A DNA stretch of 64,000 nucleotides from Pseudomonadota bacterium (lineage in GTDB: Bacteria > Pseudomonadota > Alphaproteobacteria > Rhizobiales > MH13), in contig JBCCPK010000006.1 in NCBI GenBank assembly GCA_039024915.1, positions 62,001-126,000 on the forward strand, read 5' to 3'. A model generated the notes under the pieces. That model did no database searches. It had not been told where the DNA came from and was given only the letters and a program-made list of their open reading frames with translations. Shown in pieces: positions 1 to 64,000 of the stretch (position 1 is the first letter of the stretch; each line of letters opens with the position of its first letter). A program made the translations under genes and the position numbers.

Positions 1-1
1 G

Positions 2-58
2 TCCGCCAGTGACTTCATGGGTATCGCGACCGCCGTGCGTGACCTTGTTCGGATGTAA
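2..58 (+). CDS. tpiA: Triosephosphate isomerase, C-terminal end only (partial)
   Basis: The window opens inside a gene. The second reading frame gives 18 residues, SASDFMGIATAVRDLVRM, then TAA. This matches the usual C-terminal end of triosephosphate isomerase, where a conserved Gly-Gly-Ala-Ser-Leu stretch is followed by a final helix. The enzyme interconverts dihydroxyacetone phosphate and glyceraldehyde 3-phosphate in glycolysis. tpiA lying just before secG and pyrG is the standard alphaproteobacterial order, which supports the call. Only the tail is visible, so the assignment depends on this short match and on context. Confidence 0.7.
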   Translation, partial: SASDFMGIATAVRDLVRM

Positions 59-269
59 TGCTCGCAGACTTGGCACGGATCATGGTCAGCGGTTTGGTCT
101 GAAAGGTTTTGCGTTGACGATTGCCTTGGTGTAATCGCCAGCGAGAGGGAAGAGCGCAGTCACCAAGGACCTGCAGCCCTTAGAACACTTGCACTGCAAA
201 GCACGATGCACATCTATCGAGCAGTTGCCGAAACGGTGATGCCCGACCGGAAGAAATTGGGAAGCGCGT

Positions 270-656
270 ATGGAAACGCTTGAGACTGTTTTGATCGTTG
301 TCCACCTGCTGGTGGTTGTTGCCCTTGTCGCTGTGGTGTTGTTGCAGCGCTCAGAGGGTGGCGCACTGGGTATCGGCGGTGGCGGCGGAGGCGGCAACTT
401 CATGTCGAGCCGAGGTCAGGCGAATGTGTTGACGCGGGCGACCGGATTCCTTGCGATCGGCTTTTTCGCCACCTCGATCTCGTTGACCATCCTGGCACAG
501 ACAACCGCCGGTCCTTCGTCCATCCTTGATTCGATTCCCGACGCGCAGCCGTCCGGGCCCGGCACCACACTGCTTGAACAGATCGGCGGCGAGGTCGAGC
601 CGGTCACGCCGGATGCGACGGTGCCCGCCGAACCGCAGGTCCCGACGTCGCAGTAA
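270..656 (+). CDS. secG: Preprotein translocase subunit SecG
   Basis: SecG is the small accessory subunit of the SecYEG channel in the inner membrane and assists protein export. The 128-residue product has two hydrophobic helices (about residues 5-25 and 56-76). Between them lie the family's QRSEGGALG motif, a run of glycines and the FMSSRG segment. The tail after residue 80 is Pro/Thr/Glu-rich, as in other alphaproteobacteria. The ATG start is preceded by GGGAAG five bases upstream. It lies between tpiA and pyrG and is followed by a strong terminator. Confidence 0.96.
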   Translation: METLETVLIVVHLLVVVALVAVVLLQRSEGGALGIGGGGGGGNFMSSRGQANVLTRATGFLAIGFFATSISLTILAQTTAGPSSILDSIPDAQPSGPGTTLLEQIGGEVEPVTPDATVPAEPQVPTSQ

Positions 657-683
657 ACGGCCGAAAGACGCGAACCTCCTTAG

Positions 684-711
684 AGCCCGCCGCTTGTCGG
701 CGGGCTTTTTT
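684..711 (+). terminator. Rho-independent terminator after secG
   Basis: A perfect 9-bp stem (AGCCCGCCG at 684-692 with CGGCGGGCT at 698-706) closes a 5-base loop and runs into a T tract at 706-711. It lies 27 bases after the secG stop and 80 bases before pyrG, so it should separate tpiA-secG transcription from pyrG. Confidence 0.9.
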
Positions 712-791
712 GTGCGGCATTGCAGCCATGCACAAACAGCTGGCAATGAGTGCTTGTCGGATGCAGTGCTGTTCGCTAGACCCTGAGTCCC

Positions 792-2423
792 ATGGCGCGA
801 TACATCTTTATCACCGGCGGCGTGGTTTCTTCTCTTGGAAAAGGCATCGCTGCGGCGGCTCTTGGAGCTTTGCTGCAGGCACGTGGCTATAAGGTCCGCA
901 TCCGGAAACTCGACCCCTATCTCAACGTCGATCCGGGGACCATGTCTCCAACCCAGCACGGAGAAGTCTTCGTCACCGACGACGGGGCGGAGACCGACCT
1001 CGATCTCGGTCATTATGAGCGCTTCACGGGCCGTTCGGCCAACAAGCACGACAACATCACAACCGGCAAAATCTATCAGACGATCATCGCAAAAGAGCGC
1101 CGGGGCGATTATCTTGGCGCGACCGTGCAGGTCATCCCACACGTCACCGATACGATCAAAGCCTTCGTTTTGTCAGGAAACGATGACTATGATTTTGTGA
1201 TCTGCGAAATTGGCGGAACGGTTGGCGATATTGAAGGGCTGCCCTTCTTTGAAGCCATTCGCCAACTCGGCAATGAACTGCCCCGCGGTGATGTCATCTA
1301 TATGCATCTGACTTTGATGCCGTTCATCCCCAGCGCCGGCGAGTTGAAAACGAAACCGACGCAGCACTCCGTCAAGGAGTTGCGCTCGATCGGCATACAG
1401 CCGGATATCCTGATGGTGCGGTGCGACCGGCCTATTCCGCCTGGTGAACGCAAGAAACTGTCACTGTTCTGCAATGTGCGTGAGCAAAGCGTCATCCCCG
1501 CACTTGATGTGCCGCACATTTATGACGTGCCGCTTGCCTACCATGACGAAGGTCTCGACGAGGAGGTTCTTGCCGCCTTTCGTATCGACGACGCGCCTCC
1601 GCCCGACCTGTCACGGTGGGAGCAAATCTCAACCGGCGTGAAGAACACGGACGGCTCGGTGAAGATTGCAGTCGTGGGCAAGTACACCGACCTGAAGGAT
1701 GCCTACAAATCTCTGATCGAGGCGCTGACCCATGGCGGTATCGCCAATCGCGTGAAAGTCGATATCGAGTGGATCGCGTCCGAGGTGTTCGAGCGCGAAG
1801 ACCCCAGCCCCTACCTTGAGGGCGTGAACGGCATACTTGTGCCCGGCGGCTTTGGCCTGCGCGGCGCGGAAGGCAAGATCAACGCAGCGTCCTTCGCGCG
1901 GACACGTGGCATTCCCTATTTTGGCATCTGTTACGGCATGCAGATGGCCGTGCTTGACGCGGCTCGCAACCTGGCCGGCATTTCCGGCGCACGGTCCTCT
2001 GAGTTCGAGACCGGTGAGGGGCCAATTGTCGTCGGGCTGATGACCGAATGGCTCAAGGGCAACGCGCTGGAAACGCGCGCCACCGAAGGTGACCTTGGAG
2101 GAACGATGCGACTTGGCGCCTATGATGCAACACTCGCACCAGGCTCAAAGATTGCATCGATCTATGGCACCAGCCAAATCTCGGAGCGCCATCGGCACCG
2201 CTATGAAGTCAATATCGACTACCGCCCGACCCTTGAGAATGCAGGCCTGACGATGGCCGGCTTGTCGCCCGATGGCGTGTTGCCGGAGACCATTGAATAT
2301 GAGGATCATCCCTGGTTCATAGGGGTTCAATTCCATCCCGAACTCAAATCGCGTCCCTTCGAGCCGCATCCACTATTTGCGTCCTTCATCGAAGCGGCGA
2401 TAGAACAGAGCCGGCTGGTGTAG
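792..2423 (+). CDS. pyrG: CTP synthase
   Basis: Makes CTP from UTP, ATP and glutamine, the last step of pyrimidine nucleotide synthesis, in the cytoplasm. At 543 residues it has the family's normal length. The N-terminal synthetase domain opens with the P-loop [10 protein letters not shown] (residues 9-18) and the conserved [12 protein letters not shown] stretch. The class I glutamine amidotransferase domain has the nucleophile Cys380 in GICYGMQ and a C-terminal VQFHPE that supplies the His and Glu of the triad. The ATG has no strong ribosome-binding site, but the N-terminus aligns well with the family. The VOC gene, kdsA and eno follow on the same strand. Confidence 0.97.
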
Positions 2424-2444
2424 CGGGATACCCAAGGCGCATTC

Positions 2445-3329
2445 ATGACCCCAAAAAATGCACTCGACCACGTCGTTGTCGGCGTGCCTGATCTGGCGTC
2501 GGCGCGCTTGCGGCTCGAAGCGCTGGGATTTCAGGTTCAGCCTGATGCGCATCACCCGTTCGGCACCGGCAATTGCAACGTTTTTTTTGCCAACGATACC
2601 TATTTCGAACCGCTCGCCGTGACGGATCGGGATGCCGAGTTGGCTGCGCTCAAAGAGCCCAACGTCTTCATCAGTCGGTATGACGCGTTCCGGTTCCGCC
2701 ATGGATACGGTCCCGTCATGGCGGCGTTTACGACGCATAGTGCCCGCGAGATGCAGGAGCGGTTCGAGGCGGATGGCATAAGCGCTGGAGACATCCTGTC
2801 CTTCACACGCAAACAAGCGATGCCCGAAGGTGGCGAGACGACCATTGGCGTTCATCTGGCGGTTTCGAGCTGGGATCGTGCGCCGGACATCACCTTGTTC
2901 GCCTGCGAGCACCTGACGCGCGAGATACTCTGGCGGCCAGAACGCACCGAACATCCCAACGGTGCCATCGGCATTGGCAGGCTTATCGCGGTCGAACCCA
3001 ACCCCAGCGATTTCCAGTACATGTTTCAACGAGCAACCGGGGACCGCGATCTGCGCACAACGTCCGTTGGCATCGAGATGGACCTGCCGAACGCCTATGT
3101 TTCCGTGCTGTCACCAGACGCGTATGAGGCCATGACCGATCAGGCTGTTGCGCCCTGGGGCCGCGGGCCGCGCATCATGGCCTGTGAAATTGTGGTGGAA
3201 GATCTTGGGGCGATGCAGACCATTCTCGAAGGCAATTCGGTTAGCTACGCCGAGCGTGACGGATCGCTTATCATTCCGCCGCAAGACCCTTTCGGCTGTA
3301 CGCTGATCGTCATGGAGGCGGACGCGTGA
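2445..3329 (+). CDS. VOC (glyoxalase-like) family protein
   Basis: This 294-residue cytoplasmic protein opens with [15 protein letters not shown], typical of vicinal-oxygen-chelate proteins of the Glyoxalase_3 type. A second region with a similar fold pattern covers the C-terminal half. Members bind a metal and act on diverse small molecules; the substrate cannot be told from sequence. It starts 21 bases after pyrG. Its TGA overlaps the GTG start of kdsA in a GTGA junction, so the two are probably translationally coupled. Any link to KDO synthesis is inferred from position only. Confidence 0.8.
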
Positions 3330-4156
3330 CGCCAAACCCGCAAGTTGCCGCACGTGATGTGGTTTTTGATAACGCCGCGCCATTCGCCCTGATTGCCGGG
3401 CCTTGCCAGATGGAAAGTCGCCAGCATGCCTTCGATATGGCCGGTGCGCTGGTGGAGATATGCTCCGATCTCGGCATCGGCCTCGTTTACAAGACCAGTT
3501 TCGACAAGGCCAACCGCACGAGCCTTTCCGGCAAACGGGGCGTCGGCCTCGACAAGGCGCTGGGCGTCTTTGCGGATTTGCGCGGTGAACTCGGTGTTCC
3601 GCTTCTGACCGACGTTCATCTGCCTGAGCAGTGCAAGCCCGTTTCAGACGTGGTCGATATCTTGCAGATACCGGCATTCCTGTGCCGCCAGACAGACTTG
3701 CTTATTGCGGCTGCGGAAACCGGTGCCGTGATCAACGTAAAGAAGGGACAGTTCCTCGCGCCTTGGGACATGAAGAATGTTCTCGACAAGCTCACGGGGT
3801 CAGGCAACGCAAATGTCCTGCTTACCGAGCGAGGCGCGTCGTTTGGCTACAACGCGCTGGTGGTCGACATGCGCTCACTACCGACCATGGCGGCGATGGG
3901 CGCGCCGGTGATCTTCGATGCGACACACTCGGTTCAGCAGCCGGGCGGGCGGGGCGGCTCGACCGGCGGCCAGCGGGAGTTCGTGGAGCCCTTGGCGCGG
4001 GCGGCGCTCGCGACCGGTATTGCCGGGCTGTTCATCGAAACACACCAGTACCCTGAGAACGCTCCGTCCGATGGGCCCAACATGATTCCACTTTCTGATA
4101 TGAGGGCGCTGTTGGCGCGGCTCAAGATGATCGACGCGGCAGCAAAAGCGCTGTGA
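3326..4156 (+). CDS. kdsA: 3-deoxy-8-phosphooctulonate synthase
   Basis: Condenses phosphoenolpyruvate with arabinose 5-phosphate to KDO 8-phosphate, a precursor of the lipopolysaccharide inner core. The 276-residue protein shows IAGPCQMES near residue 25, the [11 protein letters not shown] phosphate-binding region, LTDVH and the [11 protein letters not shown] stretch. The Cys in GPC sits where metal-dependent KDO8P synthases have a metal ligand and the E. coli enzyme has Asn, which suggests the metal-dependent class. The GTG start overlaps the preceding stop. Its placement with eno, which makes phosphoenolpyruvate, fits its substrate need. Confidence 0.96.
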
Positions 4157-4185
4157 GCGCTCGATCAAACTGGGCTGGTCGCTAG

Positions 4186-5526
<1,341 letters not shown>

Positions 5527-5529
5527 CAA

Positions 5530-5688
5530 ATGTCCAATCGTGCGCATGCGCTTACTGCCGTGGCTTTGGCTGTGCTTTGCTTTTCAGTCATCAGTATCGT
5601 TATGGGAGAGATGACGGTGTTTGTCGCTGTGGTTTCTGTTGCCGTCGGCTTCGGTTACTGGCTCACACGGGGCGCTTTACCCTTCTGA
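5530..5688 (+). CDS. Candidate 52-residue membrane protein
   Basis: A short ORF starts three bases after the eno stop, which suggests translational coupling. The product has two hydrophobic helices (about residues 8-25 and 29-46), separated by Gly-Glu and ending in a Tyr-Trp-Leu-Thr-Arg-Gly tail. No family is recognised and no independent ribosome-binding site is seen. Evidence that it is translated is limited to its position and its clean two-helix pattern. It could also be chance coding in a 3' untranslated region. Confidence 0.45.
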   Translation: MSNRAHALTAVALAVLCFSVISIVMGEMTVFVAVVSVAVGFGYWLTRGALPF

Positions 5689-5892
5689 GAACCGTTCATC
5701 GCAAGGCCAAACCGGTGATGACCACGCCCGTCGATCGGCCATCTCGTACACTGGACCTGCACACTTAAATCGTTAACTCGGCAAAATTTGCCCATTAACC
5801 ATTCCCCTTAGCAAGCGGCTAACGTCGCATGGTGATGGTGAGGGTGCTTCGGATTTTGTTTTGCGTACCGGGGCAGGAGCTTTTCGCCCGCA

Positions 5893-6207
5893 ATGGTCAT
5901 GCTAACCCGCCACAAACGTCGCTCGCGCCGAACGCTGTATCTGTTTCGCGTGTCGATGTTCGCTTTCGGCTTATACTTCGCGTATCACGCCTTCCACGGT
6001 GACCATGGTCTCTTTGCGTTTGCCGAGGTTGAGCAACGTGTCGTCGAGTTGGAAGGCGAGCTGGCTGAACTCACGGAACGTAAGCAGGCGTTGGAAGTTC
6101 GGGTTCGCGCCCTTCATGCCAGCGCGTTGGATGGTGACTTGCTTGATGAGCGAGCACGGAGCAACCTTGCGTTGATCGCTGACGGCGAGCGCATCATCCT
6201 GCCATAA
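5893..6207 (+). CDS. ftsB: FtsB/DivIC-like septum formation initiator protein
   Basis: A 104-residue single-pass inner-membrane protein of the DivIC/FtsB type, which links FtsL and FtsQ in the division complex. A basic N-terminus (KRRSRRTL) precedes one membrane helix (about residues 18-36). A coiled coil follows (about 42-72, with E-L-E-G-E-L-A-E-L heptads) and then the family's ARSNLALIADGERIIL ending. Lying between eno and pdhA is the classic alphaproteobacterial position. An in-frame ATG two codons downstream is an alternative start. Confidence 0.88.
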   Translation: MVMLTRHKRRSRRTLYLFRVSMFAFGLYFAYHAFHGDHGLFAFAEVEQRVVELEGELAELTERKQALEVRVRALHASALDGDLLDERARSNLALIADGERIILP

Positions 6208-6602
6208 CAGGTGATCCCTCGGCCATGAACGTGGCCAAGCAGGCACGAATGTCGAGCAGGCGCGCAAAACCACCTCCCTGTGATGACCTAAACCCATTTT
6301 TGTGTGCGCTGCGGCATATAAGATGTGCGGCGCAGCAAAATTAATCACTATTCAGTTAAATTCGCTCAAGTTGCTGAAATTACGCATTTATACGGTCCCA
6401 AATGCGCCCTCCGTTGGGCTTTTCCTGCGCCCAATTCTTCGATACGTGTCAAGCAATAGACGTTCGGGAGGCGTCATCCTTCGATGCCGAAAACGGCGCG
6501 ATACTTCGCATTTTCGGCCTTAGGCTGCACCCCCGACTTTGAAACCTGCGCATCTGTTGCGCCAAAGCACGCCAGTAAGGTGTGTCATCAGGGAGTGTGC
6601 CC
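6208..6602 (+). other. 395-bp gap between ftsB and pdhA
   Basis: No protein-coding gene is convincing here. The middle (about 6295-6400) is AT-rich and is a likely promoter region. GCTGCG near 6310 and CGCAGC near 6331 could form a 6-bp stem around it. A short GCCC/GGGC stem followed by TTTT near 6405-6423 is too weak to call a terminator. The only strong element is the inverted repeat at 6486-6518. The gap probably carries the promoter and control region of the pyruvate dehydrogenase operon; that role is inferred from position. Confidence 0.55.
6486..6518. repeat. Inverted repeat upstream of pdhA
   Basis: Perfect 8-base arms, GCCGAAAA at 6486-6493 and TTTTCGGC at 6511-6518, are separated by 17 bases and end about 85 bases before the pdhA start. 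The repeat could be an operator for the pdh operon or an RNA hairpin in its leader. No U tract follows, so it is not a standard terminator. Confidence 0.5.
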
Positions 6603-7694
6603 ATGGCGAGAGCCGCCCGCTCGACGAGCAAAACAACCAGCAAGACAGCGTCCAAGACGGCCTCTAAGACCGCTCCCAGGACAGCTAGAAAGACGACGCG
6701 GCGCTCAAGCGCAAAAACCAGCCCTGCCATTACGGAGTTCGATAAGGATCAGGAGCTGCACGCGTACCGCGAAATGCTCATGATTCGCCGCTTTGAGGAG
6801 AAGGCTGGTCAGCTCTACGGCATGGGTCTCATTGGCGGTTTCTGTCACCTGTATATCGGCCAGGAAGCGGTCGTTATTGGCATGCAGATGGCGATGATCG
6901 AGGGCGATCAGGTCATCACCAGTTATCGTGATCATGGCCACATGCTGGCGACCGGCATGGAGAGCCGGGGCGTTATGGCCGAGCTGACCGGGCGCAGTGG
7001 CGGTTATTCGCGGGGCAAGGGCGGCTCGATGCACATGTTCAGTCGCGAGAAACACTTCTATGGCGGCCATGGCATTGTCGGCGCGCAGGTGTCGCTTGGC
7101 TCGGGCCTGGGCTTCGCCAACAAGTACCGCGAAAATGGCAATGTGTCGGTGACCTATTTCGGTGACGGGTCGGCGAACCAGGGGCAGGTTTACGAGAGCT
7201 TCAACATGGCGAAGCTTTGGGATTTGCCTGTCGTCTACATCATCGAAAACAACAAATATGCGATGGGGACGAGCATTGAGCGCTCGTCATCCACTACCGA
7301 TCTGTCGCAGCGTGGCATCTCGTTTGGCATCCCCGGTGAGCAGGTCGACGGCATGGACGTCCGCGCGGTCTACGCTGCCGGCAAGAAGGCCCTTGAGTAC
7401 GCCCGTTCAGGCAAAGGTCCGTACATCCTAGAAATGCTGACCTACCGCTATCGCGGCCATTCGATGTCGGACCCGGCCAAGTACCGCACCAAGGACGAGG
7501 TGCAGAAAATGCGTGCCGAGCACGACCCGATCGAACAGGTGAAATCCCGCCTGATCGAAGCCGGGCTTGCGTCCGAGGACGACCTCAAGGCCATCGACAA
7601 GGATGTGCGCGCCATCGTCACAGATGCCGCGGAGTTTGCCCAGAACGATCCTGAACCCGATCCGTCGGAACTGTTCACAGACATCACGCTTTAA
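6603..7694 (+). CDS. pdhA: Pyruvate dehydrogenase E1 component, alpha subunit
   Basis: Thiamine-diphosphate-dependent decarboxylation of pyruvate, as an alpha2beta2 E1 with PdhB. The core shows [16 protein letters not shown], the [12 protein letters not shown] segment and the thiamine-diphosphate motif that starts GDGSANQG (about residue 187) and ends with [10 protein letters not shown] phosphorylation-loop-like [11 protein letters not shown] follows. The ATG at 6603 is preceded by AGGGAG and is preferred to an in-frame GTG at 6582. Before the core lies an unusual 40-residue Lys/Thr/Ser-rich tail of repeated S-K-T units, probably disordered. The stop is 11 bases before pdhB. Confidence 0.96.
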
Positions 7695-7705
7695 GGGGGA
7701 GCATT

Positions 7706-9094
7706 ATGCCTATTGATATTCTGATGCCCGCTCTCTCTCCAACGATGGAAGAGGGCAAACTCGCCAAATGGCTCAAAGCCGAGGGCGATGACGTTACCTC
7801 CGGCGATGTGATCGCCGAAATCGAAACCGACAAAGCCACGATGGAAGTCGAGGCCGTCGATGAGGGCAAGATTGGAAAGATCCTCATTGCCGAGGGAACA
7901 GATGCGGTCAAAGTCAACGAGGTGATTGCTGTTCTTCTCGAAGACGGGGAGGATGCAACGGCTATTGGTTCAGGTGGCAGTGCGCCTGCGCCGGCGGCAG
8001 CTGAAGCGCCCGCTTCTACCACGCCTGAACCAGGGCCTGTGCCATCTGTGCCTGCTGCGCCGGTTACCAGTGAGGTCGCCTCCGATCCCGACATTCCCGA
8101 GGGCACGGAAATGGTGCCGACAACGGTGCGCGAGGCTCTGCGCGACGCCATGGCCGAAGAGATGCGGCATGATGAAGATGTCTTCCTCATGGGTGAGGAG
8201 GTCGCCAACTATCAAGGCGCTTACAAAATCTCGCAGGGGCTGTTGCAGGAATTCGGAGAGAAGCGGGTCATCGATACGCCGATCACCGAGCATGGCTTCA
8301 CTGGCATCGCCGTTGGTGCTGCGCTGACCGGACTGCGGCCCATCGTTGAGTTCATGACCTTCAACTTCGCCATGCAGGCGATTGACCAGATCATCAACTC
8401 GGCAGCCAAGACACTGTACATGTCTGGCGGCCAGATGGGCGCACCCATGGTGTTCCGTGGTCCCAATGGCGCGGCGGCGCGCGTTGCGGCCCAGCACAGC
8501 CAGGATTACGCGGCGTGGTACTCGTCTATACCCGGCCTGAAGGTTATCCAGCCCTACACGGCTTCCGACGCAAAAGGCCTTTTGAAGGCTGCCATCCGCG
8601 ATCCGAACCCGGTCGTGTTTCTTGAAAACGAGATTCTCTACGGCCAAACCTTCGATGTGCCCAAGCTCGATGATCACGTTTTGCCGATCGGCAAAGCGCG
8701 GATTGCAAGAACTGGCTCGGATGTAACACTCGTCTCGTTCGGGATCGGGATGACCTATGCCGAAAAGGCAGCCGACGAGTTAGCCGGTATGGGCATCTCT
8801 GCGGAGGTGATCGATATGCGCACCTTGCGGCCGATGGACCTCGATACGGTCATCGCATCGGTTCGCAAAACCAATCGCTGCGTCACGATCGAAGAGGGTT
8901 TCCCGGTCTGTTCAATCGGCTCGGAGATTACCGCGCAGCTAATGGAGCGCGCGTTCGACGATCTTGATGCTCCGGTTATCCGGATTGCCGGCAAAGACGT
9001 GCCCATGCCCTATGCGGCCAACCTAGAAAAGCTTGCCTTGCCGAACGTTGGCGAGGTGATCGAGGCCGTCAAAGCTGTGACATACAAAGCGTAA
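7706..9094 (+). CDS. pdhB: Pyruvate dehydrogenase E1 component, beta subunit with N-terminal lipoyl domain
   Basis: The second E1 subunit. Residues 1-80 form a lipoyl domain with the modification site Lys43 in [10 protein letters not shown]. An Ala/Pro-rich linker (about 90-130) follows, then the transketolase-like beta domain ([49 protein letters not shown]) and the C-terminal transketolase domain. A lipoyl domain on E1-beta is a known trait of rhizobial and related pyruvate dehydrogenases. GGGGGAG precedes the ATG. It sits between pdhA and the E2 gene. Confidence 0.96.
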
Positions 9095-9103
9095 GGAAGA
9101 CAG

Positions 9104-10453
9104 ATGCCCATCAATATTCTGATGCCCGCCCTGTCTCCCACGATGGAGGAGGGCAACCTCGCCAAATGGCTGGTCAAAGAGGGTGACAGCGTCACCTCCG
9201 GCGATGTTCTGGCCGAGATTGAAACCGACAAGGCGACGATGGAAGTTGAAGCTGTCGATGAAGGGACGGTCGGAAAGATCGTCGTTCCGGATGGGACGGC
9301 GGGCGTAAAGGTCAATGAGTTGATCGCCGTACTCCTGGAAGACGGCGAAGACGCCTCAGCTATGGATGCCGCACCTGCGCCTCCGTCAGCGCCAGAACCG
9401 TCCGCCGGACCTGCGGCGACCGTCGGTGGTGGCGAGACGCAGACTGGACTGCCAAGCCATGTCCATACGCATCCCGCGGAGCCGACACCGCCTGCGCCGG
9501 TCGTTGGCGGCAACCGCATCATCGCCTCTCCGTTGGCGCGTCGTCTGGCCAAGCAGAACGGGATCGATCTGGCCGCTCTTTCGGGTTCGGGCCCGCGTGG
9601 GCGGATCATCAAAGCCGATATCGAAGCCGCCATCTCTTCCGGCAGCGCTCCGTCGCAAGCGACGACCTCTTCTGCCGCCGCGCCCCCCGCGGCCGCGAAA
9701 GCCGTCCCTTCGGGCATGTCGGATGATGCGGTCCTCAAGAACTTCGAGGAAGGCTCTTACGAACTGGTAGCCCATGACGGGATGCGCAAGACGATTGCGA
9801 GCCGACTAACCGAGTCCAAGCAAACCATTCCACACTTTTACGTATCGGTGGATTGCCAGCTCGATGAACTCCTGGCTCTGCGCTCGCAACTGAACAAGTC
9901 TGCACCTGTGAACGACGACAAGCCCGCTTACAAATTGTCGGTCAACGACATGGTGATCAAGGCGCTCGCGCTGGCGCTTCGCGATGTACCGGAAGCGAAC
10001 GTATCCTGGACGTCGAGCGACATGGTCAAGCACAAGCACGCCGATGTCGGTGTTGCCGTATCCATTCCCGGTGGTTTGATCACGCCGATCATCCGGCGAG
10101 CCGAGGAGAAGCCTCTGTCCGTCATTTCCAACGAGATGAAAGACCTCGGCAAGCGCGCGAAGGATCGCAAGCTCGCACCCAATGAATATCAGGGTGGAAC
10201 GACGGCGGTCTCGAACATGGGGATGATGGGTGTGTCGAATTTCTCGGCGGTCGTGAACCCGCCGCACGCAACGATCCTGGCGGTTGGCGCAGGTGAACAG
10301 CGCCCCGTCGTGAAAGATGGCGCGTTGGCAATCGCTACCGTCATGACGGTGACCTTGTCGACCGACCATCGCTGCGTCGATGGTGCGCTGGGCGCGGAGC
10401 TTTTGGGGGCATTCAAAGGCTACATCGAAAACCCGATGAGCATGTTGGTGTAG
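9104..10453 (+). CDS. pdhC: Pyruvate dehydrogenase E2, dihydrolipoamide acetyltransferase
   Basis: Core subunit that passes the acetyl group from lipoamide to coenzyme A. Domains in order: one lipoyl domain (residues 1-80, Lys43); a flexible Ala/Pro linker; a peripheral-subunit-binding domain (about 140-178, with [16 protein letters not shown] and [12 protein letters not shown]); a second linker; and the catalytic domain, which ends with the active-site [10 protein letters not shown]. The lipoyl domain is nearly identical to that of PdhB, pointing to local duplication or shared ancestry. It starts nine bases after pdhB. Confidence 0.96.
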
Positions 10454-10558
10454 CGGCGCGCCGCTCGCATACGTGTTCAACACGATCAAGCAACGGTTGG
10501 GGTGCGTTTAACGAGGCGATAAAGTGGGCAAATTAAACCGTTTTCAATGGAGATGCCC

Positions 10559-10801
10559 ATGTCCCACGTGCCCCACGAACTGGCCGAGGAATTTCCCGAT
10601 CACACAGACCTGATGCATCAACTCAAGGTAAGCAATGCCCATTTTGCGAAGCTTTTCGATGCCTATCACGACGTGAATCGGGCCGTTCACAGAGCCGAAA
10701 CAAATGTTGAGCCGACCGACGATGCGCACATGGACTCGATGCGCCGCGAACGGATGCAGCTCAAGGATGAAATCTACGGGATGCTGTCCGCCGCAAGCTA
10801 G
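10559..10801 (+). CDS. DUF465 (YdcH) family small protein
   Basis: An 80-residue charged, probably helical cytoplasmic protein that matches DUF465: MSHVPHELAEEFPDH at the start, a central AETNVEPTDD and a C-terminal RMQLKDEIYGML. Its function is unknown. The ATG at 10559 is chosen because GGAGA lies five bases upstream and because family members begin here; in-frame ATGs at 10547 and 10553 are less likely. It lies within the pdh operon, between the E2 and E3 genes. Confidence 0.88.
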   Translation: MSHVPHELAEEFPDHTDLMHQLKVSNAHFAKLFDAYHDVNRAVHRAETNVEPTDDAHMDSMRRERMQLKDEIYGMLSAAS

Positions 10802-10833
10802 GCGCATCATCCCGGCGAAACGGGAGAAACGCT

Positions 10834-12273
10834 GTGGCAGACCAGTATGATGTAATCGTGATCGGCGGCGGGCCAGGGGGCTACGTGGCAGCCATCCGCG
10901 CTGCGCAGCTCGGTATGAAGACCGCCGTTGTTGAACGCGAGCATCTTGGTGGCATTTGCCTCAATTGGGGCTGTATTCCGACCAAGGCGCTTCTTCGGTC
11001 GGCGGAAATCTACCATTATATGGAGCACGCCAAGGACTACGGTCTTTCCGCGCAGGGTATCGGTTTCGATGCCGCTGCGGTCGTCAAGCGCTCGCGTGGT
11101 GTGTCGGCGCAACTCAATGGCGGCGTTGGTTTCCTGCTCAAAAAGAACAAGGTCGATGTTCTTTGGGGCGAAGCGTCGATCACGAAGGTCGGCGAAGTCA
11201 AGGTCGGCAAGCCCAGCAAGCCTGCCGTAGAACCTGCACACCCCGCGCCCAAGGGCACAAAAGGCGAGGGGACTTACAGCGCCAAACACATCATCATTTC
11301 AACCGGCGCGCGCCCACGGGTGATCCCTGGGATTGAACCAGACGGCAAGACCATCTGGACCTATTTTGAGGCCATGGTGCCGCCATCCATGCCCAAGTCA
11401 CTGCTGGTGATGGGTTCGGGCGCAATCGGCATCGAGTTTGCGAGCTTCTACGCAACGATGGGCGTGGACGTGACCGTGGTCGAGATGGTGGATCAGATCA
11501 TGCCCGTTGAGGACGCTGAAATCGCCGGCATCGCGGCCAAACAGTTCAAGAAGCAGGGCATGAAGATCATCACCGGTGCCAAGGTCGGCAAGGTCGAAAA
11601 GGCGGGCGCCGGTATCAAGGCAACCGTCGAGACGAAAGATGGCAAGAGCCAGGTTATCGAAGCCGAAAAATTGATCTCCGCTGTCGGTGTTGTTGGCAAC
11701 ACGGAGAACCTTGGTCTTGAAAAGCTTGGTGTGAAAACCGATCGCGGGATCGTCTCCGTTGATGGGTACGGCAATACGTCCGTGAAGGGGATTTATGCAA
11801 TCGGCGATGTCGCTGGGCCGCCCATGCTTGCTCACAAGGCCGAGCATGAAGGCGTCATCTGCGTGGAAAAGATAGCGGGCATGGATGTCCACCCAATGGA
11901 CAAGGCAAAAATTCCAGGGTGCACCTACTGCAATCCGCAGGTCGCTTCAGTGGGGCTCACGGAACAGAAAGCCAAGGACGCCGGGCACAAGGTCAAGGTT
12001 GGCCGCTTTCCCTTTGTTGGCAACGGCAAAGCGATCGCGCTCGGCGAGCCCGATGGGCTTGTGAAGACCGTTTTTGATGCCGACACGGGCCAGCTTTTGG
12101 GCGCCCACATGGTAGGCGCCGAGGTTACAGAGCTCATCCAAGGTTATGTGGTCGCGATGAACCTTGAGACCACCGAGGAAGACCTCATGCACACCGTCTT
12201 CCCGCACCCGACCCTGTCGGAAATGATGCATGAGAGCGTTCTCGACGCCTATGACCGTGTCATCCACACCTGA
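10834..12273 (+). CDS. lpdA: Dihydrolipoamide dehydrogenase (E3)
   Basis: Flavoenzyme that reoxidises dihydrolipoamide with NAD+. The 479-residue product has the FAD motif GGGPGGYVAA (residues 11-20), the redox disulfide Cys42/Cys47 in GGICLNWGCIPTK, a NAD-binding motif near residue 190 (GSGAIGIEFASFYATMG) and the C-terminal active-site HPTLSEMMHE. A basic Pro/Lys-rich insert near residues 127-147, before HIIISTGARPR, is typical of alphaproteobacterial forms. The start is GTG, nine bases after GGGAG. As E3 of the adjacent complex it completes the pdh set. Confidence 0.96.
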   Translation: MADQYDVIVIGGGPGGYVAAIRAAQLGMKTAVVEREHLGGICLNWGCIPTKALLRSAEIYHYMEHAKDYGLSAQGIGFDAAAVVKRSRGVSAQLNGGVGFLLKKNKVDVLWGEASITKVGEVKVGKPSKPAVEPAHPAPKGTKGEGTYSAKHIIISTGARPRVIPGIEPDGKTIWTYFEAMVPPSMPKSLLVMGSGAIGIEFASFYATMGVDVTVVEMVDQIMPVEDAEIAGIAAKQFKKQGMKIITGAKVGKVEKAGAGIKATVETKDGKSQVIEAEKLISAVGVVGNTENLGLEKLGVKTDRGIVSVDGYGNTSVKGIYAIGDVAGPPMLAHKAEHEGVICVEKIAGMDVHPMDKAKIPGCTYCNPQVASVGLTEQKAKDAGHKVKVGRFPFVGNGKAIALGEPDGLVKTVFDADTGQLLGAHMVGAEVTELIQGYVVAMNLETTEEDLMHTVFPHPTLSEMMHESVLDAYDRVIHT

Positions 12274-12317
12274 CACAACGAACAAAACAAAAATCCGGAA
12301 CTGTTGGGGAAGAACGC

Positions 12318-12767
12318 GTGCGAACACGACCATCGAAGATTGGTGCAGCCTTTGTCTGCCTCGCTGTCGCGGCAGGCAGCTTTTTTGGGATGTCCGCGAC
12401 CGTGGCGAACGCCGATAGCTGCTGGGATCACAACGGGTCGCTGATGCGGCTGACGGCCAACGGGCAAAACCGGACTATGATGTACGAGACGACGCCGCAC
12501 AGCTGGCAGGGTGCGGCGGGTGTGAGACGGGGTACTGTTCTGTTTGAAGGTCGTAACGTTGGGGACTATTACACCGGAACTGCCCGCGTCTTCTCGCGGT
12601 TTTGCCCAGGTTCCCCACTGCTTTACGGGGTGGAAGGGCCGGTCACGCGGCCGTCGGGACAGATCACCATCACCATGCGCGGAACACGCGATGCAAACGA
12701 CCAGTGTGCGGCAACCGGCCGTATGGTCACCGACACGCTCGTTTTTCGTTTCGTGCGTGAATGCTGA
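12318..12767 (+). CDS. Secreted protein of unknown function
   Basis: A 149-residue protein with a signal peptide (basic MRTRPSK, a hydrophobic core to about residue 28, then a VANA-type cleavage site). The mature part starts DSCWDHNGSLMRL. It has four cysteines spread along its length, the last being the final residue, which would suit two periplasmic disulfides. It contains ITITMRGTRDANDQCAATG. No family is recognised. The GTG start is supported by GGGGAAG six bases upstream. It follows lpdA but need not share its function. Confidence 0.75.
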   Translation: MRTRPSKIGAAFVCLAVAAGSFFGMSATVANADSCWDHNGSLMRLTANGQNRTMMYETTPHSWQGAAGVRRGTVLFEGRNVGDYYTGTARVFSRFCPGSPLLYGVEGPVTRPSGQITITMRGTRDANDQCAATGRMVTDTLVFRFVREC

Positions 12768-12848
12768 TGCGGCTTCTCCTTGCGCCTTGCGCAAACAGCC
12801 TTATTTTCTGGTATCGAATAAGTTCTAGCTAATTGAGGAAACACTGCC

Positions 12849-13100
12849 ATGCAGGGCGTAGGTTTGATCGGCTTTCTCGTAATCGGCCTGATCGCCGGTT
12901 TCATCGCCGAAAAGGTGATGAAGTCAAACCACGGTCTGCTGACCAATCTGATCGTCGGGATCATTGGTGCCTACCTTGGCGGCTTTCTGGCAGGGGTCCT
13001 TGGGATCAGCTTTTACGGCTTCCTGGGCAGCCTTGTAGTCGCGTCAGTTGGCGCAATTGTCTTCTTGTTCCTTTTGGGAATGATCAAGGGTCGTCGCTAG
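12849..13100 (+). CDS. GlsB/YeaQ/YmgE family small membrane protein
   Basis: An 83-residue inner-membrane protein with three hydrophobic helices and the family hallmarks [13 protein letters not shown] near the start and [14 protein letters not shown] in the middle. These transglycosylase-associated proteins respond to stress in several bacteria, but their biochemical role is unsettled. GAGG lies upstream of the ATG. It stands between the secreted protein and lipA, in the same direction. Confidence 0.88.
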
Positions 13101-13125
13101 GCAACTCGGGTTTTTGGGAGAAACC

Positions 13126-14091
13126 ATGGTCACACTGATCGACCGCACGCAGGCGGCCCGCAAGGCGCGGCCACGCCATCCGGAGAAGGCGCACAAGCCC
13201 GATAGCGAGCGACTGGAAAAGCCGCACTGGATTCGCGTGCGCGCACCGGTTTCAAAAGGCTACCAGGAAACGAACTCGATTGTTCGCGAGAACAAGCTCG
13301 TCACCGTTTGCGAAGAGGCCGGTTGCCCCAACATAGGCGAATGTTGGGATAAGAAGCACGCAACCTTCATGATCATGGGTGAGATCTGCACCCGGGCCTG
13401 TGCCTTCTGCAACATTACAACGGGCGTTCCGACTTCGCTTGATTTCGATGAGCCTCGGCGCGTTGCGGAAGCGACGCGGCAGATGGGCCTCAAACACGTC
13501 GTGATCACCTCAGTCGACCGAGATGATCTCAAGGACGGCGGGGCCAAGCACTTTGTCGAGGTTATCGAAGCGGTGCGTGCGGAATCGCCGGAAACCACCA
13601 TCGAGATCCTAACGCCGGACTTCCTGCGCAAACCAGGTGCCATTGAGACCGTGGCTCGGGCGAAGCCGGATGTGTTCAACCACAACCTTGAAACTGTTCC
13701 CTCCAACTATCTGAAGGTCCGCCCTGGCGCCCGCTACTTCCATTCAATCCGTCTGCTGCAGATGGTCAAAGAGGTGGAACCGACCACCTTTACGAAATCG
13801 GGCATCATGGTTGGTCTCGGTGAGGAACGGAACGAAGTCTTGCAAGTGATGGACGATCTGCGTGCCGCAGACGTCGATTTCCTGACGATTGGTCAGTATT
13901 TGCAGCCCACCCGAAAGCATCATCCGATCAAGCGCTTTGTAACGCCCGATGAGTTCAAGGCTTTTGAAAAGATCGCCTACGCTAAGGGCTTTCTCATGGT
14001 GTCGTCGTCCCCTTTGACCCGCTCGTCGCACCATGCCGGTGATGATTTCGCGAAGCTCAAAGCAGCTCGTCTCCAGACCCACGGCTTCTAA
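13126..14091 (+). CDS. lipA: Lipoyl synthase
   Basis: Radical-SAM enzyme that inserts two sulfurs into octanoyl groups on lipoyl domains, making the cofactor used by the PdhB and PdhC proteins encoded nearby. Of its 321 residues, Cys62, Cys67 and Cys73 bind the auxiliary iron-sulfur cluster (CX4CX5C), and Cys88, Cys92 and Cys95 form the radical-SAM CX3CX2C. The C-terminal [13 protein letters not shown] holds the conserved Ser that ligates the auxiliary cluster. The ATG at 13126 follows GGGAG; an in-frame TTG at 13114 is rejected. Confidence 0.96.
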
Positions 14092-14244
14092 GTAAGCCGG
14101 ATCATCTGCCCAGTGAATTCGTCTTGGCGTACGTTACGGACACAATGCCGCGCGACAGCTCTGTACGTTGATCGGCGGACTTACAGAATGTTTATGCCCA
14201 TCCCATAGTATGTTACGGTGTGACGAGTAGCTTGGGGGCCTGCA

Positions 14245-14709
14245 GTGCCGCATTTTAAAACCCGGCATAAAGTAGCGCACAGTGCAGACGATATGTTTGC
14301 GCTTGTCGCTGATGTTCGCAAGTATCCCGAGTTTGTGCCGTTGTGCCAGGCGCTTCGCGTTCGTGGTGAAAGCGACCTGTCTAACGGAAAGCGGGTCATC
14401 GTCGCCGACATGACCGTGGCTTATCGGATGTTCCGAGAGACCTTTACCTCGCGTGTCGAACTAGACCCCAAAGCCCGCAAGATCCTTGTCACCTATCTTG
14501 ATGGGCCCTTCAAGAAAATGGAAAATCAGTGGTCGTTTGAGGAGATTAGCCCGGCCTCAAGCACGGTCGTTTTCGATATCGACTACGAGTTCCGCTCACG
14601 GACCCTTGGTTCGCTTATGGGTGCGATGTTTGACCGTGCGTTCCGGAAGTTCTCGACAGCTTTCGAGGAGAGGGCGGACGCATTATACGGCGCATCAACC
14701 GCCGCCTGA
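14245..14709 (+). CDS. RatA/COQ10-like START-domain protein
   Basis: A 154-residue protein of the polyketide-cyclase/START fold, similar to COQ10 and Rat[24 protein letters not shown] at the N-terminus (in parts), then [12 protein letters not shown] and a final amphipathic helix. COQ10 binds ubiquinone and supports respiration, which suits a gene beside lipA; a RatA-type ribosome-binding role is the alternative. It starts with GTG. Its last 15 bases overlap the end of cinA on the opposite strand. Confidence 0.85.
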
Positions 14710-15201
14710 TACCTCACTCTTCAGCGCATTCACAAGCATAGTAAGCGCATGCGCAACTGTCAGCGTACGCACATGCGCGCGGGCGTCATCAAAAACCTTG
14801 TGATCATGCAGCGTCAGGCCGCCGCGGCGCGCCAAGCCGAAATGGACGGTCCCCACCGGCTTGTCGGGTGAACCACCCGAAGGTCCTGCAACGCCCGTAA
14901 CAGAGATTGCCAAGTCCGCCTCAGAGCGGGCTAGTGCGCCATCGGCCATGGCGCGCGCAACTGGTTCTGAGACCGCGCCGTGGCTGGCGATAAGGGTTAT
15001 CGGCACTCCAAGCATGTCCTGTTTGGCTTCATTGGAATAGGTGACGAAACCGCGGTCAACGACCGCTGAAGACCCGGCGATCTCGGTCAGTGTTGCGGCG
15101 ATCAGGCCGCCGGTGCAGCTTTCCGCGGTCGCGATCATCCGATCGTTAGCCTGGGCCAGATTGAGAAGTGCCTCTGCCCGCTCGAGCAACTCAGGGGTCA
15201 T
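14695..15201 (-). CDS. cinA: CinA C-terminal domain protein, nicotinamide-nucleotide amidase
   Basis: A 168-residue stand-alone CinA C-terminal (PncC) domain, which deamidates nicotinamide mononucleotide in pyridine-nucleotide recycling. Seen: [21 protein letters not shown] with the catalytic Ser region, [22 protein letters not shown] and KPVGTVHFG. The ATG at 15201 lies inside the end of ispDF (11-base overlap) after GGAG; longer upstream readings are rejected because they run into ispDF. The N-terminal COG1058 domain of full-length CinA is absent, as is common. Confidence 0.92.
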
Positions 15202-16486
15202 TGGGCAACTCCACCGAAGCTGTTGCAAATGCAGCGATCCCTTCTGACCGTCCGACAAAGCCCATCCGCTCATTGGTCGTCGCTTTGATACTGACCCGAG
15301 ACTGCTCGATCCCCAGCGCCTGGGAAACCGCTGTCAGCATCGCCGGGCGATGTGGCCCGACTTTGGGTTCCTCAGCGATAATCACAACGTCAAGGTTGAC
15401 GATACGACCGCCGCGTTCGCCGACCAGTTTGCCGGCATGCGTCAGAAACTGATGCGAGGCCGCACCTTTCCACTGAGGATCCGAGGGCGGGAAATGCGTG
15501 CCGATATCCCCGGCGCCGATGGCACCCAGGAGAGCATCGGTGAGAGCATGCAGCCCGACATCAGCGTCCGAATGGCCGTCAAGCTTGTGCGTGTGCGCGA
15601 TAAAATGCCCGCAGAGCCAAACCCCGTCGCCAGGCACCAGCCGGTGTGTGTCATAGCCGACGCCGACCCGGGTTTCCCTTTGAATGTGCGCGTTGGCATG
15701 ACCGATACTCGGTGCCATGTCCAATCCTTCCTGTTGGTAGGCGATGGCCCGTGTAACCCGCGCCCAGTCTGCGGGATTGGTGATCTTGATATTGTCAGGA
15801 TCACCGGCGACGGCGACGCAAGCCCCGCCAGCCCATTCCAGAACGCTGGCATCATCCGTAAAGGCAGCTTCGGCCACAGTACCCTGCTCCAAAGCCGCTT
15901 CAAGCTTCCGGTGAGCTCCGCTTATGGCGTCCGTCCGAAAAGCTTGTGGCGTTTGGACAGTGAGAAGGTCGGAACGATCCGGGCCGCTAACAATCAGGCC
16001 ATCGTTGGAACGCTTCAGCGTGTCTGAAACAGGCAGGGCAGGGACCGCGCCTTCAGCCCGCGAAAGGCCGGCGAGCACCGTATCGATCAATGGTGCGGTC
16101 AAGAAGGGGCGCGCAGCGTCATGGATCAGAACGGTCCGGTAAGACCCGCTCACGCAGACCAAACCCGCTGCCACACTCGCCCGGCGCGATGCGCCCCCGA
16201 CGGTGAATATGAGGTTGACCGAAGCACCGGCCGCGCGATGGGCGGCATCGCGCACCTCACTATTGTTGATCTGGTCTGCGGGCAGAACGCAAATCAAACA
16301 CTCCACCCGTGGGTGCGCAGCAAGTGTCCGTAGTGCGTGGGCGAAAACTGGTAGCCCGGCAAGATCCTCGAACTGCTTTGCTGTATCGCGATCCGACGTG
16401 CGCGCCCTCAGCCCGGAACCGCCCGCCACAACCAGGGCACAAACTGGCCGAACGACGTCAGCTTCTTCGGTCTTTGGTCCATTCAT
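15191..16486 (-). CDS. ispDF: Bifunctional IspD/IspF protein of the MEP isoprenoid pathway
   Basis: A fusion of 2-C-methyl-D-erythritol 4-phosphate cytidylyltransferase (IspD, about residues 10-235) and 2,4-cyclodiphosphate synthase (IspF, about 273-431). IspD shows [13 protein letters not shown], the Lys in DTAKQFEDL and [10 protein letters not shown]. IspF shows GVGYDTHRL with the zinc-binding Asp-x-His, [18 protein letters not shown] and [12 protein letters not shown]. The fused form is common in alphaproteobacteria. The ATG at 16486 follows AGGTGA and is preferred to a GTG at 16495. It is divergent from dusB across about 120 bases that should hold both promoters. Confidence 0.95.
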
Positions 16487-16607
16487 CCCCGTCACCTAAC
16501 CCGCCGCGTGGACCATGTTAACTCTGGACCAATGACCTATGCTCAGAAGTGGTGCAACGCCGGGGGCGAGGATTGCAATTTGTTTAAATATTAGTCATGC
16601 ATAAGGA

Positions 16608-17726
16608 ATGAACAATTTTTCCCGGGCGCATGGCTTCGGGGCCACGCCCAATTCCTTCGCGTTCCCAGACAGCTTGCGCACGCCTCTGCCCATTGCGCGG
16701 GCTGAGGCGCGCAATCGGGTTGTCCTTGCGCCCATGTCGGGCGTGAGTGACCTTCCGTTCCGCCAGCTGGCTTACCGCTACGGTGCCGGACTTGTCGTTT
16801 CTGAGATGGTCGCAAGTCAGGAGTTGGTTGTCGACAATCCAGATAGCCGCTTGCGGATGGACGTAAGCGGATTACCGACCAGCGTTGTGCAGCTTGCCGG
16901 AAGACAGGCCCAATGGATGGCGGAGGCGGCCAAAATTGCAGAAGGGGCCGGAGCTTCGATCATTGATATCAATATGGGTTGCCCTGCCAAAAAAGTGACC
17001 AGCGGTTACTCGGGATCAGCACTCATGCGGGACCTTGATCACGCTTTGACCTTGATCGATGCGACGGTTGGGGCTGTCGACGTTCCTGTCACTCTGAAAA
17101 TGCGGCTCGGTTGGGATGATACCACCCTGAATGCGCCCGAGCTGGCCCGCCGCGCCGAAGACGCGGGCATCCAGATGCTGACGGTCCATGGCAGGACCCG
17201 CTGCCAGTTTTACAAAGGGCGGGCGAATTGGGATGCGATTGCGAGGGTCAAGGAACGGGTGAGTATCCCGGTGATCGCGAATGGCGATCTGATTTCCTTG
17301 CATGACCTTGCTGCGATGGGTTCTGCGAGTGGAGCGGACGGTTTCATGACCGGGCGAGGGGCCTATGGTCGGCCTTGGCTGCCCGGCTACCTAGCAGCCC
17401 CGGATCCAACCGAATTCCTTCAGCGGCTGCCCGAGCCCGCGGACCTAATCCTTGAGCACCATGCAAGCATGGTCGCGCATTATGGAACGTATAAGGACCG
17501 ACCGCTTGGGCTCCGCAACGCCCGCAAGCATCTCGGCTGGTATTTGGAGACGACCGAGCTTGCGCACGCGCCAACCGAGGTTGACCGGGCCACACTGATG
17601 CGCAGCGACGATTGCAACGCAGTCACAGCGGCTATCAAGACTGTTTGGGCTGACTCGCGCTGGCGCATCCCACAGGGTCGGGAGACCGCTGCGCCAGCGC
17701 ACGATCTGGTTGCGGAGGCCGCCTGA
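16608..17726 (+). CDS. dusB: tRNA-dihydrouridine synthase (DusB/NifR3)
   Basis: FMN enzyme that reduces uridines in the tRNA D-loop. The 372-residue protein has [15 protein letters not shown], the catalytic Cys125 in [18 protein letters not shown] for phosphate binding, and ANGDL and [14 protein letters not shown]. Its place just before ntrBC is the classic nifR3-ntrBC layout. AAGGA directly abuts the ATG, so the true start is uncertain and could lie up to about 30 residues further in. Its TGA overlaps the ntrB ATG by one base. Confidence 0.94.
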
Positions 17727-18904
17727 TGGTAGCGCCCACTGCCAATAAAGAGGCCGAACTGGAACTATCGGGCGACGACAAGGCGGCTCGGCAGGTTCTA
17801 CTGCTCAATGCTCTTCCCCACCCGGCGATCCTGATAGACCGGGACTGCAATGTTCTGGAAGTCAACGATGCGGCTGAGATGTTCTTTCGCACGAGCCTTG
17901 CCATCATGCGGCGAGAGGGACTTCGAGCGTTTGTGCCTTTTGGAAGCCCACTGTTCGACGCCATTGATCAAGTGGTGTCCGACCAGGCGCCTATGACCGC
18001 TTATGGGGTCGACCTGGCTACCCCGCGTCATCCTGAAGACATGCTCGTGGACGTGTACGCCACCCCGATCTTTGCGGGCAGAAGCGAGGGAACCAGCGCG
18101 CCGACGAGTATCGGCCTTATGCTGCACCCGCAGGCACGAACTCAAAAACTCGATCGCCAGCTCACCTCGCAATCCTCCGCGCGATCGGTGAGCGGGCTCG
18201 CGGCGATGCTTGGGCATGAGATCAAAAACCCGCTTTCGGGCATTCGGGGCGCAGCGCAGTTGCTCGAGGGTTCGGTTGAAGAAGATGATCGCGCGCTGAC
18301 TCAGCTGATCACTGACGAGGCTGATCGGATCGTCAAACTGGTCGATCGTATGGAAGTGTTTTCCGATGAGCGACCTGTCGAGCGCGGCCCCGTCAACATT
18401 CATACGGTACTCGAGCACGTGAAGCGGCTCGCCGAGACCGGCTTTGCCAGCCATATCTCTTTTATTGAGCGTTACGATCCATCGCTGCCAATGCTGCTCG
18501 CCAACCGCGATCAGATGGTTCAGGTGTTCCTCAACCTGGTGAAGAACGCCAGCGAAGCCATTGGGCAGGCCGCTGAGGGCGAGATCGTTTTATCAACAGC
18601 GTTCAAGCCCGGTATCCGGCTCTCTGTGCCAGGAAGCGCGCGGCGCATGACCTTGCCGCTTGAGTTCTCGGTCCGCGATAACGGGCCAGGCATCCCGCGC
18701 GATTTGCTGCCCAACCTGTTCGACCCGTTCGTCACGACCAAATCCAATGGCTCGGGTCTCGGCTTGGCATTGGTTGCCAAGATCATCCGCGACCATGGCG
18801 GCATTGTTGAGTGCGAAAGCGCCGGGCGTGGGGCAACCTTTCGGGTGATGATGCCCGTTTACACACCTGACCCTGAAGATCCGCTGCAGCCAACACTCTC
18901 CTGA
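17726..18904 (+). CDS. ntrB: Nitrogen regulation sensor histidine kinase NtrB
   Basis: A cytoplasmic two-component kinase that responds to nitrogen status, normally through PII, and controls phosphorylation of NtrC. The 392 residues comprise a PAS domain (about 35-140), a dimerisation/phosphotransfer domain with His164 in [15 protein letters not shown], and an ATPase domain with NLVKNASEA (N box), DNGPGIP and GSGLGLAL. There is no membrane segment. The start overlaps the dusB stop by one base and ntrC follows. Confidence 0.95.
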
Positions 18905-18938
18905 CATGACTACTCTCGCCTACAGGACCCACTAGACT

Positions 18939-20396
18939 ATGCCGCAAGCCAGCCAAACGGTTCTTATTGCTGATGATGACGCTGCCATCCGCACCGTGCT
19001 CAACCAGGCACTGACCCGTGCGGGCTATTCGGTGCGCGTCACCTCCAACGCGGCGTCGCTGTGGCGGTGGGTCAGTGAGGGCGAAGGTGATCTGGTGATC
19101 ACCGATGTGGTCATGCCTGATGAAAACGCCTTCGATCTGCTTCCGCGGATGCGAAAGGCCCGGCCAGAGCTACCGGTTATCGTGATGAGCGCGCAGAACA
19201 CGTTCATGACCGCCGTTCGCGCCTCCGAGAAAGGGGCCTACGACTACCTGCCCAAGCCTTTTGATCTCAAAGAACTGATCTCGATCGTTGGCCGGGCGAT
19301 GTCCGAGCCCAAGCGCAAAGCTTATGGAGCGCCGTCGCCTGATGAAAACGCCGAGAACATGCCGCTTGTCGGGCGTTCGGCCGCGATGCAGGAGATCTAC
19401 CGCATTCTCGCACGGTTGATGCAGACCGACCTGACGGTGACGATTTCAGGTGAGTCCGGGACCGGCAAGGAACTGGTTGCCCGGGCGCTGCACGAGTTTG
19501 GACGCCGGTCGAAAGGCCCCTTTGTCGCGATCAACATGGCAGCTATTCCGCGCGACTTGATAGAGACGGAGCTGTTTGGGCACGAGAAGGGCGCCTTTAC
19601 CGGTGCGCAGACCCGTGTCGTGGGCCGATTCGAGCAAGCCGAGGGTGGAACACTGTTCCTTGATGAGATCGGCGATATGCCGATGGATGCTCAGACGCGG
19701 CTCCTCAGGGTTCTGCAGCAGGGCGAATACACAACGGTCGGTGGGCGCACGGCGATTCGCTCAGATGTGCGCATCGTCGCGGCGACCAACAAGGACCTGC
19801 GCCAGCTGATCAATCAGGGTCTGTTTCGGGAAGATCTCTTTTTCCGGTTGAACGTCGTTCCGCTTCGCCTGCCCCCGCTGCGAGAACGAACCGAGGATGT
19901 GCCGGACCTTGTTCGACACTTCTTCGCGCAGGCAGCTGACGAAGGGCTACCGGCCAAGCAGATCGACGGAGCTGCGCTGGACGTGCTGCGACAGTATCGT
20001 TGGCCGGGGAACATTCGCGAACTTGAAAACCTGGTACGCCGGCTGGCCGCGCTTTATCCGCAGGACGTCATCACGGCGCCGATCGTAGAGGATGAGTTAC
20101 GGTCCGCGGTTGCCGGGCTTGCGCCAGCAGGCGCACAAGCTGAAGCTGACGAGGGGCTTTCGGTCTCCGTTGAACGGCATTTGGTCAAGTATTTCAAAGA
20201 TTTCGGCGATGACCTGCCGCCCCCAGGGCTTTATCATCGGATGCTCAAGGAATTGGAGATTCCGCTCTTCTCCGTCGCCCTGGCCGCCACCCGTGGCAAT
20301 CAGATCAAGGCTGCTGAGCTTTTGGGCCTGAACCGCAACACGTTGCGGAAGAAAATCAGGGACCTCGATATTCAGGTCATACGGGGTGGGCGCTGA
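18939..20396 (+). CDS. ntrC: Nitrogen regulator NtrC, sigma-54 activator
   Basis: Response regulator that activates sigma-54 promoters under nitrogen limitation. A receiver domain with phospho-acceptor Asp56 (VITDVVMP) is followed by the AAA+ domain: Walker A GESGTGKE (171-178), the sigma-54-contacting loop GAFTGA (218-223) and Walker [11 protein letters not shown] Fis-type helix-turn-helix near the C-terminus (about 450-478, [20 protein letters not shown]) completes it. All motifs needed for sigma-54 activation are intact, unlike NtrX downstream. Confidence 0.96.
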
Positions 20397-20637
20397 ACCA
20401 ACCTCGATAGTTTGAGTTTGACCTCTGGCGCCTCGCAACCTCAGCCAAATCAATGCCCAGTTTTGCACAGGCTTCCCACGACAGAGTGTGCCGTAGCCAA
20501 ACTGCAGGCCGTTTATCATCTGGCGGCAATTCTCGGGCGCAATCTGGCCTTCGACCGCTTTTTTGTCATAAATTGACAACAGTGGTGTAGCTCCCACGCA
20601 ACGTTCATGCGGCGTGGGTCTTGTGTGCTGCCGATCG

Positions 20638-22965
20638 ATGGAGCAAATCCAATCTATGGTTGAAACGGTCGGACAGGACGGTGGTAAGCGGATGCTGCAA
20701 TCGGCGTCGCTTTCAGGAGCGCCTTCCGACGGCCACAAGCTGGTAAGGCGTTTTCTGGGCCCGTTTCTCATTGTGCTCGCAATCGTAGCGGGTATCGGGT
20801 CGTTCGCGATCCTGACCGGTTCGACACCCATTATTCCAACGCGGGAAGTTGTCCTCAGGCTGATGGTGGTGAACGCGGTCACCGTCACAGCTTTGGTTGT
20901 GCTGATTGGGATCGAGATCTTCAAGATTCTCAAGGCGCGCAAGGACCGCCGGGCCGGGGCGAGGCTGCATTTGCGTCTGTTGGCGCTGTTCAGTCTCATT
21001 GCGGCAGTACCGGCAATTCTTGTTGCAGTCGTGGCGACCATCACCCTCGACCGCGGTTTGGACCGATGGTTCTCCGAACGCACCCAGTCAATGGTGGATT
21101 TTGCCCGTGTTGTCGCTAGGGCCTACCTTGATGAATACCGGCAAGTGCTGAGCATCGAACTGAATTCAGCGGCGAGTGAACTCAACCGTTCCCAGGGCAT
21201 CTACGAGTTCGACCCGGAGCGCTTCCAGGCTTTCATGTCGGACCTCGCGACGATCCGAAACATACCTTACATGTCGCTGGTCGGCGGCGACGGGATTGAG
21301 TTGCTTCGCGCCGAGACACGTTTTTCCGACGAATACCGCCAGCCCGATCCATCGATCATCGCACGGGTTACCGATGATACGCCGGTTTTAATTCCGCCGG
21401 GGACGACAAACCAGCTAGCCGGGATCATGCGGCTATCGGAGTTTGAAGACCACTATGTGTTCATCGCCAGAGCGGTGGACCCCAGGGTCGTCCAGTACCT
21501 ACTGGTGACGGAGCAAAACGCGGCTGAATTCGAACAGCTACAAGACCGACGCTTCGGCGTTCAGGTATCGTTCGGCTTCATGTTCCTCGGCCTCGCGCTG
21601 ATCATGTTGTTGGCGGCCATGTGGATCGCCATTGCATTCGCAGACCGGCTGGTCCTGCCAGTGCGCCGTTTGATGATGGCAGCCCAGCAGATTTCATCGG
21701 GGAACCTCTATGTGCAGGTGCCCATACGAAAGCAAGAAGGTGACCTTGCGGTCCTGGGGCAAACCTTCAACCGCATGACCAATGATCTGCGCTCCCAACG
21801 CAACGAATTGGTTGATACCAACGAGCAGCTTGATGCGCGACGCCGATTTACCGAGGCAGTCCTTGCTGGCGTCTCGGCGGGCGTGATCGGCATTGATCGA
21901 GCCATGCATATCTCGCTGGTGAACCGGTCGGCGGCGGCCTTGCTGGGCTCCAGTGTCGACGACCTTCTTGGCCGCCGGATATCAGCGGCTATCCCCGAGT
22001 TTGCGTCAGTGATGCCCGACCGCCTCGATAGTCGCCAAGCGCGCAAGAATCCCCGCGAGGTTCGTTTGGAGCGCGACGGTCAGTTACGCATCCTCACCGT
22101 AACCCTCACCATCGAACACGCCGACGATGGCTCAGCCAGGGGCGCCGTTCTGACGTTCGATGACGTGTCCGATCTTATGGCGGCGCAGCGATCAAGCGCG
22201 TGGGCGGATATTGCGCGCAGAATCGCACATGAAATTAAAAACCCGTTGACACCCATTCAGCTGTCGGCGGAACGGCTGAAGCGTCGTTATGGCCGCAAGC
22301 TGACCGAAGACACCGAAGTCTTCGAGCAGTGCACCAACACAATTATCCGGCAGGTCGGAGATATTGGCCGAATGGTGGACGAGTTCTCATCATTCGCCCG
22401 TATGCCCAAGCCGGAGTTCGCCCCCGCTGATCTTGCCAAGGTTATCGACGAGACGGTGTTCTTGATGGGTAATGGCTTTCCGGCCATCGACATCGAGGCG
22501 ACACTTCCAGAGGGCGGCTTGCCAATGCCCATCGATTCGCGTCTGATGAGCCAGGTCTTCACAAATTTAATCAAGAACGCTGCAGAAGGCATTGAAAGCG
22601 CGTCTGAAATATCGACTACCGGAGAGGACGGCAGCGCGGCCGAGGCGACGGTGAAAACACGAGACCGCATTCACGTCGAAGCCTTTCATCAGGACGATCA
22701 TCTGATCATTGAGATCACCGACACTGGGATAGGCTTTCCCGAGGGCGGACGCGCCAAATTGCTCGAACCCTACATGACGACCCGCGAAAAAGGGACCGGT
22801 CTTGGTCTGGCGATCGTACGCCGAATTGTCGAGGACCATGGCGGTACGCTTCGGCTTCTCGATGCTAAGGATGCGCGGACCCCTCTCAAGGGCGCTTTGG
22901 TGCAGTTGGTGTTCGGGCAACAGGAAATCGCGGAGGGCGAATTGCTGACAGGAGAAGCGCTTTGA
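20638..22965 (+). CDS. ntrY: Sensor histidine kinase NtrY
   Basis: Membrane sensor kinase paired with NtrX, linked to nitrogen and redox responses in alphaproteobacteria. It has two N-terminal helices and a third near residue 100, a periplasmic sensor region, then another helix near residues 310-335. HAMP, PAS and the phosphotransfer domain (His531 in IAHEIKNPLTPIQLSAERL) and ATPase domain (NLIKNAAEG, GTGLGLAI) follow. The start is uncertain: ATGs at 20638 and 20656 and a GTG at 20614 are in frame; GGAG lies 12 bases before 20656. The 240 bases after ntrC hold no gene. Confidence 0.94.
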   Translation: MEQIQSMVETVGQDGGKRMLQSASLSGAPSDGHKLVRRFLGPFLIVLAIVAGIGSFAILTGSTPIIPTREVVLRLMVVNAVTVTALVVLIGIEIFKILKARKDRRAGARLHLRLLALFSLIAAVPAILVAVVATITLDRGLDRWFSERTQSMVDFARVVARAYLDEYRQVLSIELNSAASELNRSQGIYEFDPERFQAFMSDLATIRNIPYMSLVGGDGIELLRAETRFSDEYRQPDPSIIARVTDDTPVLIPPGTTNQLAGIMRLSEFEDHYVFIARAVDPRVVQYLLVTEQNAAEFEQLQDRRFGVQVSFGFMFLGLALIMLLAAMWIAIAFADRLVLPVRRLMMAAQQISSGNLYVQVPIRKQEGDLAVLGQTFNRMTNDLRSQRNELVDTNEQLDARRRFTEAVLAGVSAGVIGIDRAMHISLVNRSAAALLGSSVDDLLGRRISAAIPEFASVMPDRLDSRQARKNPREVRLERDGQLRILTVTLTIEHADDGSARGAVLTFDDVSDLMAAQRSSAWADIARRIAHEIKNPLTPIQLSAERLKRRYGRKLTEDTEVFEQCTNTIIRQVGDIGRMVDEFSSFARMPKPEFAPADLAKVIDETVFLMGNGFPAIDIEATLPEGGLPMPIDSRLMSQVFTNLIKNAAEGIESASEISTTGEDGSAAEATVKTRDRIHVEAFHQDDHLIIEITDTGIGFPEGGRAKLLEPYMTTREKGTGLGLAIVRRIVEDHGGTLRLLDAKDARTPLKGALVQLVFGQQEIAEGELLTGEAL

Positions 22966-24329
22966 GTGGCGACATACTGGTCGTTGACGACGAAATTGAT
23001 ATTCGGGAGCTGGTGGCCGGCATCCTGGAAGATGAGGGCTACACCACGCGCCTGGCTGCGGATGCAGATTCCGCGTTGACCGCCATTGAGGCGCGCCGCC
23101 CTAATCTGGTCTTTCTCGATATTTGGATGCAGGGCAGCCGGCTTGACGGTATGCAACTTCTCGAAGTCCTACGGACGACTTATCCGGACCTTCCGGTCGT
23201 TATGATCTCGGGACACGGTACGATTGACACCGCTGTCAGTGCCATCAAGACCGGCGCGTTCGATTTTATAGAGAAGCCGTTTCAGTCCGACCGGTTGCTT
23301 CTGGTCGCCATGCGGGCGCTCGAGACAACGGCCTTGAAGCGCGAGATCAGCTCACTGAAGCACTCATCTGGGTTGGACTATGAACTTGTGGGTTCAAGCC
23401 AGGAAATGAACGCGCTTCGAACGCAGATCGATCGCCTGGGGCCGACAAATAGCCGTGTCATGATCCTCGGACCGTCGGGGTCCGGCAAGGAGCTGGTTGC
23501 GCGCGCAATCCACGCAAAATCACGACGCGCCAGTGGTCCTTTCGTCATTCTCAACGGTGCTAGTATCGCACCGGAAACAATGGAGCTTGAGCTCTTTGGA
23601 ACGGAAAGCGAGCCTGGCTCACCGCGCAAAGTGGGCGCCTTGGAAGAAGCGCACGGGGGCACGCTCTACCTTGACGAAGTTTCAGAGATGCCGCGCGATA
23701 CCCAGGCGAAAATCATGCGGGTCCTGGTGGACCAAACCTTTACCCGCGTCGGTGGCTCAACACGCGTTCAGGTTGACGTACGGGTTCTGTCGTCTTCCTC
23801 GGTTCCTATTGAGCCATTGATCGAAGCGGAGACGTTCCGTTCCGATCTTTACCACCGGCTTGCGGTCGTCCCGCTGAACGTACCGCCGCTCGCCTCGCGC
23901 CGGTCCGATGTTCCTGAACTCGTTCATTATTTTATGCAGCAGCTCGCCCGATCGAGCGGTTTGCCCATCCGCCAGATAGCGGACGATGCGCTGACCATCC
24001 TGCAAACCCATGATTGGCCGGGCAATGTGCGACAACTGCGCAATAATGTGGAGCGCATGATGATCCTTGCTCGCGGCGAGAACGGCAGCCATGTGACCGC
24101 GGAGCTGTTGCCGCCTGACGTTTCATCCTTGCTTCCCAAAACGGCGAGTGAAGGTGCAGAAAACCTCATGAGTATGCCGCTGCGCGAAGCCCGCGAAGTG
24201 TTTGAACGCGATTACCTTTCATCCCAGATCAACCGCTTTAACGGCAACATCTCCAAGACTGCTGAGTTCATTGGGATGGAAAGGTCTGCGCTGCATAGAA
24301 AATTGAAATCTCTTGGGCTTAATGGCTAG
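22962..24329 (+). CDS. ntrX: Response regulator NtrX
   Basis: Partner of NtrY. The 455-residue protein has a receiver domain (Asp53 in FLDIWMQG), an AAA+ domain with Walker A GPSGSGKE (about 170-177) and LYLDEVSEMP, and a C-terminal Fis-type helix-turn-helix (NISKTAEFIGMERSALHRKL). The GAFTGA loop is missing; the region instead reads ELFGTESEPGSPRKVGALEEA. This is known for alphaproteobacterial NtrX and means it should not drive sigma-54 promoters. The TTG start overlaps the ntrY stop (TTGA), seven bases after GGAG. Confidence 0.95.
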   Translation: MSGDILVVDDEIDIRELVAGILEDEGYTTRLAADADSALTAIEARRPNLVFLDIWMQGSRLDGMQLLEVLRTTYPDLPVVMISGHGTIDTAVSAIKTGAFDFIEKPFQSDRLLLVAMRALETTALKREISSLKHSSGLDYELVGSSQEMNALRTQIDRLGPTNSRVMILGPSGSGKELVARAIHAKSRRASGPFVILNGASIAPETMELELFGTESEPGSPRKVGALEEAHGGTLYLDEVSEMPRDTQAKIMRVLVDQTFTRVGGSTRVQVDVRVLSSSSVPIEPLIEAETFRSDLYHRLAVVPLNVPPLASRRSDVPELVHYFMQQLARSSGLPIRQIADDALTILQTHDWPGNVRQLRNNVERMMILARGENGSHVTAELLPPDVSSLLPKTASEGAENLMSMPLREAREVFERDYLSSQINRFNGNISKTAEFIGMERSALHRKLKSLGLNG

Positions 24330-24407
24330 CCTCCATAGGCGCGATGGCCGGGATAGCCATTGCGCAGTAACGATCGGTTTGATCGTAAAAAGAGGGCAGG
24401 GGCTTTC

Positions 24408-25784
24408 ATGAGAGTGGTCATTTGCGGGGCCGGCCAAGTCGGCTTCGGCATCGCTGAACGCCTATCGCGCGAGAACAACGACGTAGCCGTCATCGATACG
24501 TCCGCGCGGCTTATCCAGGCCATTCGCGATACGCTCGATGTTCGCGGCGTTGTTGGCCACGGCTCGCATCCTGATGCGCTCGTTCAAGCTGGGATTGAAC
24601 AGGCCGATATGATCGTCGCTGTCACTTTGTATGACGAGGTGAACATGGTGGCGTGCCAGGTTGCGCACTCTCTGTTCAACGTGCCCACAAAAATCGCCCG
24701 CATTCGCGCGCAGAGCTATCTCGAGAAACAATATGCGACCCTGTTCTCCCGCGAGAACATGCCGATCGACGTGATCATTTCGCCAGAGATCGAAGTTGGC
24801 GAGATGGTTCTACGCCGGCTGGCACTTCCCGGGGCGCTTGATTCCGCGCGCTTTGCAGAGGACCGAATATCGGTTGTCGGCGTGTACCTTCTGGAAGACA
24901 CACCGATTGTGGATACGCCGCTGCGCCAACTCTCCGGACTGTTTCCGGAGCTCGCAGCAACGGTGGTCGGCATTCTACGTGGCGATCACATGTTCGTCCC
25001 ACGCTCCGATGATGCGATGCTTGCGGGTGACACCGTCTATTTTGCAGCTGACCGCGAACAGGTCCGACGAACCCTTGGGATTTTTGGACGGCAGGAAGCT
25101 GAGGCGGATCGTGTTGTCATTGCGGGTGGGGGCAACATCGGAATGTATGTTGCACACGCCCTGGAAACCCGGCAGTCGCGCACCAAGATCAAAATCATTG
25201 AGGAAAACCGCGACCGCGCGGTGCAGATCGCCGATCGACTATCGCGTTCGGTCATCTTGCACGGCAGCGCTCTCGACCAGGAAATCCTGAACGAAGCCGA
25301 TATCAGCCAGACCGATACCCTGATCGCGCTGACCAATGATGATCAGGTCAACATTCTGTCTTGCGTGATGTCCAAGCGTTTGGGTGTCCGGCAAAACCTA
25401 GCTCTGATCAATAACTCGTCCTATCCGCCCCTCGCGCAGTCCTTGGGCATCGACGCGTACGTGAATCCGCGGCAGGTCACCATCTCCCGCGTTCTTCAGC
25501 ATGTTCGCAAGGGCCGCATCCGTCAGGTGCATTCGCTGATGGACGGCGCAGCAGAAGTGATCGAAGCCGAAGCGCTCGAGACCTCGCCATTGGTCGGTCA
25601 ACACCTCCGTGACCTCGATCTGCCGGACGGCCTGCGGATAGGTGCGATCCTGCGGAAGGAAGATGTTCTTATACCCGACGGTGACACCACGGTCCTAGCT
25701 GGTGACCGGGTGGTGATGTTTGCACTGGCGGGACAGGTGAAGCAGGTGGAGCAGCTGTTCCGTGTCTCGCTTGAGTTCTTTTGA
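24408..25784 (+). CDS. trkA: Trk potassium uptake regulator TrkA
   Basis: Cytoplasmic NAD(H)-binding subunit that gates the Trk potassium channel. At 458 residues it has the family's usual length, with two tandem RCK modules. Each has a Rossmann motif (VVICGAGQVGFG at the N-terminus and VVIAGGGNIGMYVA near residue 235), and each module ends in a TrkA_C domain. The ATG at 24408, after a GAGGGCAGGGG stretch, is preferred to an in-frame TTG at 24360. It sits between ntrX and trkH, the membrane partner. Confidence 0.95.
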   Translation: MRVVICGAGQVGFGIAERLSRENNDVAVIDTSARLIQAIRDTLDVRGVVGHGSHPDALVQAGIEQADMIVAVTLYDEVNMVACQVAHSLFNVPTKIARIRAQSYLEKQYATLFSRENMPIDVIISPEIEVGEMVLRRLALPGALDSARFAEDRISVVGVYLLEDTPIVDTPLRQLSGLFPELAATVVGILRGDHMFVPRSDDAMLAGDTVYFAADREQVRRTLGIFGRQEAEADRVVIAGGGNIGMYVAHALETRQSRTKIKIIEENRDRAVQIADRLSRSVILHGSALDQEILNEADISQTDTLIALTNDDQVNILSCVMSKRLGVRQNLALINNSSYPPLAQSLGIDAYVNPRQVTISRVLQHVRKGRIRQVHSLMDGAAEVIEAEALETSPLVGQHLRDLDLPDGLRIGAILRKEDVLIPDGDTTVLAGDRVVMFALAGQVKQVEQLFRVSLEFF

Positions 25785-25810
25785 GCCGTGTCAATTGAGA
25801 GGCTAAGCCA

Positions 25811-27253
25811 ATGTTAGCGGTGCTGCGTGCATCGGCTTCGTTGGCCGGCCTTATGGCTATCGCTGCGGTCCTATGTGCCGCTATCGCGCTGGCCCTCGGC
25901 GATATGGCGGGAACGTCACTGTTCACCGGGCAGGCGGGCATTCTGCTATTTCTGGCGCTGGGCGTCAGGATAGGTTTTTCAGAACGCCATATGCACCTTG
26001 ATCGTCAGATTGGCTTTCGCGTTCTCATTCTGTTGTGGCTGTTCGGCATCGCGGCAGCAACGCCGCCGTTCTGGATCTTGACGGATGTGCCACTTCACCT
26101 TGCATTCTTCGAAGCGGCGTCGGCCCTCACCACCACCGGTGGAACGGTTTATCGCGACCTCAGCGACGTATCGGCCGCCATCATAGCCTGGCGCGCCTTA
26201 CTCCAGTGGCTTGGTGGTTTGCTTACCCTTGCCGCGATTATTGTTGTTCTGGCTCCGTCGGGGGCAGGGGGGACACCGGTCTTGCGGTTTGGCGGCGACT
26301 CCCAACAAATTCTTCGTCACCGGTTGGGCGGTGTTGTGACCATGTACGGGGCGATCACCGTGGCATGCTTCGCTTTGCTCGTTATCGCAGGCCTTGAAGT
26401 TTTTGACGCCTTCACGCTGACGCTCTCGACCGTTTCCACTGGAGGCATGATGCCCCGCAACGGAAGCCTCAGCGACTTTGGTGCGCCCCTGGCTGAATGG
26501 GTCATCGGGTTTTTTATGCTTATCGGTGCCACGAGCCTGACATGGCACCGGTTGGTGGCTACAGGCCGACTGGGTCGCTCCATAACACTGATAGAGAGCC
26601 TGTCCATCGCAGCTATTGCGGCCGTCTTGGGCGTCGCATACGCAATCGCTTTTGCCGCTGCAGCCGGTTCTGGCCTGGTTCTGGGGCCGCTTGATGCGTT
26701 GCGAGAAGGTTTCGTTACGGCGGCATCGCTTGTTTCAACGACAGGCTTCGAAGCGCGTAACGCTGGGGCGACCGTTCTGCCGCTTTCCCTTGCCCTCGTC
26801 GTCGTTCTTATCGGTGGTGGCATGTTCTCCACCGCCGGCGGCCTGAAGCTATATCGCGCGGCCTACATGGGGCAACACGCGGTCAAAGAGCTCGAGCACA
26901 TTATCTATCCCCATGCGGTCTACACAGATCACATGGGACGGTTCGCTTATGACACCGATGGTATGCGGGCGATCTGGACCGCGCTCGTTCTACTTTTGGG
27001 TTTTTGGGCCCTGACGACGATGGCTGTTGCTATCTCGGGTTTCCCCGCAGCAGCAGCGGTCGTAGCTGCCTTGGCATCTATCGTGAACATTGGCCCGCTT
27101 TATGAATTTGGTTGGGCACCGCCCGAGGCCTGGCCAGGCTACAGCGAAATGCAGCCTTTGGCTGCCGTCGTCTTGAGTATCGCGATGGTTGCGGGGCGAC
27201 TTGAAGTTATAGGGTTGATAGCGGGCTTCAGCGGCAGATTTCTGCGCCAATAG
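25811..27253 (+). CDS. trkH: Trk-type potassium transporter membrane subunit (TrkH family)
   Basis: A 480-residue inner-membrane protein with about ten hydrophobic helices. Four filter-like P-loop segments can be seen: ALTTTGGTVY, STVSTGGMMP, STTGFEAR and FSTAGGLKLYR, each with the expected glycine. Together with TrkA it should form a potassium uptake system. The nearby gene order ntrYX-trkA-hfq is common in this group, with trkH inserted here. The 244 bases up to hfq hold only a weak hairpin without a U tract. Confidence 0.92.
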   Translation: MLAVLRASASLAGLMAIAAVLCAAIALALGDMAGTSLFTGQAGILLFLALGVRIGFSERHMHLDRQIGFRVLILLWLFGIAAATPPFWILTDVPLHLAFFEAASALTTTGGTVYRDLSDVSAAIIAWRALLQWLGGLLTLAAIIVVLAPSGAGGTPVLRFGGDSQQILRHRLGGVVTMYGAITVACFALLVIAGLEVFDAFTLTLSTVSTGGMMPRNGSLSDFGAPLAEWVIGFFMLIGATSLTWHRLVATGRLGRSITLIESLSIAAIAAVLGVAYAIAFAAAAGSGLVLGPLDALREGFVTAASLVSTTGFEARNAGATVLPLSLALVVVLIGGGMFSTAGGLKLYRAAYMGQHAVKELEHIIYPHAVYTDHMGRFAYDTDGMRAIWTALVLLLGFWALTTMAVAISGFPAAAAVVAALASIVNIGPLYEFGWAPPEAWPGYSEMQPLAAVVLSIAMVAGRLEVIGLIAGFSGRFLRQ

Positions 27254-27497
27254 ACGGCCGGACCACGCTGGAAAGCAAAAACCGGTTCGTGGCGGATTGC
27301 AAAAGCGCGTGTGATCAGGTCTTTTGTACGCGCAGTGCGGGCAATGATGACCACAGTCGTGGCTTTATCTGGCTAGGCGCTTGAGCTGTGAAGCGCTCAA
27401 GACTTCCCCCGCACGCACAATGAGTTACTGAGCCGTGACATTCATCGGCGCCTCAAACCGTCCATCAAGGGCGGATTAAACAAGACCGGGGGAAACC

Positions 27498-27743
27498 ATG
27501 GCACAGGATAGAACGCCAAACTTGCAAGACGCTTTCCTGAACCACGTGCGCAAGCAGAAGGCGTCTCTGACGATCTTTCTGGTAAACGGGGTCAAACTTC
27601 AGGGCATCGTGACCTGGTTCGACAACTTCTGCATTTTGTTGCGCCGAGACGGACATTCCCAGCTTGTCTACAAACATGCGATTTCCACGATCATGCCCGC
27701 TCAGCCGGTTCAATTGTTCGATCCCGACGAGGACGCCTCCTGA
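27498..27743 (+). CDS. hfq: RNA chaperone Hfq
   Basis: An 81-residue Sm-like protein that forms a hexamer and pairs small RNAs with mRNAs. It has the Sm1 motif ([16 protein letters not shown]) and the Sm2 motif YKHAIST, with the conserved Tyr-Lys-His. The start is strongly supported by GGGGGAAA upstream. The short acidic tail matches alphaproteobacterial Hfq. hflX follows, as in many proteobacteria. Confidence 0.97.
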
Positions 27744-27821
27744 AGGTGAGGCAACGGGCCGATCATTCTTTCGGGAAGGCAACGCCATCCCATTCGCTTT
27801 GAGCTTTGGGGCAGGTCCAAT

Positions 27822-29225
27822 ATGAGCGACCACTCCGAACAGGACGACAAGGCACGCAGTCGGCAGGGCAAGCCACGTTTTCAGATCGAGGATACGCGAG
27901 CCCGGCAAACGCGCACCTGCATCATTGTTCCGATACTCTCCGCCCGCAGCAAGCCTGGCACAACGAGGGCATCGGGGCAGGCGGCAACACTCGAACGCAG
28001 TGCAGACGCACGGGTGCAGGAGGCTGTCGGTCTAGCAGCGGCGATCAATCTCGATGTGGTGTTTCAGCGCGTTGTTCAGCTCCAAAACCTGCGGCCAGCG
28101 ACGCTCTTGGGTAGGGGCAAGGTTGACGAAATTGTTGAACACGTCCGTGCAGACTCAATCGAGCTGGTGTTCGTGGACCATGAACTGACACCCATTCAAC
28201 AGCGTAATCTTGAGCGAGCTCTTCACGCCAAGGTTCTTGACCGCACGGGGCTCATCCTCGAGATTTTCGGCCGCCGCGCACAGACGCGGGAGGGAACCCT
28301 TCAAGTCGAACTTGCGCACTTGAGCTACCAAAAAAGCCGTCTGGTGCGCTCATGGACCCACCTGGAACGCCAGCGGGGCGGGAAGGGCTTCTTGGGTGGT
28401 CCCGGTGAGACGCAGATCGAAGCTGACAGACGGGTCATCCAAACCAAGATCACACGGCTGCAAAAGCAGATAGAAGACGTTCGGCGCATGCGCACGCTTC
28501 ACCGGGCAAGGCGCCAAAGCGTTCCAGCGCCCACGGTTGCGCTGGTTGGCTACACAAACGCCGGAAAGTCGACGCTGTTCAACCGGCTGGCTGGCAGCGA
28601 TGTGATGGCCGAGGATCTGTTGTTCGCCACGCTTGACCCAACGCTGCGGCGTGTAACGCTGCCGCGTGGGACCGAAATTGTGTTATCGGACACGGTGGGT
28701 TTTATCTCAGATCTGCCGACATCGCTGATTGCTGCGTTTCGCGCGACCTTGGAAGAGGTTCAAGAGGCTGACCTCATCGTGCATGTGCGCGATATGACCG
28801 ACCCCGACAACGAAGTTCAGAAAGCCGATGTTCTTTCGGTGCTGAAGCAGCTTGAGATCGGGCCCGACGATGCCGGTGTCGCTCCACCGATGATCGAGGC
28901 GTGGAACAAAATCGATACAATCGGAAAGGACGAGCGCGATACACTGTTCCGAACTGCGGAGCGTTTGGGCGATACCATCATCCCGGTTTCCGCGATAACC
29001 GGGGAGGGCGTCTCTCTCCTTGAAGACGTCATGGAGGCCGCGATCACCGCATCCCGCAATGAGGCTGAGTTCCACCTGGACTCAAGTGACGGGGAAGGGC
29101 GCGCGTGGCTCTTTCGTCACGCGACAATCCTCAAAGAAGAGCTTCTTGAAGACGGGTCATGTCGCATGCGCGTCGCGCTGACCGCGCGCGATCTTGCGCA
29201 TGCGCGCGAACGATTCCAACGCTGA
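27822..29225 (+). CDS. hflX: Ribosome-associated GTPase HflX
   Basis: A GTPase that splits stalled ribosomes under stress. Of its 467 residues, the N-terminal HflX domain (to about 190) includes NLRPATLLGRGKVDE and the GPGETQIE motif. A coiled segment follows, then the G domain with G1 GYTNAGKST (243-251), G3 DTVGF and G4 NKID. It is co-directional with hfq, 78 bases apart. It converges with mazG, whose stop is 29 bases beyond. Confidence 0.95.
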   Translation: MSDHSEQDDKARSRQGKPRFQIEDTRARQTRTCIIVPILSARSKPGTTRASGQAATLERSADARVQEAVGLAAAINLDVVFQRVVQLQNLRPATLLGRGKVDEIVEHVRADSIELVFVDHELTPIQQRNLERALHAKVLDRTGLILEIFGRRAQTREGTLQVELAHLSYQKSRLVRSWTHLERQRGGKGFLGGPGETQIEADRRVIQTKITRLQKQIEDVRRMRTLHRARRQSVPAPTVALVGYTNAGKSTLFNRLAGSDVMAEDLLFATLDPTLRRVTLPRGTEIVLSDTVGFISDLPTSLIAAFRATLEEVQEADLIVHVRDMTDPDNEVQKADVLSVLKQLEIGPDDAGVAPPMIEAWNKIDTIGKDERDTLFRTAERLGDTIIPVSAITGEGVSLLEDVMEAAITASRNEAEFHLDSSDGEGRAWLFRHATILKEELLEDGSCRMRVALTARDLAHARERFQR

Positions 29226-29254
29226 ACCGATATCTCGCGGCCGCGCTGAACGGG

Positions 29255-30130
29255 CTAACGTATGCCCTTGGCGGCCTGCCAAGCAGCCTCCATCGTTTCC
29301 AGATCAGCTTTACCAACAGGCGTTTGGGTTTCCCCTAGCGTCTCTTCGACAGCTCGAAAGCGCTCCAAAAACTTCGTGTTGGTCCGCGCCAAAGCACTGT
29401 TGGGGTCAATCCCAGCTTTTCGCGCAAGGTTGACGACCACAAAGAGGACGTCGCCGATCTCGTCCTCTACCCGGTCCGGATCAGGTTTTGGCGCGCTCAG
29501 CTCCGCTTCGACTTCCGCCGTCTCCTCTCGCAGCTTGCTGAGGACCGAGGCAGCGTCCGGCCAATCAAATCCAACGCGCGCCGCTCGCTGCTGCAACTTC
29601 AGCGCTCGCTGCACCGGGGGCAGGGTGCCTGGAACAGATCCAAGCGCGCCTTCAGCCATCGGAGCCACCTGCCCGCGTTCAGCACGTTTCAGCGCCCTTT
29701 CCGCGCGCTCTTCGGCTTTGATAGCTTCCCACCGTTGCTTGACGGCCGCGGCATCGTCACGATCAAGATCGCCAAACACGTGGGGATGCCTGCGGATCAT
29801 TTTCCTCGTGACAGCGGCCACAACATCATCGAAGCGGAACGCACCGAGCTCCTCAGCCATGCGAGCATGAAAAACGACCTGCAACAGCAGATCACCGAGT
29901 TCATCGCAAAGATCATCCATATCATTGCGTTCGACCGCATCGGCGACTTCATAGGCCTCTTCAATTGTGTATGGCATGATCGAAGAGAAAGTTTGCTCGA
30001 TATCCCAAGGGCAACCGCTTTCGGGATCTCGCAACGCTTTCATGATCGCAAGCAGCGTCTCGATCTGATTGGCTTGACCGAGGGGCTGGTTGGAAGCGTC
30101 GGCTAATCCATCTGTGTCTGCCAAACTCAC
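29255..30130 (-). CDS. mazG: Nucleoside triphosphate pyrophosphohydrolase MazG
   Basis: Hydrolyses nucleoside triphosphates to monophosphates, cleaning the nucleotide pool. The 291-residue protein has two MazG domains. The first carries GCPWDIEQTF, the IEEAYEVADAV and DELGDLLLQ metal-binding helices and the HPHVFGD signature; the second carries REETAEVEAEL and EDEIGDVLFV. The GTG start follows AAAGG. The 168 bases between its start and the next gene are AT-rich near 30240-30290, a likely promoter. Confidence 0.94.
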   Translation of the reverse strand: MSLADTDGLADASNQPLGQANQIETLLAIMKALRDPESGCPWDIEQTFSSIMPYTIEEAYEVADAVERNDMDDLCDELGDLLLQVVFHARMAEELGAFRFDDVVAAVTRKMIRRHPHVFGDLDRDDAAAVKQRWEAIKAEERAERALKRAERGQVAPMAEGALGSVPGTLPPVQRALKLQQRAARVGFDWPDAASVLSKLREETAEVEAELSAPKPDPDRVEDEIGDVLFVVVNLARKAGIDPNSALARTNTKFLERFRAVEETLGETQTPVGKADLETMEAAWQAAKGIR

Positions 30131-30298
30131 GGCGTACCTTTCTGTGCGGCTGCAGGGCTCAGTGACGTGCCAGCATTATACGGGAGGGCGGGGCTGCAAC
30201 GTTGGACCGTGCCCCGTGCGCACATAGCCATCCCCAACAAAATCCATATGATTCCGATAAGATATATTATGGAACTTAAAATGATACGCAGCGCGTTG

Positions 30299-31108
30299 CT
30301 ACAGCGTGATCTCCAGCCCATCATAAGCCGGCTCTACAGTGGACGGGAGCTCGGCTGCGAGGGTTCGATAGTCGAGGTCAACATGCATATTCGTTAGAAT
30401 GGTCCTCTTTGGCCGTATGCGCGCGCTTAGCTCGAGCGCTTGCTCGACCGTGAAGTGGCTACCGTGTGCCCGGTAGCGCAGGGCATCAATGATAAGGACA
30501 TCGAGGTCATGCAGGCTGCGGATCTGCGCCTCGTCGATGGCGCTTACGTCGGGAATGTATGCGGCGGCGCCAACACGGAAGCCCAGAGCTGTGATGTCAC
30601 CATGTTGGACTGGGATAGGTAGGAATGGAACGGTGCCACCGTCGCCGTCGACTTCGACCAGCCTTTCCGGTGTAATCAAATGGCGATCCAGAATAGGTGG
30701 ATAGCTCGATCCCGGTGGCGCTTGGAAGCAGTAGTTAAATGCGTGCGCAGCTCGTTCGAAGGTGGCTTCGTCCATATAGACCTTTATCCGCGCACGAGCG
30801 GAAAGAGCAAAGGGCCGCAGGTCGTCGATTCCGTGCAAATGGTCGGCATGGGAATGGGTATAAACAGCCGCATCGATCCGTTCGACGTTGGCGGCCAACA
30901 TTTGTTGGCGAAAGTCTGGGCCGGTATCGATCACGCAGGTCGTCGTGCCGCCTTGACCTTCCTTTCGGACGAGGAGGGCGCACCGTCGCCTTGTATTGCG
31001 AGGTTCATTCGGATCGCATGCACCCCAACGTCCCTTTTCGCCGAGCCCCCCTGCCCGCGGTACGCCCCCTGATGATGCGCAGCCTAGAATGGTGAACCTC
31101 AGGCTCAC
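30299..31108 (-). CDS. MBL-fold metal-dependent hydrolase (PhnP-like)
   Basis: A 269-residue cytoplasmic metallo-beta-lactamase-fold protein. Motifs: ILGCASSGGVPR at the start, the metal-binding THSHADHLHGID, ALRYRAHGSHFTVEQALE and LTNMHVDLDY. It resembles PhnP-type phosphodiesterases that act on cyclic phosphates or nucleic-acid-related esters, but its substrate is not known. The GTG start overlaps the tatD stop in a GTGA junction, so it is the last gene of the rlpA-tatD operon. Confidence 0.88.
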   Translation of the reverse strand: MSLRFTILGCASSGGVPRAGGLGEKGRWGACDPNEPRNTRRRCALLVRKEGQGGTTTCVIDTGPDFRQQMLAANVERIDAAVYTHSHADHLHGIDDLRPFALSARARIKVYMDEATFERAAHAFNYCFQAPPGSSYPPILDRHLITPERLVEVDGDGGTVPFLPIPVQHGDITALGFRVGAAAYIPDVSAIDEAQIRSLHDLDVLIIDALRYRAHGSHFTVEQALELSARIRPKRTILTNMHVDLDYRTLAAELPSTVEPAYDGLEITL

Positions 31109-31887
31109 GGATGCTTTGCCTTTGAGAACAAACGATAGAAATTTTCGGTCGTAGCATCAGCCAATTCGGCATCCTTCACGCCACGAACCTGGGCAAGGAC
31201 AGACGCCGTTTCGGCAACAAAAGCTGGTTCATTGCGTTTTCCACGATTGGGCACCGGTGCAAGGTATGGCGCATCGGTCTCGACCAGAAGGCGATCGGTT
31301 GGCACATCTTTGGCGATTGCTCGCAGGTCATGGGACTTCTTGAACGTCACAATGCCGGAAAACGAAACGTAAGCGCCTAGGGCTACACCGCGGCGAGCCA
31401 GCTCAGCTCCGGATGAAAAGCAATGCAACACCATCGGGAACGGACCGCTATTTGCGGTCTCCTCCTCAAGGATTGAGATCATATCCTCGTCGGCTGATCT
31501 TGCATGGATGACTAAAGGCAATCCGGTTTGGCGCGCGGCATCAATGTGGCGTCGGAGGCCCGTCGCCTGCGCGGAACGTGGGGCGTTGTCATAGTGATAG
31601 TCGAGCCCCGCCTCGCCGATTGCAACAACCTTTGGATGCTCTGCCAACTGGATGAGATCGGTGGCTGTGACATCAAGCTCCTGATCGGCATTGTGCGGGT
31701 GCGTGCCGACAGAGCAGCTGAGCATGTCGCTCGACTCTGCGACAACGCGAATCTGGTCAAAATTCCGGACTTTTGTGCAGATCGTTACGCAGTGTCCCAC
31801 CTCGCGTTCCCTTGCGCGCGTCAGCACGTCGTCCAGTTCGCCATCGAAATCGGGAAAGTCGAGATGGCAATGGCTGTCGACCAGCAA
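31105..31887 (-). CDS. tatD: TatD family deoxyribonuclease
   Basis: A 260-residue metal-dependent TIM-barrel hydrolase, usually a 3'-5' DNA exonuclease linked to DNA repair. Seen: VDSHCHLDFPDF with the metal-binding His-x-His, VGTHPHNAD, IGEAGLDYHYD, VIHARSADED, LHCFSSG and VETDAPYLAP. It starts three bases after the metG stop, the standard metG-tatD pairing. Confidence 0.94.
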   Translation of the reverse strand: MLVDSHCHLDFPDFDGELDDVLTRAREREVGHCVTICTKVRNFDQIRVVAESSDMLSCSVGTHPHNADQELDVTATDLIQLAEHPKVVAIGEAGLDYHYDNAPRSAQATGLRRHIDAARQTGLPLVIHARSADEDMISILEEETANSGPFPMVLHCFSSGAELARRGVALGAYVSFSGIVTFKKSHDLRAIAKDVPTDRLLVETDAPYLAPVPNRGKRNEPAFVAETASVLAQVRGVKDAELADATTENFYRLFSKAKHP

Positions 31888-31890
31888 GGC

Positions 31891-33441
31891 TTAGGCCCCC
31901 TCGCCTGCATCGTCGGCTTCAACATAACGCGGAAAGACCGGAACCGGCTTCGGCAAGTCGGCACCACTGTCCAAGCTATCGACCAGATGGGCAAAGGTAC
32001 GCGCATCTTCGCGCACAGCGAGCATGTCGAGGAGTGCTTTGGATGCGCCCGGCATCACCGGCTGAGTCAGGATCGCGACCCGGCGCAAGACTTCCATCGT
32101 GACCCATAAAACCGTCCGCATCCGGTCTGGATCGGACTTCTTGAGCGCCCACGGCTCTTGCGATGCGAAGTAGCGATTGGTGTCTGATACAACCGACCAG
32201 ATTGCGATCAGAACATTGTGCAACTCCTGGCGGTCGACGGCGCTGCGAGCGAGATCAAGCAGGTCTTCTGATGCTTTCAGGACCGCATCGTCTTCCTCCA
32301 GTATCGGGCCTGGCGCGGGGACCTGGGCTTCACAATTCTTGGCAACCATCGACAGGCAGCGTTGTGCGAGGTTGCCCAGATCGTTCGCGAGGTCGGCGTT
32401 AATCCGGCCCACAATCGCCTCATGGCTATAGTTTCCGTCGCGCCCGAATGGCACTTCACGCAGAAAGAAGTACCGAACCTGGTCCCGCCCATAGTGCCGG
32501 ACCATCGCGAACGGGTCGATGACGTTGCCGACTGACTTCGACATCTTCTCCCCGCGATTGAACAGGAATCCATGCGCAAAGACCCGCTTCGGTAGAGGCA
32601 GGCCAGCCGCCAACAAGAAAGCGGGCCAATAGACCGCATGGAACCGGACGATGTCTTTGCCGATGATGTGAACGTCGGCGGGCCAGTAGCGCCACAGCGC
32701 GTCCGTTTCATCGGGAAACCCCAAGGCCGTAATGTAGTTGGTCAGAGCATCGACCCAGACATACATCACATGGCGTTCGTCGCCCGGCACTTTAACGCCC
32801 CAGTCGAACGTCGTGCGAGAGATCGACAGATCCTTCAAGCCAGTTTCAACAAACCGCACGACCTCATTGCGACGTTCATCGGGTCCGATAAACTCAGGGT
32901 TTGCAGCGTAGTGCGCAAGCAGACGGTCACCAAACTCCGAGAGTTTGAAGAAGTAACTGTCCTCCTCAACCCACTCGACAGGGGTGCCTTGCGGACCAAG
33001 CCGCTCACCGCTTTCGGTGAGCTGTGTCTCATCCTCACCGTAATAGGCCTCATCGCGGATCGAGTACCACCCAGCGTAGCTATCCTTATAAATGTACCCT
33101 GCACCTTCCATTCGCTTCCAGATTGCTTGCGCGGCATGATGATGACGCTCGTCAGAGGTGCGGATGAAATCATCATTGGTACAGCCCAACGCCTCCACCA
33201 TCTGCTCAAAACGCGGAGCGTTTTGGTCGGCAAGCGCGGCAGCGGACATGCCCAGGTCGCGGGCGGTCTTGAGCATCTTTAATCCATGCTCATCGGTGCC
33301 CGTCAAAAAGCGAACATCAAAGCCATCAAGGCGCTTGAAGCGGGCTATGGTATCGGTCGCCAACGCCTCATAGGCATGCCCGATATGGGGTGCACCGTTA
33401 GGGTATGAGATGGCGGTTGTTATGTAGAATGAACGTGGCAT
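31891..33441 (-). CDS. metG: Methionyl-tRNA synthetase
   Basis: Charges tRNA-Met. The 516-residue class I synthetase has HIGH at residues 19-22 and KMSKS near residue 300, and lacks both the zinc-knuckle insert and the C-terminal tRNA-binding domain. It is therefore of the short MetG type common in alphaproteobacteria. The ATG at 33441 gives the usual start ([11 protein letters not shown]); an in-frame TTG at 33465 is rejected. holB ends 35 bases upstream and tatD follows. Confidence 0.95.
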
Positions 33442-33476
33442 CGTAACAGGCGCTGGAGGGGACAAGGCCGGCGGGA

Positions 33477-34520
33477 CTACGCCGTGGGGATGCTATAGAC
33501 CTGATCGATCCCAGCGAAAAGCGTCATGACGCGTTCGGTGATATCGAGGTTGATCGCCTGGCGGATATGGAGCGCTTCGCTATTGTTCGACCAGAGGGTC
33601 GCAATGTCGGAACGCGCTCTGTGGGATAGCTGGCCTGCAGGCGCGTACAACCCAGCAGGTTCACCGAACCCGCGCACTCGCCTCGATAGCCAGTCATCTA
33701 TCAAACTTAACAATACCGTCCTCCCCTCGCCCTTTGTCTGATTGATCCGGGAGGCGAGCGCCAGCCTGTCAGATAAGTTCGCTGCTCCACTTGCCAGCTG
33801 TGTAAAGCGCGTGAAGAGCTCCAACGCGTCTTGGTTGGCCTGCAAGCTTACAAGCAGGCCAGGCCGCCCATCTGCCAAATCCATCGCAAGTTGCGGCACG
33901 GCTTCGCCTGAAAGCTCTGTCCAACCGGCGGCGAACTTATTGATGTCCTCAATCTCGAGCGGCGAGAAGGCCAGATGACGGCAACGCGAGCGAATCGTGG
34001 GCAAGACAGCGCTGAGGCTGTGCGCGACAAGAAACAGTACGGTCTTCCGAGGAGGCTCCTCGAGTGGTTTCAACAGGGCGTTCGCACCCTCACGATTGAG
34101 ATCATCCACACTGTCGAGAACCATCGTTCTCCAGCCACCTGCCGCTGGCGTGTTCGTCAGAGACGCCAAGACCTTGCGGACCTGCGCCACGGGAATCGTT
34201 GTCGGTCGCCGCTTTCCGTCGCTACCGGTATCGAGATCAAGCCAGGCCGCGTCAGGATGCGCGCCACTTTCGATAAGCCCGAAAGCCTCTGCATGGGTGT
34301 CAAACGCTAACGACCCACCCTTGGCCCGCGCCTGCGGCGCAAGCATCCATGCGCTCGCGCGGCGAGCAAATGTGGCCTTTCCGACGCCCTTGGGCCCATG
34401 CAGCAGCCACGCGTGGTGCAGCCGGCCGGATTCGACCGCGCTGGCGAACGCCTGCACTGGTTGTGCGTGGCCGATCAGTGGACGTCTCAAAGAACCTTGG
34501 CCGGGGTTTTCTGTACTCAT
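33477..34520 (-). CDS. holB: DNA polymerase III subunit delta' (HolB)
   Basis: A clamp-loader subunit. The 347-residue protein has the delta'/gamma-type AAA+ start, [19 protein letters not shown], then a P-loop-like GPKGVGKAT (42-50), [14 protein letters not shown] and [15 protein letters not shown]. The last is the SRC-type arginine-finger region. Tmk upstream and MetG downstream form the usual tmk-holB-metG-tatD cluster. Confidence 0.93.
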
Positions 34521-34559
34521 TTCCCAGCCAGATGCTCGATGCGCTCTTTTGGCAGCCGC

Positions 34560-35378
34560 TTAGCTTCCCGCACGCCTGAGAACACCTTGCGATTGAAGGA
34601 TTGCATCGATCTGCTCGGCAACCTCTTCAACACTCTGGTCAGCATCGATGCGGACGCAACGCTCGGGATACGTTTCACAGAGCCAGCGGAACCCCTCTGC
34701 TACTTTGTCGTGAAAATCGCTGTCTTCCTGCTCGAAGCGGTCATGAGCAGCCGCGTCTTCGTCCAACCGCGCCCGCCGACGTTGATCGGCCACCGCGCGA
34801 GAGACGTCAAAGACCAGCGTCAGATCCGGCAAGCACCCGTCGGTGCCGACCGCTTCCAACGCGTCAATTGTTTGCATCGGCAGCCCGCCAACGTATCCCT
34901 GATAGATACGGGTGCTATCTGCAAAACGATCGCACAAAACCACTTGACCGCGCTCAAGCGCCGGGCGGATCAAATGCTCAACATGGTCCCGGCGGGCGCT
35001 CGACAGAAGCCCAGCCTCGGCCATCGGCCCATACTCTGCGGCATACCCTCCCAAAATAACCTCCCGCACGACTGAGCCTCCGGGTGAACCTCCAGGTTCT
35101 CGGGTGAGAACAACCTCATGTCCCGCGGTTCGCAAGCGATCCTGCAGCAAAGCAGCCTGCGTAGACTTGCCCGACCCCTCCCCGCCTTCAAAGCTTATGA
35201 ATATAGGCTTGCTGCCGACGTGTCCGGGCTTTTCCTCCGCTTCCTCAATCGAGGGTTCGAGCTTCTCAACGACACCTTTCGTGCGCCTCAAACCGGCAAA
35301 CAAACCGCCTCGCTGCCCGCTCTCAGTGGGCTCGTTCTCGCTCACACTCTCCGCGTTTTCACTTGTCCGCCGCGCCAT
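34560..35378 (-). CDS. tmk: Thymidylate kinase with extended N-terminus
   Basis: Phosphorylates dTMP to dTDP. The core begins near residue 58: FISFEGGEGSGKST carries the P-loop (65-72), then REPGGSPGGS, the DRFADSTRIYQGY signature and VFDVSRAVADQRRRAR. The chosen ATG at 35378 lies two bases after the dacC stop and gives 272 residues. About 57 residues precede the kinase core, acidic and low in complexity, where typical Tmk proteins have almost none. An in-frame TTG at 35417 would lengthen it further into dacC. Confidence 0.92.
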   Translation of the reverse strand: MARRTSENAESVSENEPTESGQRGGLFAGLRRTKGVVEKLEPSIEEAEEKPGHVGSKPIFISFEGGEGSGKSTQAALLQDRLRTAGHEVVLTREPGGSPGGSVVREVILGGYAAEYGPMAEAGLLSSARRDHVEHLIRPALERGQVVLCDRFADSTRIYQGYVGGLPMQTIDALEAVGTDGCLPDLTLVFDVSRAVADQRRRARLDEDAAAHDRFEQEDSDFHDKVAEGFRWLCETYPERCVRIDADQSVEEVAEQIDAILQSQGVLRRAGS

Positions 35379-35380
35379 GG

Positions 35381-36562
35381 CTACAACGATCCCGCAAAAC
35401 TGATGGGCGGAATCCAACCGGTCAGCAATTCGAAGAAGCCGTCCCGAGCACGCTGCACGACGTTACCTTCCGAAACGGACGAAGCCGCGACTAGCGGTGT
35501 GTTCTGAATGATGGTTCCGTCTCGTTCGACCAACAACCGCGCAATCGGTTGACCTTCCTCCACCGGCGCGGGAAACGGATGATCGTAGACGACCCGCGCC
35601 CGAACGCGCTCTTCTCCCTCGCGCGGCAGCAGGATATCGAGCGCTCCTCCGTCCGCCACCAAGTCCACGGTGCGAACCTCGCCGCCGTAAATGCGCGCGC
35701 TGCCAACGGTCTCGCCAGGGTTGGCGACGCGAATTGTGCGGAAATCGGAAAAGGCATATTCGACCAAACGTTCTGCTTCCGCGACGCGGCCTTCTGCTGT
35801 GTCTACGCCCGACAGGGCATAAACAATGCGGCGTCCCTCACGTTCGACCGTCCCCAGAGCGCCATAGCCAGCGCTTTCGGTGTATCCGGCAACGAAACCA
35901 TCGGTCCCATCTATTTCGCGGAACAAGGGATTGCGGTTGCGCTGGAAAATGTCGTTCCACGTCATTGCCGGTTGGGCATACAACTGCACCGATCGGGGCT
36001 CGGTTTCGAGCAACTCGATCGCCATCGTGACCAGATCGCGGACAGTCGTGTGCATAGCCGCATCATCGGCGCCGGTCGCGTTTGTGAAATTGCTATCAAG
36101 TGCACCGAGCGCGGATGCTCTTGCATTCATCCTGTCGGAGAAGGCCGCTTCTGTGCCATCAATTCCCTGCGCAAGGGCAATGGCGGCATCATTGGCCGTC
36201 AGAACGATGACGCCAGCGTGCAGAGCGGAGATGGGTACATCGGAGCCCAACTCTGCAAACATTGTGGCTCGGCCTGAAGGCGCACCGCCCCGGCGCCACG
36301 CATCCTCGGTCATAGGAAATGTATCGTCGAGCTCAAGTACGCCGCCGTCGAGCAGTTCTTGGACAACGGCTGCGGTCACAAACTTCGATAGGGAGGCTGG
36401 TGCAAACCGCTCTTCCGCGCCCTGTGCATAAAGCACCGTTCGAGTGTTCATGTCATAAAGGAAGGCGCGCTGCGGCCTGCTCTCGAACGCATGAAGGTTC
36501 GAGACCCCAAGGGCCGCAACCGCTGCGATGACCGCGCACGTAAGGCGAACTGTCCGTACCAT
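35381..36562 (-). CDS. D-alanyl-D-alanine carboxypeptidase-family protein with degenerate active site
   Basis: A 393-residue PBP5/DacC-like (peptidase S11) exported protein: signal peptide to about residue 25 (cleavage after LHA), then the penicillin-binding domain and a C-terminal beta domain. The SxxK motif is intact (Ser57-Leu-Ser-Lys60). The SxN motif is Thr122-Ala-Asn124, and KTG is replaced by Val224-Ala225-Gly226 within DGFVAGYTESAGYG. In active enzymes this stretch reads DGLKTGxT. Peptidoglycan trimming may therefore be weak or lost. It sits between rlpA and tmk, the usual dacC place. GGAG precedes the ATG. Confidence 0.85.
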   Translation of the reverse strand: MVRTVRLTCAVIAAVAALGVSNLHAFESRPQRAFLYDMNTRTVLYAQGAEERFAPASLSKFVTAAVVQELLDGGVLELDDTFPMTEDAWRRGGAPSGRATMFAELGSDVPISALHAGVIVLTANDAAIALAQGIDGTEAAFSDRMNARASALGALDSNFTNATGADDAAMHTTVRDLVTMAIELLETEPRSVQLYAQPAMTWNDIFQRNRNPLFREIDGTDGFVAGYTESAGYGALGTVEREGRRIVYALSGVDTAEGRVAEAERLVEYAFSDFRTIRVANPGETVGSARIYGGEVRTVDLVADGGALDILLPREGEERVRARVVYDHPFPAPVEEGQPIARLLVERDGTIIQNTPLVAASSVSEGNVVQRARDGFFELLTGWIPPISFAGSL

Positions 36563-36663
36563 GGGCTCCGGCAGAGTGACGTTGATGACCGCGACGCTTA
36601 CTTACTAAACGCAATGGGTCTGCCGACCGTCAACCTCTCCGGTGACCCGGCCCGGGCCTCGAA

Positions 36664-38085
36664 TCAGGAACGCGTAACGTCGATCAGGTAAGCGTCGGTG
36701 TAACCTTGGCCCGCCAGACGTTGCAAGACAACATCTGCAGCAGAGCGATCGGCAACCCGGACTTGCAGTTCGACGCGGGTCAGAGTTCGTCCGCGCGAGG
36801 AAATCGGCTCAGTGACCACCCGACCGAATTCGCCCAACTGGCCACGAACACGAACCACATTCGCTGCATCCCCAAAGACACCGATCTGGAATGAGGCTGT
36901 TTGATCGCCAACAGCTACGGGAGCTGTAGCGGGGACTTGGGCTAACGTCTGGGCGTGCAGGAGCGTTTGAGACTGCAGCGCCAACGCCGATGCTGCATCT
37001 AACGCGTGAGCGGTGGCAGTCCCATGGGCTGAAGCAATGCGAACGCTGTGGGCGCGCGCATCCTGATTGCGCTGTGTGAAACCTGCCGCAAGACCCCCCC
37101 TATGGCCTGCGCGCGTTTCAATAGGCTCCGCGCCGGGCGCGATAGGCATCAGCCCGACAGTAGCGCTAGGAATTGGCGCACGCGGGTCACGGCCTGGCGC
37201 AATTGGTGCGAAACTTGGTACGGCTGAGACAGCGCGGGGCGCAATGGGTGGCGCCAACACAAGCGGCGCGGACGTTGCGGTTGGCTCGGGCGCAGACGCG
37301 AGGGCCGGAACAGCCGTAGCCGGAGCACGTGTCGCCGTTCGGACTGGTTGTGGTGCGGGTGTGGGCGTGAGCGCGCTGACCGCGCCTGCTGCCGCTTGGC
37401 GGACCGGAGCAAAGACTGGAGCGGAAGCAAACATCGTATCGGATGCTTGCGGCGCGTTACCCGGAATGCGCGCGCTGGCTTCCAGCCACTCGACGTCCTG
37501 CCCATGCAAGGGAGCGCGATCAAGATATTGAACACGGACGCGGCCCACACCATCGGCTCGCATATCCAGAACATCGGCGGCACGTTTTGACAGATCGATG
37601 ATACGATTATGAGCGAACGGCCCGCGATCATTCACCCGAACGACAACCGAGTGATCATTGTCGAGATTGGTTACACGGACATAGCTGGGCAAGGGCAATG
37701 TCGGATGCGCAGCCGAAAGTGTGTACTGGTCAAAAACCTCGCCGTTCGCGGTTAGGCGTCCGTGAAATCCTGGACCATACCAAGAGGCCATGCCTGTGCG
37801 ATCGTAATTGGGATCTTCCCGCGGCGTATAGAGGCGTCCGCCGATGCGATAGGGACGCCCAACCTGATCACGCCCACCCCCGCGCCGCAGGTTCCGGTAA
37901 CGCGTTGTCACAACCGGGCTGGCAGAAACACCAAGCGCATCGTCATCGATGCCGTCGCCGCCACCGGGAGCCGCAGAAAGTGCTTCTGTATTGTTGCGTC
38001 CGCTGCCTTCAAGATCGGAAAAAGCAGCGCAACCAGCTAAGGCAAACGCGCAGGCAAGGCTCGCAAACGCCTTTTTGTAGGGCAT
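36664..38085 (-). CDS. rlpA: RlpA-like septal ring lipoprotein with SPOR domain
   Basis: An outer-membrane lipoprotein and lytic-transglycosylase relative that acts on denuded peptidoglycan at the septum. The ATG at 38085 is chosen because it places a lipobox (ALAGC) with Cys19 at the right distance; longer readings do not. Of its 473 residues, the double-psi barrel (about 95-190) shows [19 protein letters not shown] and [10 protein letters not shown] very long Ala/Pro/Thr-rich linker (about 200-390) follows, then a SPOR domain (about 395-473) that binds septal glycan. dacC is 101 bases downstream. Confidence 0.92.
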
Positions 38086-38278
38086 GTTCACGCAGATAAT
38101 CCGGGCGAGCGGCGCGCCCCCCGTTGCAAGACGCGCAAGCACGCCACTAAAGCTCATCATGATGCCGTACTCGATACAAAATGGCCGTAAACACGGCCAG
38201 CCAACGCATCTTGGCGCCGGGAACCGGAGTGTTCACAAAGCATGAATTCATAGGGCGACATTCAAGGAATCACGTGAA

Positions 38279-38297
38279 GGTGCTGTTAAACAGCACC
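38279..38297 (-). terminator. Hairpin after the ALDH16 gene
   Basis: GGTGCTGT and ACAGCACC form a perfect 8-bp stem with a 3-base loop, 12 bases past the stop of the aldehyde dehydrogenase gene on the minus strand. No U tract follows in that direction, so it is only a possible terminator or 3'-end stabiliser. Confidence 0.4.
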
Positions 38298-38309
38298 CCT
38301 AATAAACTG

Positions 38310-40688
38310 TTACTCGCCATAAGGCACCCAAACGTTCTTCACATCCACAGAGCGGCGGAGCCATTCTTCGCCTGCTGCATCGTCGCTGTACCAGTCCGTA
38401 GCCCGGCCATAATCCACAAATGTCCGTTTGAGATTGCTGACCGAGAGCGCTTCGCACTGTGCTGAAAGCTCCGGTGACCCGAAAGCCCAAAGGCCATCAA
38501 CGTCCGCATGCGAGGCCAGCACGGCCGCGAGTTCGTTCGAACTGCCGGTGACAATGTTGAATGCACCAGCAGGAACATCAGAGGTTTCGAGTACGCTGTA
38601 AAGGTCGGTCGCGATAAGCGGGTTGGCTTCGCTTGGAACAACCACGACGCGATTGCCGGTCGCAAGCAGCGGCGCTGCCAGCGAGACCATTGCCAGCAAC
38701 GGTTCTTCATGCGGGCAGACAACCCCCACGACGCCCAACGGTTCGTGCATGGCAATCGCGACGCCGTGCAGTGGTGGCTCATGCACCCTGCCCTCGAACT
38801 TGTCGGCGTATGCGGCATAAAGAAACAGTCGATCAAGGCTCTGTTCGAACTGCTTGTGCGCCTTCGTCTTTCCGCCGCCACTTACAGAGGCTAAGCGCTC
38901 GATGAATTCTTGCTCTCGAGCCGCGAGGTTTTCAGCCAGGTAGAAAAGCACCTGCGCGCGGTTGTGCGCGCTGGCCTTGGTCCAGCTGTCGCTCTTTCGG
39001 GCAGCCGCCACAGCGTTACGAATGTCTTTGCGGTTTCCAACGCCGACATCGGCCACGTGGGCGCCCTTGGAGGTCAGGACCGGGCGGCTATAATTACCAT
39101 CTGGCCGAATCTGCTTGCCTCCGATGTAAAGTTTCGCCGTACGATCGATCGCCGGTGCCGAGAAACCACCCGCCACTGGCATAGGTTCCGGTGGCGTCCA
39201 TGCAGCGCGCAGCTTCGCTTTCGACCACAAGGGAGATCTGAGGTAAGCAAACGCTCCTTCGCGCCCGCCTTCTCGTCCAAAACCAGACTCCTTTTTGCCG
39301 CCGAAGCCACAAGCGGCGTCCATCATATTGGTGTCGTTAACCCAGACGATGCCTGTATCCATTCGCGCCGCGACCTCGAGCGCAAGCGAGATGCTCTCCG
39401 ACCAAACCGATGCGGCAAGGCCGTAACGCGAGTGGTTGGCAAGCTGGACGGCTTCATCCGGCGTCCGGAAGGTCATTGAGACGGCAACCGGGCCGAAGAT
39501 TTCCTCAGTTGCAACCGTCGAAGACGTCACCACGTTTGCCAGTAAGGTTGGCGGATAAAACGATCCCGACGTCGGAACCTGCCCCACGGTTGGCTGGACC
39601 AGTCTCGCACCATCCTTGACGCCCTCATCGACCAGATCCGCGATGCGTTGGTGCTGAACTGGAGCGACAATGGCTCCCATGTCGATTGTTTTGTCGAGCG
39701 GCGCGCCGACACGTAGGGTTTCCATGCGTTTTTCCAGACGCGCCAGAAAAGTCTCGGCGATTGGCTCATGGAGCAGCAGACGCGAGCCTGCGCAGCACAC
39801 CTGGCCCTGGTTGAACCAGATGGCATCGACAACCCCCTCGACGGCACCATCAAGATCGGCATCGTCAAAAACGATGAAAGGCGACTTGCCGCCCAGTTCG
39901 AGCGTCAGCGCCTTACCGCTTCCTGCCGTTTGTTTGCGGATCAGCCTGCCAACTTCCGTCGAACCAGTGAACGCGACCTTGTCGATTTCGGGATGGTCCA
40001 CCAGCAGAGCGCCCGTCTCCCCTTCCCCGGTGATGATATTAAGAACGCCCGGTGGCAGGCCTACTTGCGTTGCGAGTTCGGCAAACAGCAACGCTGTCAG
40101 TGAGGTCCACTCCGCCGGCTTGAGAACGACCGTGTTGCCAAACGCCAAGGCGGGAGCAACTTTCCAAGCGAGCATGAGGAGCGGAAAGTTCCACGGGATA
40201 ATCTGGCCGGCGACGCCGACAGGCGCGTACCCGGGAAACTCCTTTTCTTGCAGTTGTGCCCAACCCGCATGGTGGGTGAAATGTCGAGCGACCAATGGCA
40301 CATCAATGTCGCGCGTCTCACGGATTGGTTTGCCGTTATCAAGCGCTTCAAGAACGGCAAACAGCCGTGCGTGCCGCTGCACCATGCGGGCAAGTGCATA
40401 CAAATGCCTTGCGCGGTCGCGACCGGGCATCGTTGCCCATTTCTTTTGCGCGGCCTTGGCTGCTTTCACCGCTTTATCGACGTCGGCCCTGGAACCTTTC
40501 GAAATCGTGGCCAGCACAGCGCCTGTTGCAGGCTCAAAGGTATCAATCGGGTTGCTAGGCTCTGTGAAGCGTCCGTCGATAAAGTGCCCAAAAGCGCCTT
40601 GATGGCTTTTGATCCATCCGCGCGCTTCGGTGTCACCTTCCGGTGCTGCACCGTAGTCCATCGTTTCGAAAAACTCGGCAACGCTCAT
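38310..40688 (-). CDS. ALDH16-type double aldehyde dehydrogenase
   Basis: A 792-residue fusion of two aldehyde dehydrogenase domains. The first (about 30-500) is complete: Asn167 in PWNFP, Glu264 in LELGGKSP and the catalytic Cys298 in NQGQVCC. The second (about 510-792) keeps the fold, with HEPLGVVGVVCPHEEP, but lacks a catalytic Cys and Glu. This arrangement matches the ALDH16 family, whose second domain is a pseudo-domain. It lies six bases after deoC, whose product acetaldehyde is a plausible substrate. Confidence 0.9.
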   Translation of the reverse strand: MSVAEFFETMDYGAAPEGDTEARGWIKSHQGAFGHFIDGRFTEPSNPIDTFEPATGAVLATISKGSRADVDKAVKAAKAAQKKWATMPGRDRARHLYALARMVQRHARLFAVLEALDNGKPIRETRDIDVPLVARHFTHHAGWAQLQEKEFPGYAPVGVAGQIIPWNFPLLMLAWKVAPALAFGNTVVLKPAEWTSLTALLFAELATQVGLPPGVLNIITGEGETGALLVDHPEIDKVAFTGSTEVGRLIRKQTAGSGKALTLELGGKSPFIVFDDADLDGAVEGVVDAIWFNQGQVCCAGSRLLLHEPIAETFLARLEKRMETLRVGAPLDKTIDMGAIVAPVQHQRIADLVDEGVKDGARLVQPTVGQVPTSGSFYPPTLLANVVTSSTVATEEIFGPVAVSMTFRTPDEAVQLANHSRYGLAASVWSESISLALEVAARMDTGIVWVNDTNMMDAACGFGGKKESGFGREGGREGAFAYLRSPLWSKAKLRAAWTPPEPMPVAGGFSAPAIDRTAKLYIGGKQIRPDGNYSRPVLTSKGAHVADVGVGNRKDIRNAVAAARKSDSWTKASAHNRAQVLFYLAENLAAREQEFIERLASVSGGGKTKAHKQFEQSLDRLFLYAAYADKFEGRVHEPPLHGVAIAMHEPLGVVGVVCPHEEPLLAMVSLAAPLLATGNRVVVVPSEANPLIATDLYSVLETSDVPAGAFNIVTGSSNELAAVLASHADVDGLWAFGSPELSAQCEALSVSNLKRTFVDYGRATDWYSDDAAGEEWLRRSVDVKNVWVPYGE

Positions 40689-40694
40689 GTGCGC

Positions 40695-41708
40695 TTATCC
40701 TATCGCGTGACGATTGAAGGCGGAGTATGCGCCGGTAACATGATGTTCGAGCTGCCGCTCGATATCGGCAAGCAGGCTTGAAGCACCGAGCCGAAAAAGG
40801 TCTGGCTCGAGCCAGCGCTTACCAAGCTCTTCGCGCATGAGAAACTGATAGGTCAGCATGTCCTTGGCAGTTGAGATACCGCCCGCCGGCTTGTAGCCGA
40901 CTTTTATCCCGGTGCGCTCTTCGAAGGCGCGTATGCACCGGACCATGGTGAGGGAAACACCAAGGGTGGCATTGATGCCTTCTTTGCCGGTCGATGTCTT
41001 GATGAAGTCCGCTCCAGCCATCATGCAAACGAGCGACGCCCGCGCAACGTTTCGCATCGTCTTGATATCGCCGGTGGCCAAAATGGCCTTTACGTGCGCG
41101 GCCCCGCACGCTTCGCGGTACTCGCGCATCTCATCGTACAGCGCTTGCCAGTTGGCCGTGAGAACATGTTCGCGGGTGATCACGATATCGATTTCGCTTG
41201 CGCCAGCGGCGACGGATTCCTTGATCTCCTGGACTTTCAGATGATGTGGCGACAATCCAGCCGGAAAGCCTGTTGAAACTGCGGCCACCGGAATATTGCT
41301 GCCTTCCAGCGCCTTCGCCGCTGTCTCAACGAAGCGATGGTAGACGCAGACCGCCCCGGTCTGGATCTCATGATCGCCCATACCCATCGCAGCGAGCAGA
41401 TCGTTGCGAATGGGCCGCATAGCCTTCCCGCACAGCCGCTTCACGCGCTCCGCGGTGTCGTCACCGTTGAGCGTGGTCAGATCGATGCATGTCACACCTT
41501 TGAGGAGCCACGCGGCCTGAGCGGCCTTTTTGACGGTTCTGCGCCCAGGTAACGTCGCGACGCGCCTTTGTGTCGCTGAGAGGTTGACCCGCACATCACG
41601 TACCCAACTCAAATCGAGGTCAATCGGTTGATTGCGTGCGTGTGAAGCGTTGTGCCCAACTGCCGCCGATGACGGGGTTCCAGACAGGGCGGTGACATTC
41701 GAACTCAT
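40695..41708 (-). CDS. deoC: Deoxyribose-phosphate aldolase
   Basis: Cleaves 2-deoxyribose 5-phosphate to acetaldehyde and glyceraldehyde 3-phosphate. The 337-residue long-form DeoC carries the Schiff-base Lys237 in FIKTSTGKEG, Lys273 in GYKPAGGIST and the Asp174 region in EIDIVI. The ATG at 41708 gives a plausible N-terminus; the reading frame stays open upstream to 41804 but has no better start. It is co-transcribed with the ALDH16 gene (6-base gap). Together they look like a deoxynucleoside salvage module feeding acetate and triose phosphate. Confidence 0.94.
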   Translation of the reverse strand: MSSNVTALSGTPSSAAVGHNASHARNQPIDLDLSWVRDVRVNLSATQRRVATLPGRRTVKKAAQAAWLLKGVTCIDLTTLNGDDTAERVKRLCGKAMRPIRNDLLAAMGMGDHEIQTGAVCVYHRFVETAAKALEGSNIPVAAVSTGFPAGLSPHHLKVQEIKESVAAGASEIDIVITREHVLTANWQALYDEMREYREACGAAHVKAILATGDIKTMRNVARASLVCMMAGADFIKTSTGKEGINATLGVSLTMVRCIRAFEERTGIKVGYKPAGGISTAKDMLTYQFLMREELGKRWLEPDLFRLGASSLLADIERQLEHHVTGAYSAFNRHAIG

Positions 41709-41814
41709 GGCAAAACCACAGCTTAGGACGATACGCACCTCTTCTAGCACGCACTGCGCTGGGCGCACAGGGAGTGCAGCTCCACCATGGATTTCTTCGC
41801 GCAATCAGCGTCCA

Positions 41815-41849
41815 TTCAAAAGAAAAGGGCCCCTCACCAGGAGGGGCCC
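41815..41849 (-). terminator. Rho-independent terminator of tRNA-Ser
   Basis: GGGCCCCTC (41827-41835) and GAGGGGCCC (41841-41849) form a perfect 9-bp stem with a 5-base loop. On the minus strand it is followed by TTTTCTTTTG. It lies 26 bases after the encoded CCA end of the tRNA. Confidence 0.88.
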
Positions 41850-41875
41850 AAACGTACCAAACGATCAAATTCGAA

Positions 41876-41968
41876 TGGCGGGCATGGAGGGATTCGAACC
41901 CTCGATACGGCTCTACACCGCATACTCCCTTAGCAGGGGAGCGCCTTCAGCCACTCGGCCACATGCCC
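41876..41968 (-). tRNA. tRNA-Ser (anticodon GCT)
   Basis: The minus strand reads GGGCATG at the 5' end and CATGCCC before G-CCA, a perfect 7-bp acceptor stem with an encoded CCA. The D-arm begins GGCCGAGTGGC, the anticodon loop CTGCTAA gives anticodon GCT, and a long variable arm is present as in class II tRNAs. The T-arm GGGTTCGAATCCC closes the molecule. At 90 bases without CCA it has a normal tRNA-Ser length. It decodes AGC and AGU. Confidence 0.97.
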
Positions 41969-41977
41969 TCGGCCTGC

Positions 41978-42005
41978 TTGTTATGTGGCAAGGGCAAATT
42001 GTCAA
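41978..42005 (-). promoter_or_regulatory. Putative promoter of tRNA-Ser
   Basis: On the minus strand a perfect TTGACA box (42000-42005) is followed after 16 bases by TAACAA (41978-41983), ten bases before the tRNA. The -10 box matches the consensus poorly; an overlapping CATAAC would give a better box but only a 14-base spacer. Confidence 0.45.
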
Positions 42006-42035
42006 CCAGCGGCTGCGCGGATCCTAACGGCCGAC

Positions 42036-42227
42036 TTAGCGGCCGCCGAGGTTCACGACGATGGCGTTGTAGTAGTAATATTGGGGCGTACCGTAGACCG
42101 AGCGGGCGCGCATCTCGCGAGCATATTGGAATTCGGTACGACGCTCTTCTTCCTGGCGTGCACGATGTTCTGCATATGCGCCAACCAGACGTTCGAACGG
42201 GCTAGCAATCCTTTTGAGCATTGGCAT
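42036..42227 (-). CDS. Small basic protein of unknown function with a YYYYN tail
   Basis: A 63-residue protein starting MPMLKRIASPFERL, with a charged helix (AEHRARQEEERRTEFQYARE) and a distinctive end with four tyrosines in a row (PQYYYYNAIVVNLGGR). There is no signal peptide or membrane helix. The ATG at 42227 is supported by AAAGGAA upstream; a longer reading to 42290 lacks such support. No family is recognised. It lies upstream of tRNA-Ser on the same strand. Confidence 0.65.
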   Translation of the reverse strand: MPMLKRIASPFERLVGAYAEHRARQEEERRTEFQYAREMRARSVYGTPQYYYYNAIVVNLGGR

Positions 42228-42282
42228 TGGGGCGTTCCTTTCAGATCGCTTTGGGGGGTTGATCTGAAGCCCACATACGATA

Positions 42283-42309
42283 CCGGGCACCGCTTTTGCA
42301 GGTGCCCGG
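42283..42309. repeat. Strong stem-loop between two small genes
   Basis: CCGGGCACC (42283-42291) and GGTGCCCGG (42301-42309) are perfect 9-base arms around the loop GCTTTTGCA. No U tract follows on either strand. It sits 45 bases after the Sel1-like gene and about 55 bases before the start of the 63-residue gene on the same strand, so it may be a processed terminator, an attenuator or an mRNA stabiliser. Confidence 0.5.
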
Positions 42310-42354
42310 ACGCAACTCAGCCATGCATATTGTGCAATGCAGCATTAAGATGCA

Positions 42355-42627
42355 TTAACGGTTCGCTGCAAGGAACTGGCGTGCCGCCTGAAGCGCCGAC
42401 TGCACATCCGTAGGGGACATCTCCGCAGCAACAGATTCGCGTTGGGCTTTTGCCGCTTCGCTGCCGCGCAAACTGGACAGATTGAACCATTTGTGGGCGG
42501 CGACGAGATCGACGGGAACCGAACGACCCACCGCATACATCATGCCCAGATCAAAGAATATCTTCGCATCCGGCGTGCGCGTTCCTATGAAACCGGCTTC
42601 AAACTCGTTTAAGGCAAAACGTGCCAT
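42355..42627 (-). CDS. Small Sel1-repeat-like protein
   Basis: A 90-residue cytoplasmic protein with one Sel1/TPR-like repeat in residues 22-56: FFDLGMMYAVGRSVPVDLVAAHKWFNLSS (in parts) has the family's GxxYxxGxGVxxDxxxAxxWFxxAA spacing. Single-repeat proteins of this type are common in alphaproteobacteria and their role is unknown; the repeat suggests protein binding. The start at 42627 follows GGAGTCG. The gene stands alone between the peroxiredoxin gene and the small YYYYN gene. Confidence 0.75.
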   Translation of the reverse strand: MARFALNEFEAGFIGTRTPDAKIFFDLGMMYAVGRSVPVDLVAAHKWFNLSSLRGSEAAKAQRESVAAEMSPTDVQSALQAARQFLAANR

Positions 42628-42819
42628 TGTTGACGACTCCTGTCTTGTCCGGAGGCGGTCTCGCGTTCCTGGCGATACCTTGGCCTCGTTGCAGACAGAC
42701 TGGCCTGAATGATTTGAATAGCTGGCTAAAACTTGCGCTTAATTCTCTTTGAATCGAAGTTTAAGGCGTTGGTAACGCTATAAAATCGGGTAACCATACG
42801 ACCCGCGCTATTGCGCCGA

Positions 42820-42845
42820 AAACGCAGGCGGGCTTGGCGCCCGCC
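42820..42845 (-). terminator. Probable terminator of the peroxiredoxin gene
   Basis: GGCGGGC (42827-42833) and GCCCGCC (42839-42845) form a 7-bp GC stem with a 5-base loop. On the minus strand it is followed by TGCGTTTTC, a short and slightly displaced U tract. It lies 41 bases after the peroxiredoxin stop. Confidence 0.55.
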
Positions 42846-42885
42846 TTTACACTTGTAAACGCCGTCGCAACGGTTGGGTTTACAC

Positions 42886-43374
42886 TCAGTCAAGCATAGT
42901 GAGGATTGCATCCGCACTTGAAGCCTTCGCTTCGGCAGGCGAGTCCTCCACAGCCAACGCAGAGATTACGCCATCATCCACCACCGCGGCATAACGCAGA
43001 GAACGCGACCCCAAGCCGAACGCCGACCCATCAAGGACCATGTCAGCCGCAGTTGTGAATGTTGCGCTGCCGTCGGCAAGGAAAGTGATGGCATCATCCG
43101 GATCGCCGGCTTTCTTCCACTCGGCCATCACGAACGGATCGTTGACTGAGACCACAGCGATGGCGTCTACGCCTTTGGCTTTCAGATCACCGGCATGTTT
43201 CACGTAGCTCGGCAGGTGGTTGTTGTTGCAGGTCGGCGTGAACGCGCCCGGTACAGCAAAAAGGACAACCTTCTTACCAGCAAAAAGATCGCTTTTGCTC
43301 ATTTCAGCTGGACCCTCGGCTGTGATAGCGGTGAGTGGGACATCTGGTAGGGCATCGCCGACGGAAAGGGGCAT
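42886..43374 (-). CDS. Peroxiredoxin (Prx5-like)
   Basis: A 162-residue thiol peroxidase that reduces hydrogen and organic peroxides. The peroxidatic Cys49 sits in VPGAFTPTC, with the expected Pro and Thr, and the C-terminal GSRSLRYAAVVDDG stretch is typical of the Prx5 group. Cys49 is the only cysteine, so there is no resolving Cys within the chain. A 1-Cys mechanism with glutathione or a separate reductant is expected. The gene is alone, with its own terminator. Confidence 0.93.
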   Translation of the reverse strand: MPLSVGDALPDVPLTAITAEGPAEMSKSDLFAGKKVVLFAVPGAFTPTCNNNHLPSYVKHAGDLKAKGVDAIAVVSVNDPFVMAEWKKAGDPDDAITFLADGSATFTTAADMVLDGSAFGLGSRSLRYAAVVDDGVISALAVEDSPAEAKASSADAILTMLD

Positions 43375-43462
43375 TGGGCTTCCTCGCTTATGTGTTGCGC
43401 TCTGGTGAGCACGTCAATTTCCTGTTTCGCAACATAAGCTGACACGTCGCAGAAACCACCCC

Positions 43463-44233
43463 TCACCCGCCGCTGTGCGATGGGAAGGCCTGAACCCTCA
43501 CGCTTCGCCCTGGGACGACTTCCAACAGGTTGATGGGCCGGGGAATATGAGAAAGTGTTTCAGCCGAGGGCATGGTGTTCCAGACCTTTGAAGCATGCCC
43601 ATCGAAGCGCTCAAGGATCCAGAACCGGTCGAGAACGTCAGCTGTGCCCATAGTCAGATCATCGACCACTACTGGCAGGCGGCTCAGAAGGGTCAGATAG
43701 CCTGACAGGCTGGAACCATCGGGGGGGCTAGCTGCCACATCAGTCCCGAGGTTAATCCGCAACGCGCCAGAAGCGGGCACGCAAAGAACCTCACACAAGC
43801 CGATCGTGAAGCTGAGATCGACATCGATAGGCTGGTCCGCGTCATAAGGGGTCAACACAACAGGCCAGATCGTGTCGTTTGTGTAGCCGATTGACTGCCC
43901 GTCCGCTTCGTCAAAAAGCTGTGGCGCCGGGAATGCGACGCGCACGTTCAGTAAATTGCCGCTGTGCGACCAGTCGAAGCTGGGCTCCAAGCCAAAGCGG
44001 CCTGGCGCTCGCCAATAGGTTTTCCAACCTTCATCGAGTTCAACGTGCAAAAAGGCGAGCTGGTCGCCCTCCTCAAGCATCAGCGCATCGGCAAGCATTG
44101 GCACAACAACAGCGGGTGCGGCTTCAATCGACAGCTCCGCCCCGGCGAAGCGTACCGCGTGCTGATCTTGAGCCGATGCGCTGCCAGCAAACGTCACGCC
44201 GACGAGAGCAAACACCGATGGAAGCCGTGGCAT
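43463..44233 (-). CDS. Periplasmic DsbD N-terminal-domain-like protein
   Basis: A 256-residue exported protein: signal peptide with cleavage after GSASA (about residue 21), then a domain matching the thiol-disulfide interchange domain of DsbD (LEEGWKTYWRAPG-type motif, here VELDEGWKTYWRAPGRFG). The redox pair appears as Cys-Glu-Val-Leu-Cys in FTIGLCEVLCVP. The membrane-spanning domain and C-terminal thioredoxin domain of full DsbD are absent. The ATG at 44233 is chosen because it begins the signal peptide; the frame stays open further upstream. It is divergent from yqgE. Confidence 0.85.
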   Translation of the reverse strand: MPRLPSVFALVGVTFAGSASAQDQHAVRFAGAELSIEAAPAVVVPMLADALMLEEGDQLAFLHVELDEGWKTYWRAPGRFGLEPSFDWSHSGNLLNVRVAFPAPQLFDEADGQSIGYTNDTIWPVVLTPYDADQPIDVDLSFTIGLCEVLCVPASGALRINLGTDVAASPPDGSSLSGYLTLLSRLPVVVDDLTMGTADVLDRFWILERFDGHASKVWNTMPSAETLSHIPRPINLLEVVPGRSVRVQAFPSHSGG

Positions 44234-44457
44234 TTGCCCGTAGACGATCTGGAAGACGGTGGTTCCGATCTGCTGAACGCAATCACAAAAGACCAACAAT
44301 GGGGTGGGCCTGCGAGCGGAACTTTGCATGTCGGGTTTTTGCGAGGCACGATACTCCTGCTTGGGAATCACCACACGCTTGACGGCTGAGGTCTCAGACC
44401 CAACTTTTCGCATCGTAACGTTGTCTCTCCCTCATCACCATTCCGGTCACCAGCCGC

Positions 44458-45045
44458 ATGCCTGATCAAACCTTTCCCAGCCTTGCCGGACAAGCGCTTA
44501 TCGCGATGCCGACCATAGGGGATAGCCGCTTTCAGCGCACGGTCATCTATCTTTGCATGCACGATGCCAACGGGGCGATGGGTTTAGTGGTCAACAAGCC
44601 GGACCCCAAGCGCAGCATCGCCGACATCATGCGAGAGCTAGACCTGCTACCCGGCGAGGAAACCGAGCAGCCCGATACACTCTCCGCGCCGCTATTGTTG
44701 GGTGGGCCCGTTGAGAAGAGCAGAGGCTTCCTTCTGCATGCGCCTTCGGGCGTTACGCGAGAAGGAACTGTGAAAGTTGCGGACGGCGTCGAGTTGAGCA
44801 CGACCCTCGACACCTTGCGCGAGATAGGCAGCGGCCAGGGTCCTGAGCGCTTTTTGCTGGCTGTCGGTTTTGCAAGCTGGACCGCTGGACAACTCGACAC
44901 AGAGATTTTGAACAACGTCTGGCTGAACGCGGAGATGTCTGCTGACGAATTATTCACCACGCCTGCCCCTCTCCTGTACGCAGCCAGCCTTTCAGGTCTG
45001 GGGGTCGACCTTCACCAGTTGTCGCCAACGGCCGGGCGCGGCTGA
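44458..45045 (+). CDS. YqgE/AlgH family protein
   Basis: A 195-residue DUF179 protein. Family signatures: LAGQALIAMPTIGDSRFQRTVIYLC (in parts) at the N-terminus, GAMGLVVNKP, the LLGGPVE motif and a VGFASWTAGQLDTEI segment. AlgH was linked to alginate regulation in Pseudomonas, but the biochemical function is unknown. It is divergent from the DsbD-like gene and converges on the glutathione transferase gene with a 6-base gap. Confidence 0.93.
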   Translation: MPDQTFPSLAGQALIAMPTIGDSRFQRTVIYLCMHDANGAMGLVVNKPDPKRSIADIMRELDLLPGEETEQPDTLSAPLLLGGPVEKSRGFLLHAPSGVTREGTVKVADGVELSTTLDTLREIGSGQGPERFLLAVGFASWTAGQLDTEILNNVWLNAEMSADELFTTPAPLLYAASLSGLGVDLHQLSPTAGRG

Positions 45046-45051
45046 GCGCCG

Positions 45052-45750
45052 TCAGCGCGCACGCTGACCAAATAGCACCTTTTTGTCCTCCTCACTCATC
45101 GGCTTGCGGAAATCGGCCCCGACTTCGAGCCCGCGCTTGACGCCGGGCCGATCCATCATCGTGGCCATCCAACGTTCAAGATTGGGAAACTCGGCAATGT
45201 CCATCTGCTGCTTCTCCCATCCCCTCGCCCAACCGATACAGGCCATATCGGCGATGGAATAGTCGCCAGCAATGTAGTCCTGACCATTGAGCTGCTTGTT
45301 CAGGACGCCGTAAAGCCGATGCGTTTCATCGGTGTAGCGTTTCTTCGCGTAGGGCACATCTTCGGGCGCGTAGGTGTTGAAATGATGGTTCTGGCCAAGC
45401 ATCGGGCCGAAGCCGCCCATCTGCCACATCAGCCATTCCTCGACCTGCACACGCGACCGCTCGTCGGTTGGGTAAAATTGCCCAAATTTGCGGCCCAGAT
45501 ATTGCAGGATTGCGCCGGACTCAAAGATCGATATCGGTTCACCGCCCGGACCTTCCGGGTCGATAATGGCGGGCATACGATTGTTTGGGGCGATCTTCAG
45601 AAAGTCGGGCTTGAACTGGTCACCTTTACCGATGTTGATCGGATACACCGTGTAAGGAATACCCGTTTCCTCGAAGTAGATTGTGACTTTGAACCCATTG
45701 GGCGTCGGCCAGAAAAACAGGTCAATCGGCGTCTTCTGTTCGGTCATCAT
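45052..45750 (-). CDS. Glutathione S-transferase family protein (YfcG/YghU-like)
   Basis: A 232-residue cytoplasmic protein with an N-terminal thioredoxin fold and a C-terminal helical domain. WPTPNGFKVTIYFEE matches the Nu-class/YfcG active-site loop, where Thr and Asn replace the usual Tyr or Ser. FESGAILQYLG is the glutathione gamma-glutamate-binding motif. YfcG-type enzymes act as disulfide-bond reductases. The ATG three bases in (45747) is an equal alternative start. Confidence 0.92.
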   Translation of the reverse strand: MMTEQKTPIDLFFWPTPNGFKVTIYFEETGIPYTVYPINIGKGDQFKPDFLKIAPNNRMPAIIDPEGPGGEPISIFESGAILQYLGRKFGQFYPTDERSRVQVEEWLMWQMGGFGPMLGQNHHFNTYAPEDVPYAKKRYTDETHRLYGVLNKQLNGQDYIAGDYSIADMACIGWARGWEKQQMDIAEFPNLERWMATMMDRPGVKRGLEVGADFRKPMSEEDKKVLFGQRAR

Positions 45751-45888
45751 GATCTCTCATTTGGAGGCCGCACGGCCTGGAGCGTCGACCTGACATACGG
45801 GTATGCGCCAGCGGATGAAAGGGCGGCCCGGTAACGTTTTCCTGATCTTTGGAAGCTAGTTTCGGAACCGACAAGTACGGAGTATGCG

Positions 45889-46551
45889 GTGGAGCTGAGT
45901 ACCTACCTCCCTGCAATTGGAATGGCTGGCAACATCGGGCGTGAGAGTCCGGTGAATGGGCAAGCCAGTTTGAAATCCCCCGCTGGCGCAGCAGGGGAAA
46001 GCCCTTCCGTGCGCGCCGGTTCGCCAGACGGTGAGTTGACCGAGGCCCAGGAACGTCAGGTCGAAAAACTCAAGAAACGCGACGCCGAAGTGCGCGCGCA
46101 CGAGCAAGCCCACGCGCAAGTTGGTGGTTCCTACGCCGGCGCCCCAACCTATCAATACACCAAGGGGCCCGACGGCAAAAAATACGCAACATCTGGCGAG
46201 GTCCAGATCGATTCGTCGCCTGAACGCACCCCAGAGGCCACCATCCGCAAGATGGAGGTCGTGATCCGTGCCGCGCTCGCGCCAGCCGAGCCATCGACCC
46301 AGGATCAGGCAGTAGCGCGCCAGGCGCAGGCAACCAAACAACAAGCTCAAATGGAACTTGCCAAACAGCGGGCGGCTGGAGTGGATACAGAGGCTGCTGG
46401 CGGCATGAGCGCACTCACTTCCCCGCTGGCGGCGCAAGCAACATCCTCATCGTGGGACAGCACGGCGACTGCTGCCCAAGCGCAGAAGGCGATGGAAGCC
46501 GCAGTGCAGGCCTATCAGGCGTCTGCCAATCTTTACGGCCTGGGCGGATAG
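45889..46551 (+). CDS. SprA-related putative metalloprotease
   Basis: A 220-residue protein of the SprA-related/CJM1_0395 putative metalloprotease family. A zinc-protease-like HEQAH (His71 to His75) lies in a charged helix, then GGSYAGAPTYQYTKGPDGKKY (in parts), SGEVQIDSSPERTPEATIRKM and a Gln/Ala-rich region. No signal peptide is seen. The GTG start is supported by GGAG six bases upstream. Protease activity has not to my knowledge been shown for the family. It converges with the DM13 gene (6-base gap). Confidence 0.85.
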   Translation: MELSTYLPAIGMAGNIGRESPVNGQASLKSPAGAAGESPSVRAGSPDGELTEAQERQVEKLKKRDAEVRAHEQAHAQVGGSYAGAPTYQYTKGPDGKKYATSGEVQIDSSPERTPEATIRKMEVVIRAALAPAEPSTQDQAVARQAQATKQQAQMELAKQRAAGVDTEAAGGMSALTSPLAAQATSSSWDSTATAAQAQKAMEAAVQAYQASANLYGLGG

Positions 46552-46557
46552 GGTGCT

Positions 46558-47043
46558 CTACTGCGTGGCCGTAAGCGTGGCGGTCGCGAATAAAACCGAA
46601 AACTGCTCGCACCAGATCACGACCGAGCCATATTCGCTCAGGTCTACGCCTTCTGGCACAGTGTAGGTTTGGTCGCCGATATTGCCCTTGAGCAGTCCCA
46701 AAGAAACCCACTCGCTCTCAAGGACTGCACGCGAGTTCGCCGGGGCAGGATCAGCGACGAGCCAAACCTCAAGATCTGGCCCGTTGGTCACTTCGAACTC
46801 GGTGAAGCGAATGAGCGGCGCGCCAGTGGCGGTTTCGAGCTGCATAGCGTTTCCAGCGCCTTGGTGTGCCCGGTCGGCGCCCTGAAACGTCCCCGCACGT
46901 ATCACCGACACCATCAACTCATCTGGCAGTGCTTCATCGACAACCTGATCGATCCACAGGGGCGATGCGAGATACCAAAATGCATTACCGGCGACGAACC
47001 CGATCAGAAAAACCGGAATGGCGATTGCGAGAAATCTCTTCAT
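46558..47043 (-). CDS. DM13-domain protein
   Basis: A 161-residue protein with an N-terminal signal anchor (about residues 4-26) and a DM13 domain (about 48-160), with FEVTNGPDLEVWLV, GNIGDQTYTVPEGVDL and the VVIWCEQFSVLFATA ending that carries the domain's conserved Cys. DM13 domains are suggested to bind a redox cofactor through that Cys. GGGGG precedes its ATG, 27 bases after gatB, so it may be the last gene of the gat operon. Confidence 0.9.
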   Translation of the reverse strand: MKRFLAIAIPVFLIGFVAGNAFWYLASPLWIDQVVDEALPDELMVSVIRAGTFQGADRAHQGAGNAMQLETATGAPLIRFTEFEVTNGPDLEVWLVADPAPANSRAVLESEWVSLGLLKGNIGDQTYTVPEGVDLSEYGSVVIWCEQFSVLFATATLTATQ

Positions 47044-47070
47044 GGCGCTACCCCCTGTTTTTTAGGCAGC

Positions 47071-48564
47071 CTACAGGCCCAGCTTGTCGCGCACCATCTG
47101 TTGAACTGCTTGCGGATTGGCTTTGCCACCTGTCGCTTTCATGACCTGACCGACAAACCATCCTGCGAGGTTTGGCTTGGCTTTCGCCTGCTCGACCTTA
47201 TCGGGGTTGGCCGCGATCACCTCATCAACGGCAGCCTCGATCGCACCGGTGTCGGTCACCTGCTTCATGCCACGATCGTCCACGATCTGACGCGGATCGC
47301 CGCCCTCGGACCAGACGATCTCAAACAGCTCCTTGCCGATCTTACCGGAGATCACCTGTTCGCCGATCAGATCAATGATCGCGCCGAGCTGTTCGGATGA
47401 GACCGGGCTGTTGGAAACACTCAAGCCTTCCTTGTTCAGACGACCGAAAAGCTCATTAATTGTCCAGTTCGCTGCTTGCTTACCATCCCGCCCTCTGGCC
47501 ACTTGATCAAAGAAATCGGCGGTTTCTCGTTCAGAGACAAGCACCGAGGCGTCATACGGGGTGATGCCATAGTCGGCGATGAAGCGCTGCTTCTTGTCAT
47601 CAGGTAGTTCGGGCAAGTCATCAGCAAGCCCATCGACAAAGGCCTGGTCGAATTCAAGCGGCAGCAAGTCGGGATCGGGGAAGTATCGGTAGTCGTGCGC
47701 TTCTTCCTTTGAGCGCATGGAGCGGGTCTCACCCTTGCTCGGATCAAACAGGCGCGTTTCCTGATCGATCTCTCCACCGTCCTCCAAAATGGCGATCTGA
47801 CGCCGGGCTTCATATTCGATGGCCTGCACGGCGAAGCGCATGGAGTTCACGTTCTTGATCTCGCAACGGGTGCCAAACCCCTCGCCCGGTCGCCGCACCG
47901 AGACATTGATATCGGCCCGCATGGAGCCTTCTTCCATATTGCCGTCACAGGTGCCCAGATAGCGAAGGATTGACCGCAGCTTGGTCAGATAGGCCCGGGC
48001 TTCCTCCGACGAACGGATGTCGGGTTTGGAAACGATTTCCATCAGCGCGACGCCAGACCGGTTAAGATCGACAAAGCTCATGGTCGGGTGCTGATCATGC
48101 AGGCTCTTGCCCGCGTCCTGCTCAAGGTGAAGCCGCTCAATGCCGACCTCGAAGCTCGTACCGTCTGCTTGGTCGACGGTTATGACTCCTTCACCCACAA
48201 TAGGGTCGAGAAATTGGGAAATCTGGTAGCCTTGCGGCAGGTCGGGATAGAAGTAGTTCTTGCGATCAAAGACCGACCGAAGGTTGATCTGGGCCTTGAG
48301 GCCAAGCCCGGTTCGGACGGCCTGTTTCACGCATTCCGCGTTGATAACGGGCAGCATCCCAGGCATCGCCGCGTCAACAAGCGAGACGTTTGAATTTGGC
48401 GCGTTGCCGAATTGGGTCGATGCACCGGAGAAAAGCTTGGACTCGCTGGTAACTTGGGCGTGCACCTCAAGACCGATGATCAGCTCCCAGTCCCCGGTCG
48501 AACCGGGAATAAACTTCTTGGGGTCAGCCTGCCGGTTCTCCGGCAATTGAACATGTTGGTTCAT
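47071..48564 (-). CDS. gatB: Asp/Glu-tRNA amidotransferase subunit B
   Basis: The kinase/amidase-partner subunit of GatCAB, which converts Glu-tRNA(Gln) and Asp-tRNA(Asn) to the cognate forms. Of its 497 residues the N-terminal cradle has [39 protein letters not shown] and [12 protein letters not shown]; the YqeY-like tail domain ends with [16 protein letters not shown]. It is transcribed with gatC and gatA, but two extra genes lie between gatA and gatB. Confidence 0.96.
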
Positions 48565-48599
48565 TTTAGCGTTCGTCCTATCGGATGCGTACCGAGGGG

Positions 48600-48827
48600 C
48601 TATTTGTTTTCAAGGCCCCTCACCCAGCGCTTGAGGCCGTAAAACCCCAAAGCTCCAATCACGAAGAAGATCGCCGTGACCATCAGTTGGCCGTTCATAG
48701 CGTCTTCCCCGCGCATGGTGTTCAAAGTGATCAGGATTGCCAGAAGGACCGCAATCACGAGCATCAAGACCGCAAGGATACCTGTGAATGTGCCAAACAG
48801 CATGCGTGATAGCGGCAGTCTGCTCAT
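48600..48827 (-). CDS. Two-helix membrane protein of unknown function
   Basis: A 75-residue protein with membrane helices at about residues 12-34 and 47-65 and a basic cytoplasmic end ([11 protein letters not shown]). No family is recognised. Its ATG overlaps the stop of the GNAT-chorismate mutase gene in an ATGA junction, so it is probably translated by coupling. It precedes gatB by 35 bases. Its operon position points to co-expression with gatCAB but not to a role. Confidence 0.75.
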
Positions 48828-49627
48828 GATCCGGTATCAGCCAGATCACCGCCAAGATGGATTTCCTCGCGCGCGATCGCGAGTTCGACCATGGTTCGCC
48901 ACAAAGTTTCGGTGAGGTCGGGATCAAAACCGATCGCAAGCGCTTGCTTCCGCGCATTGCTAACAACCTGCTCAACCCGCGGCGTCACCCTGGCAGGAAT
49001 GGCCGTTCCTTCCTTCACCTCAGCCGCCCGATCAATGAAGGCAAATCGCTCCGCGATAAGGGAGACGAGCATAGGATCAAGCATATCTATGCCAGCGCGG
49101 ACACCGGCCATATCAGCTGCGGTGGGCGCATGGGGCCTTGATAGCTGCTTGCCGAGCAACGCACGCGGGTAGCGCACGCCGACGAGGCTTTCCGCGTCGT
49201 GCTCTTCGATGGACAAAAGCGCGTAGCCTTGCGCGCGATAAAACCTAAGGGCGTGCTGGTTCTCGTGGTGGCAAGTCAGCCAGGTACATGTTTGGCCTGC
49301 CTGCCGCGCTGCACTTTCCCCTGCAGCCATCAAAGATGCGCCGATGCCCATTCCTTGATGGTCGGGCCGAACCCACACATCGGTTATCTCGCCGCGGGAA
49401 ACCTCCACAGAAAGCAACCCAGCGGTCTCGCCGTTGCGTTCGATGAGTATGGTGCTGTCGAGTTGTTCAGGCACAAAACGCTCAAAAGCTCCGCGCATCT
49501 CGTGCTGACGATCACGGAACTCGGGCAGATGAGCAATGGACGAAAGGCATGCAGCAAGCGCCACGTCGATGAGAACATCGACATCGTCCTCCCGAGCCTT
49601 CCTGATCGTGACAGGGTCGAATCTCAT
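48824..49627 (-). CDS. GNAT acetyltransferase-chorismate mutase fusion
   Basis: A 267-residue two-domain protein. Residues 5-158 form a GNAT acetyltransferase with the acetyl-CoA loop VRPDHQGMGIG (86-96) and the family's HENQHALRFYRAQGY ending. Residues 175-258 match an AroQ-type chorismate mutase: VRAGIDMLDPMLVSLIAERFAFIDRAAEVK (in parts), ARVTPRVEQVV and a final helix. The mutase converts chorismate to prephenate for Phe/Tyr synthesis. The ATG at 49627 lies four bases after the gatA stop and follows GGTGAG; a longer reading overlaps gatA. Confidence 0.85.
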   Translation of the reverse strand: MRFDPVTIRKAREDDVDVLIDVALAACLSSIAHLPEFRDRQHEMRGAFERFVPEQLDSTILIERNGETAGLLSVEVSRGEITDVWVRPDHQGMGIGASLMAAGESAARQAGQTCTWLTCHHENQHALRFYRAQGYALLSIEEHDAESLVGVRYPRALLGKQLSRPHAPTAADMAGVRAGIDMLDPMLVSLIAERFAFIDRAAEVKEGTAIPARVTPRVEQVVSNARKQALAIGFDPDLTETLWRTMVELAIAREEIHLGGDLADTGS

Positions 49628-49631
49628 CCAC

Positions 49632-51110
49632 TCACCACCATTTGGACGGCGAGAAATGGCCAGCCTGCTTTTCAATGACGTCTGCGAGGGTGAAAAGCGT
49701 CTCCTCGTCGAAAGGACGACCGATAAGCTGCAGGCCCAGCGGCAAACCTTCGCCAGAAAGGCCTGCGGGGACGGAGATGCCCGGTAAGCCGGCCATGTTC
49801 ACTGTCACAGTGAAAATATCATTGAGGTACATTTCTATTGGCGAGGCCGTCGACATGGCGTCAACGCCGAAAGCGGCAGATGGCGTCGTCGGTGTCAGGA
49901 TCGCATCGACACCATCGGCATAAACCGTCTCGAAATCCTGCTTGATCAGTGTGCGGACGCGTTGTGCCTTCTTGTAGTAGGCATCGTAATAGCCTGCAGA
50001 CAAGACATAGGTGCCGATCAGGATGCGCCTTTGCACCTCATCACCAAACCCTTCGCCCCTGGAGTTTTCGTACATGGAGATAACATCGGTCGCGCCGGCG
50101 CGTTTTCCATAGCGGACCCCATCATAACGGGCCAGATTCGACGACGCTTCGGCAGGTGCGACAATGTAGTATGCGGGCAACGCATACTTCGTGTGCGGGA
50201 GGCTTATGTCTTTGATAGTCGCGCCTGCATCTTTCAGCCAACCAATGCCGGTCTGCCAGAGCGCTTCGATTTCCGCCGGCATTCCATCCATCCGGTACTC
50301 TTTGGGGATGCCGATCGTCATGCCTGCGATGGTTTTACCGAGCGCCGCTTCGTAATCCGGCACCTCACGATCCACGCTTGTCGTGTCCTTGTGGTCGACC
50401 GAGGCCATCGACCGCAGCATGATCGCTGAATCACGCACATCCCGGGTGATGGGTCCGGCCTGATCAAGGGATGACGCAAACGCGACAACACCCCAGCGGG
50501 AGCATCGGCCGTAGGTAGGTTTGATGCCGACGGTCCCGGTGAACGCGGCCGGCTGGCGGATCGACCCGCCTGTGTCTGTCGCAGTCGCAGCTGCGCATAA
50601 CCACCCGGCAACCGCAGCGGCTGACCCGCCCGATGAACCACCGGGGACCAGATCAGCGTTCGACGTCTGCGAGCGCCAAGGATTGACAACCGGTCCGTAG
50701 ACCGACGTCTCATTGGATGAGCCCATGGCAAACTCATCCATGTTGAGCTTGCCCAGCATAACCGCGCCGTCGTCCCACAGATTCTGCGTGACGGTGGATT
50801 CATACGGCGGCTTGAAACTGTCCAGAATGCCGCTCGCTGCCTGCGTATGCGCTCCCTTGGTCGCAAAGAGATCCTTGATACCCAAGGGGATGCCCTCAAG
50901 CGAACCAGTGTCGCCTCTGGAAAGACGCTCATCCGAGGCGGCAGCCATTTCAAGAGCACGATCCGCCGTAACGGCGACATAGGCATTCATGCGCCCGTTC
51001 GCCTGCTCTATCGCGTCCAGATAGGCCTGCGTGATCTCCTTCGAAGAAAACTGTTTCGCCTTCAGTGCACTACGCGCTTCAGCAAGAGTGAGGTTGGTTA
51101 GGTCGGTCAT
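49632..51110 (-). CDS. gatA: Asp/Glu-tRNA amidotransferase subunit A
   Basis: The glutaminase/amidase subunit of GatCAB. The 492-residue amidase-signature protein has the catalytic Lys79 in [10 protein letters not shown] and the Gly/Ser-rich signature [12 protein letters not shown] with the cis-Ser and nucleophile Ser. [12 protein letters not shown] and the C-terminal [15 protein letters not shown] follow. gatC lies 90 bases upstream on the same strand and the acetyltransferase-mutase fusion starts four bases downstream. Confidence 0.96.
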
Positions 51111-51200
51111 GCAGTCTTTTATCGCCGTAACTGGGAGTGGCCCTCTTCGGCCGGGATGCAGGTCTGGTGTCGCGTTTAGATGCAGGCTGCGCGCTCTGCT

Positions 51201-51488
51201 CTATTCCACAACCTTGGGAACCATGAAGAACCCATCTTCGCTTGATGGGGCGTTTGCAACGACATCATCAGCCTTGTTACCATCGGTGATCGCGTCGGCG
51301 CGCAAACGCATCGTTGTTTCAACGACCGAGGTCATCGGTTCAACGCCCTCGGTATCGACCTCATCGAGTTGTTCGACGAAAGCGAGTATCGTGTTCAATT
51401 GCTCGCGCATCGGCTCAACACGCTCTTCGGGAAGCCGAATGCGAGCCAGGTTAGCAATCCGGTGGACGGTATCGGAATCGACGCTCAA
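51201..51488 (-). CDS. gatC: Asp/Glu-tRNA amidotransferase subunit C
   Basis: The small subunit that stabilises GatA. The 95-residue product (about the family's usual size) starts at a [22 protein letters not shown], with AGGA upstream. Longer readings to 51686 run through the divergent amn promoter and are rejected. Central [21 protein letters not shown] and the C-terminal FFMVPKVVE are diagnostic. It is the first gene of the gat operon and is divergent from amn. Confidence 0.93.
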
Positions 51489-51656
51489 GGTTGATATCCT
51501 ATTGTGGGTGGCCAAGCGGGCGGTTGTGACGCCCCTTCGATTGCGGTGATAGCGCGGCCTTGGTGGCGCTTCAATGGCTTCAACGCACACCTGAACGATG
51601 ATATATGCTCGGCACGCGGGGTATTTTCCTTCCGACTCGAAAGGCTTCACGCTCTC

Positions 51657-53153
51657 ATGGCGATAGCACATGCAGATCCTTCGCACTCAACGCTGACCAC
51701 CAACGATGCGCGCGAAGCAGTCGACGCGCTAGACGAGATTTACAAGGACGAAACAGCGCGTCTTCGTGACGCTTTTTATGCCCATATGGAGGCTGGCAGC
51801 GGTTCAACGCAAAAGGCGCATGGCGGCAAAGTTCGCGGTTTTTACCCGTTTATACGGGTCGCGACCCAAACCTATGCCGATGTCGATTCCCGTTTGGCGT
51901 ATGGGCACGTCACAAGGCCGGGCACCCACGAAACCACGATCACGCAACCGGGACTTTACCGGAACTATTTGCTTGAACAGATCGGCGCGCTGATCGCCAA
52001 TCACGAAATGCCGGTTGAGGTCGGGCTATCATCAACGCCGATTCCCATCCACTTTGCGTTCCCTGATGGTATGGTCTTAAGCGGGGATGGGACCGTCGAA
52101 GACGACCGTCCCCTGCGAGACTATTTCGATGTGCCCGATCTTGGCATCACGGACGACGCGATCGTCAATGGGGTAGCACCGTCGTTATCAATGGAGCCCT
52201 ACCCGCTATCGCTGTTTACCGCGCCGCGCATCGATTATTCGCTCTATCGTCTCAAGCACTACACCGCGACGCCGCCGGACGCATTCCAAAACTTTGTTCT
52301 TTACACGAACTATCAATTCTATATCGATGAATTCATTGAATTTTCGAAAAACGAACTATCGAAACCAGATAGCGTCTACAGCCACTTCGTCGAACCAGGT
52401 GGTAAAACCACATTTCACGTGCGGTTGAACAAACAGGCGGAAGGGACCGCCGCGGCGCGTGTGCCGCAAATGCCCGCCTACCACTTGTGTACGGCCAATC
52501 AGGGCGGCGTCTCGATTGTCAATATTGGGGTTGGTCCCTCGAACGCTAAGACCATCACCGACCATGTGGCCGTTTTGCGCTCGCACGCATGGTTGATGCT
52601 TGGGCACTGCGCCGGACTGCGCAATTCGCAACGGTTGGGAGATTACGTTCTGGCGCACGGGTATGTGCGCGAAGACCACGTTCTGGATGCCGACTTGCCA
52701 CCCTGGGTTCCTATTCCCCCGCTCGCGGAAGTGCAGGTTGCGCTTGAGCAGGCTGTTGCGGAAATCACCAACTTGTCGGGTTATGATCTCAAGCGAATTA
52801 TGCGGACTGGTACGGTCGCGACGATTGACAATCGGAATTGGGAACTTCGCGACTTCTCAGAGCCCGTCGAGCGGTTCTCGCAGTCTCGCGCCGTGGCGCT
52901 GGATATGGAATCGGCAACGATCGCCGCGAATGGGTTCCGGTTTCGTGTACCCTATGGGACGCTTTTGTGCGTCTCCGACAAGCCGCTTCACGGCGAACTG
53001 AAACTACCGGGCATGGCGAGCGCGTTTTATAAGACGCAGGTCAATCAGCACCTTCAGATCGGCATTCGCGCCATGGAGCTTTTGCGCGCGATGCCCAATG
53101 AACGCTTGCACTCGCGCAAGCTGCGCAGTTTTTCCGAATCGGCATTCCAGTAG
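51657..53153 (+). CDS. amn: AMP nucleosidase
   Basis: Hydrolyses AMP to adenine and ribose 5-phosphate. The 498-residue protein has the N-terminal regulatory domain ([23 protein letters not shown], in parts) and the C-terminal phosphorylase-like domain ([47 protein letters not shown]). Glu and Asp for catalysis lie in DMES and VSDKP. The ATG at 51657 is chosen over an upstream start at 51504, which would fall in the shared promoter region with gatC. Confidence 0.93.
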
Positions 53154-53159
53154 CTTATA

Positions 53160-53642
53160 ATGGGACCACCTGCTTGGCTCACCGACCCTCGGGCTTTCCA
53201 GCAGGCGGTCGGCACCAAAGGGCCGCTGCTGGGACTTGACCCCGGCACGAGGACAATCGGAGTGGCAATCAGCGATGTCGATTGGACGCTAGCATCGGCT
53301 CTGGAGACCATCAGGCGCACAAAACTAGTCCAAGATGCGCACACGCTGGCCTCGATCATTGATCGAGAAGGCGTTTGCGGCCTTGTGATCGGTTTGCCCC
53401 TCAACATGGATGGAAGTTCCGGCCCTCGCGCTCAGTCCGTTCGTGGCTTTCGCAGGTCGCTGTCCGAGCATATCGCGCTCCCGATGCTGTTATGGGATGA
53501 GCGGCTATCCTCGGCGTCCGCGGGTGACAAACTGCGTGAAGGTGGCGCGTCGAGGCAGGCCCGTGAACGTCTGCTCGACGCTGCCGCCGCAGCCGAGATT
53601 CTTACTGATGCTATGCGTGCGCTGCGTGCCCTCAATCGGTAA
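53160..53642 (+). CDS. ruvX: RuvX (YqgF) family putative Holliday junction resolvase / rRNA-processing nuclease
   Basis: A 160-residue RNase H-like protein, essential in several bacteria and linked to 16S rRNA maturation or to Holliday junction resolution. Acidic active-site residues appear as Asp27 in LGLDPGTRTIGVA, the Glu in WDERLSS and the Asp in LLDAAAAAEIL. VIGLPLNMDGS is the conserved central motif. It begins six bases after amn and has no obvious ribosome-binding site. Confidence 0.93.
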   Translation: MGPPAWLTDPRAFQQAVGTKGPLLGLDPGTRTIGVAISDVDWTLASALETIRRTKLVQDAHTLASIIDREGVCGLVIGLPLNMDGSSGPRAQSVRGFRRSLSEHIALPMLLWDERLSSASAGDKLREGGASRQARERLLDAAAAAEILTDAMRALRALNR

Positions 53643-53753
53643 GGCTGGCTGAACCTTTCAGTAAGCAATCCGCTTTACGATCTGCATGTTGCGGTTGCGC
53701 GCGTATTGCCACCGCCCAGATCGATCTAGTTTTGCGTACGGAAAGAATACACC

Positions 53754-55901
53754 ATGAGCGGTTTGTCGTTGGCCGAAATGCGTCGAATAGGGACGCAGCG
53801 CAACCAGGAAGCTCAGACCCGATCAACGAAATCCGGCGGCTTTCTTAAGTCGATACGGCGACCAAAGCAGCCGATGGGTGCGCCGGCTCAGGCCACCCAG
53901 GCAACCGTTGAGCGCACACGCGCCACCGCTGAGGAGACGACTGCTTCCGCTGTACTCGTCGATCGAGCCGAAGTAGTGCCACTGCCCCAGCCGGACCCGC
54001 CTGCTGAAGTAGAGGCACCTGCGGTCTCTCCGACAGTGACTGCGGTTCAGCCGACTGTCGATATCTCCGCCGACGACGCAGCGAAACTTCTACCTTCCAG
54101 TCTGTTACGCCATACCTTGGTGGGCGGCTTGGCGGCGGGCATTGCGGGGGTTGCAGGCACGGGAAGTCTTGTCGGCTTGTCTGCGGGCCTCGTTCTCGGC
54201 GGTCTTGGTGGACGGCTCATCGGCCAGAACGCCCAGTCCTTAAGTGTCGCGAGCGTCAAACATGTGCAGCTCGGACCAAAGGCCATGCCGCGCATGCGCG
54301 AAGAGATGCTTGAGATCGCAAGCAAGCTTGGCCAGGAGAAGGCCCGCCTGACGCTTTCCATCACCGACAATGCTGCCGTGCACATTGCGTCCATCAGCGG
54401 CGGAAAGGGAATGATCAAAGCGTCCATCGGTATCGGCCTTTTGCGGCTGATGTCTCAATCGCAAATCGTAGCGCTGTTCGCCCAAAACTTCACGGCCGCA
54501 CGTTACGACGAGCAAACGGGCGGGTTAGACATATCGTTCGACACCGCTTCGAAACTTACCACGCTTGCCAACAATCTCGAAAAACGCCCCGCGCTGGTCC
54601 AACTCAACCGACCGGCAAATCTTTATGCAGCAAGCGCTTCCGCCCACCAATGGTACCAGACCGAGGCGCTCCATCGCGCCAAGGAGAGTGACAAGCTCGC
54701 CACCATATCAATCGCCCGCGAAAGTCTCGCTGATGCGCTTTTGACCAACGCGCTGATTGCCGTGACGCTCCTTGAAGCCATGAAATCTGGTCAGTCTTTC
54801 GACCAATGGCTTGCCGGCGTGTCACAACGATGGAGCAGCCAGACACGGGACAGCGCCCTGCGCTACCTCAGCCAACATCAGATGCCTGACGTTCAAGCGC
54901 ACAATGCGGGTATTCCAATTGATGTGTTCAACCGCATCTCCGCACTCGGCGCTAATTGCCCGATCCCATCTCTGCCAGCCCCGCAGGCAGCCTGGGGTGA
55001 GCTCGAGCCTAAGGTCCAAAAGGCCGTTCAAAAACGCTTGCTTGGCAAGGGATCGGTTCTTGCAACGCAGGGCGGTCCGCTGACCCCTCCGCCGCTTGCG
55101 CCTTCCGACCAGGAATATGTCAATGAGCCGGCAAGCGTTGAACAATCGTCAGCGGCGCCAACAGTTGGCAAATCACGTAAGGGCGGCCTCCTCTCCTCGA
55201 TCCTGAAACCCCGTTCGACCAAGGCACACTCAGCCGAAGGTGTTCTGCAGGCCCACGCTCCACTCTACGAAGCCGATGAGCTCTTCAAAGAGGATACTGT
55301 AACGGGCATCGAGGCTTACAAGACGCTTTTTGATGCAAACCCGCGTTGGGCGTTGGCTCGCTTGCGCCTGGGTGAGGCGCTCGTTGAAAGCGGCTATGCC
55401 GAGGGCGTTGAGCATCTCATGGCAAGTGCGGAGACCTTGCCAAGTGCTCTGCCCACAATTCTTGAGACGCTCAGTGGTTCGTTGGCGATGGTCAGCCCGT
55501 TGGAAGAAGAGCCCCTGCGTCTCGCAATCGAAAAACTGCAACCGCTTTCCATCGGAATTGCTCAGGAGCGGGCGGGAATTGACCTCGATCGTTTGCAACC
55601 GCCGGCGATGGATGAGGCGGATCAGCTGACCCTCATGAACTTATTCGATAACGCTGCAGGACTTGCAGAGGCTTGGGTGTTCTCGCTGCCCGTGGCGTCG
55701 ATGCCGAATGTGCCGCACCATGCCATTTTGGGTCTGGCACCCCAGTTGGACGAGGAGAGCATGGAGAAGCTGTCAACCTACCTGGTTGAGCACGCTGCGG
55801 TCCACGGTACGGTGGTGGTTCACCTTGAGACCGACCGGCCAACCGGTGCGTTGGAAGACGTCTTCGCGTCACAATCGAGCGTTTGGGTTGCACCGCGTTG
55901 A
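53754..55901 (+). CDS. Large protein of unknown function, possibly a degenerate M48-like peptidase
   Basis: A 715-residue protein with no confident family. The N-terminus (1-115) is basic, then Pro/Thr/Ala-rich and probably disordered. A Gly/Ala-rich hydrophobic segment (about 121-157) could span the membrane. Residues 195-360 resemble the order of an M48 metallopeptidase: a beta-strand pair, GIGLLRLMSQSQIVALFA, then an E-S-D helix (311-313) and RESLADALLTNALIAV. The HExxH site instead reads Gln244-Asn-Phe-Thr-Ala248. A TPR-like stretch (about 510-555) and a folded C-terminal region follow. It stands between ruvX and pyrB, with GGAAAG before its ATG. Confidence 0.75.
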   Translation: MSGLSLAEMRRIGTQRNQEAQTRSTKSGGFLKSIRRPKQPMGAPAQATQATVERTRATAEETTASAVLVDRAEVVPLPQPDPPAEVEAPAVSPTVTAVQPTVDISADDAAKLLPSSLLRHTLVGGLAAGIAGVAGTGSLVGLSAGLVLGGLGGRLIGQNAQSLSVASVKHVQLGPKAMPRMREEMLEIASKLGQEKARLTLSITDNAAVHIASISGGKGMIKASIGIGLLRLMSQSQIVALFAQNFTAARYDEQTGGLDISFDTASKLTTLANNLEKRPALVQLNRPANLYAASASAHQWYQTEALHRAKESDKLATISIARESLADALLTNALIAVTLLEAMKSGQSFDQWLAGVSQRWSSQTRDSALRYLSQHQMPDVQAHNAGIPIDVFNRISALGANCPIPSLPAPQAAWGELEPKVQKAVQKRLLGKGSVLATQGGPLTPPPLAPSDQEYVNEPASVEQSSAAPTVGKSRKGGLLSSILKPRSTKAHSAEGVLQAHAPLYEADELFKEDTVTGIEAYKTLFDANPRWALARLRLGEALVESGYAEGVEHLMASAETLPSALPTILETLSGSLAMVSPLEEEPLRLAIEKLQPLSIGIAQERAGIDLDRLQPPAMDEADQLTLMNLFDNAAGLAEAWVFSLPVASMPNVPHHAILGLAPQLDEESMEKLSTYLVEHAAVHGTVVVHLETDRPTGALEDVFASQSSVWVAPR

Positions 55902-55999
55902 AACCAAACGCGCCCCGCCCAAACTAGCTTTGTAAAAACGCTACCAGATGCAATTGGGCGCTTGTTTAAAGGCGTACCCAGGGTTTAAGACCCACTTTT

Positions 56000-57034
56000 A
56001 TGACATCCGTACCTTCGCCCGGTTCGGTCGTGGCCAGCGCCCCGGCGGAACCCCTTGCGCCTGCAGATGGTCCGCGCTTTGCGCACAGGCATCTGTTGGG
56101 AATCGACGGACTGAAGCCCTGGGACATTCAGGCCCTTCTTGATCTGTCCGAAGAAGCAATAGCCGTCAGCCGGCGGGTCGAGAAAAAAAGTCTGAAGCTG
56201 CGCGGGCGCACACAGATCAATCTGTTTTTTGAAGCCTCAACGCGCACGCAATCGTCCTTTGAACTCGCCGGCAAGCGGCTCGGTGCCGACGTTATGAACA
56301 TGTCGGTTGCATCATCTTCGGTGAAAAAGGGCGAAACACTCGTCGACACAGCGGCAACGCTCAACGCCATGCGGCCCGACATTATTGTGGTGCGCCACCA
56401 TGCTGCAGGCGCCGTGGCGCTTCTGGCACGGAAGGTTGGTTGCTCGGTGATCAATGCCGGCGACGGGGCTCATGAACACCCCACCCAAGCGTTGTTGGAT
56501 GCCCTTACAATCAGGCGCCACAAGGGAAAGCTGGAAGGGCTCACAGTGGCCATTTGCGGCGACATCAAGCATTCCCGCGTTGCACGCTCGAACCTGCTGT
56601 TGTTGCACGCAATGGGCGCTACGGTTCGCTTTTGCGGGCCTTCCACGCTGCTGCCCGCCGACGCGGAGCGCCTGGGTGCCGAGGTAACGACCTCAATGCG
56701 CAAAGCACTTGAGGGCGCGGACGTCGTGATGATGCTGCGGTTGCAGCGCGAACGTATGAACGCCGCGCTGGTACCCTCAACGCGCGAGTATTTTCGCTAT
56801 TACGGTCTTGATCAAGATAAGCTGACGCTCGCAAAGGACGATGCCTTGGTGATGCACCCCGGTCCTATGAACCGCGGTGTAGAGATTGATCCGGAGATTG
56901 CCGAAAGCTCGCAGAGCGTCATCAACGAGCAGGTTGAGATGGGCGTGGCCGTGCGCATGGCGGTACTTGATGCACTTGCGCATCATCTGCCCAATGGCGA
57001 TGCCCAGAGCAACGAACGTGGCTTTGACGATTGA
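56000..57034 (+). CDS. pyrB: Aspartate carbamoyltransferase catalytic subunit
   Basis: Second step of pyrimidine synthesis, carbamoyl phosphate plus aspartate. The 344-residue enzyme carries the carbamoyl phosphate motif STRT (80-83) in [36 protein letters not shown] and HPGPMNRG. About 30 residues precede the usual start and are Pro/Ala-rich. Its TGA overlaps the ATG of the dihydroorotase-like gene by one base, and the two probably form a complex. Confidence 0.95.
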
Positions 57035-58368
57035 TGGAACAATCAAGCGCACGCCAACCGGTAAAAATCACCAATGTGCGGGTGATCGATCCGTCTCGAG
57101 ACCTCGATGCGCACGGCGCGATCCTTATCCTGGATGGAAGGATAATCGCGGCGGGGCCTGACGCCCTTACCATGGGCACACCCGATGGCTGCCTTGTGCT
57201 TGATGGAGACGGGGCGGTAGCCGCGCCGGGCCTTGTCGACATGCAAGCGCGAACCGGAGAGCCGGGCGCCGAGCACCTCGAAACCTTGGCGTCTGCTAGC
57301 CAAGCTGCAGCCGCAGGTGGCGTCACTTCCCTGGGCCTGCTGCCGGACACGGACCCCGTGATTGATGATGCTGCGCTTGTCGATTTCGTGATGCGGCGCG
57401 CGCGCGATACAGCGATCGTCAACATTCACCCGATCGCTGCGCTTACCAAAGGGCTCGCTGGAGCTGAAATGGCGGAGCTCGGTCTTTTGCAAGAGGCTGG
57501 CGCGGTGGCTTTTTCGAACGGCCGGACTGCGGTCGCTGATGCCTCGATTTTTCGCCACGCTTTGACCTATGCGCGCGACTTTGAGGCTCTGGTCATCCAC
57601 CACGTCGAAGATGCCCACCTGCGGGGCGATGGCGTTATGCACGAGGGAGAACGCGCAACACGCTATGGATTGCCGGGTATTCCCGAGGAAGCCGAGCTTG
57701 TGATGCTGGACCGCGACATCCGCTTGGCCCGGCTCACCGGCGGCCACTACCATGCGGCACAGATCTCCTGCGCAACAAGTGTTGATACTGTTCGCCGAGC
57801 CAAGGCTTCCGGTGTTTCGATGACTGCAGGTGTTTCAATCAATCACCTCTCTCTCAACGAGCTCGACATCGGAATGTGGAGGACCTTCCTCAAACTGTCC
57901 CCGCCGCTACGCACCGAAGATGATCGCTTGGCGCTGATTGAAGGCGTGGCAGACGGAACCATCGACGTCATCGTCTCGAACCATGATCCGCAAGACGTCG
58001 AACGCAAGCGACACCCCTTCGCTGAGGCACATGATGGTGCGGTCGGTGTCGAAACGTTGCTGCCCGCGGCCTTAAGGCTGGTTCATAACGGGTACCTCAC
58101 ATTGCCTGACCTTTTGACCAAGCTGTCGACGGCACCGGCGCGAATACTGGGCATTGACGCGGGCACGCTGAAGCCAGGTGCTCCAGCCGACGTCATCGTG
58201 TTTGACCCCGATGAGCCCTGGGTTCTCGATCGCAAGAGTCTTCTGTCGCGCTCCAAGAACTCGCCGTTCGAGGAGGCGAGATTCTCCGGCCGTATCAAGG
58301 CAACCTTCGTGGGCGGTCGCCTTGTCGCGCGATACACCATGGATGGCGCGGCGGAGATCGTCGCCTAG
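57034..58368 (+). CDS. pyrX: Dihydroorotase-like protein lacking the HxH metal motif (PyrX type)
   Basis: A 444-residue amidohydrolase-fold protein. In active class I dihydroorotases the first metal motif reads DMHVHLREPG; here it is DMQARTGEPG, with both His replaced (Gln71 and Arg73), and the later DHAPH-type site reads SNHDPQ. Such non-catalytic forms paired with PyrB are known in pseudomonads and alphaproteobacteria and serve to stabilise the carbamoyltransferase. A catalytic dihydroorotase is then needed from elsewhere in the genome. The ATG overlaps the pyrB stop; a TTG one codon earlier is possible. Confidence 0.85.
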   Translation: MEQSSARQPVKITNVRVIDPSRDLDAHGAILILDGRIIAAGPDALTMGTPDGCLVLDGDGAVAAPGLVDMQARTGEPGAEHLETLASASQAAAAGGVTSLGLLPDTDPVIDDAALVDFVMRRARDTAIVNIHPIAALTKGLAGAEMAELGLLQEAGAVAFSNGRTAVADASIFRHALTYARDFEALVIHHVEDAHLRGDGVMHEGERATRYGLPGIPEEAELVMLDRDIRLARLTGGHYHAAQISCATSVDTVRRAKASGVSMTAGVSINHLSLNELDIGMWRTFLKLSPPLRTEDDRLALIEGVADGTIDVIVSNHDPQDVERKRHPFAEAHDGAVGVETLLPAALRLVHNGYLTLPDLLTKLSTAPARILGIDAGTLKPGAPADVIVFDPDEPWVLDRKSLLSRSKNSPFEEARFSGRIKATFVGGRLVARYTMDGAAEIVA

Positions 58369-58447
58369 CGTGCAGCCGGAACAAAGCCATGCTACTGAAC
58401 ATAGGCTGCCGAGCCGATTGCGCATGCCTGTTTGAAGACCGACCCTC

Positions 58448-59092
58448 ATGCCCGATCCCATCAACCTTGTCGCGTCCTTGCCCTACTACGGGGCGGCCTT
58501 CCTCTTGAGCTATTTGCTTGGATCCATTCCCTTTGGGCTCATTTTAGGAAAACTCGCTGGACTGGGTGATGTCCGGACGATCGGCTCAGGCAATATCGGA
58601 GCGACAAACGTCTTGCGCACCGGGCGGAAGGACGTTGCAGCCGCCACGCTCCTTCTTGACGCTGCAAAAGGCACGGCCGCGGTCTTGCTCGCCGCTCAGT
58701 TCGGCCCCGCGACCGCTGCGATTGCTGGCATCGGCGCCCTCGTTGGTCACTGCTTCCCGGTCTGGCTACGCTTTAAGGGTGGCAAGGGGGTCGCAACCTT
58801 TCTCGGCGTTCTCATTGGGCTTAGCTGGCCGCACGCAGCGCTTTTTGCGGTTATCTGGATCGGAATGGCGGTCACGCTTCGCTATTCATCGCTTGCTGCG
58901 CTTACCGCTGGTCTCGTCGTCGTTCTGGGCGCGTTCTTTCTATCGGGCACTCCTTTGGGCTCGATCGCGCTTGGCGAGGTTTTCCTTGTGATGGTCGTGC
59001 TTATTTTCTGGAAGCATCGAGAGAACATTCGCCGGCTGCTGACAGGCGAAGAGAGCCGGATTGGCGGCTCGAAGACCGGCAGCAAACCTTGA
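58448..59092 (+). CDS. plsY: Glycerol-3-phosphate acyltransferase PlsY
   Basis: An inner-membrane enzyme that moves an acyl group from acyl-phosphate to glycerol 3-phosphate, starting phospholipid synthesis. The 214-residue protein has five to six hydrophobic helices and the three conserved motifs: [31 protein letters not shown] and [18 protein letters not shown]. It ends in a charged tail after [12 protein letters not shown]. dprA follows 28 bases later. Confidence 0.95.
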
Positions 59093-59120
59093 ACGCGCTG
59101 TGTTGGCCGGGGGCACTGTG

Positions 59121-60299
59121 ATGGCCAGAGCAATGCCTTTACTGTCTGACGCGCAGCGTCTTAACTGGTTACGGCTTGCGCGCACGCCGCGGATCGGCCC
59201 TGTTCGCTTTCAGGAACTGATCAATCTGTTCGGTAGCGCCGAAGAGGCATTGTCGAGGCTTCCCAGCTTCACAGCGCGAAAGGGGCAGCCGCTGCATCCG
59301 CCCGCCGTGGCGCAGATTGAGGCGGAGATGGAAGCCGCTCAACGTCTTGGCGCACATTTCGTGGCGCGTGGGGAAGCGGGCTATCCAATCGCTCTTGCCA
59401 CAACGGATCGGCCACCTCCCCTGCTGTGCACACGCGGAGCGGCGCAGGCCGTGGCGAACCGACCCATGGTTGCCATTGTCGGTTCGCGTAACGCGTCCGC
59501 CGGTGCGCTGGCGCATACCAAGCAGGTTGCCGCAGACCTTGGCGCGGCAGGAATTATTGTCGTCTCCGGTCTGGCGCGCGGCATCGACGCTGCAGCGCAT
59601 CTGGGAGCACTCTCCAGTGGGACCATCGCCTTCTTCGGCGGCGGGCTTGGTGAAGTCTATCCGCCAGAGCACCAGAGCCTTGCCGATTCGATTGCCGATA
59701 GTGGCGGTGCCCTTTACTCGGAGATGCCCCTGAACTGGTCGCCGCGGGCGCAGGATTTCCCGCGCCGCAACCGTCTTGTTGCAGGCGCGTCTCTGGCGCT
59801 TTTGGTCGTGGAAGCGGCCATCCGTTCGGGGTCGCTGATCACCACACGGCAAGCCAACGATCTCGGTCGCATCGTCATGGCCACGCCAGGCTTCCCGCTT
59901 GATCCGCGCAGTGTCGGTCCCAATCAGTTGTTGCGCGATGGCGCGAACCTTGTTCGCAATGCCCAGGACATTCTTGAAGATTTGGGGCCTATGCTTGATC
60001 AGCAGGATGCGGGGGAGACCTTTGCTAGCCTGCCTGCACAAAACACCGACACATCAAACGATACGAACGGCTTTTCGGAGGACTTCACTGGAGGAGAAAA
60101 CAGCCAGCGATGGGAAGAATTGGATGGGACGATGGCGAGTGCCTTGAGCATCAGCCCGACAACGTTTGACCTGATTGTTGAGGCTGCTGGCGTTGCCCCC
60201 GGCCCTGCCCGGGCATGGCTGCTGGAGCACGAGCTAGCGGGTGAGGTTGTACGCTATCCCGGCGATCGATTCGCGTGCGCGCCTCCGCAGGGCTCATAA
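59121..60299 (+). CDS. dprA: DNA-processing protein DprA
   Basis: Binds single-stranded DNA and loads RecA during natural transformation, and is widespread even in species not known to be competent. Of its 392 residues, an N-terminal SAM-like helical region is followed by the Rossmann-like core with AIVGSRNAS, VVSGLARGIDAAAH, FPRRNRLVAGAS, SGSLITTRQA and PNQLLRDGA. A C-terminal winged helix follows (about 335-390). A long Asp/Thr/Asn-rich linker (about 305-330) joins them. The ATG at 59121 follows GGGGG; an earlier in-frame start at 59061 overlaps plsY. Confidence 0.93.
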   Translation: MARAMPLLSDAQRLNWLRLARTPRIGPVRFQELINLFGSAEEALSRLPSFTARKGQPLHPPAVAQIEAEMEAAQRLGAHFVARGEAGYPIALATTDRPPPLLCTRGAAQAVANRPMVAIVGSRNASAGALAHTKQVAADLGAAGIIVVSGLARGIDAAAHLGALSSGTIAFFGGGLGEVYPPEHQSLADSIADSGGALYSEMPLNWSPRAQDFPRRNRLVAGASLALLVVEAAIRSGSLITTRQANDLGRIVMATPGFPLDPRSVGPNQLLRDGANLVRNAQDILEDLGPMLDQQDAGETFASLPAQNTDTSNDTNGFSEDFTGGENSQRWEELDGTMASALSISPTTFDLIVEAAGVAPGPARAWLLEHELAGEVVRYPGDRFACAPPQGS

Positions 60300-60328
60300 T
60301 CTGAATGCCGCAGCCAGCACATCCCGTG

Positions 60329-60568
60329 CTAGGTTGGCGAATCTCTTGCCTCATCGCGAGCCTGCTCAAGCGCCATTGCAAGCATGACACCCAAGACATC
60401 CAGCCGACCGGCGTGGGCCATTTCTTCGAGTTGCTCCAACATCGACACAATATAACGGGCGGTTTCAGCCCGCGTTGGACTAGAACCCCCGTCTACCATG
60501 TCGCCTGATCCGCCTAACTCGACATCATCTGCGCGCCGTACTGCTTCAGTATCGTTGAACTTCGTCAT
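60329..60568 (-). CDS. Small conserved-looking hypothetical protein
   Basis: A 79-residue helical protein starting MTKFNDTEAVRRADDVELGG. It has an acidic, Gly-rich first half and a helix (ETARYIVSMLEQLEEMAHAGRLDVLG) that resembles small helical proteins seen near topA in rhizobia, as I recall. It has no signal peptide or membrane helix. The start at 60568 is preferred to the upstream reading. Just before it lies a 14-base near-palindrome, GGCCGTTTACGGCC on its strand, which could act as an operator. It converges with dprA. Confidence 0.6.
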   Translation of the reverse strand: MTKFNDTEAVRRADDVELGGSGDMVDGGSSPTRAETARYIVSMLEQLEEMAHAGRLDVLGVMLAMALEQARDEARDSPT

Positions 60569-60682
60569 ACCGATGGCCGTAAACGGCCCCCCACCCGTTG
60601 TGCAAACCATTTGCAGATTAGCCGGAACACTAAGCTAGTGAAGCTTCCTTAAACCACAGGAGGCAAGCTTCAATCACGATAG

Positions 60683-60702
60683 GTGTATATAGTTTATTAC
60701 AC
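60683..60702. repeat. Inverted repeat in the topA leader
   Basis: GTGTA (60683-60687) and TACAC (60698-60702) flank ten AT-rich bases, giving a 20-base operator-like palindrome. A regulator site is possible; the arms are short, so chance cannot be excluded. Confidence 0.35.
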
Positions 60703-60776
60703 AACCTTAGATAGTTTTTCGAACTGCTTGAATATTTAGCGCGTATGCCGGTTTGACAATCACGGAGGCCGTCATC

Positions 60777-60809
60777 ATGTTCGCCAAACGCTCCGGACAT
60801 CCTGTTTGA
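60777..60809 (+). CDS. Candidate 10-residue leader peptide before topA
   Basis: ATG at 60777 starts the ORF MFAKRSGHPV, ending in TGA, with a perfect GGAGG (60764-60768) eight bases upstream. That signal is far better than the one for topA itself, whose start lies 111 bases downstream. It could be a regulatory upstream ORF in the topA leader. Ten codons is too few for a coding argument from composition, so the call rests on the ribosome-binding site alone. Confidence 0.35.
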   Translation: MFAKRSGHPV

Positions 60810-60920
60810 TTGTTTCAATAGCACGAAGGTACCCCGACGGGCAGCCGCGGTCAGGATGGACCTTCAAGCGAAATCTGTTCGGTCAAACCGAGCACTTTGA
60901 CTGATAGAGAAAGCCCGAGA

Positions 60921-63515
60921 ATGGATCTGGTCATTGTCGAGTCGCCTGCAAAGGCGAAGACCATCAACAAATACCTTGGCAAGAACTACAAGGTTCTCGC
61001 TTCGATGGGTCATGTGCGCGACTTGCCTTCGAAAGATGGGTCCGTAGACCCAGACAACGACTTTGCCATGCGCTGGCAGAATGATGGCGGCAAATCCAAA
61101 ACCATCACCGAAATTGCAAAAACCGCCAAAGAGGCGGATCGCGTGATCCTCGCAACGGACCCCGACCGCGAGGGGGAAGCGATCTCCTGGCATGTGCTCG
61201 AGATTCTCAAATCGAAGAAGGTGCTGAAAGACAAACCCGTTGACCGGGTCGTTTTCAACGCCATCACGAAGAGCGCTGTGCTCGATGCCATGGCCAATCC
61301 CCGCGCGATCGACGCACCATTGGTGGACGCCTATCTCGCCCGTCGGGCACTCGATTATCTTGTCGGTTTCACCCTGTCGCCAGTTCTGTGGCGCAAGCTG
61401 CCTGGCTCGCGGTCGGCAGGGCGCGTGCAGTCGGTTGCGCTGCGCCTTGTTTGCGAACGCGAACAAGAGATCGAGTCTTTCGTTCCACAGGCCTATTGGA
61501 CGATCCTTTCTCACCTCAAAAACGGTGCCAACGCCCCCTTCGAGGCGCGGCTGCAAAGTTTCAATGGGACGAAATATGGCCGCCATGACCTCACTGACGC
61601 GGAACTGGCGTCGACAATCAAGGCGATGCTCGAAAAGGCGTCAATCGCCGTCGAGAAGGTTGAGGCCAAACCTGTTCGCCGTAACCCATACGCGCCCTTC
61701 ACGACCTCAACGCTGCAGCAAGATGCATCCTCACGCCTTGGCCTATCGCCGTCCATCACCATGCGGCTGGCGCAGCGCCTTTACGAAGGCACGGAAATAA
61801 ATGGCGAAACCGTCGGGCTCATCACATACATGCGGACCGATGGCGTTCAGATGGCGCCTGAAGCAATCCGCGCGACGCGCCAGTTGATTGGCGAAACATA
61901 CGGCGACCGCTACCTTCCCGACTCGCCGCGCATGTACTCGTCAAAGGCCAAGAACGCTCAGGAAGCGCACGAAGCCATCCGTCCCACAGATTTGTCCCGA
62001 ACACCCGATATGGTTCGACGCTTCGTTGATGCGGACCAGGCGAAGCTCTACCAGTTGATCTGGTCCCGGACGGTAGCGAGCCAGATGGCAGCGTCCGTTT
62101 CTGAGCGCACAAGCGTCGACCTTGTGGCGACCGGCGACGGCCATTCCGCGTCGCTGCGTGCCACAGGTTCGGTCATCACTTTCGACGGGTTTCTAGCTGC
62201 TTACGACACTGGCGGCTCATCGAAGGACGAAGACGACAAGCGCTTGCCGCCGATAACCGAGCGCGACCGGATCACACAGGAAAAGATCGAGGCAACTGAG
62301 AAGTTTACCGAGCCGCCACCGCGTTATTCCGAGGCCAGCCTGGTGAAGCGGATGGAGGAGCTGGGTATCGGTCGACCCTCGACCTACGCAGCCACGCTCG
62401 CGGTCCTTCAGGACCGGGACTATATGACCATCGACAAGCGTCGCATCTACGCGAGCGACAAGGGTCGTCTGGTCACCGCGTTCCTTGAAGCGTTTTTCAA
62501 GCGCTACGTTGAGTATGACTTCACCGCATCGCTAGAAGAGCAGCTCGATGAGATATCTGCGGGCGAAAAAGACTGGCGCGACGTGCTGCGGGCGTTTTGG
62601 ACCGCCTTTTCGTCGTCAGTTGACGATATCTCCGAGTTAAGGATTTCTCAGGTCATCGATGCGCTTAACGATCTCCTTGGACCGCATGTTTTTCCCGATA
62701 AAGGCGATGGCGCTGACCCGCGCGCATGTCCCGCCTGCGCGGACGGCAGGCTCTCGCTCAAGATATCGCGATACGGGGCGTTTATCGGTTGCTCAAACTA
62801 TCCCGAATGCAACTACACCCGCCAGCTAGCTTCGAACGACAACGAAGACGACGCGCAAACGGGACCGATCGTTTTGGGCGAGGACACCGAAACCGGTGAA
62901 CAGATCACGCTACGCGACGGGCGCTTCGGACCCTATGTGCAGCTCGGCGAAGCGCAAAAACCCAAGCGAGCAAGCCTGCCGAAGGGTTGGAGCAAAGCGT
63001 CGATGGACCTTGAAAAGGCCTTGCGCCTTCTATCGTTGCCAAGATTGGTGGGTGCTCACCCAGAAACTCAGAAAGACATCATGGCCGGTATCGGCCGTTA
63101 CGGCCCCTTCGTTCTGCATGATGGCATGTATGCCAATCTCGACTCGGTCGATGAAGTCTTTGAGGTCGGTCTTAATCGTGCCGTAGCCGCACTTGCGGAG
63201 AAAGCGGCTGGCGGCGGTCGTGGTGCGCGGCGCGGAGCACCGGCTGCGCTCAAGACACTGGGCGACCATCCCGACGGCGGACCAGTTACCGTCCATGAAG
63301 GCCGTTACGGCCCTTATGTGAAACACGGTAAGATCAATGCCACGATCCCCAAAGACACCAAACCTGAGGACGTTTCTCTTGAGCAGGCATTGGAGTTGAT
63401 TGCAGCTCGCGCTTCGAAGGCCGGTGGCAAGAAAACCGCCAGCAAAAAGAAAGCGCCTGCGAAGAAGGCGGCCAGCAAGAAGGCTGCACCGAAAAAGGCG
63501 GCCACCGCCGAATGA
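60921..63515 (+). CDS. topA: DNA topoisomerase I
   Basis: Relaxes negative supercoils. The 864-residue type IA enzyme has the Toprim domain at the N-terminus (VIVESPAKAKTINKYLG, DPDREGEAISWH), the catalytic Tyr303 in ITYMRTDG and one four-Cys zinc ribbon (about 602-635: CPAC then CSNYPEC). C-terminal topoisomerase repeats follow that have lost their cysteines, with GRFGPYVQLGE, GRYGPFVLHDG and GRYGPYVKHGK. The last 35 residues are a Lys/Ala-rich tail. The ATG at 60921 matches family starts; a TTG at 60897 is rejected. Confidence 0.95.
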   Translation: MDLVIVESPAKAKTINKYLGKNYKVLASMGHVRDLPSKDGSVDPDNDFAMRWQNDGGKSKTITEIAKTAKEADRVILATDPDREGEAISWHVLEILKSKKVLKDKPVDRVVFNAITKSAVLDAMANPRAIDAPLVDAYLARRALDYLVGFTLSPVLWRKLPGSRSAGRVQSVALRLVCEREQEIESFVPQAYWTILSHLKNGANAPFEARLQSFNGTKYGRHDLTDAELASTIKAMLEKASIAVEKVEAKPVRRNPYAPFTTSTLQQDASSRLGLSPSITMRLAQRLYEGTEINGETVGLITYMRTDGVQMAPEAIRATRQLIGETYGDRYLPDSPRMYSSKAKNAQEAHEAIRPTDLSRTPDMVRRFVDADQAKLYQLIWSRTVASQMAASVSERTSVDLVATGDGHSASLRATGSVITFDGFLAAYDTGGSSKDEDDKRLPPITERDRITQEKIEATEKFTEPPPRYSEASLVKRMEELGIGRPSTYAATLAVLQDRDYMTIDKRRIYASDKGRLVTAFLEAFFKRYVEYDFTASLEEQLDEISAGEKDWRDVLRAFWTAFSSSVDDISELRISQVIDALNDLLGPHVFPDKGDGADPRACPACADGRLSLKISRYGAFIGCSNYPECNYTRQLASNDNEDDAQTGPIVLGEDTETGEQITLRDGRFGPYVQLGEAQKPKRASLPKGWSKASMDLEKALRLLSLPRLVGAHPETQKDIMAGIGRYGPFVLHDGMYANLDSVDEVFEVGLNRAVAALAEKAAGGGRGARRGAPAALKTLGDHPDGGPVTVHEGRYGPYVKHGKINATIPKDTKPEDVSLEQALELIAARASKAGGKKTASKKKAPAKKAASKKAAPKKAATAE

Positions 63516-64000
63516 GTCGGCTTCCGTCGGACGACGAGATTCTCAGCTTCCTGCGCGATAATCCCGGTCAAAGCGGCAAACGCGAGATTGCGCGCGCATT
63601 CGGCGTCAAAGGTGCCGCACGGATCACCTTGAAGCAGCAACTCAAGTCACTGCGCGATCGCGGCCTCATCGTCAAAGAAGGTGCGCATCTACAGCGTACC
63701 GACGAGCTACCGTCGGTGTTCCCGGCCACCATCGTGTCGGTCGATGACGAGGGCGATTTGCTCGTCCAGCCGAAGCTGGACCGTGAAGCCTACACGGGTT
63801 TACGGTTTGTCTTGAAAGAAAAGCGTGGCGGTCGACGAAGCGCGGGCAGCCAGACGCCCCCAGGCGTTGGCGATATGGTGCTGGTGCGCAAGCTCAGCGA
63901 GCCCGATGCGGATGAGCCTGGTACGGTTCAACTCATCAAGGTGATCGGCAAGCCCAAGGGTCGACATTTCGGCGTTTTGCGCCGGCCATCCAAAGGCGTC
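63512..64000 (+). CDS. rnr: Ribonuclease R, N-terminal part (partial)
   Basis: The ATG overlaps the topA stop (ATGA). The visible 163 residues begin MSRLPSDDEILSFLRDNPG, a winged-helix domain (to about 60) with KREIARAFGVKGAARITL. A cold-shock-type region follows with LPSVFPATIVSVDDEGDLLVQP (in parts), then VGDMVLVRKLSE and KGRHFGVLRRPSKGV. This matches the N-terminus of RNase R, a 3'-5' exoribonuclease that degrades structured RNA. The catalytic RNB domain lies beyond the window. topA-rnr order is typical of this group. Confidence 0.88.
   Translation, partial: MSRLPSDDEILSFLRDNPGQSGKREIARAFGVKGAARITLKQQLKSLRDRGLIVKEGAHLQRTDELPSVFPATIVSVDDEGDLLVQPKLDREAYTGLRFVLKEKRGGRRSAGSQTPPGVGDMVLVRKLSEPDADEPGTVQLIKVIGKPKGRHFGVLRRPSKGV

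Follow-up and report, generated by a model that had tools for sequence, protein, structure and literature searches.

A probable M48-type pseudoprotease with a TPR-like module, encoded between ruvX and pyrB in an alphaproteobacterium

Based on sequence and structure comparisons, we suggest that the gene at 53754-55901 of the window (the whole stretch of 64,000 nucleotides that was analysed) encodes a membrane-tethered, non-catalytic TPR adaptor built on a pseudo-M48 scaffold. This is the best reading of the evidence, with a probability of roughly 0.6. It is very probable that the gene product, referred to here as the window protein, is a degenerate M48 protein and, given that it is, an adaptor function is somewhat favored. 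In the mechanism that we propose, the protein would have originated in a lineage of M48 metallopeptidases with a membrane hairpin in front of the M48 domain and a TPR region and a further C-terminal domain behind it. The hairpin would hold the window protein at the inner membrane, the M48 fold would persist as a structural scaffold, and the conserved 17-residue N-terminus together with the TPR and C-terminal domains would bind partner proteins. Because the residues for metal binding and cutting are gone while the protein-binding end is kept, the window protein may hold proteins and not cut them. The net role would be that of an adaptor or holdase tethered to the membrane, not of a cutter.

The gene, its parts and its genomic place

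The open reading frame is a real gene. Its G+C content per codon position (0.66/0.48/0.64) is like that of the neighboring genes amn, ruvX, pyrB, pyrC and plsY, and the ATG has a GGAAAG stretch upstream. Three of the four orthologues cover the start, and the first residues are kept in all three. A scan for promoters and terminators at the gene gave no excess over shuffled sequences. The parts of the protein are listed in Table 1. Before the hydrophobic stretch, the protein has about 115 residues, most of them hydrophilic. The hydropathy maximum of the protein is at the Gly-rich residues 117-157 (best 19-residue mean 1.76), in agreement with the possible membrane segment that the sequence-only reading had placed before the core, and lesser peaks lie within the core at residues 225-243 and 324-343. 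Hydropathy of the Gly-rich stretch is higher in the orthologue L008 (2.38) and in the relative L015 (2.29), which is described below. The 17-residue N-terminal peptide is kept far better than the adjoining linker and is a possible binding or targeting motif. In the C-terminal domain, His residues in VPHHA, EHAA and VHIET are kept across the genus and could mark a functional site; the first His of VPHHA has a His counterpart in L008, L015, L082, L086 and L094 as well.

Table 1. Coordinates in the window of the gene and of the parts of its product
Feature	Position	Strand	Basis
Whole gene: pseudo-M48/TPR/C-terminal-domain protein, 715 aa	53754..55901	+	
N-terminal conserved motif, 17 residues; two genus orthologues each have 14/17 of these residues	53754..53804	+	orthologue alignment
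Linker 1, residues 18-116; low conservation, presumably disordered	53805..54101	+	orthologue alignment
Gly-rich hydrophobic stretch, residues 117-158; probable membrane hairpin	54102..54227	+	hydropathy only
Pseudo-M48 domain, residues 165-402	54246..54959	+	profile matches, structure model
QNFTA, residues 244-248; position of HExxH	54483..54497	+	profile register, orthologue alignment
A309, at the place of the Glu that is the third zinc ligand, to D313, the E-x-x-A-D Asp, which is invariant	54678..54692	+	alignments
R394; invariant Arg of the HPx4R plug motif	54933..54935	+	alignment; motif from PMC7950410
Linker 2, residues 403-500; low conservation	54960..55253	+	orthologue alignment
TPR-like helices, residues 502-610	55257..55583	+	structure, profile and conservation comparisons
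C-terminal domain, putatively alpha/beta, residues 611-715; resembles that of L015/L082	55584..55898	+	profile similarity

Four further genomes have an orthologous frame, and each belongs to the family of the window (f1), so that five of the 61 genomes searched have the gene; four of the five are in the window's genus and one is in a second genus. The G002 copy is cut off by the start of its contig, and the G004 copy (L008) is split by a scaffold gap, a run of N at 1295-1350 of that locus, and is read there as two halves. With a profile of the f1 orthologues as query, 58 of 397 genomes of the order were matched at E<=0.01, and matches along the profile were restricted to the five f1 genomes. 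A search of genome contigs with the window protein alone as query gave no match, and no relative of the window protein was found on viral contigs.

The placement of the gene between ruvX and pyrB in the sequence-only reading was correct: ruvX lies on one side (53160-53642; PF03652, E 4.7e-37) and pyrB on the other (56000-57034; PF02729 and PF00185). Among the relatives, ruvX was matched in 58 of 61, and 30 ruvX loci were compared. The gene is downstream of ruvX in three of these loci, all from f1. Within the stretches compared, pyrB is downstream of ruvX in eight loci, with a distance from the ruvX match of about 160-260 bases in five and about 0.9-1.2 kb in three, while 19 of the 30 have no pyrB in the compared stretch. 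In G003, the gene order is amn, ruvX, the orthologue, pyrB and pyrC; in G004, the orthologue is again between ruvX and pyrB, the latter following after about 1.1 kb. We infer that the gene was inserted at a junction that reads ruvX-pyrB elsewhere in the order. The AMP nucleosidase gene amn (51504-53153 of the window) is upstream of ruvX here and likewise in G001, G003 and G004 (about 2 kb off in the last); an amn match is absent from the other 27 ruvX loci within the stretches compared. The neighboring genes point to no partner protein.

Kinship with M48 and the former active site

Judged by its sequence, the window protein belongs to the M48 lineage: the profile similarity is significant and in the right register. 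Alignment with hhalign of a profile of four cores of the window family to a profile of 11 M48 proteins with HExxH gave a probability of 97.5% (E 5.3e-12, score 90.6), where the M48 set is not a blind sample because it was largely gathered through profile matches of the window family. The best of 100 column shuffles scored 17.6 and the reversed alignment 14.0; a shuffle control this far below the real score argues against a chance likeness to M48. In the protein's own genome, the core profile gave, beyond the gene itself, a single significant match (E 4.4e-4), to an M48 protein labelled HtpX-like from its build, and one further row that was not significant (E 0.56). The M48 layout that had been read from motif order is thus supported by the profile comparison and by the search of the own genome.

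Outside f1, matches of the full-length family profile in the order-wide search are weak (best E 2.7e-10). Many lie in the range of about 112-220 of the profile, others in the Gly-rich stretch and a few in the TPR part. These matches correspond to 25 loci, 31 weaker rows without a locus being left out. Of the 25, the 18 that the core profile matches at E<=1e-3 have HExxH without exception, and the remaining seven match through the Gly-rich or linker part alone. The register of the core-profile matches bears out the assignment of QNFTA to the HExxH position, since HE sits on the first two QNFTA columns in 30 of 30 matches, in a pool of which much had been pre-filtered for HExxH. Of the 27 matches that cover all five columns, 25 have the exact HExxH and two are shifted by insertions; three more end inside the motif.

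Scans of single sequences against family models are silent on this kinship. None of the six rows scanned matched M48 in Pfam, PF01435 was absent among families at E<=10, an NCBIfam scan of the window protein gave no match, and no Pfam or NCBIfam model covers the protein above its own cut-off; a confident match to an unrelated family, which would have spoken against M48, is thus likewise absent. A match to C19orf12 (E 0.051), which covers part of the Gly-rich stretch and reaches the core, falls far short of the cut-off and was set aside. A search of PDB sequences with the core profile gave no M48 protein, its single match being a chance-like one to a cytochrome.

An M48 fold of the core is likely, not proven. 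The core model, made from three sequences and no templates, is of low confidence (mean pLDDT 60.6, pTM 0.62), and the other four models reached 35-43. The predicted order is a helix, three strands, a helix and a long helix. Foldseek gave nothing at E<=0.001 with this model; its top two rows, not significant, are 3c37 (E 0.13) and BepA 6ait (E 0.19). The comparison with M48 structures that had been proposed as a check on the sequence-only reading was also made in a second-look aligner, which re-aligns only Foldseek's own top 832 chains; models that lack a clear match typically reach a best Z of 7-8 in it, and helical models go higher. All of the four highest rows are M48 proteins: ZMPSTE24 (Z 10.6; 7.9 Å over 181 residues), Ste24p (10.4; 5.5 Å over 176) and BepA (9.7, with 3.8 Å over 140 residues, and 9.5). 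Selecase, the Geobacter M48 protein 3c37 (8.2) and HtpX (7.7) follow.

At the HExxH position, the four sequences that cover it read QNFTA (window protein), HRYCL, HALVC and RAFHR, so that none keeps the motif, and HExxH is found nowhere in the window protein or its four orthologues (one cut short and one split by a gap). The Glu that provides the third ligand reads A, Y, M and D, and L in the fifth, truncated sequence, while the Asp of the same E-x-x-A-D motif is kept in five of five. In the HPx4R plug, the Arg is kept in five of five and the His is lost in four of five; the plug His of the window protein is lost because residues 388-394 read PIDVFNR, and in L008 a His precedes the Arg by six residues. 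As a result, the window protein has no zinc ligand and also no catalytic Glu. The first His of HExxH is kept in L005 and L006, and no orthologue has two ligands. Therefore, the window protein cannot work as an M48 peptidase. D313 and R394, which are invariant in the family, do not vary in the 11 M48 proteins either. Thus, the residues for zinc binding and cutting were lost, while those positions of these motifs that have no part in zinc binding were kept. On this sequence evidence, the gene product appears to be a pseudoprotease.

Conserved parts and alternative readings

The TPR-like stretch that had been noted after the core is borne out by structure comparison: residues 502-610 superpose on the designed TPR protein 3kd7 with a TMt of 0.70 and 3.6 Å over 102 columns at a probability of 1.00, in a search with no row at E<=0.001 and with a transporter as its first row. 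TPR sequences of the PDB match this stretch with E 0.0032-0.096. No Pfam TPR family is over its cut-off; TPR_16 appears in two of three members (best E 0.022) and TPR_Slam in one of six rows (0.0049). The TPR and C-terminal part of the window family, compared with that of L015, L082, L086 and L094, gave a probability of 95.7% (E 8.4e-9, score 61.2; best of 100 shuffles, 19.9). Compared separately, the C-terminal domain gave 65.8% (E 5.7e-5) and the TPR region 59.6% (E 8.9e-5). An SseB_C-like nature of the C-terminal domain was considered and dropped, with that family absent from the Pfam scans. Three weak matches to the TPR and C-terminal part from outside the family (L079-L081), obtained in 289 genomes of the class, are by eye other proteins.

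L015 and L082 are from f22 in the same order of bacteria and match PF01435 above the cut-off. Their parts come in the same order as those of the window protein, namely hydrophobic hairpin (computed for L015), M48 domain, linker, TPR region and C-terminal domain, and they are similar to the window family by profile in the M48 and C-terminal parts. However, they keep HEMAH/HELGH, the Glu of E-x-x-A-D and HPx4R, while the window protein is without HExxH; from this motif we assume that L015 and L082 have peptidase activity. Also unlike the window gene, they have no ruvX or pyrB nearby, on the 11-kb contig of L015 or in the 4.8 kb covered for L082, and the L015 contig has none of amn, ruvX, pyrB and pyrC.

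The two groups differ in where they are conserved. Between the window protein and L005/L006, identity is 29/23% in the M48 domain, 62/62% in the TPR region and 51/50% in the C-terminal domain; with two genus orthologues, it is 82/82% in the first 17 residues, 43/36% in the hydrophobic stretch and 18-35% in the linkers. In L015 and L082, a single pair that bears HExxH, the order is reversed, with 56% in the M48 domain, 51% in the TPR region and 46% in the C-terminal domain. It thus seems that constraint has shifted away from the protease and towards the binding parts. The earlier suggestion of a pseudo-protease scaffold gains from these data: the ligands are lost, and the M48 part is poorly kept. 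"Scaffold" suits the domain better than "conserved substrate groove" because it is less kept than the hydrophobic stretch, the TPR region and the C-terminal domain.

A client binder that does not cut is a serious rival, because an edge strand gives BepA chaperone-like activity. In this case, the dead M48 domain would use the edge of its sheet to grip unfolded clients, in the manner of BepA, and the protein would be a chaperone without protease activity. The activity of BepA needs its edge strand (PMC8423444), and strands are predicted to persist in the core of the window protein. However, the fast divergence of the M48 part (23-29% identity) is poor for a conserved client groove, and the protease-dead BepA variant E137Q shows weakened LptD conversion (PMC8423444) and has a dominant negative effect (PMC7950410), so that we regard a chaperone of this kind as rather unlikely. 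The same dominant negative effect (PMC7950410) would fit a protein that regulates an active M48 peptidase of the same cell, for example an HtpX-like one, by competing for substrate or by pairing with it. Such a natural dominant negative has possible targets in the three M48 genes that are above the Pfam cut-off in the genome, but none of these adjoins the gene and the pseudo-domain is poorly conserved; we consider this role improbable.

The two remaining alternatives concern the core itself. The four aligned cores share the invariant residues R250, R278, D313, D366 and R394, which could be taken to form a different active site within the original fold. By contrast, the core has no invariant His, Cys or Glu, D313 and R394 are equally invariant in M48 proteins, and R250 is also found in L014, leaving little room for a new enzyme. 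That the M48 resemblance is convergent and the core an unrelated alpha/beta protein would agree with the missing M48 match of single sequences in Pfam and with the non-significant Foldseek result, but it is hard to reconcile with the shuffle-controlled profile match, the specificity in the own genome, the HExxH register and the invariant Asp and Arg; moreover, the TPR and C-terminal part is separately similar to M48-TPR proteins. We give convergence hardly any credence.

Relation to other M48 proteins and to known systems

With L015 as query, 12 genomes of the order were matched among 297 searched. Of the 12 further loci found in this way, ten have HExxH and two (L086 and L094) have the TPR and C-terminal domains only and no M48 match in Pfam. 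These M48-free proteins, at L086:550-2457 and L094:550-2364, both on the minus strand and in f22 genomes, have by eye a hydrophobic segment after the C-terminal domain, followed by a further part.

A profile of five M48-TPR proteins gave seven loci in six genomes when searched against 289 genomes of the class, and HExxH is present in six of the seven. The seventh, L095 (934-3351, G605), reads GELAR and encodes an M48-TPR protein of 806 aa in another order of the class, in one of the 43 genomes there. Like the window protein, it is an M48-TPR protein without HExxH that keeps the plug Arg, and it has Ile for the third Glu. L095 matches the M48-TPR profile strongly (E 9e-45, 483 profile positions) and the profile of the window family hardly (E 0.018). 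In a tree, it is placed among HExxH-bearing M48-TPR proteins, apart from f1, which needs two changes. We do not claim an independent loss in L095 as shown, because a single origin of the dead forms was not rejected in the AU test (p 0.183) and L095, L008 and L084 are on long branches. Tentatively, and with the odds somewhat against it, we speculate that Alphaproteobacteria may have repeatedly made M48-TPR proteases into non-catalytic adaptors, with the TPR and C-terminal domains as a re-usable partner-binding module that is M48-free in L086 and L094.

Non-peptidase homologues are listed in MEROPS for many families. A 2024 review of inactive metallopeptidase homologues describes proteins that have lost catalytic residues and have protein-binding roles (PMC11266112); its sections cover M12, M14 and others, and the term M48 is absent from its text. 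A paper on piroplasmid parasites places M48 among multitopic proteinases or nonproteinase homologues, and a second one lists a Ste24 with its ligands; in the parts available, neither bears on bacteria. In literature outside subscription papers and MEROPS, no bacterial M48 protein is described as a pseudoprotease among the matches listed, one listing giving the best 10 of 181. If Alphaproteobacteria did make M48-TPR proteases into adaptors in the way speculated above, these would form a class of bacterial M48 pseudoproteases for which no description was found in the literature searched. Pseudoproteases reveal what a protease scaffold does once it is unable to cut. The HExxH-bearing relatives, the dead form that is family-wide, the second dead form and the M48-free paralogues of the TPR module make up a comparable set. 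Therefore, the protease-independent job of M48-TPR proteins, which is known in part for BepA, becomes testable without proteolysis interfering.

HtpX has a membrane hairpin before its M48 domain and is without a TPR region; unlike the window protein, it keeps HExxH. BepA (YfgC) of Escherichia coli and the window protein share the arrangement of an M48 domain followed by a TPR region. In BepA, H136, H140, E201 and H246 are the zinc ligands (PMC7950410, PMC8423444), and HPx4R, E201 and H246 are described as elements of the protein (PMC7950410); all four ligands are lost in the window protein. Moreover, BepA is periplasmic, while the window protein instead has a hydrophobic stretch before the domain. 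Thus, in the comparison with peptidase-chaperones of the BepA type made in the sequence-only reading, the order of M48 and TPR stands, while the nearest proteins by build are L015 and L082, with their hairpin, and not periplasmic BepA itself.
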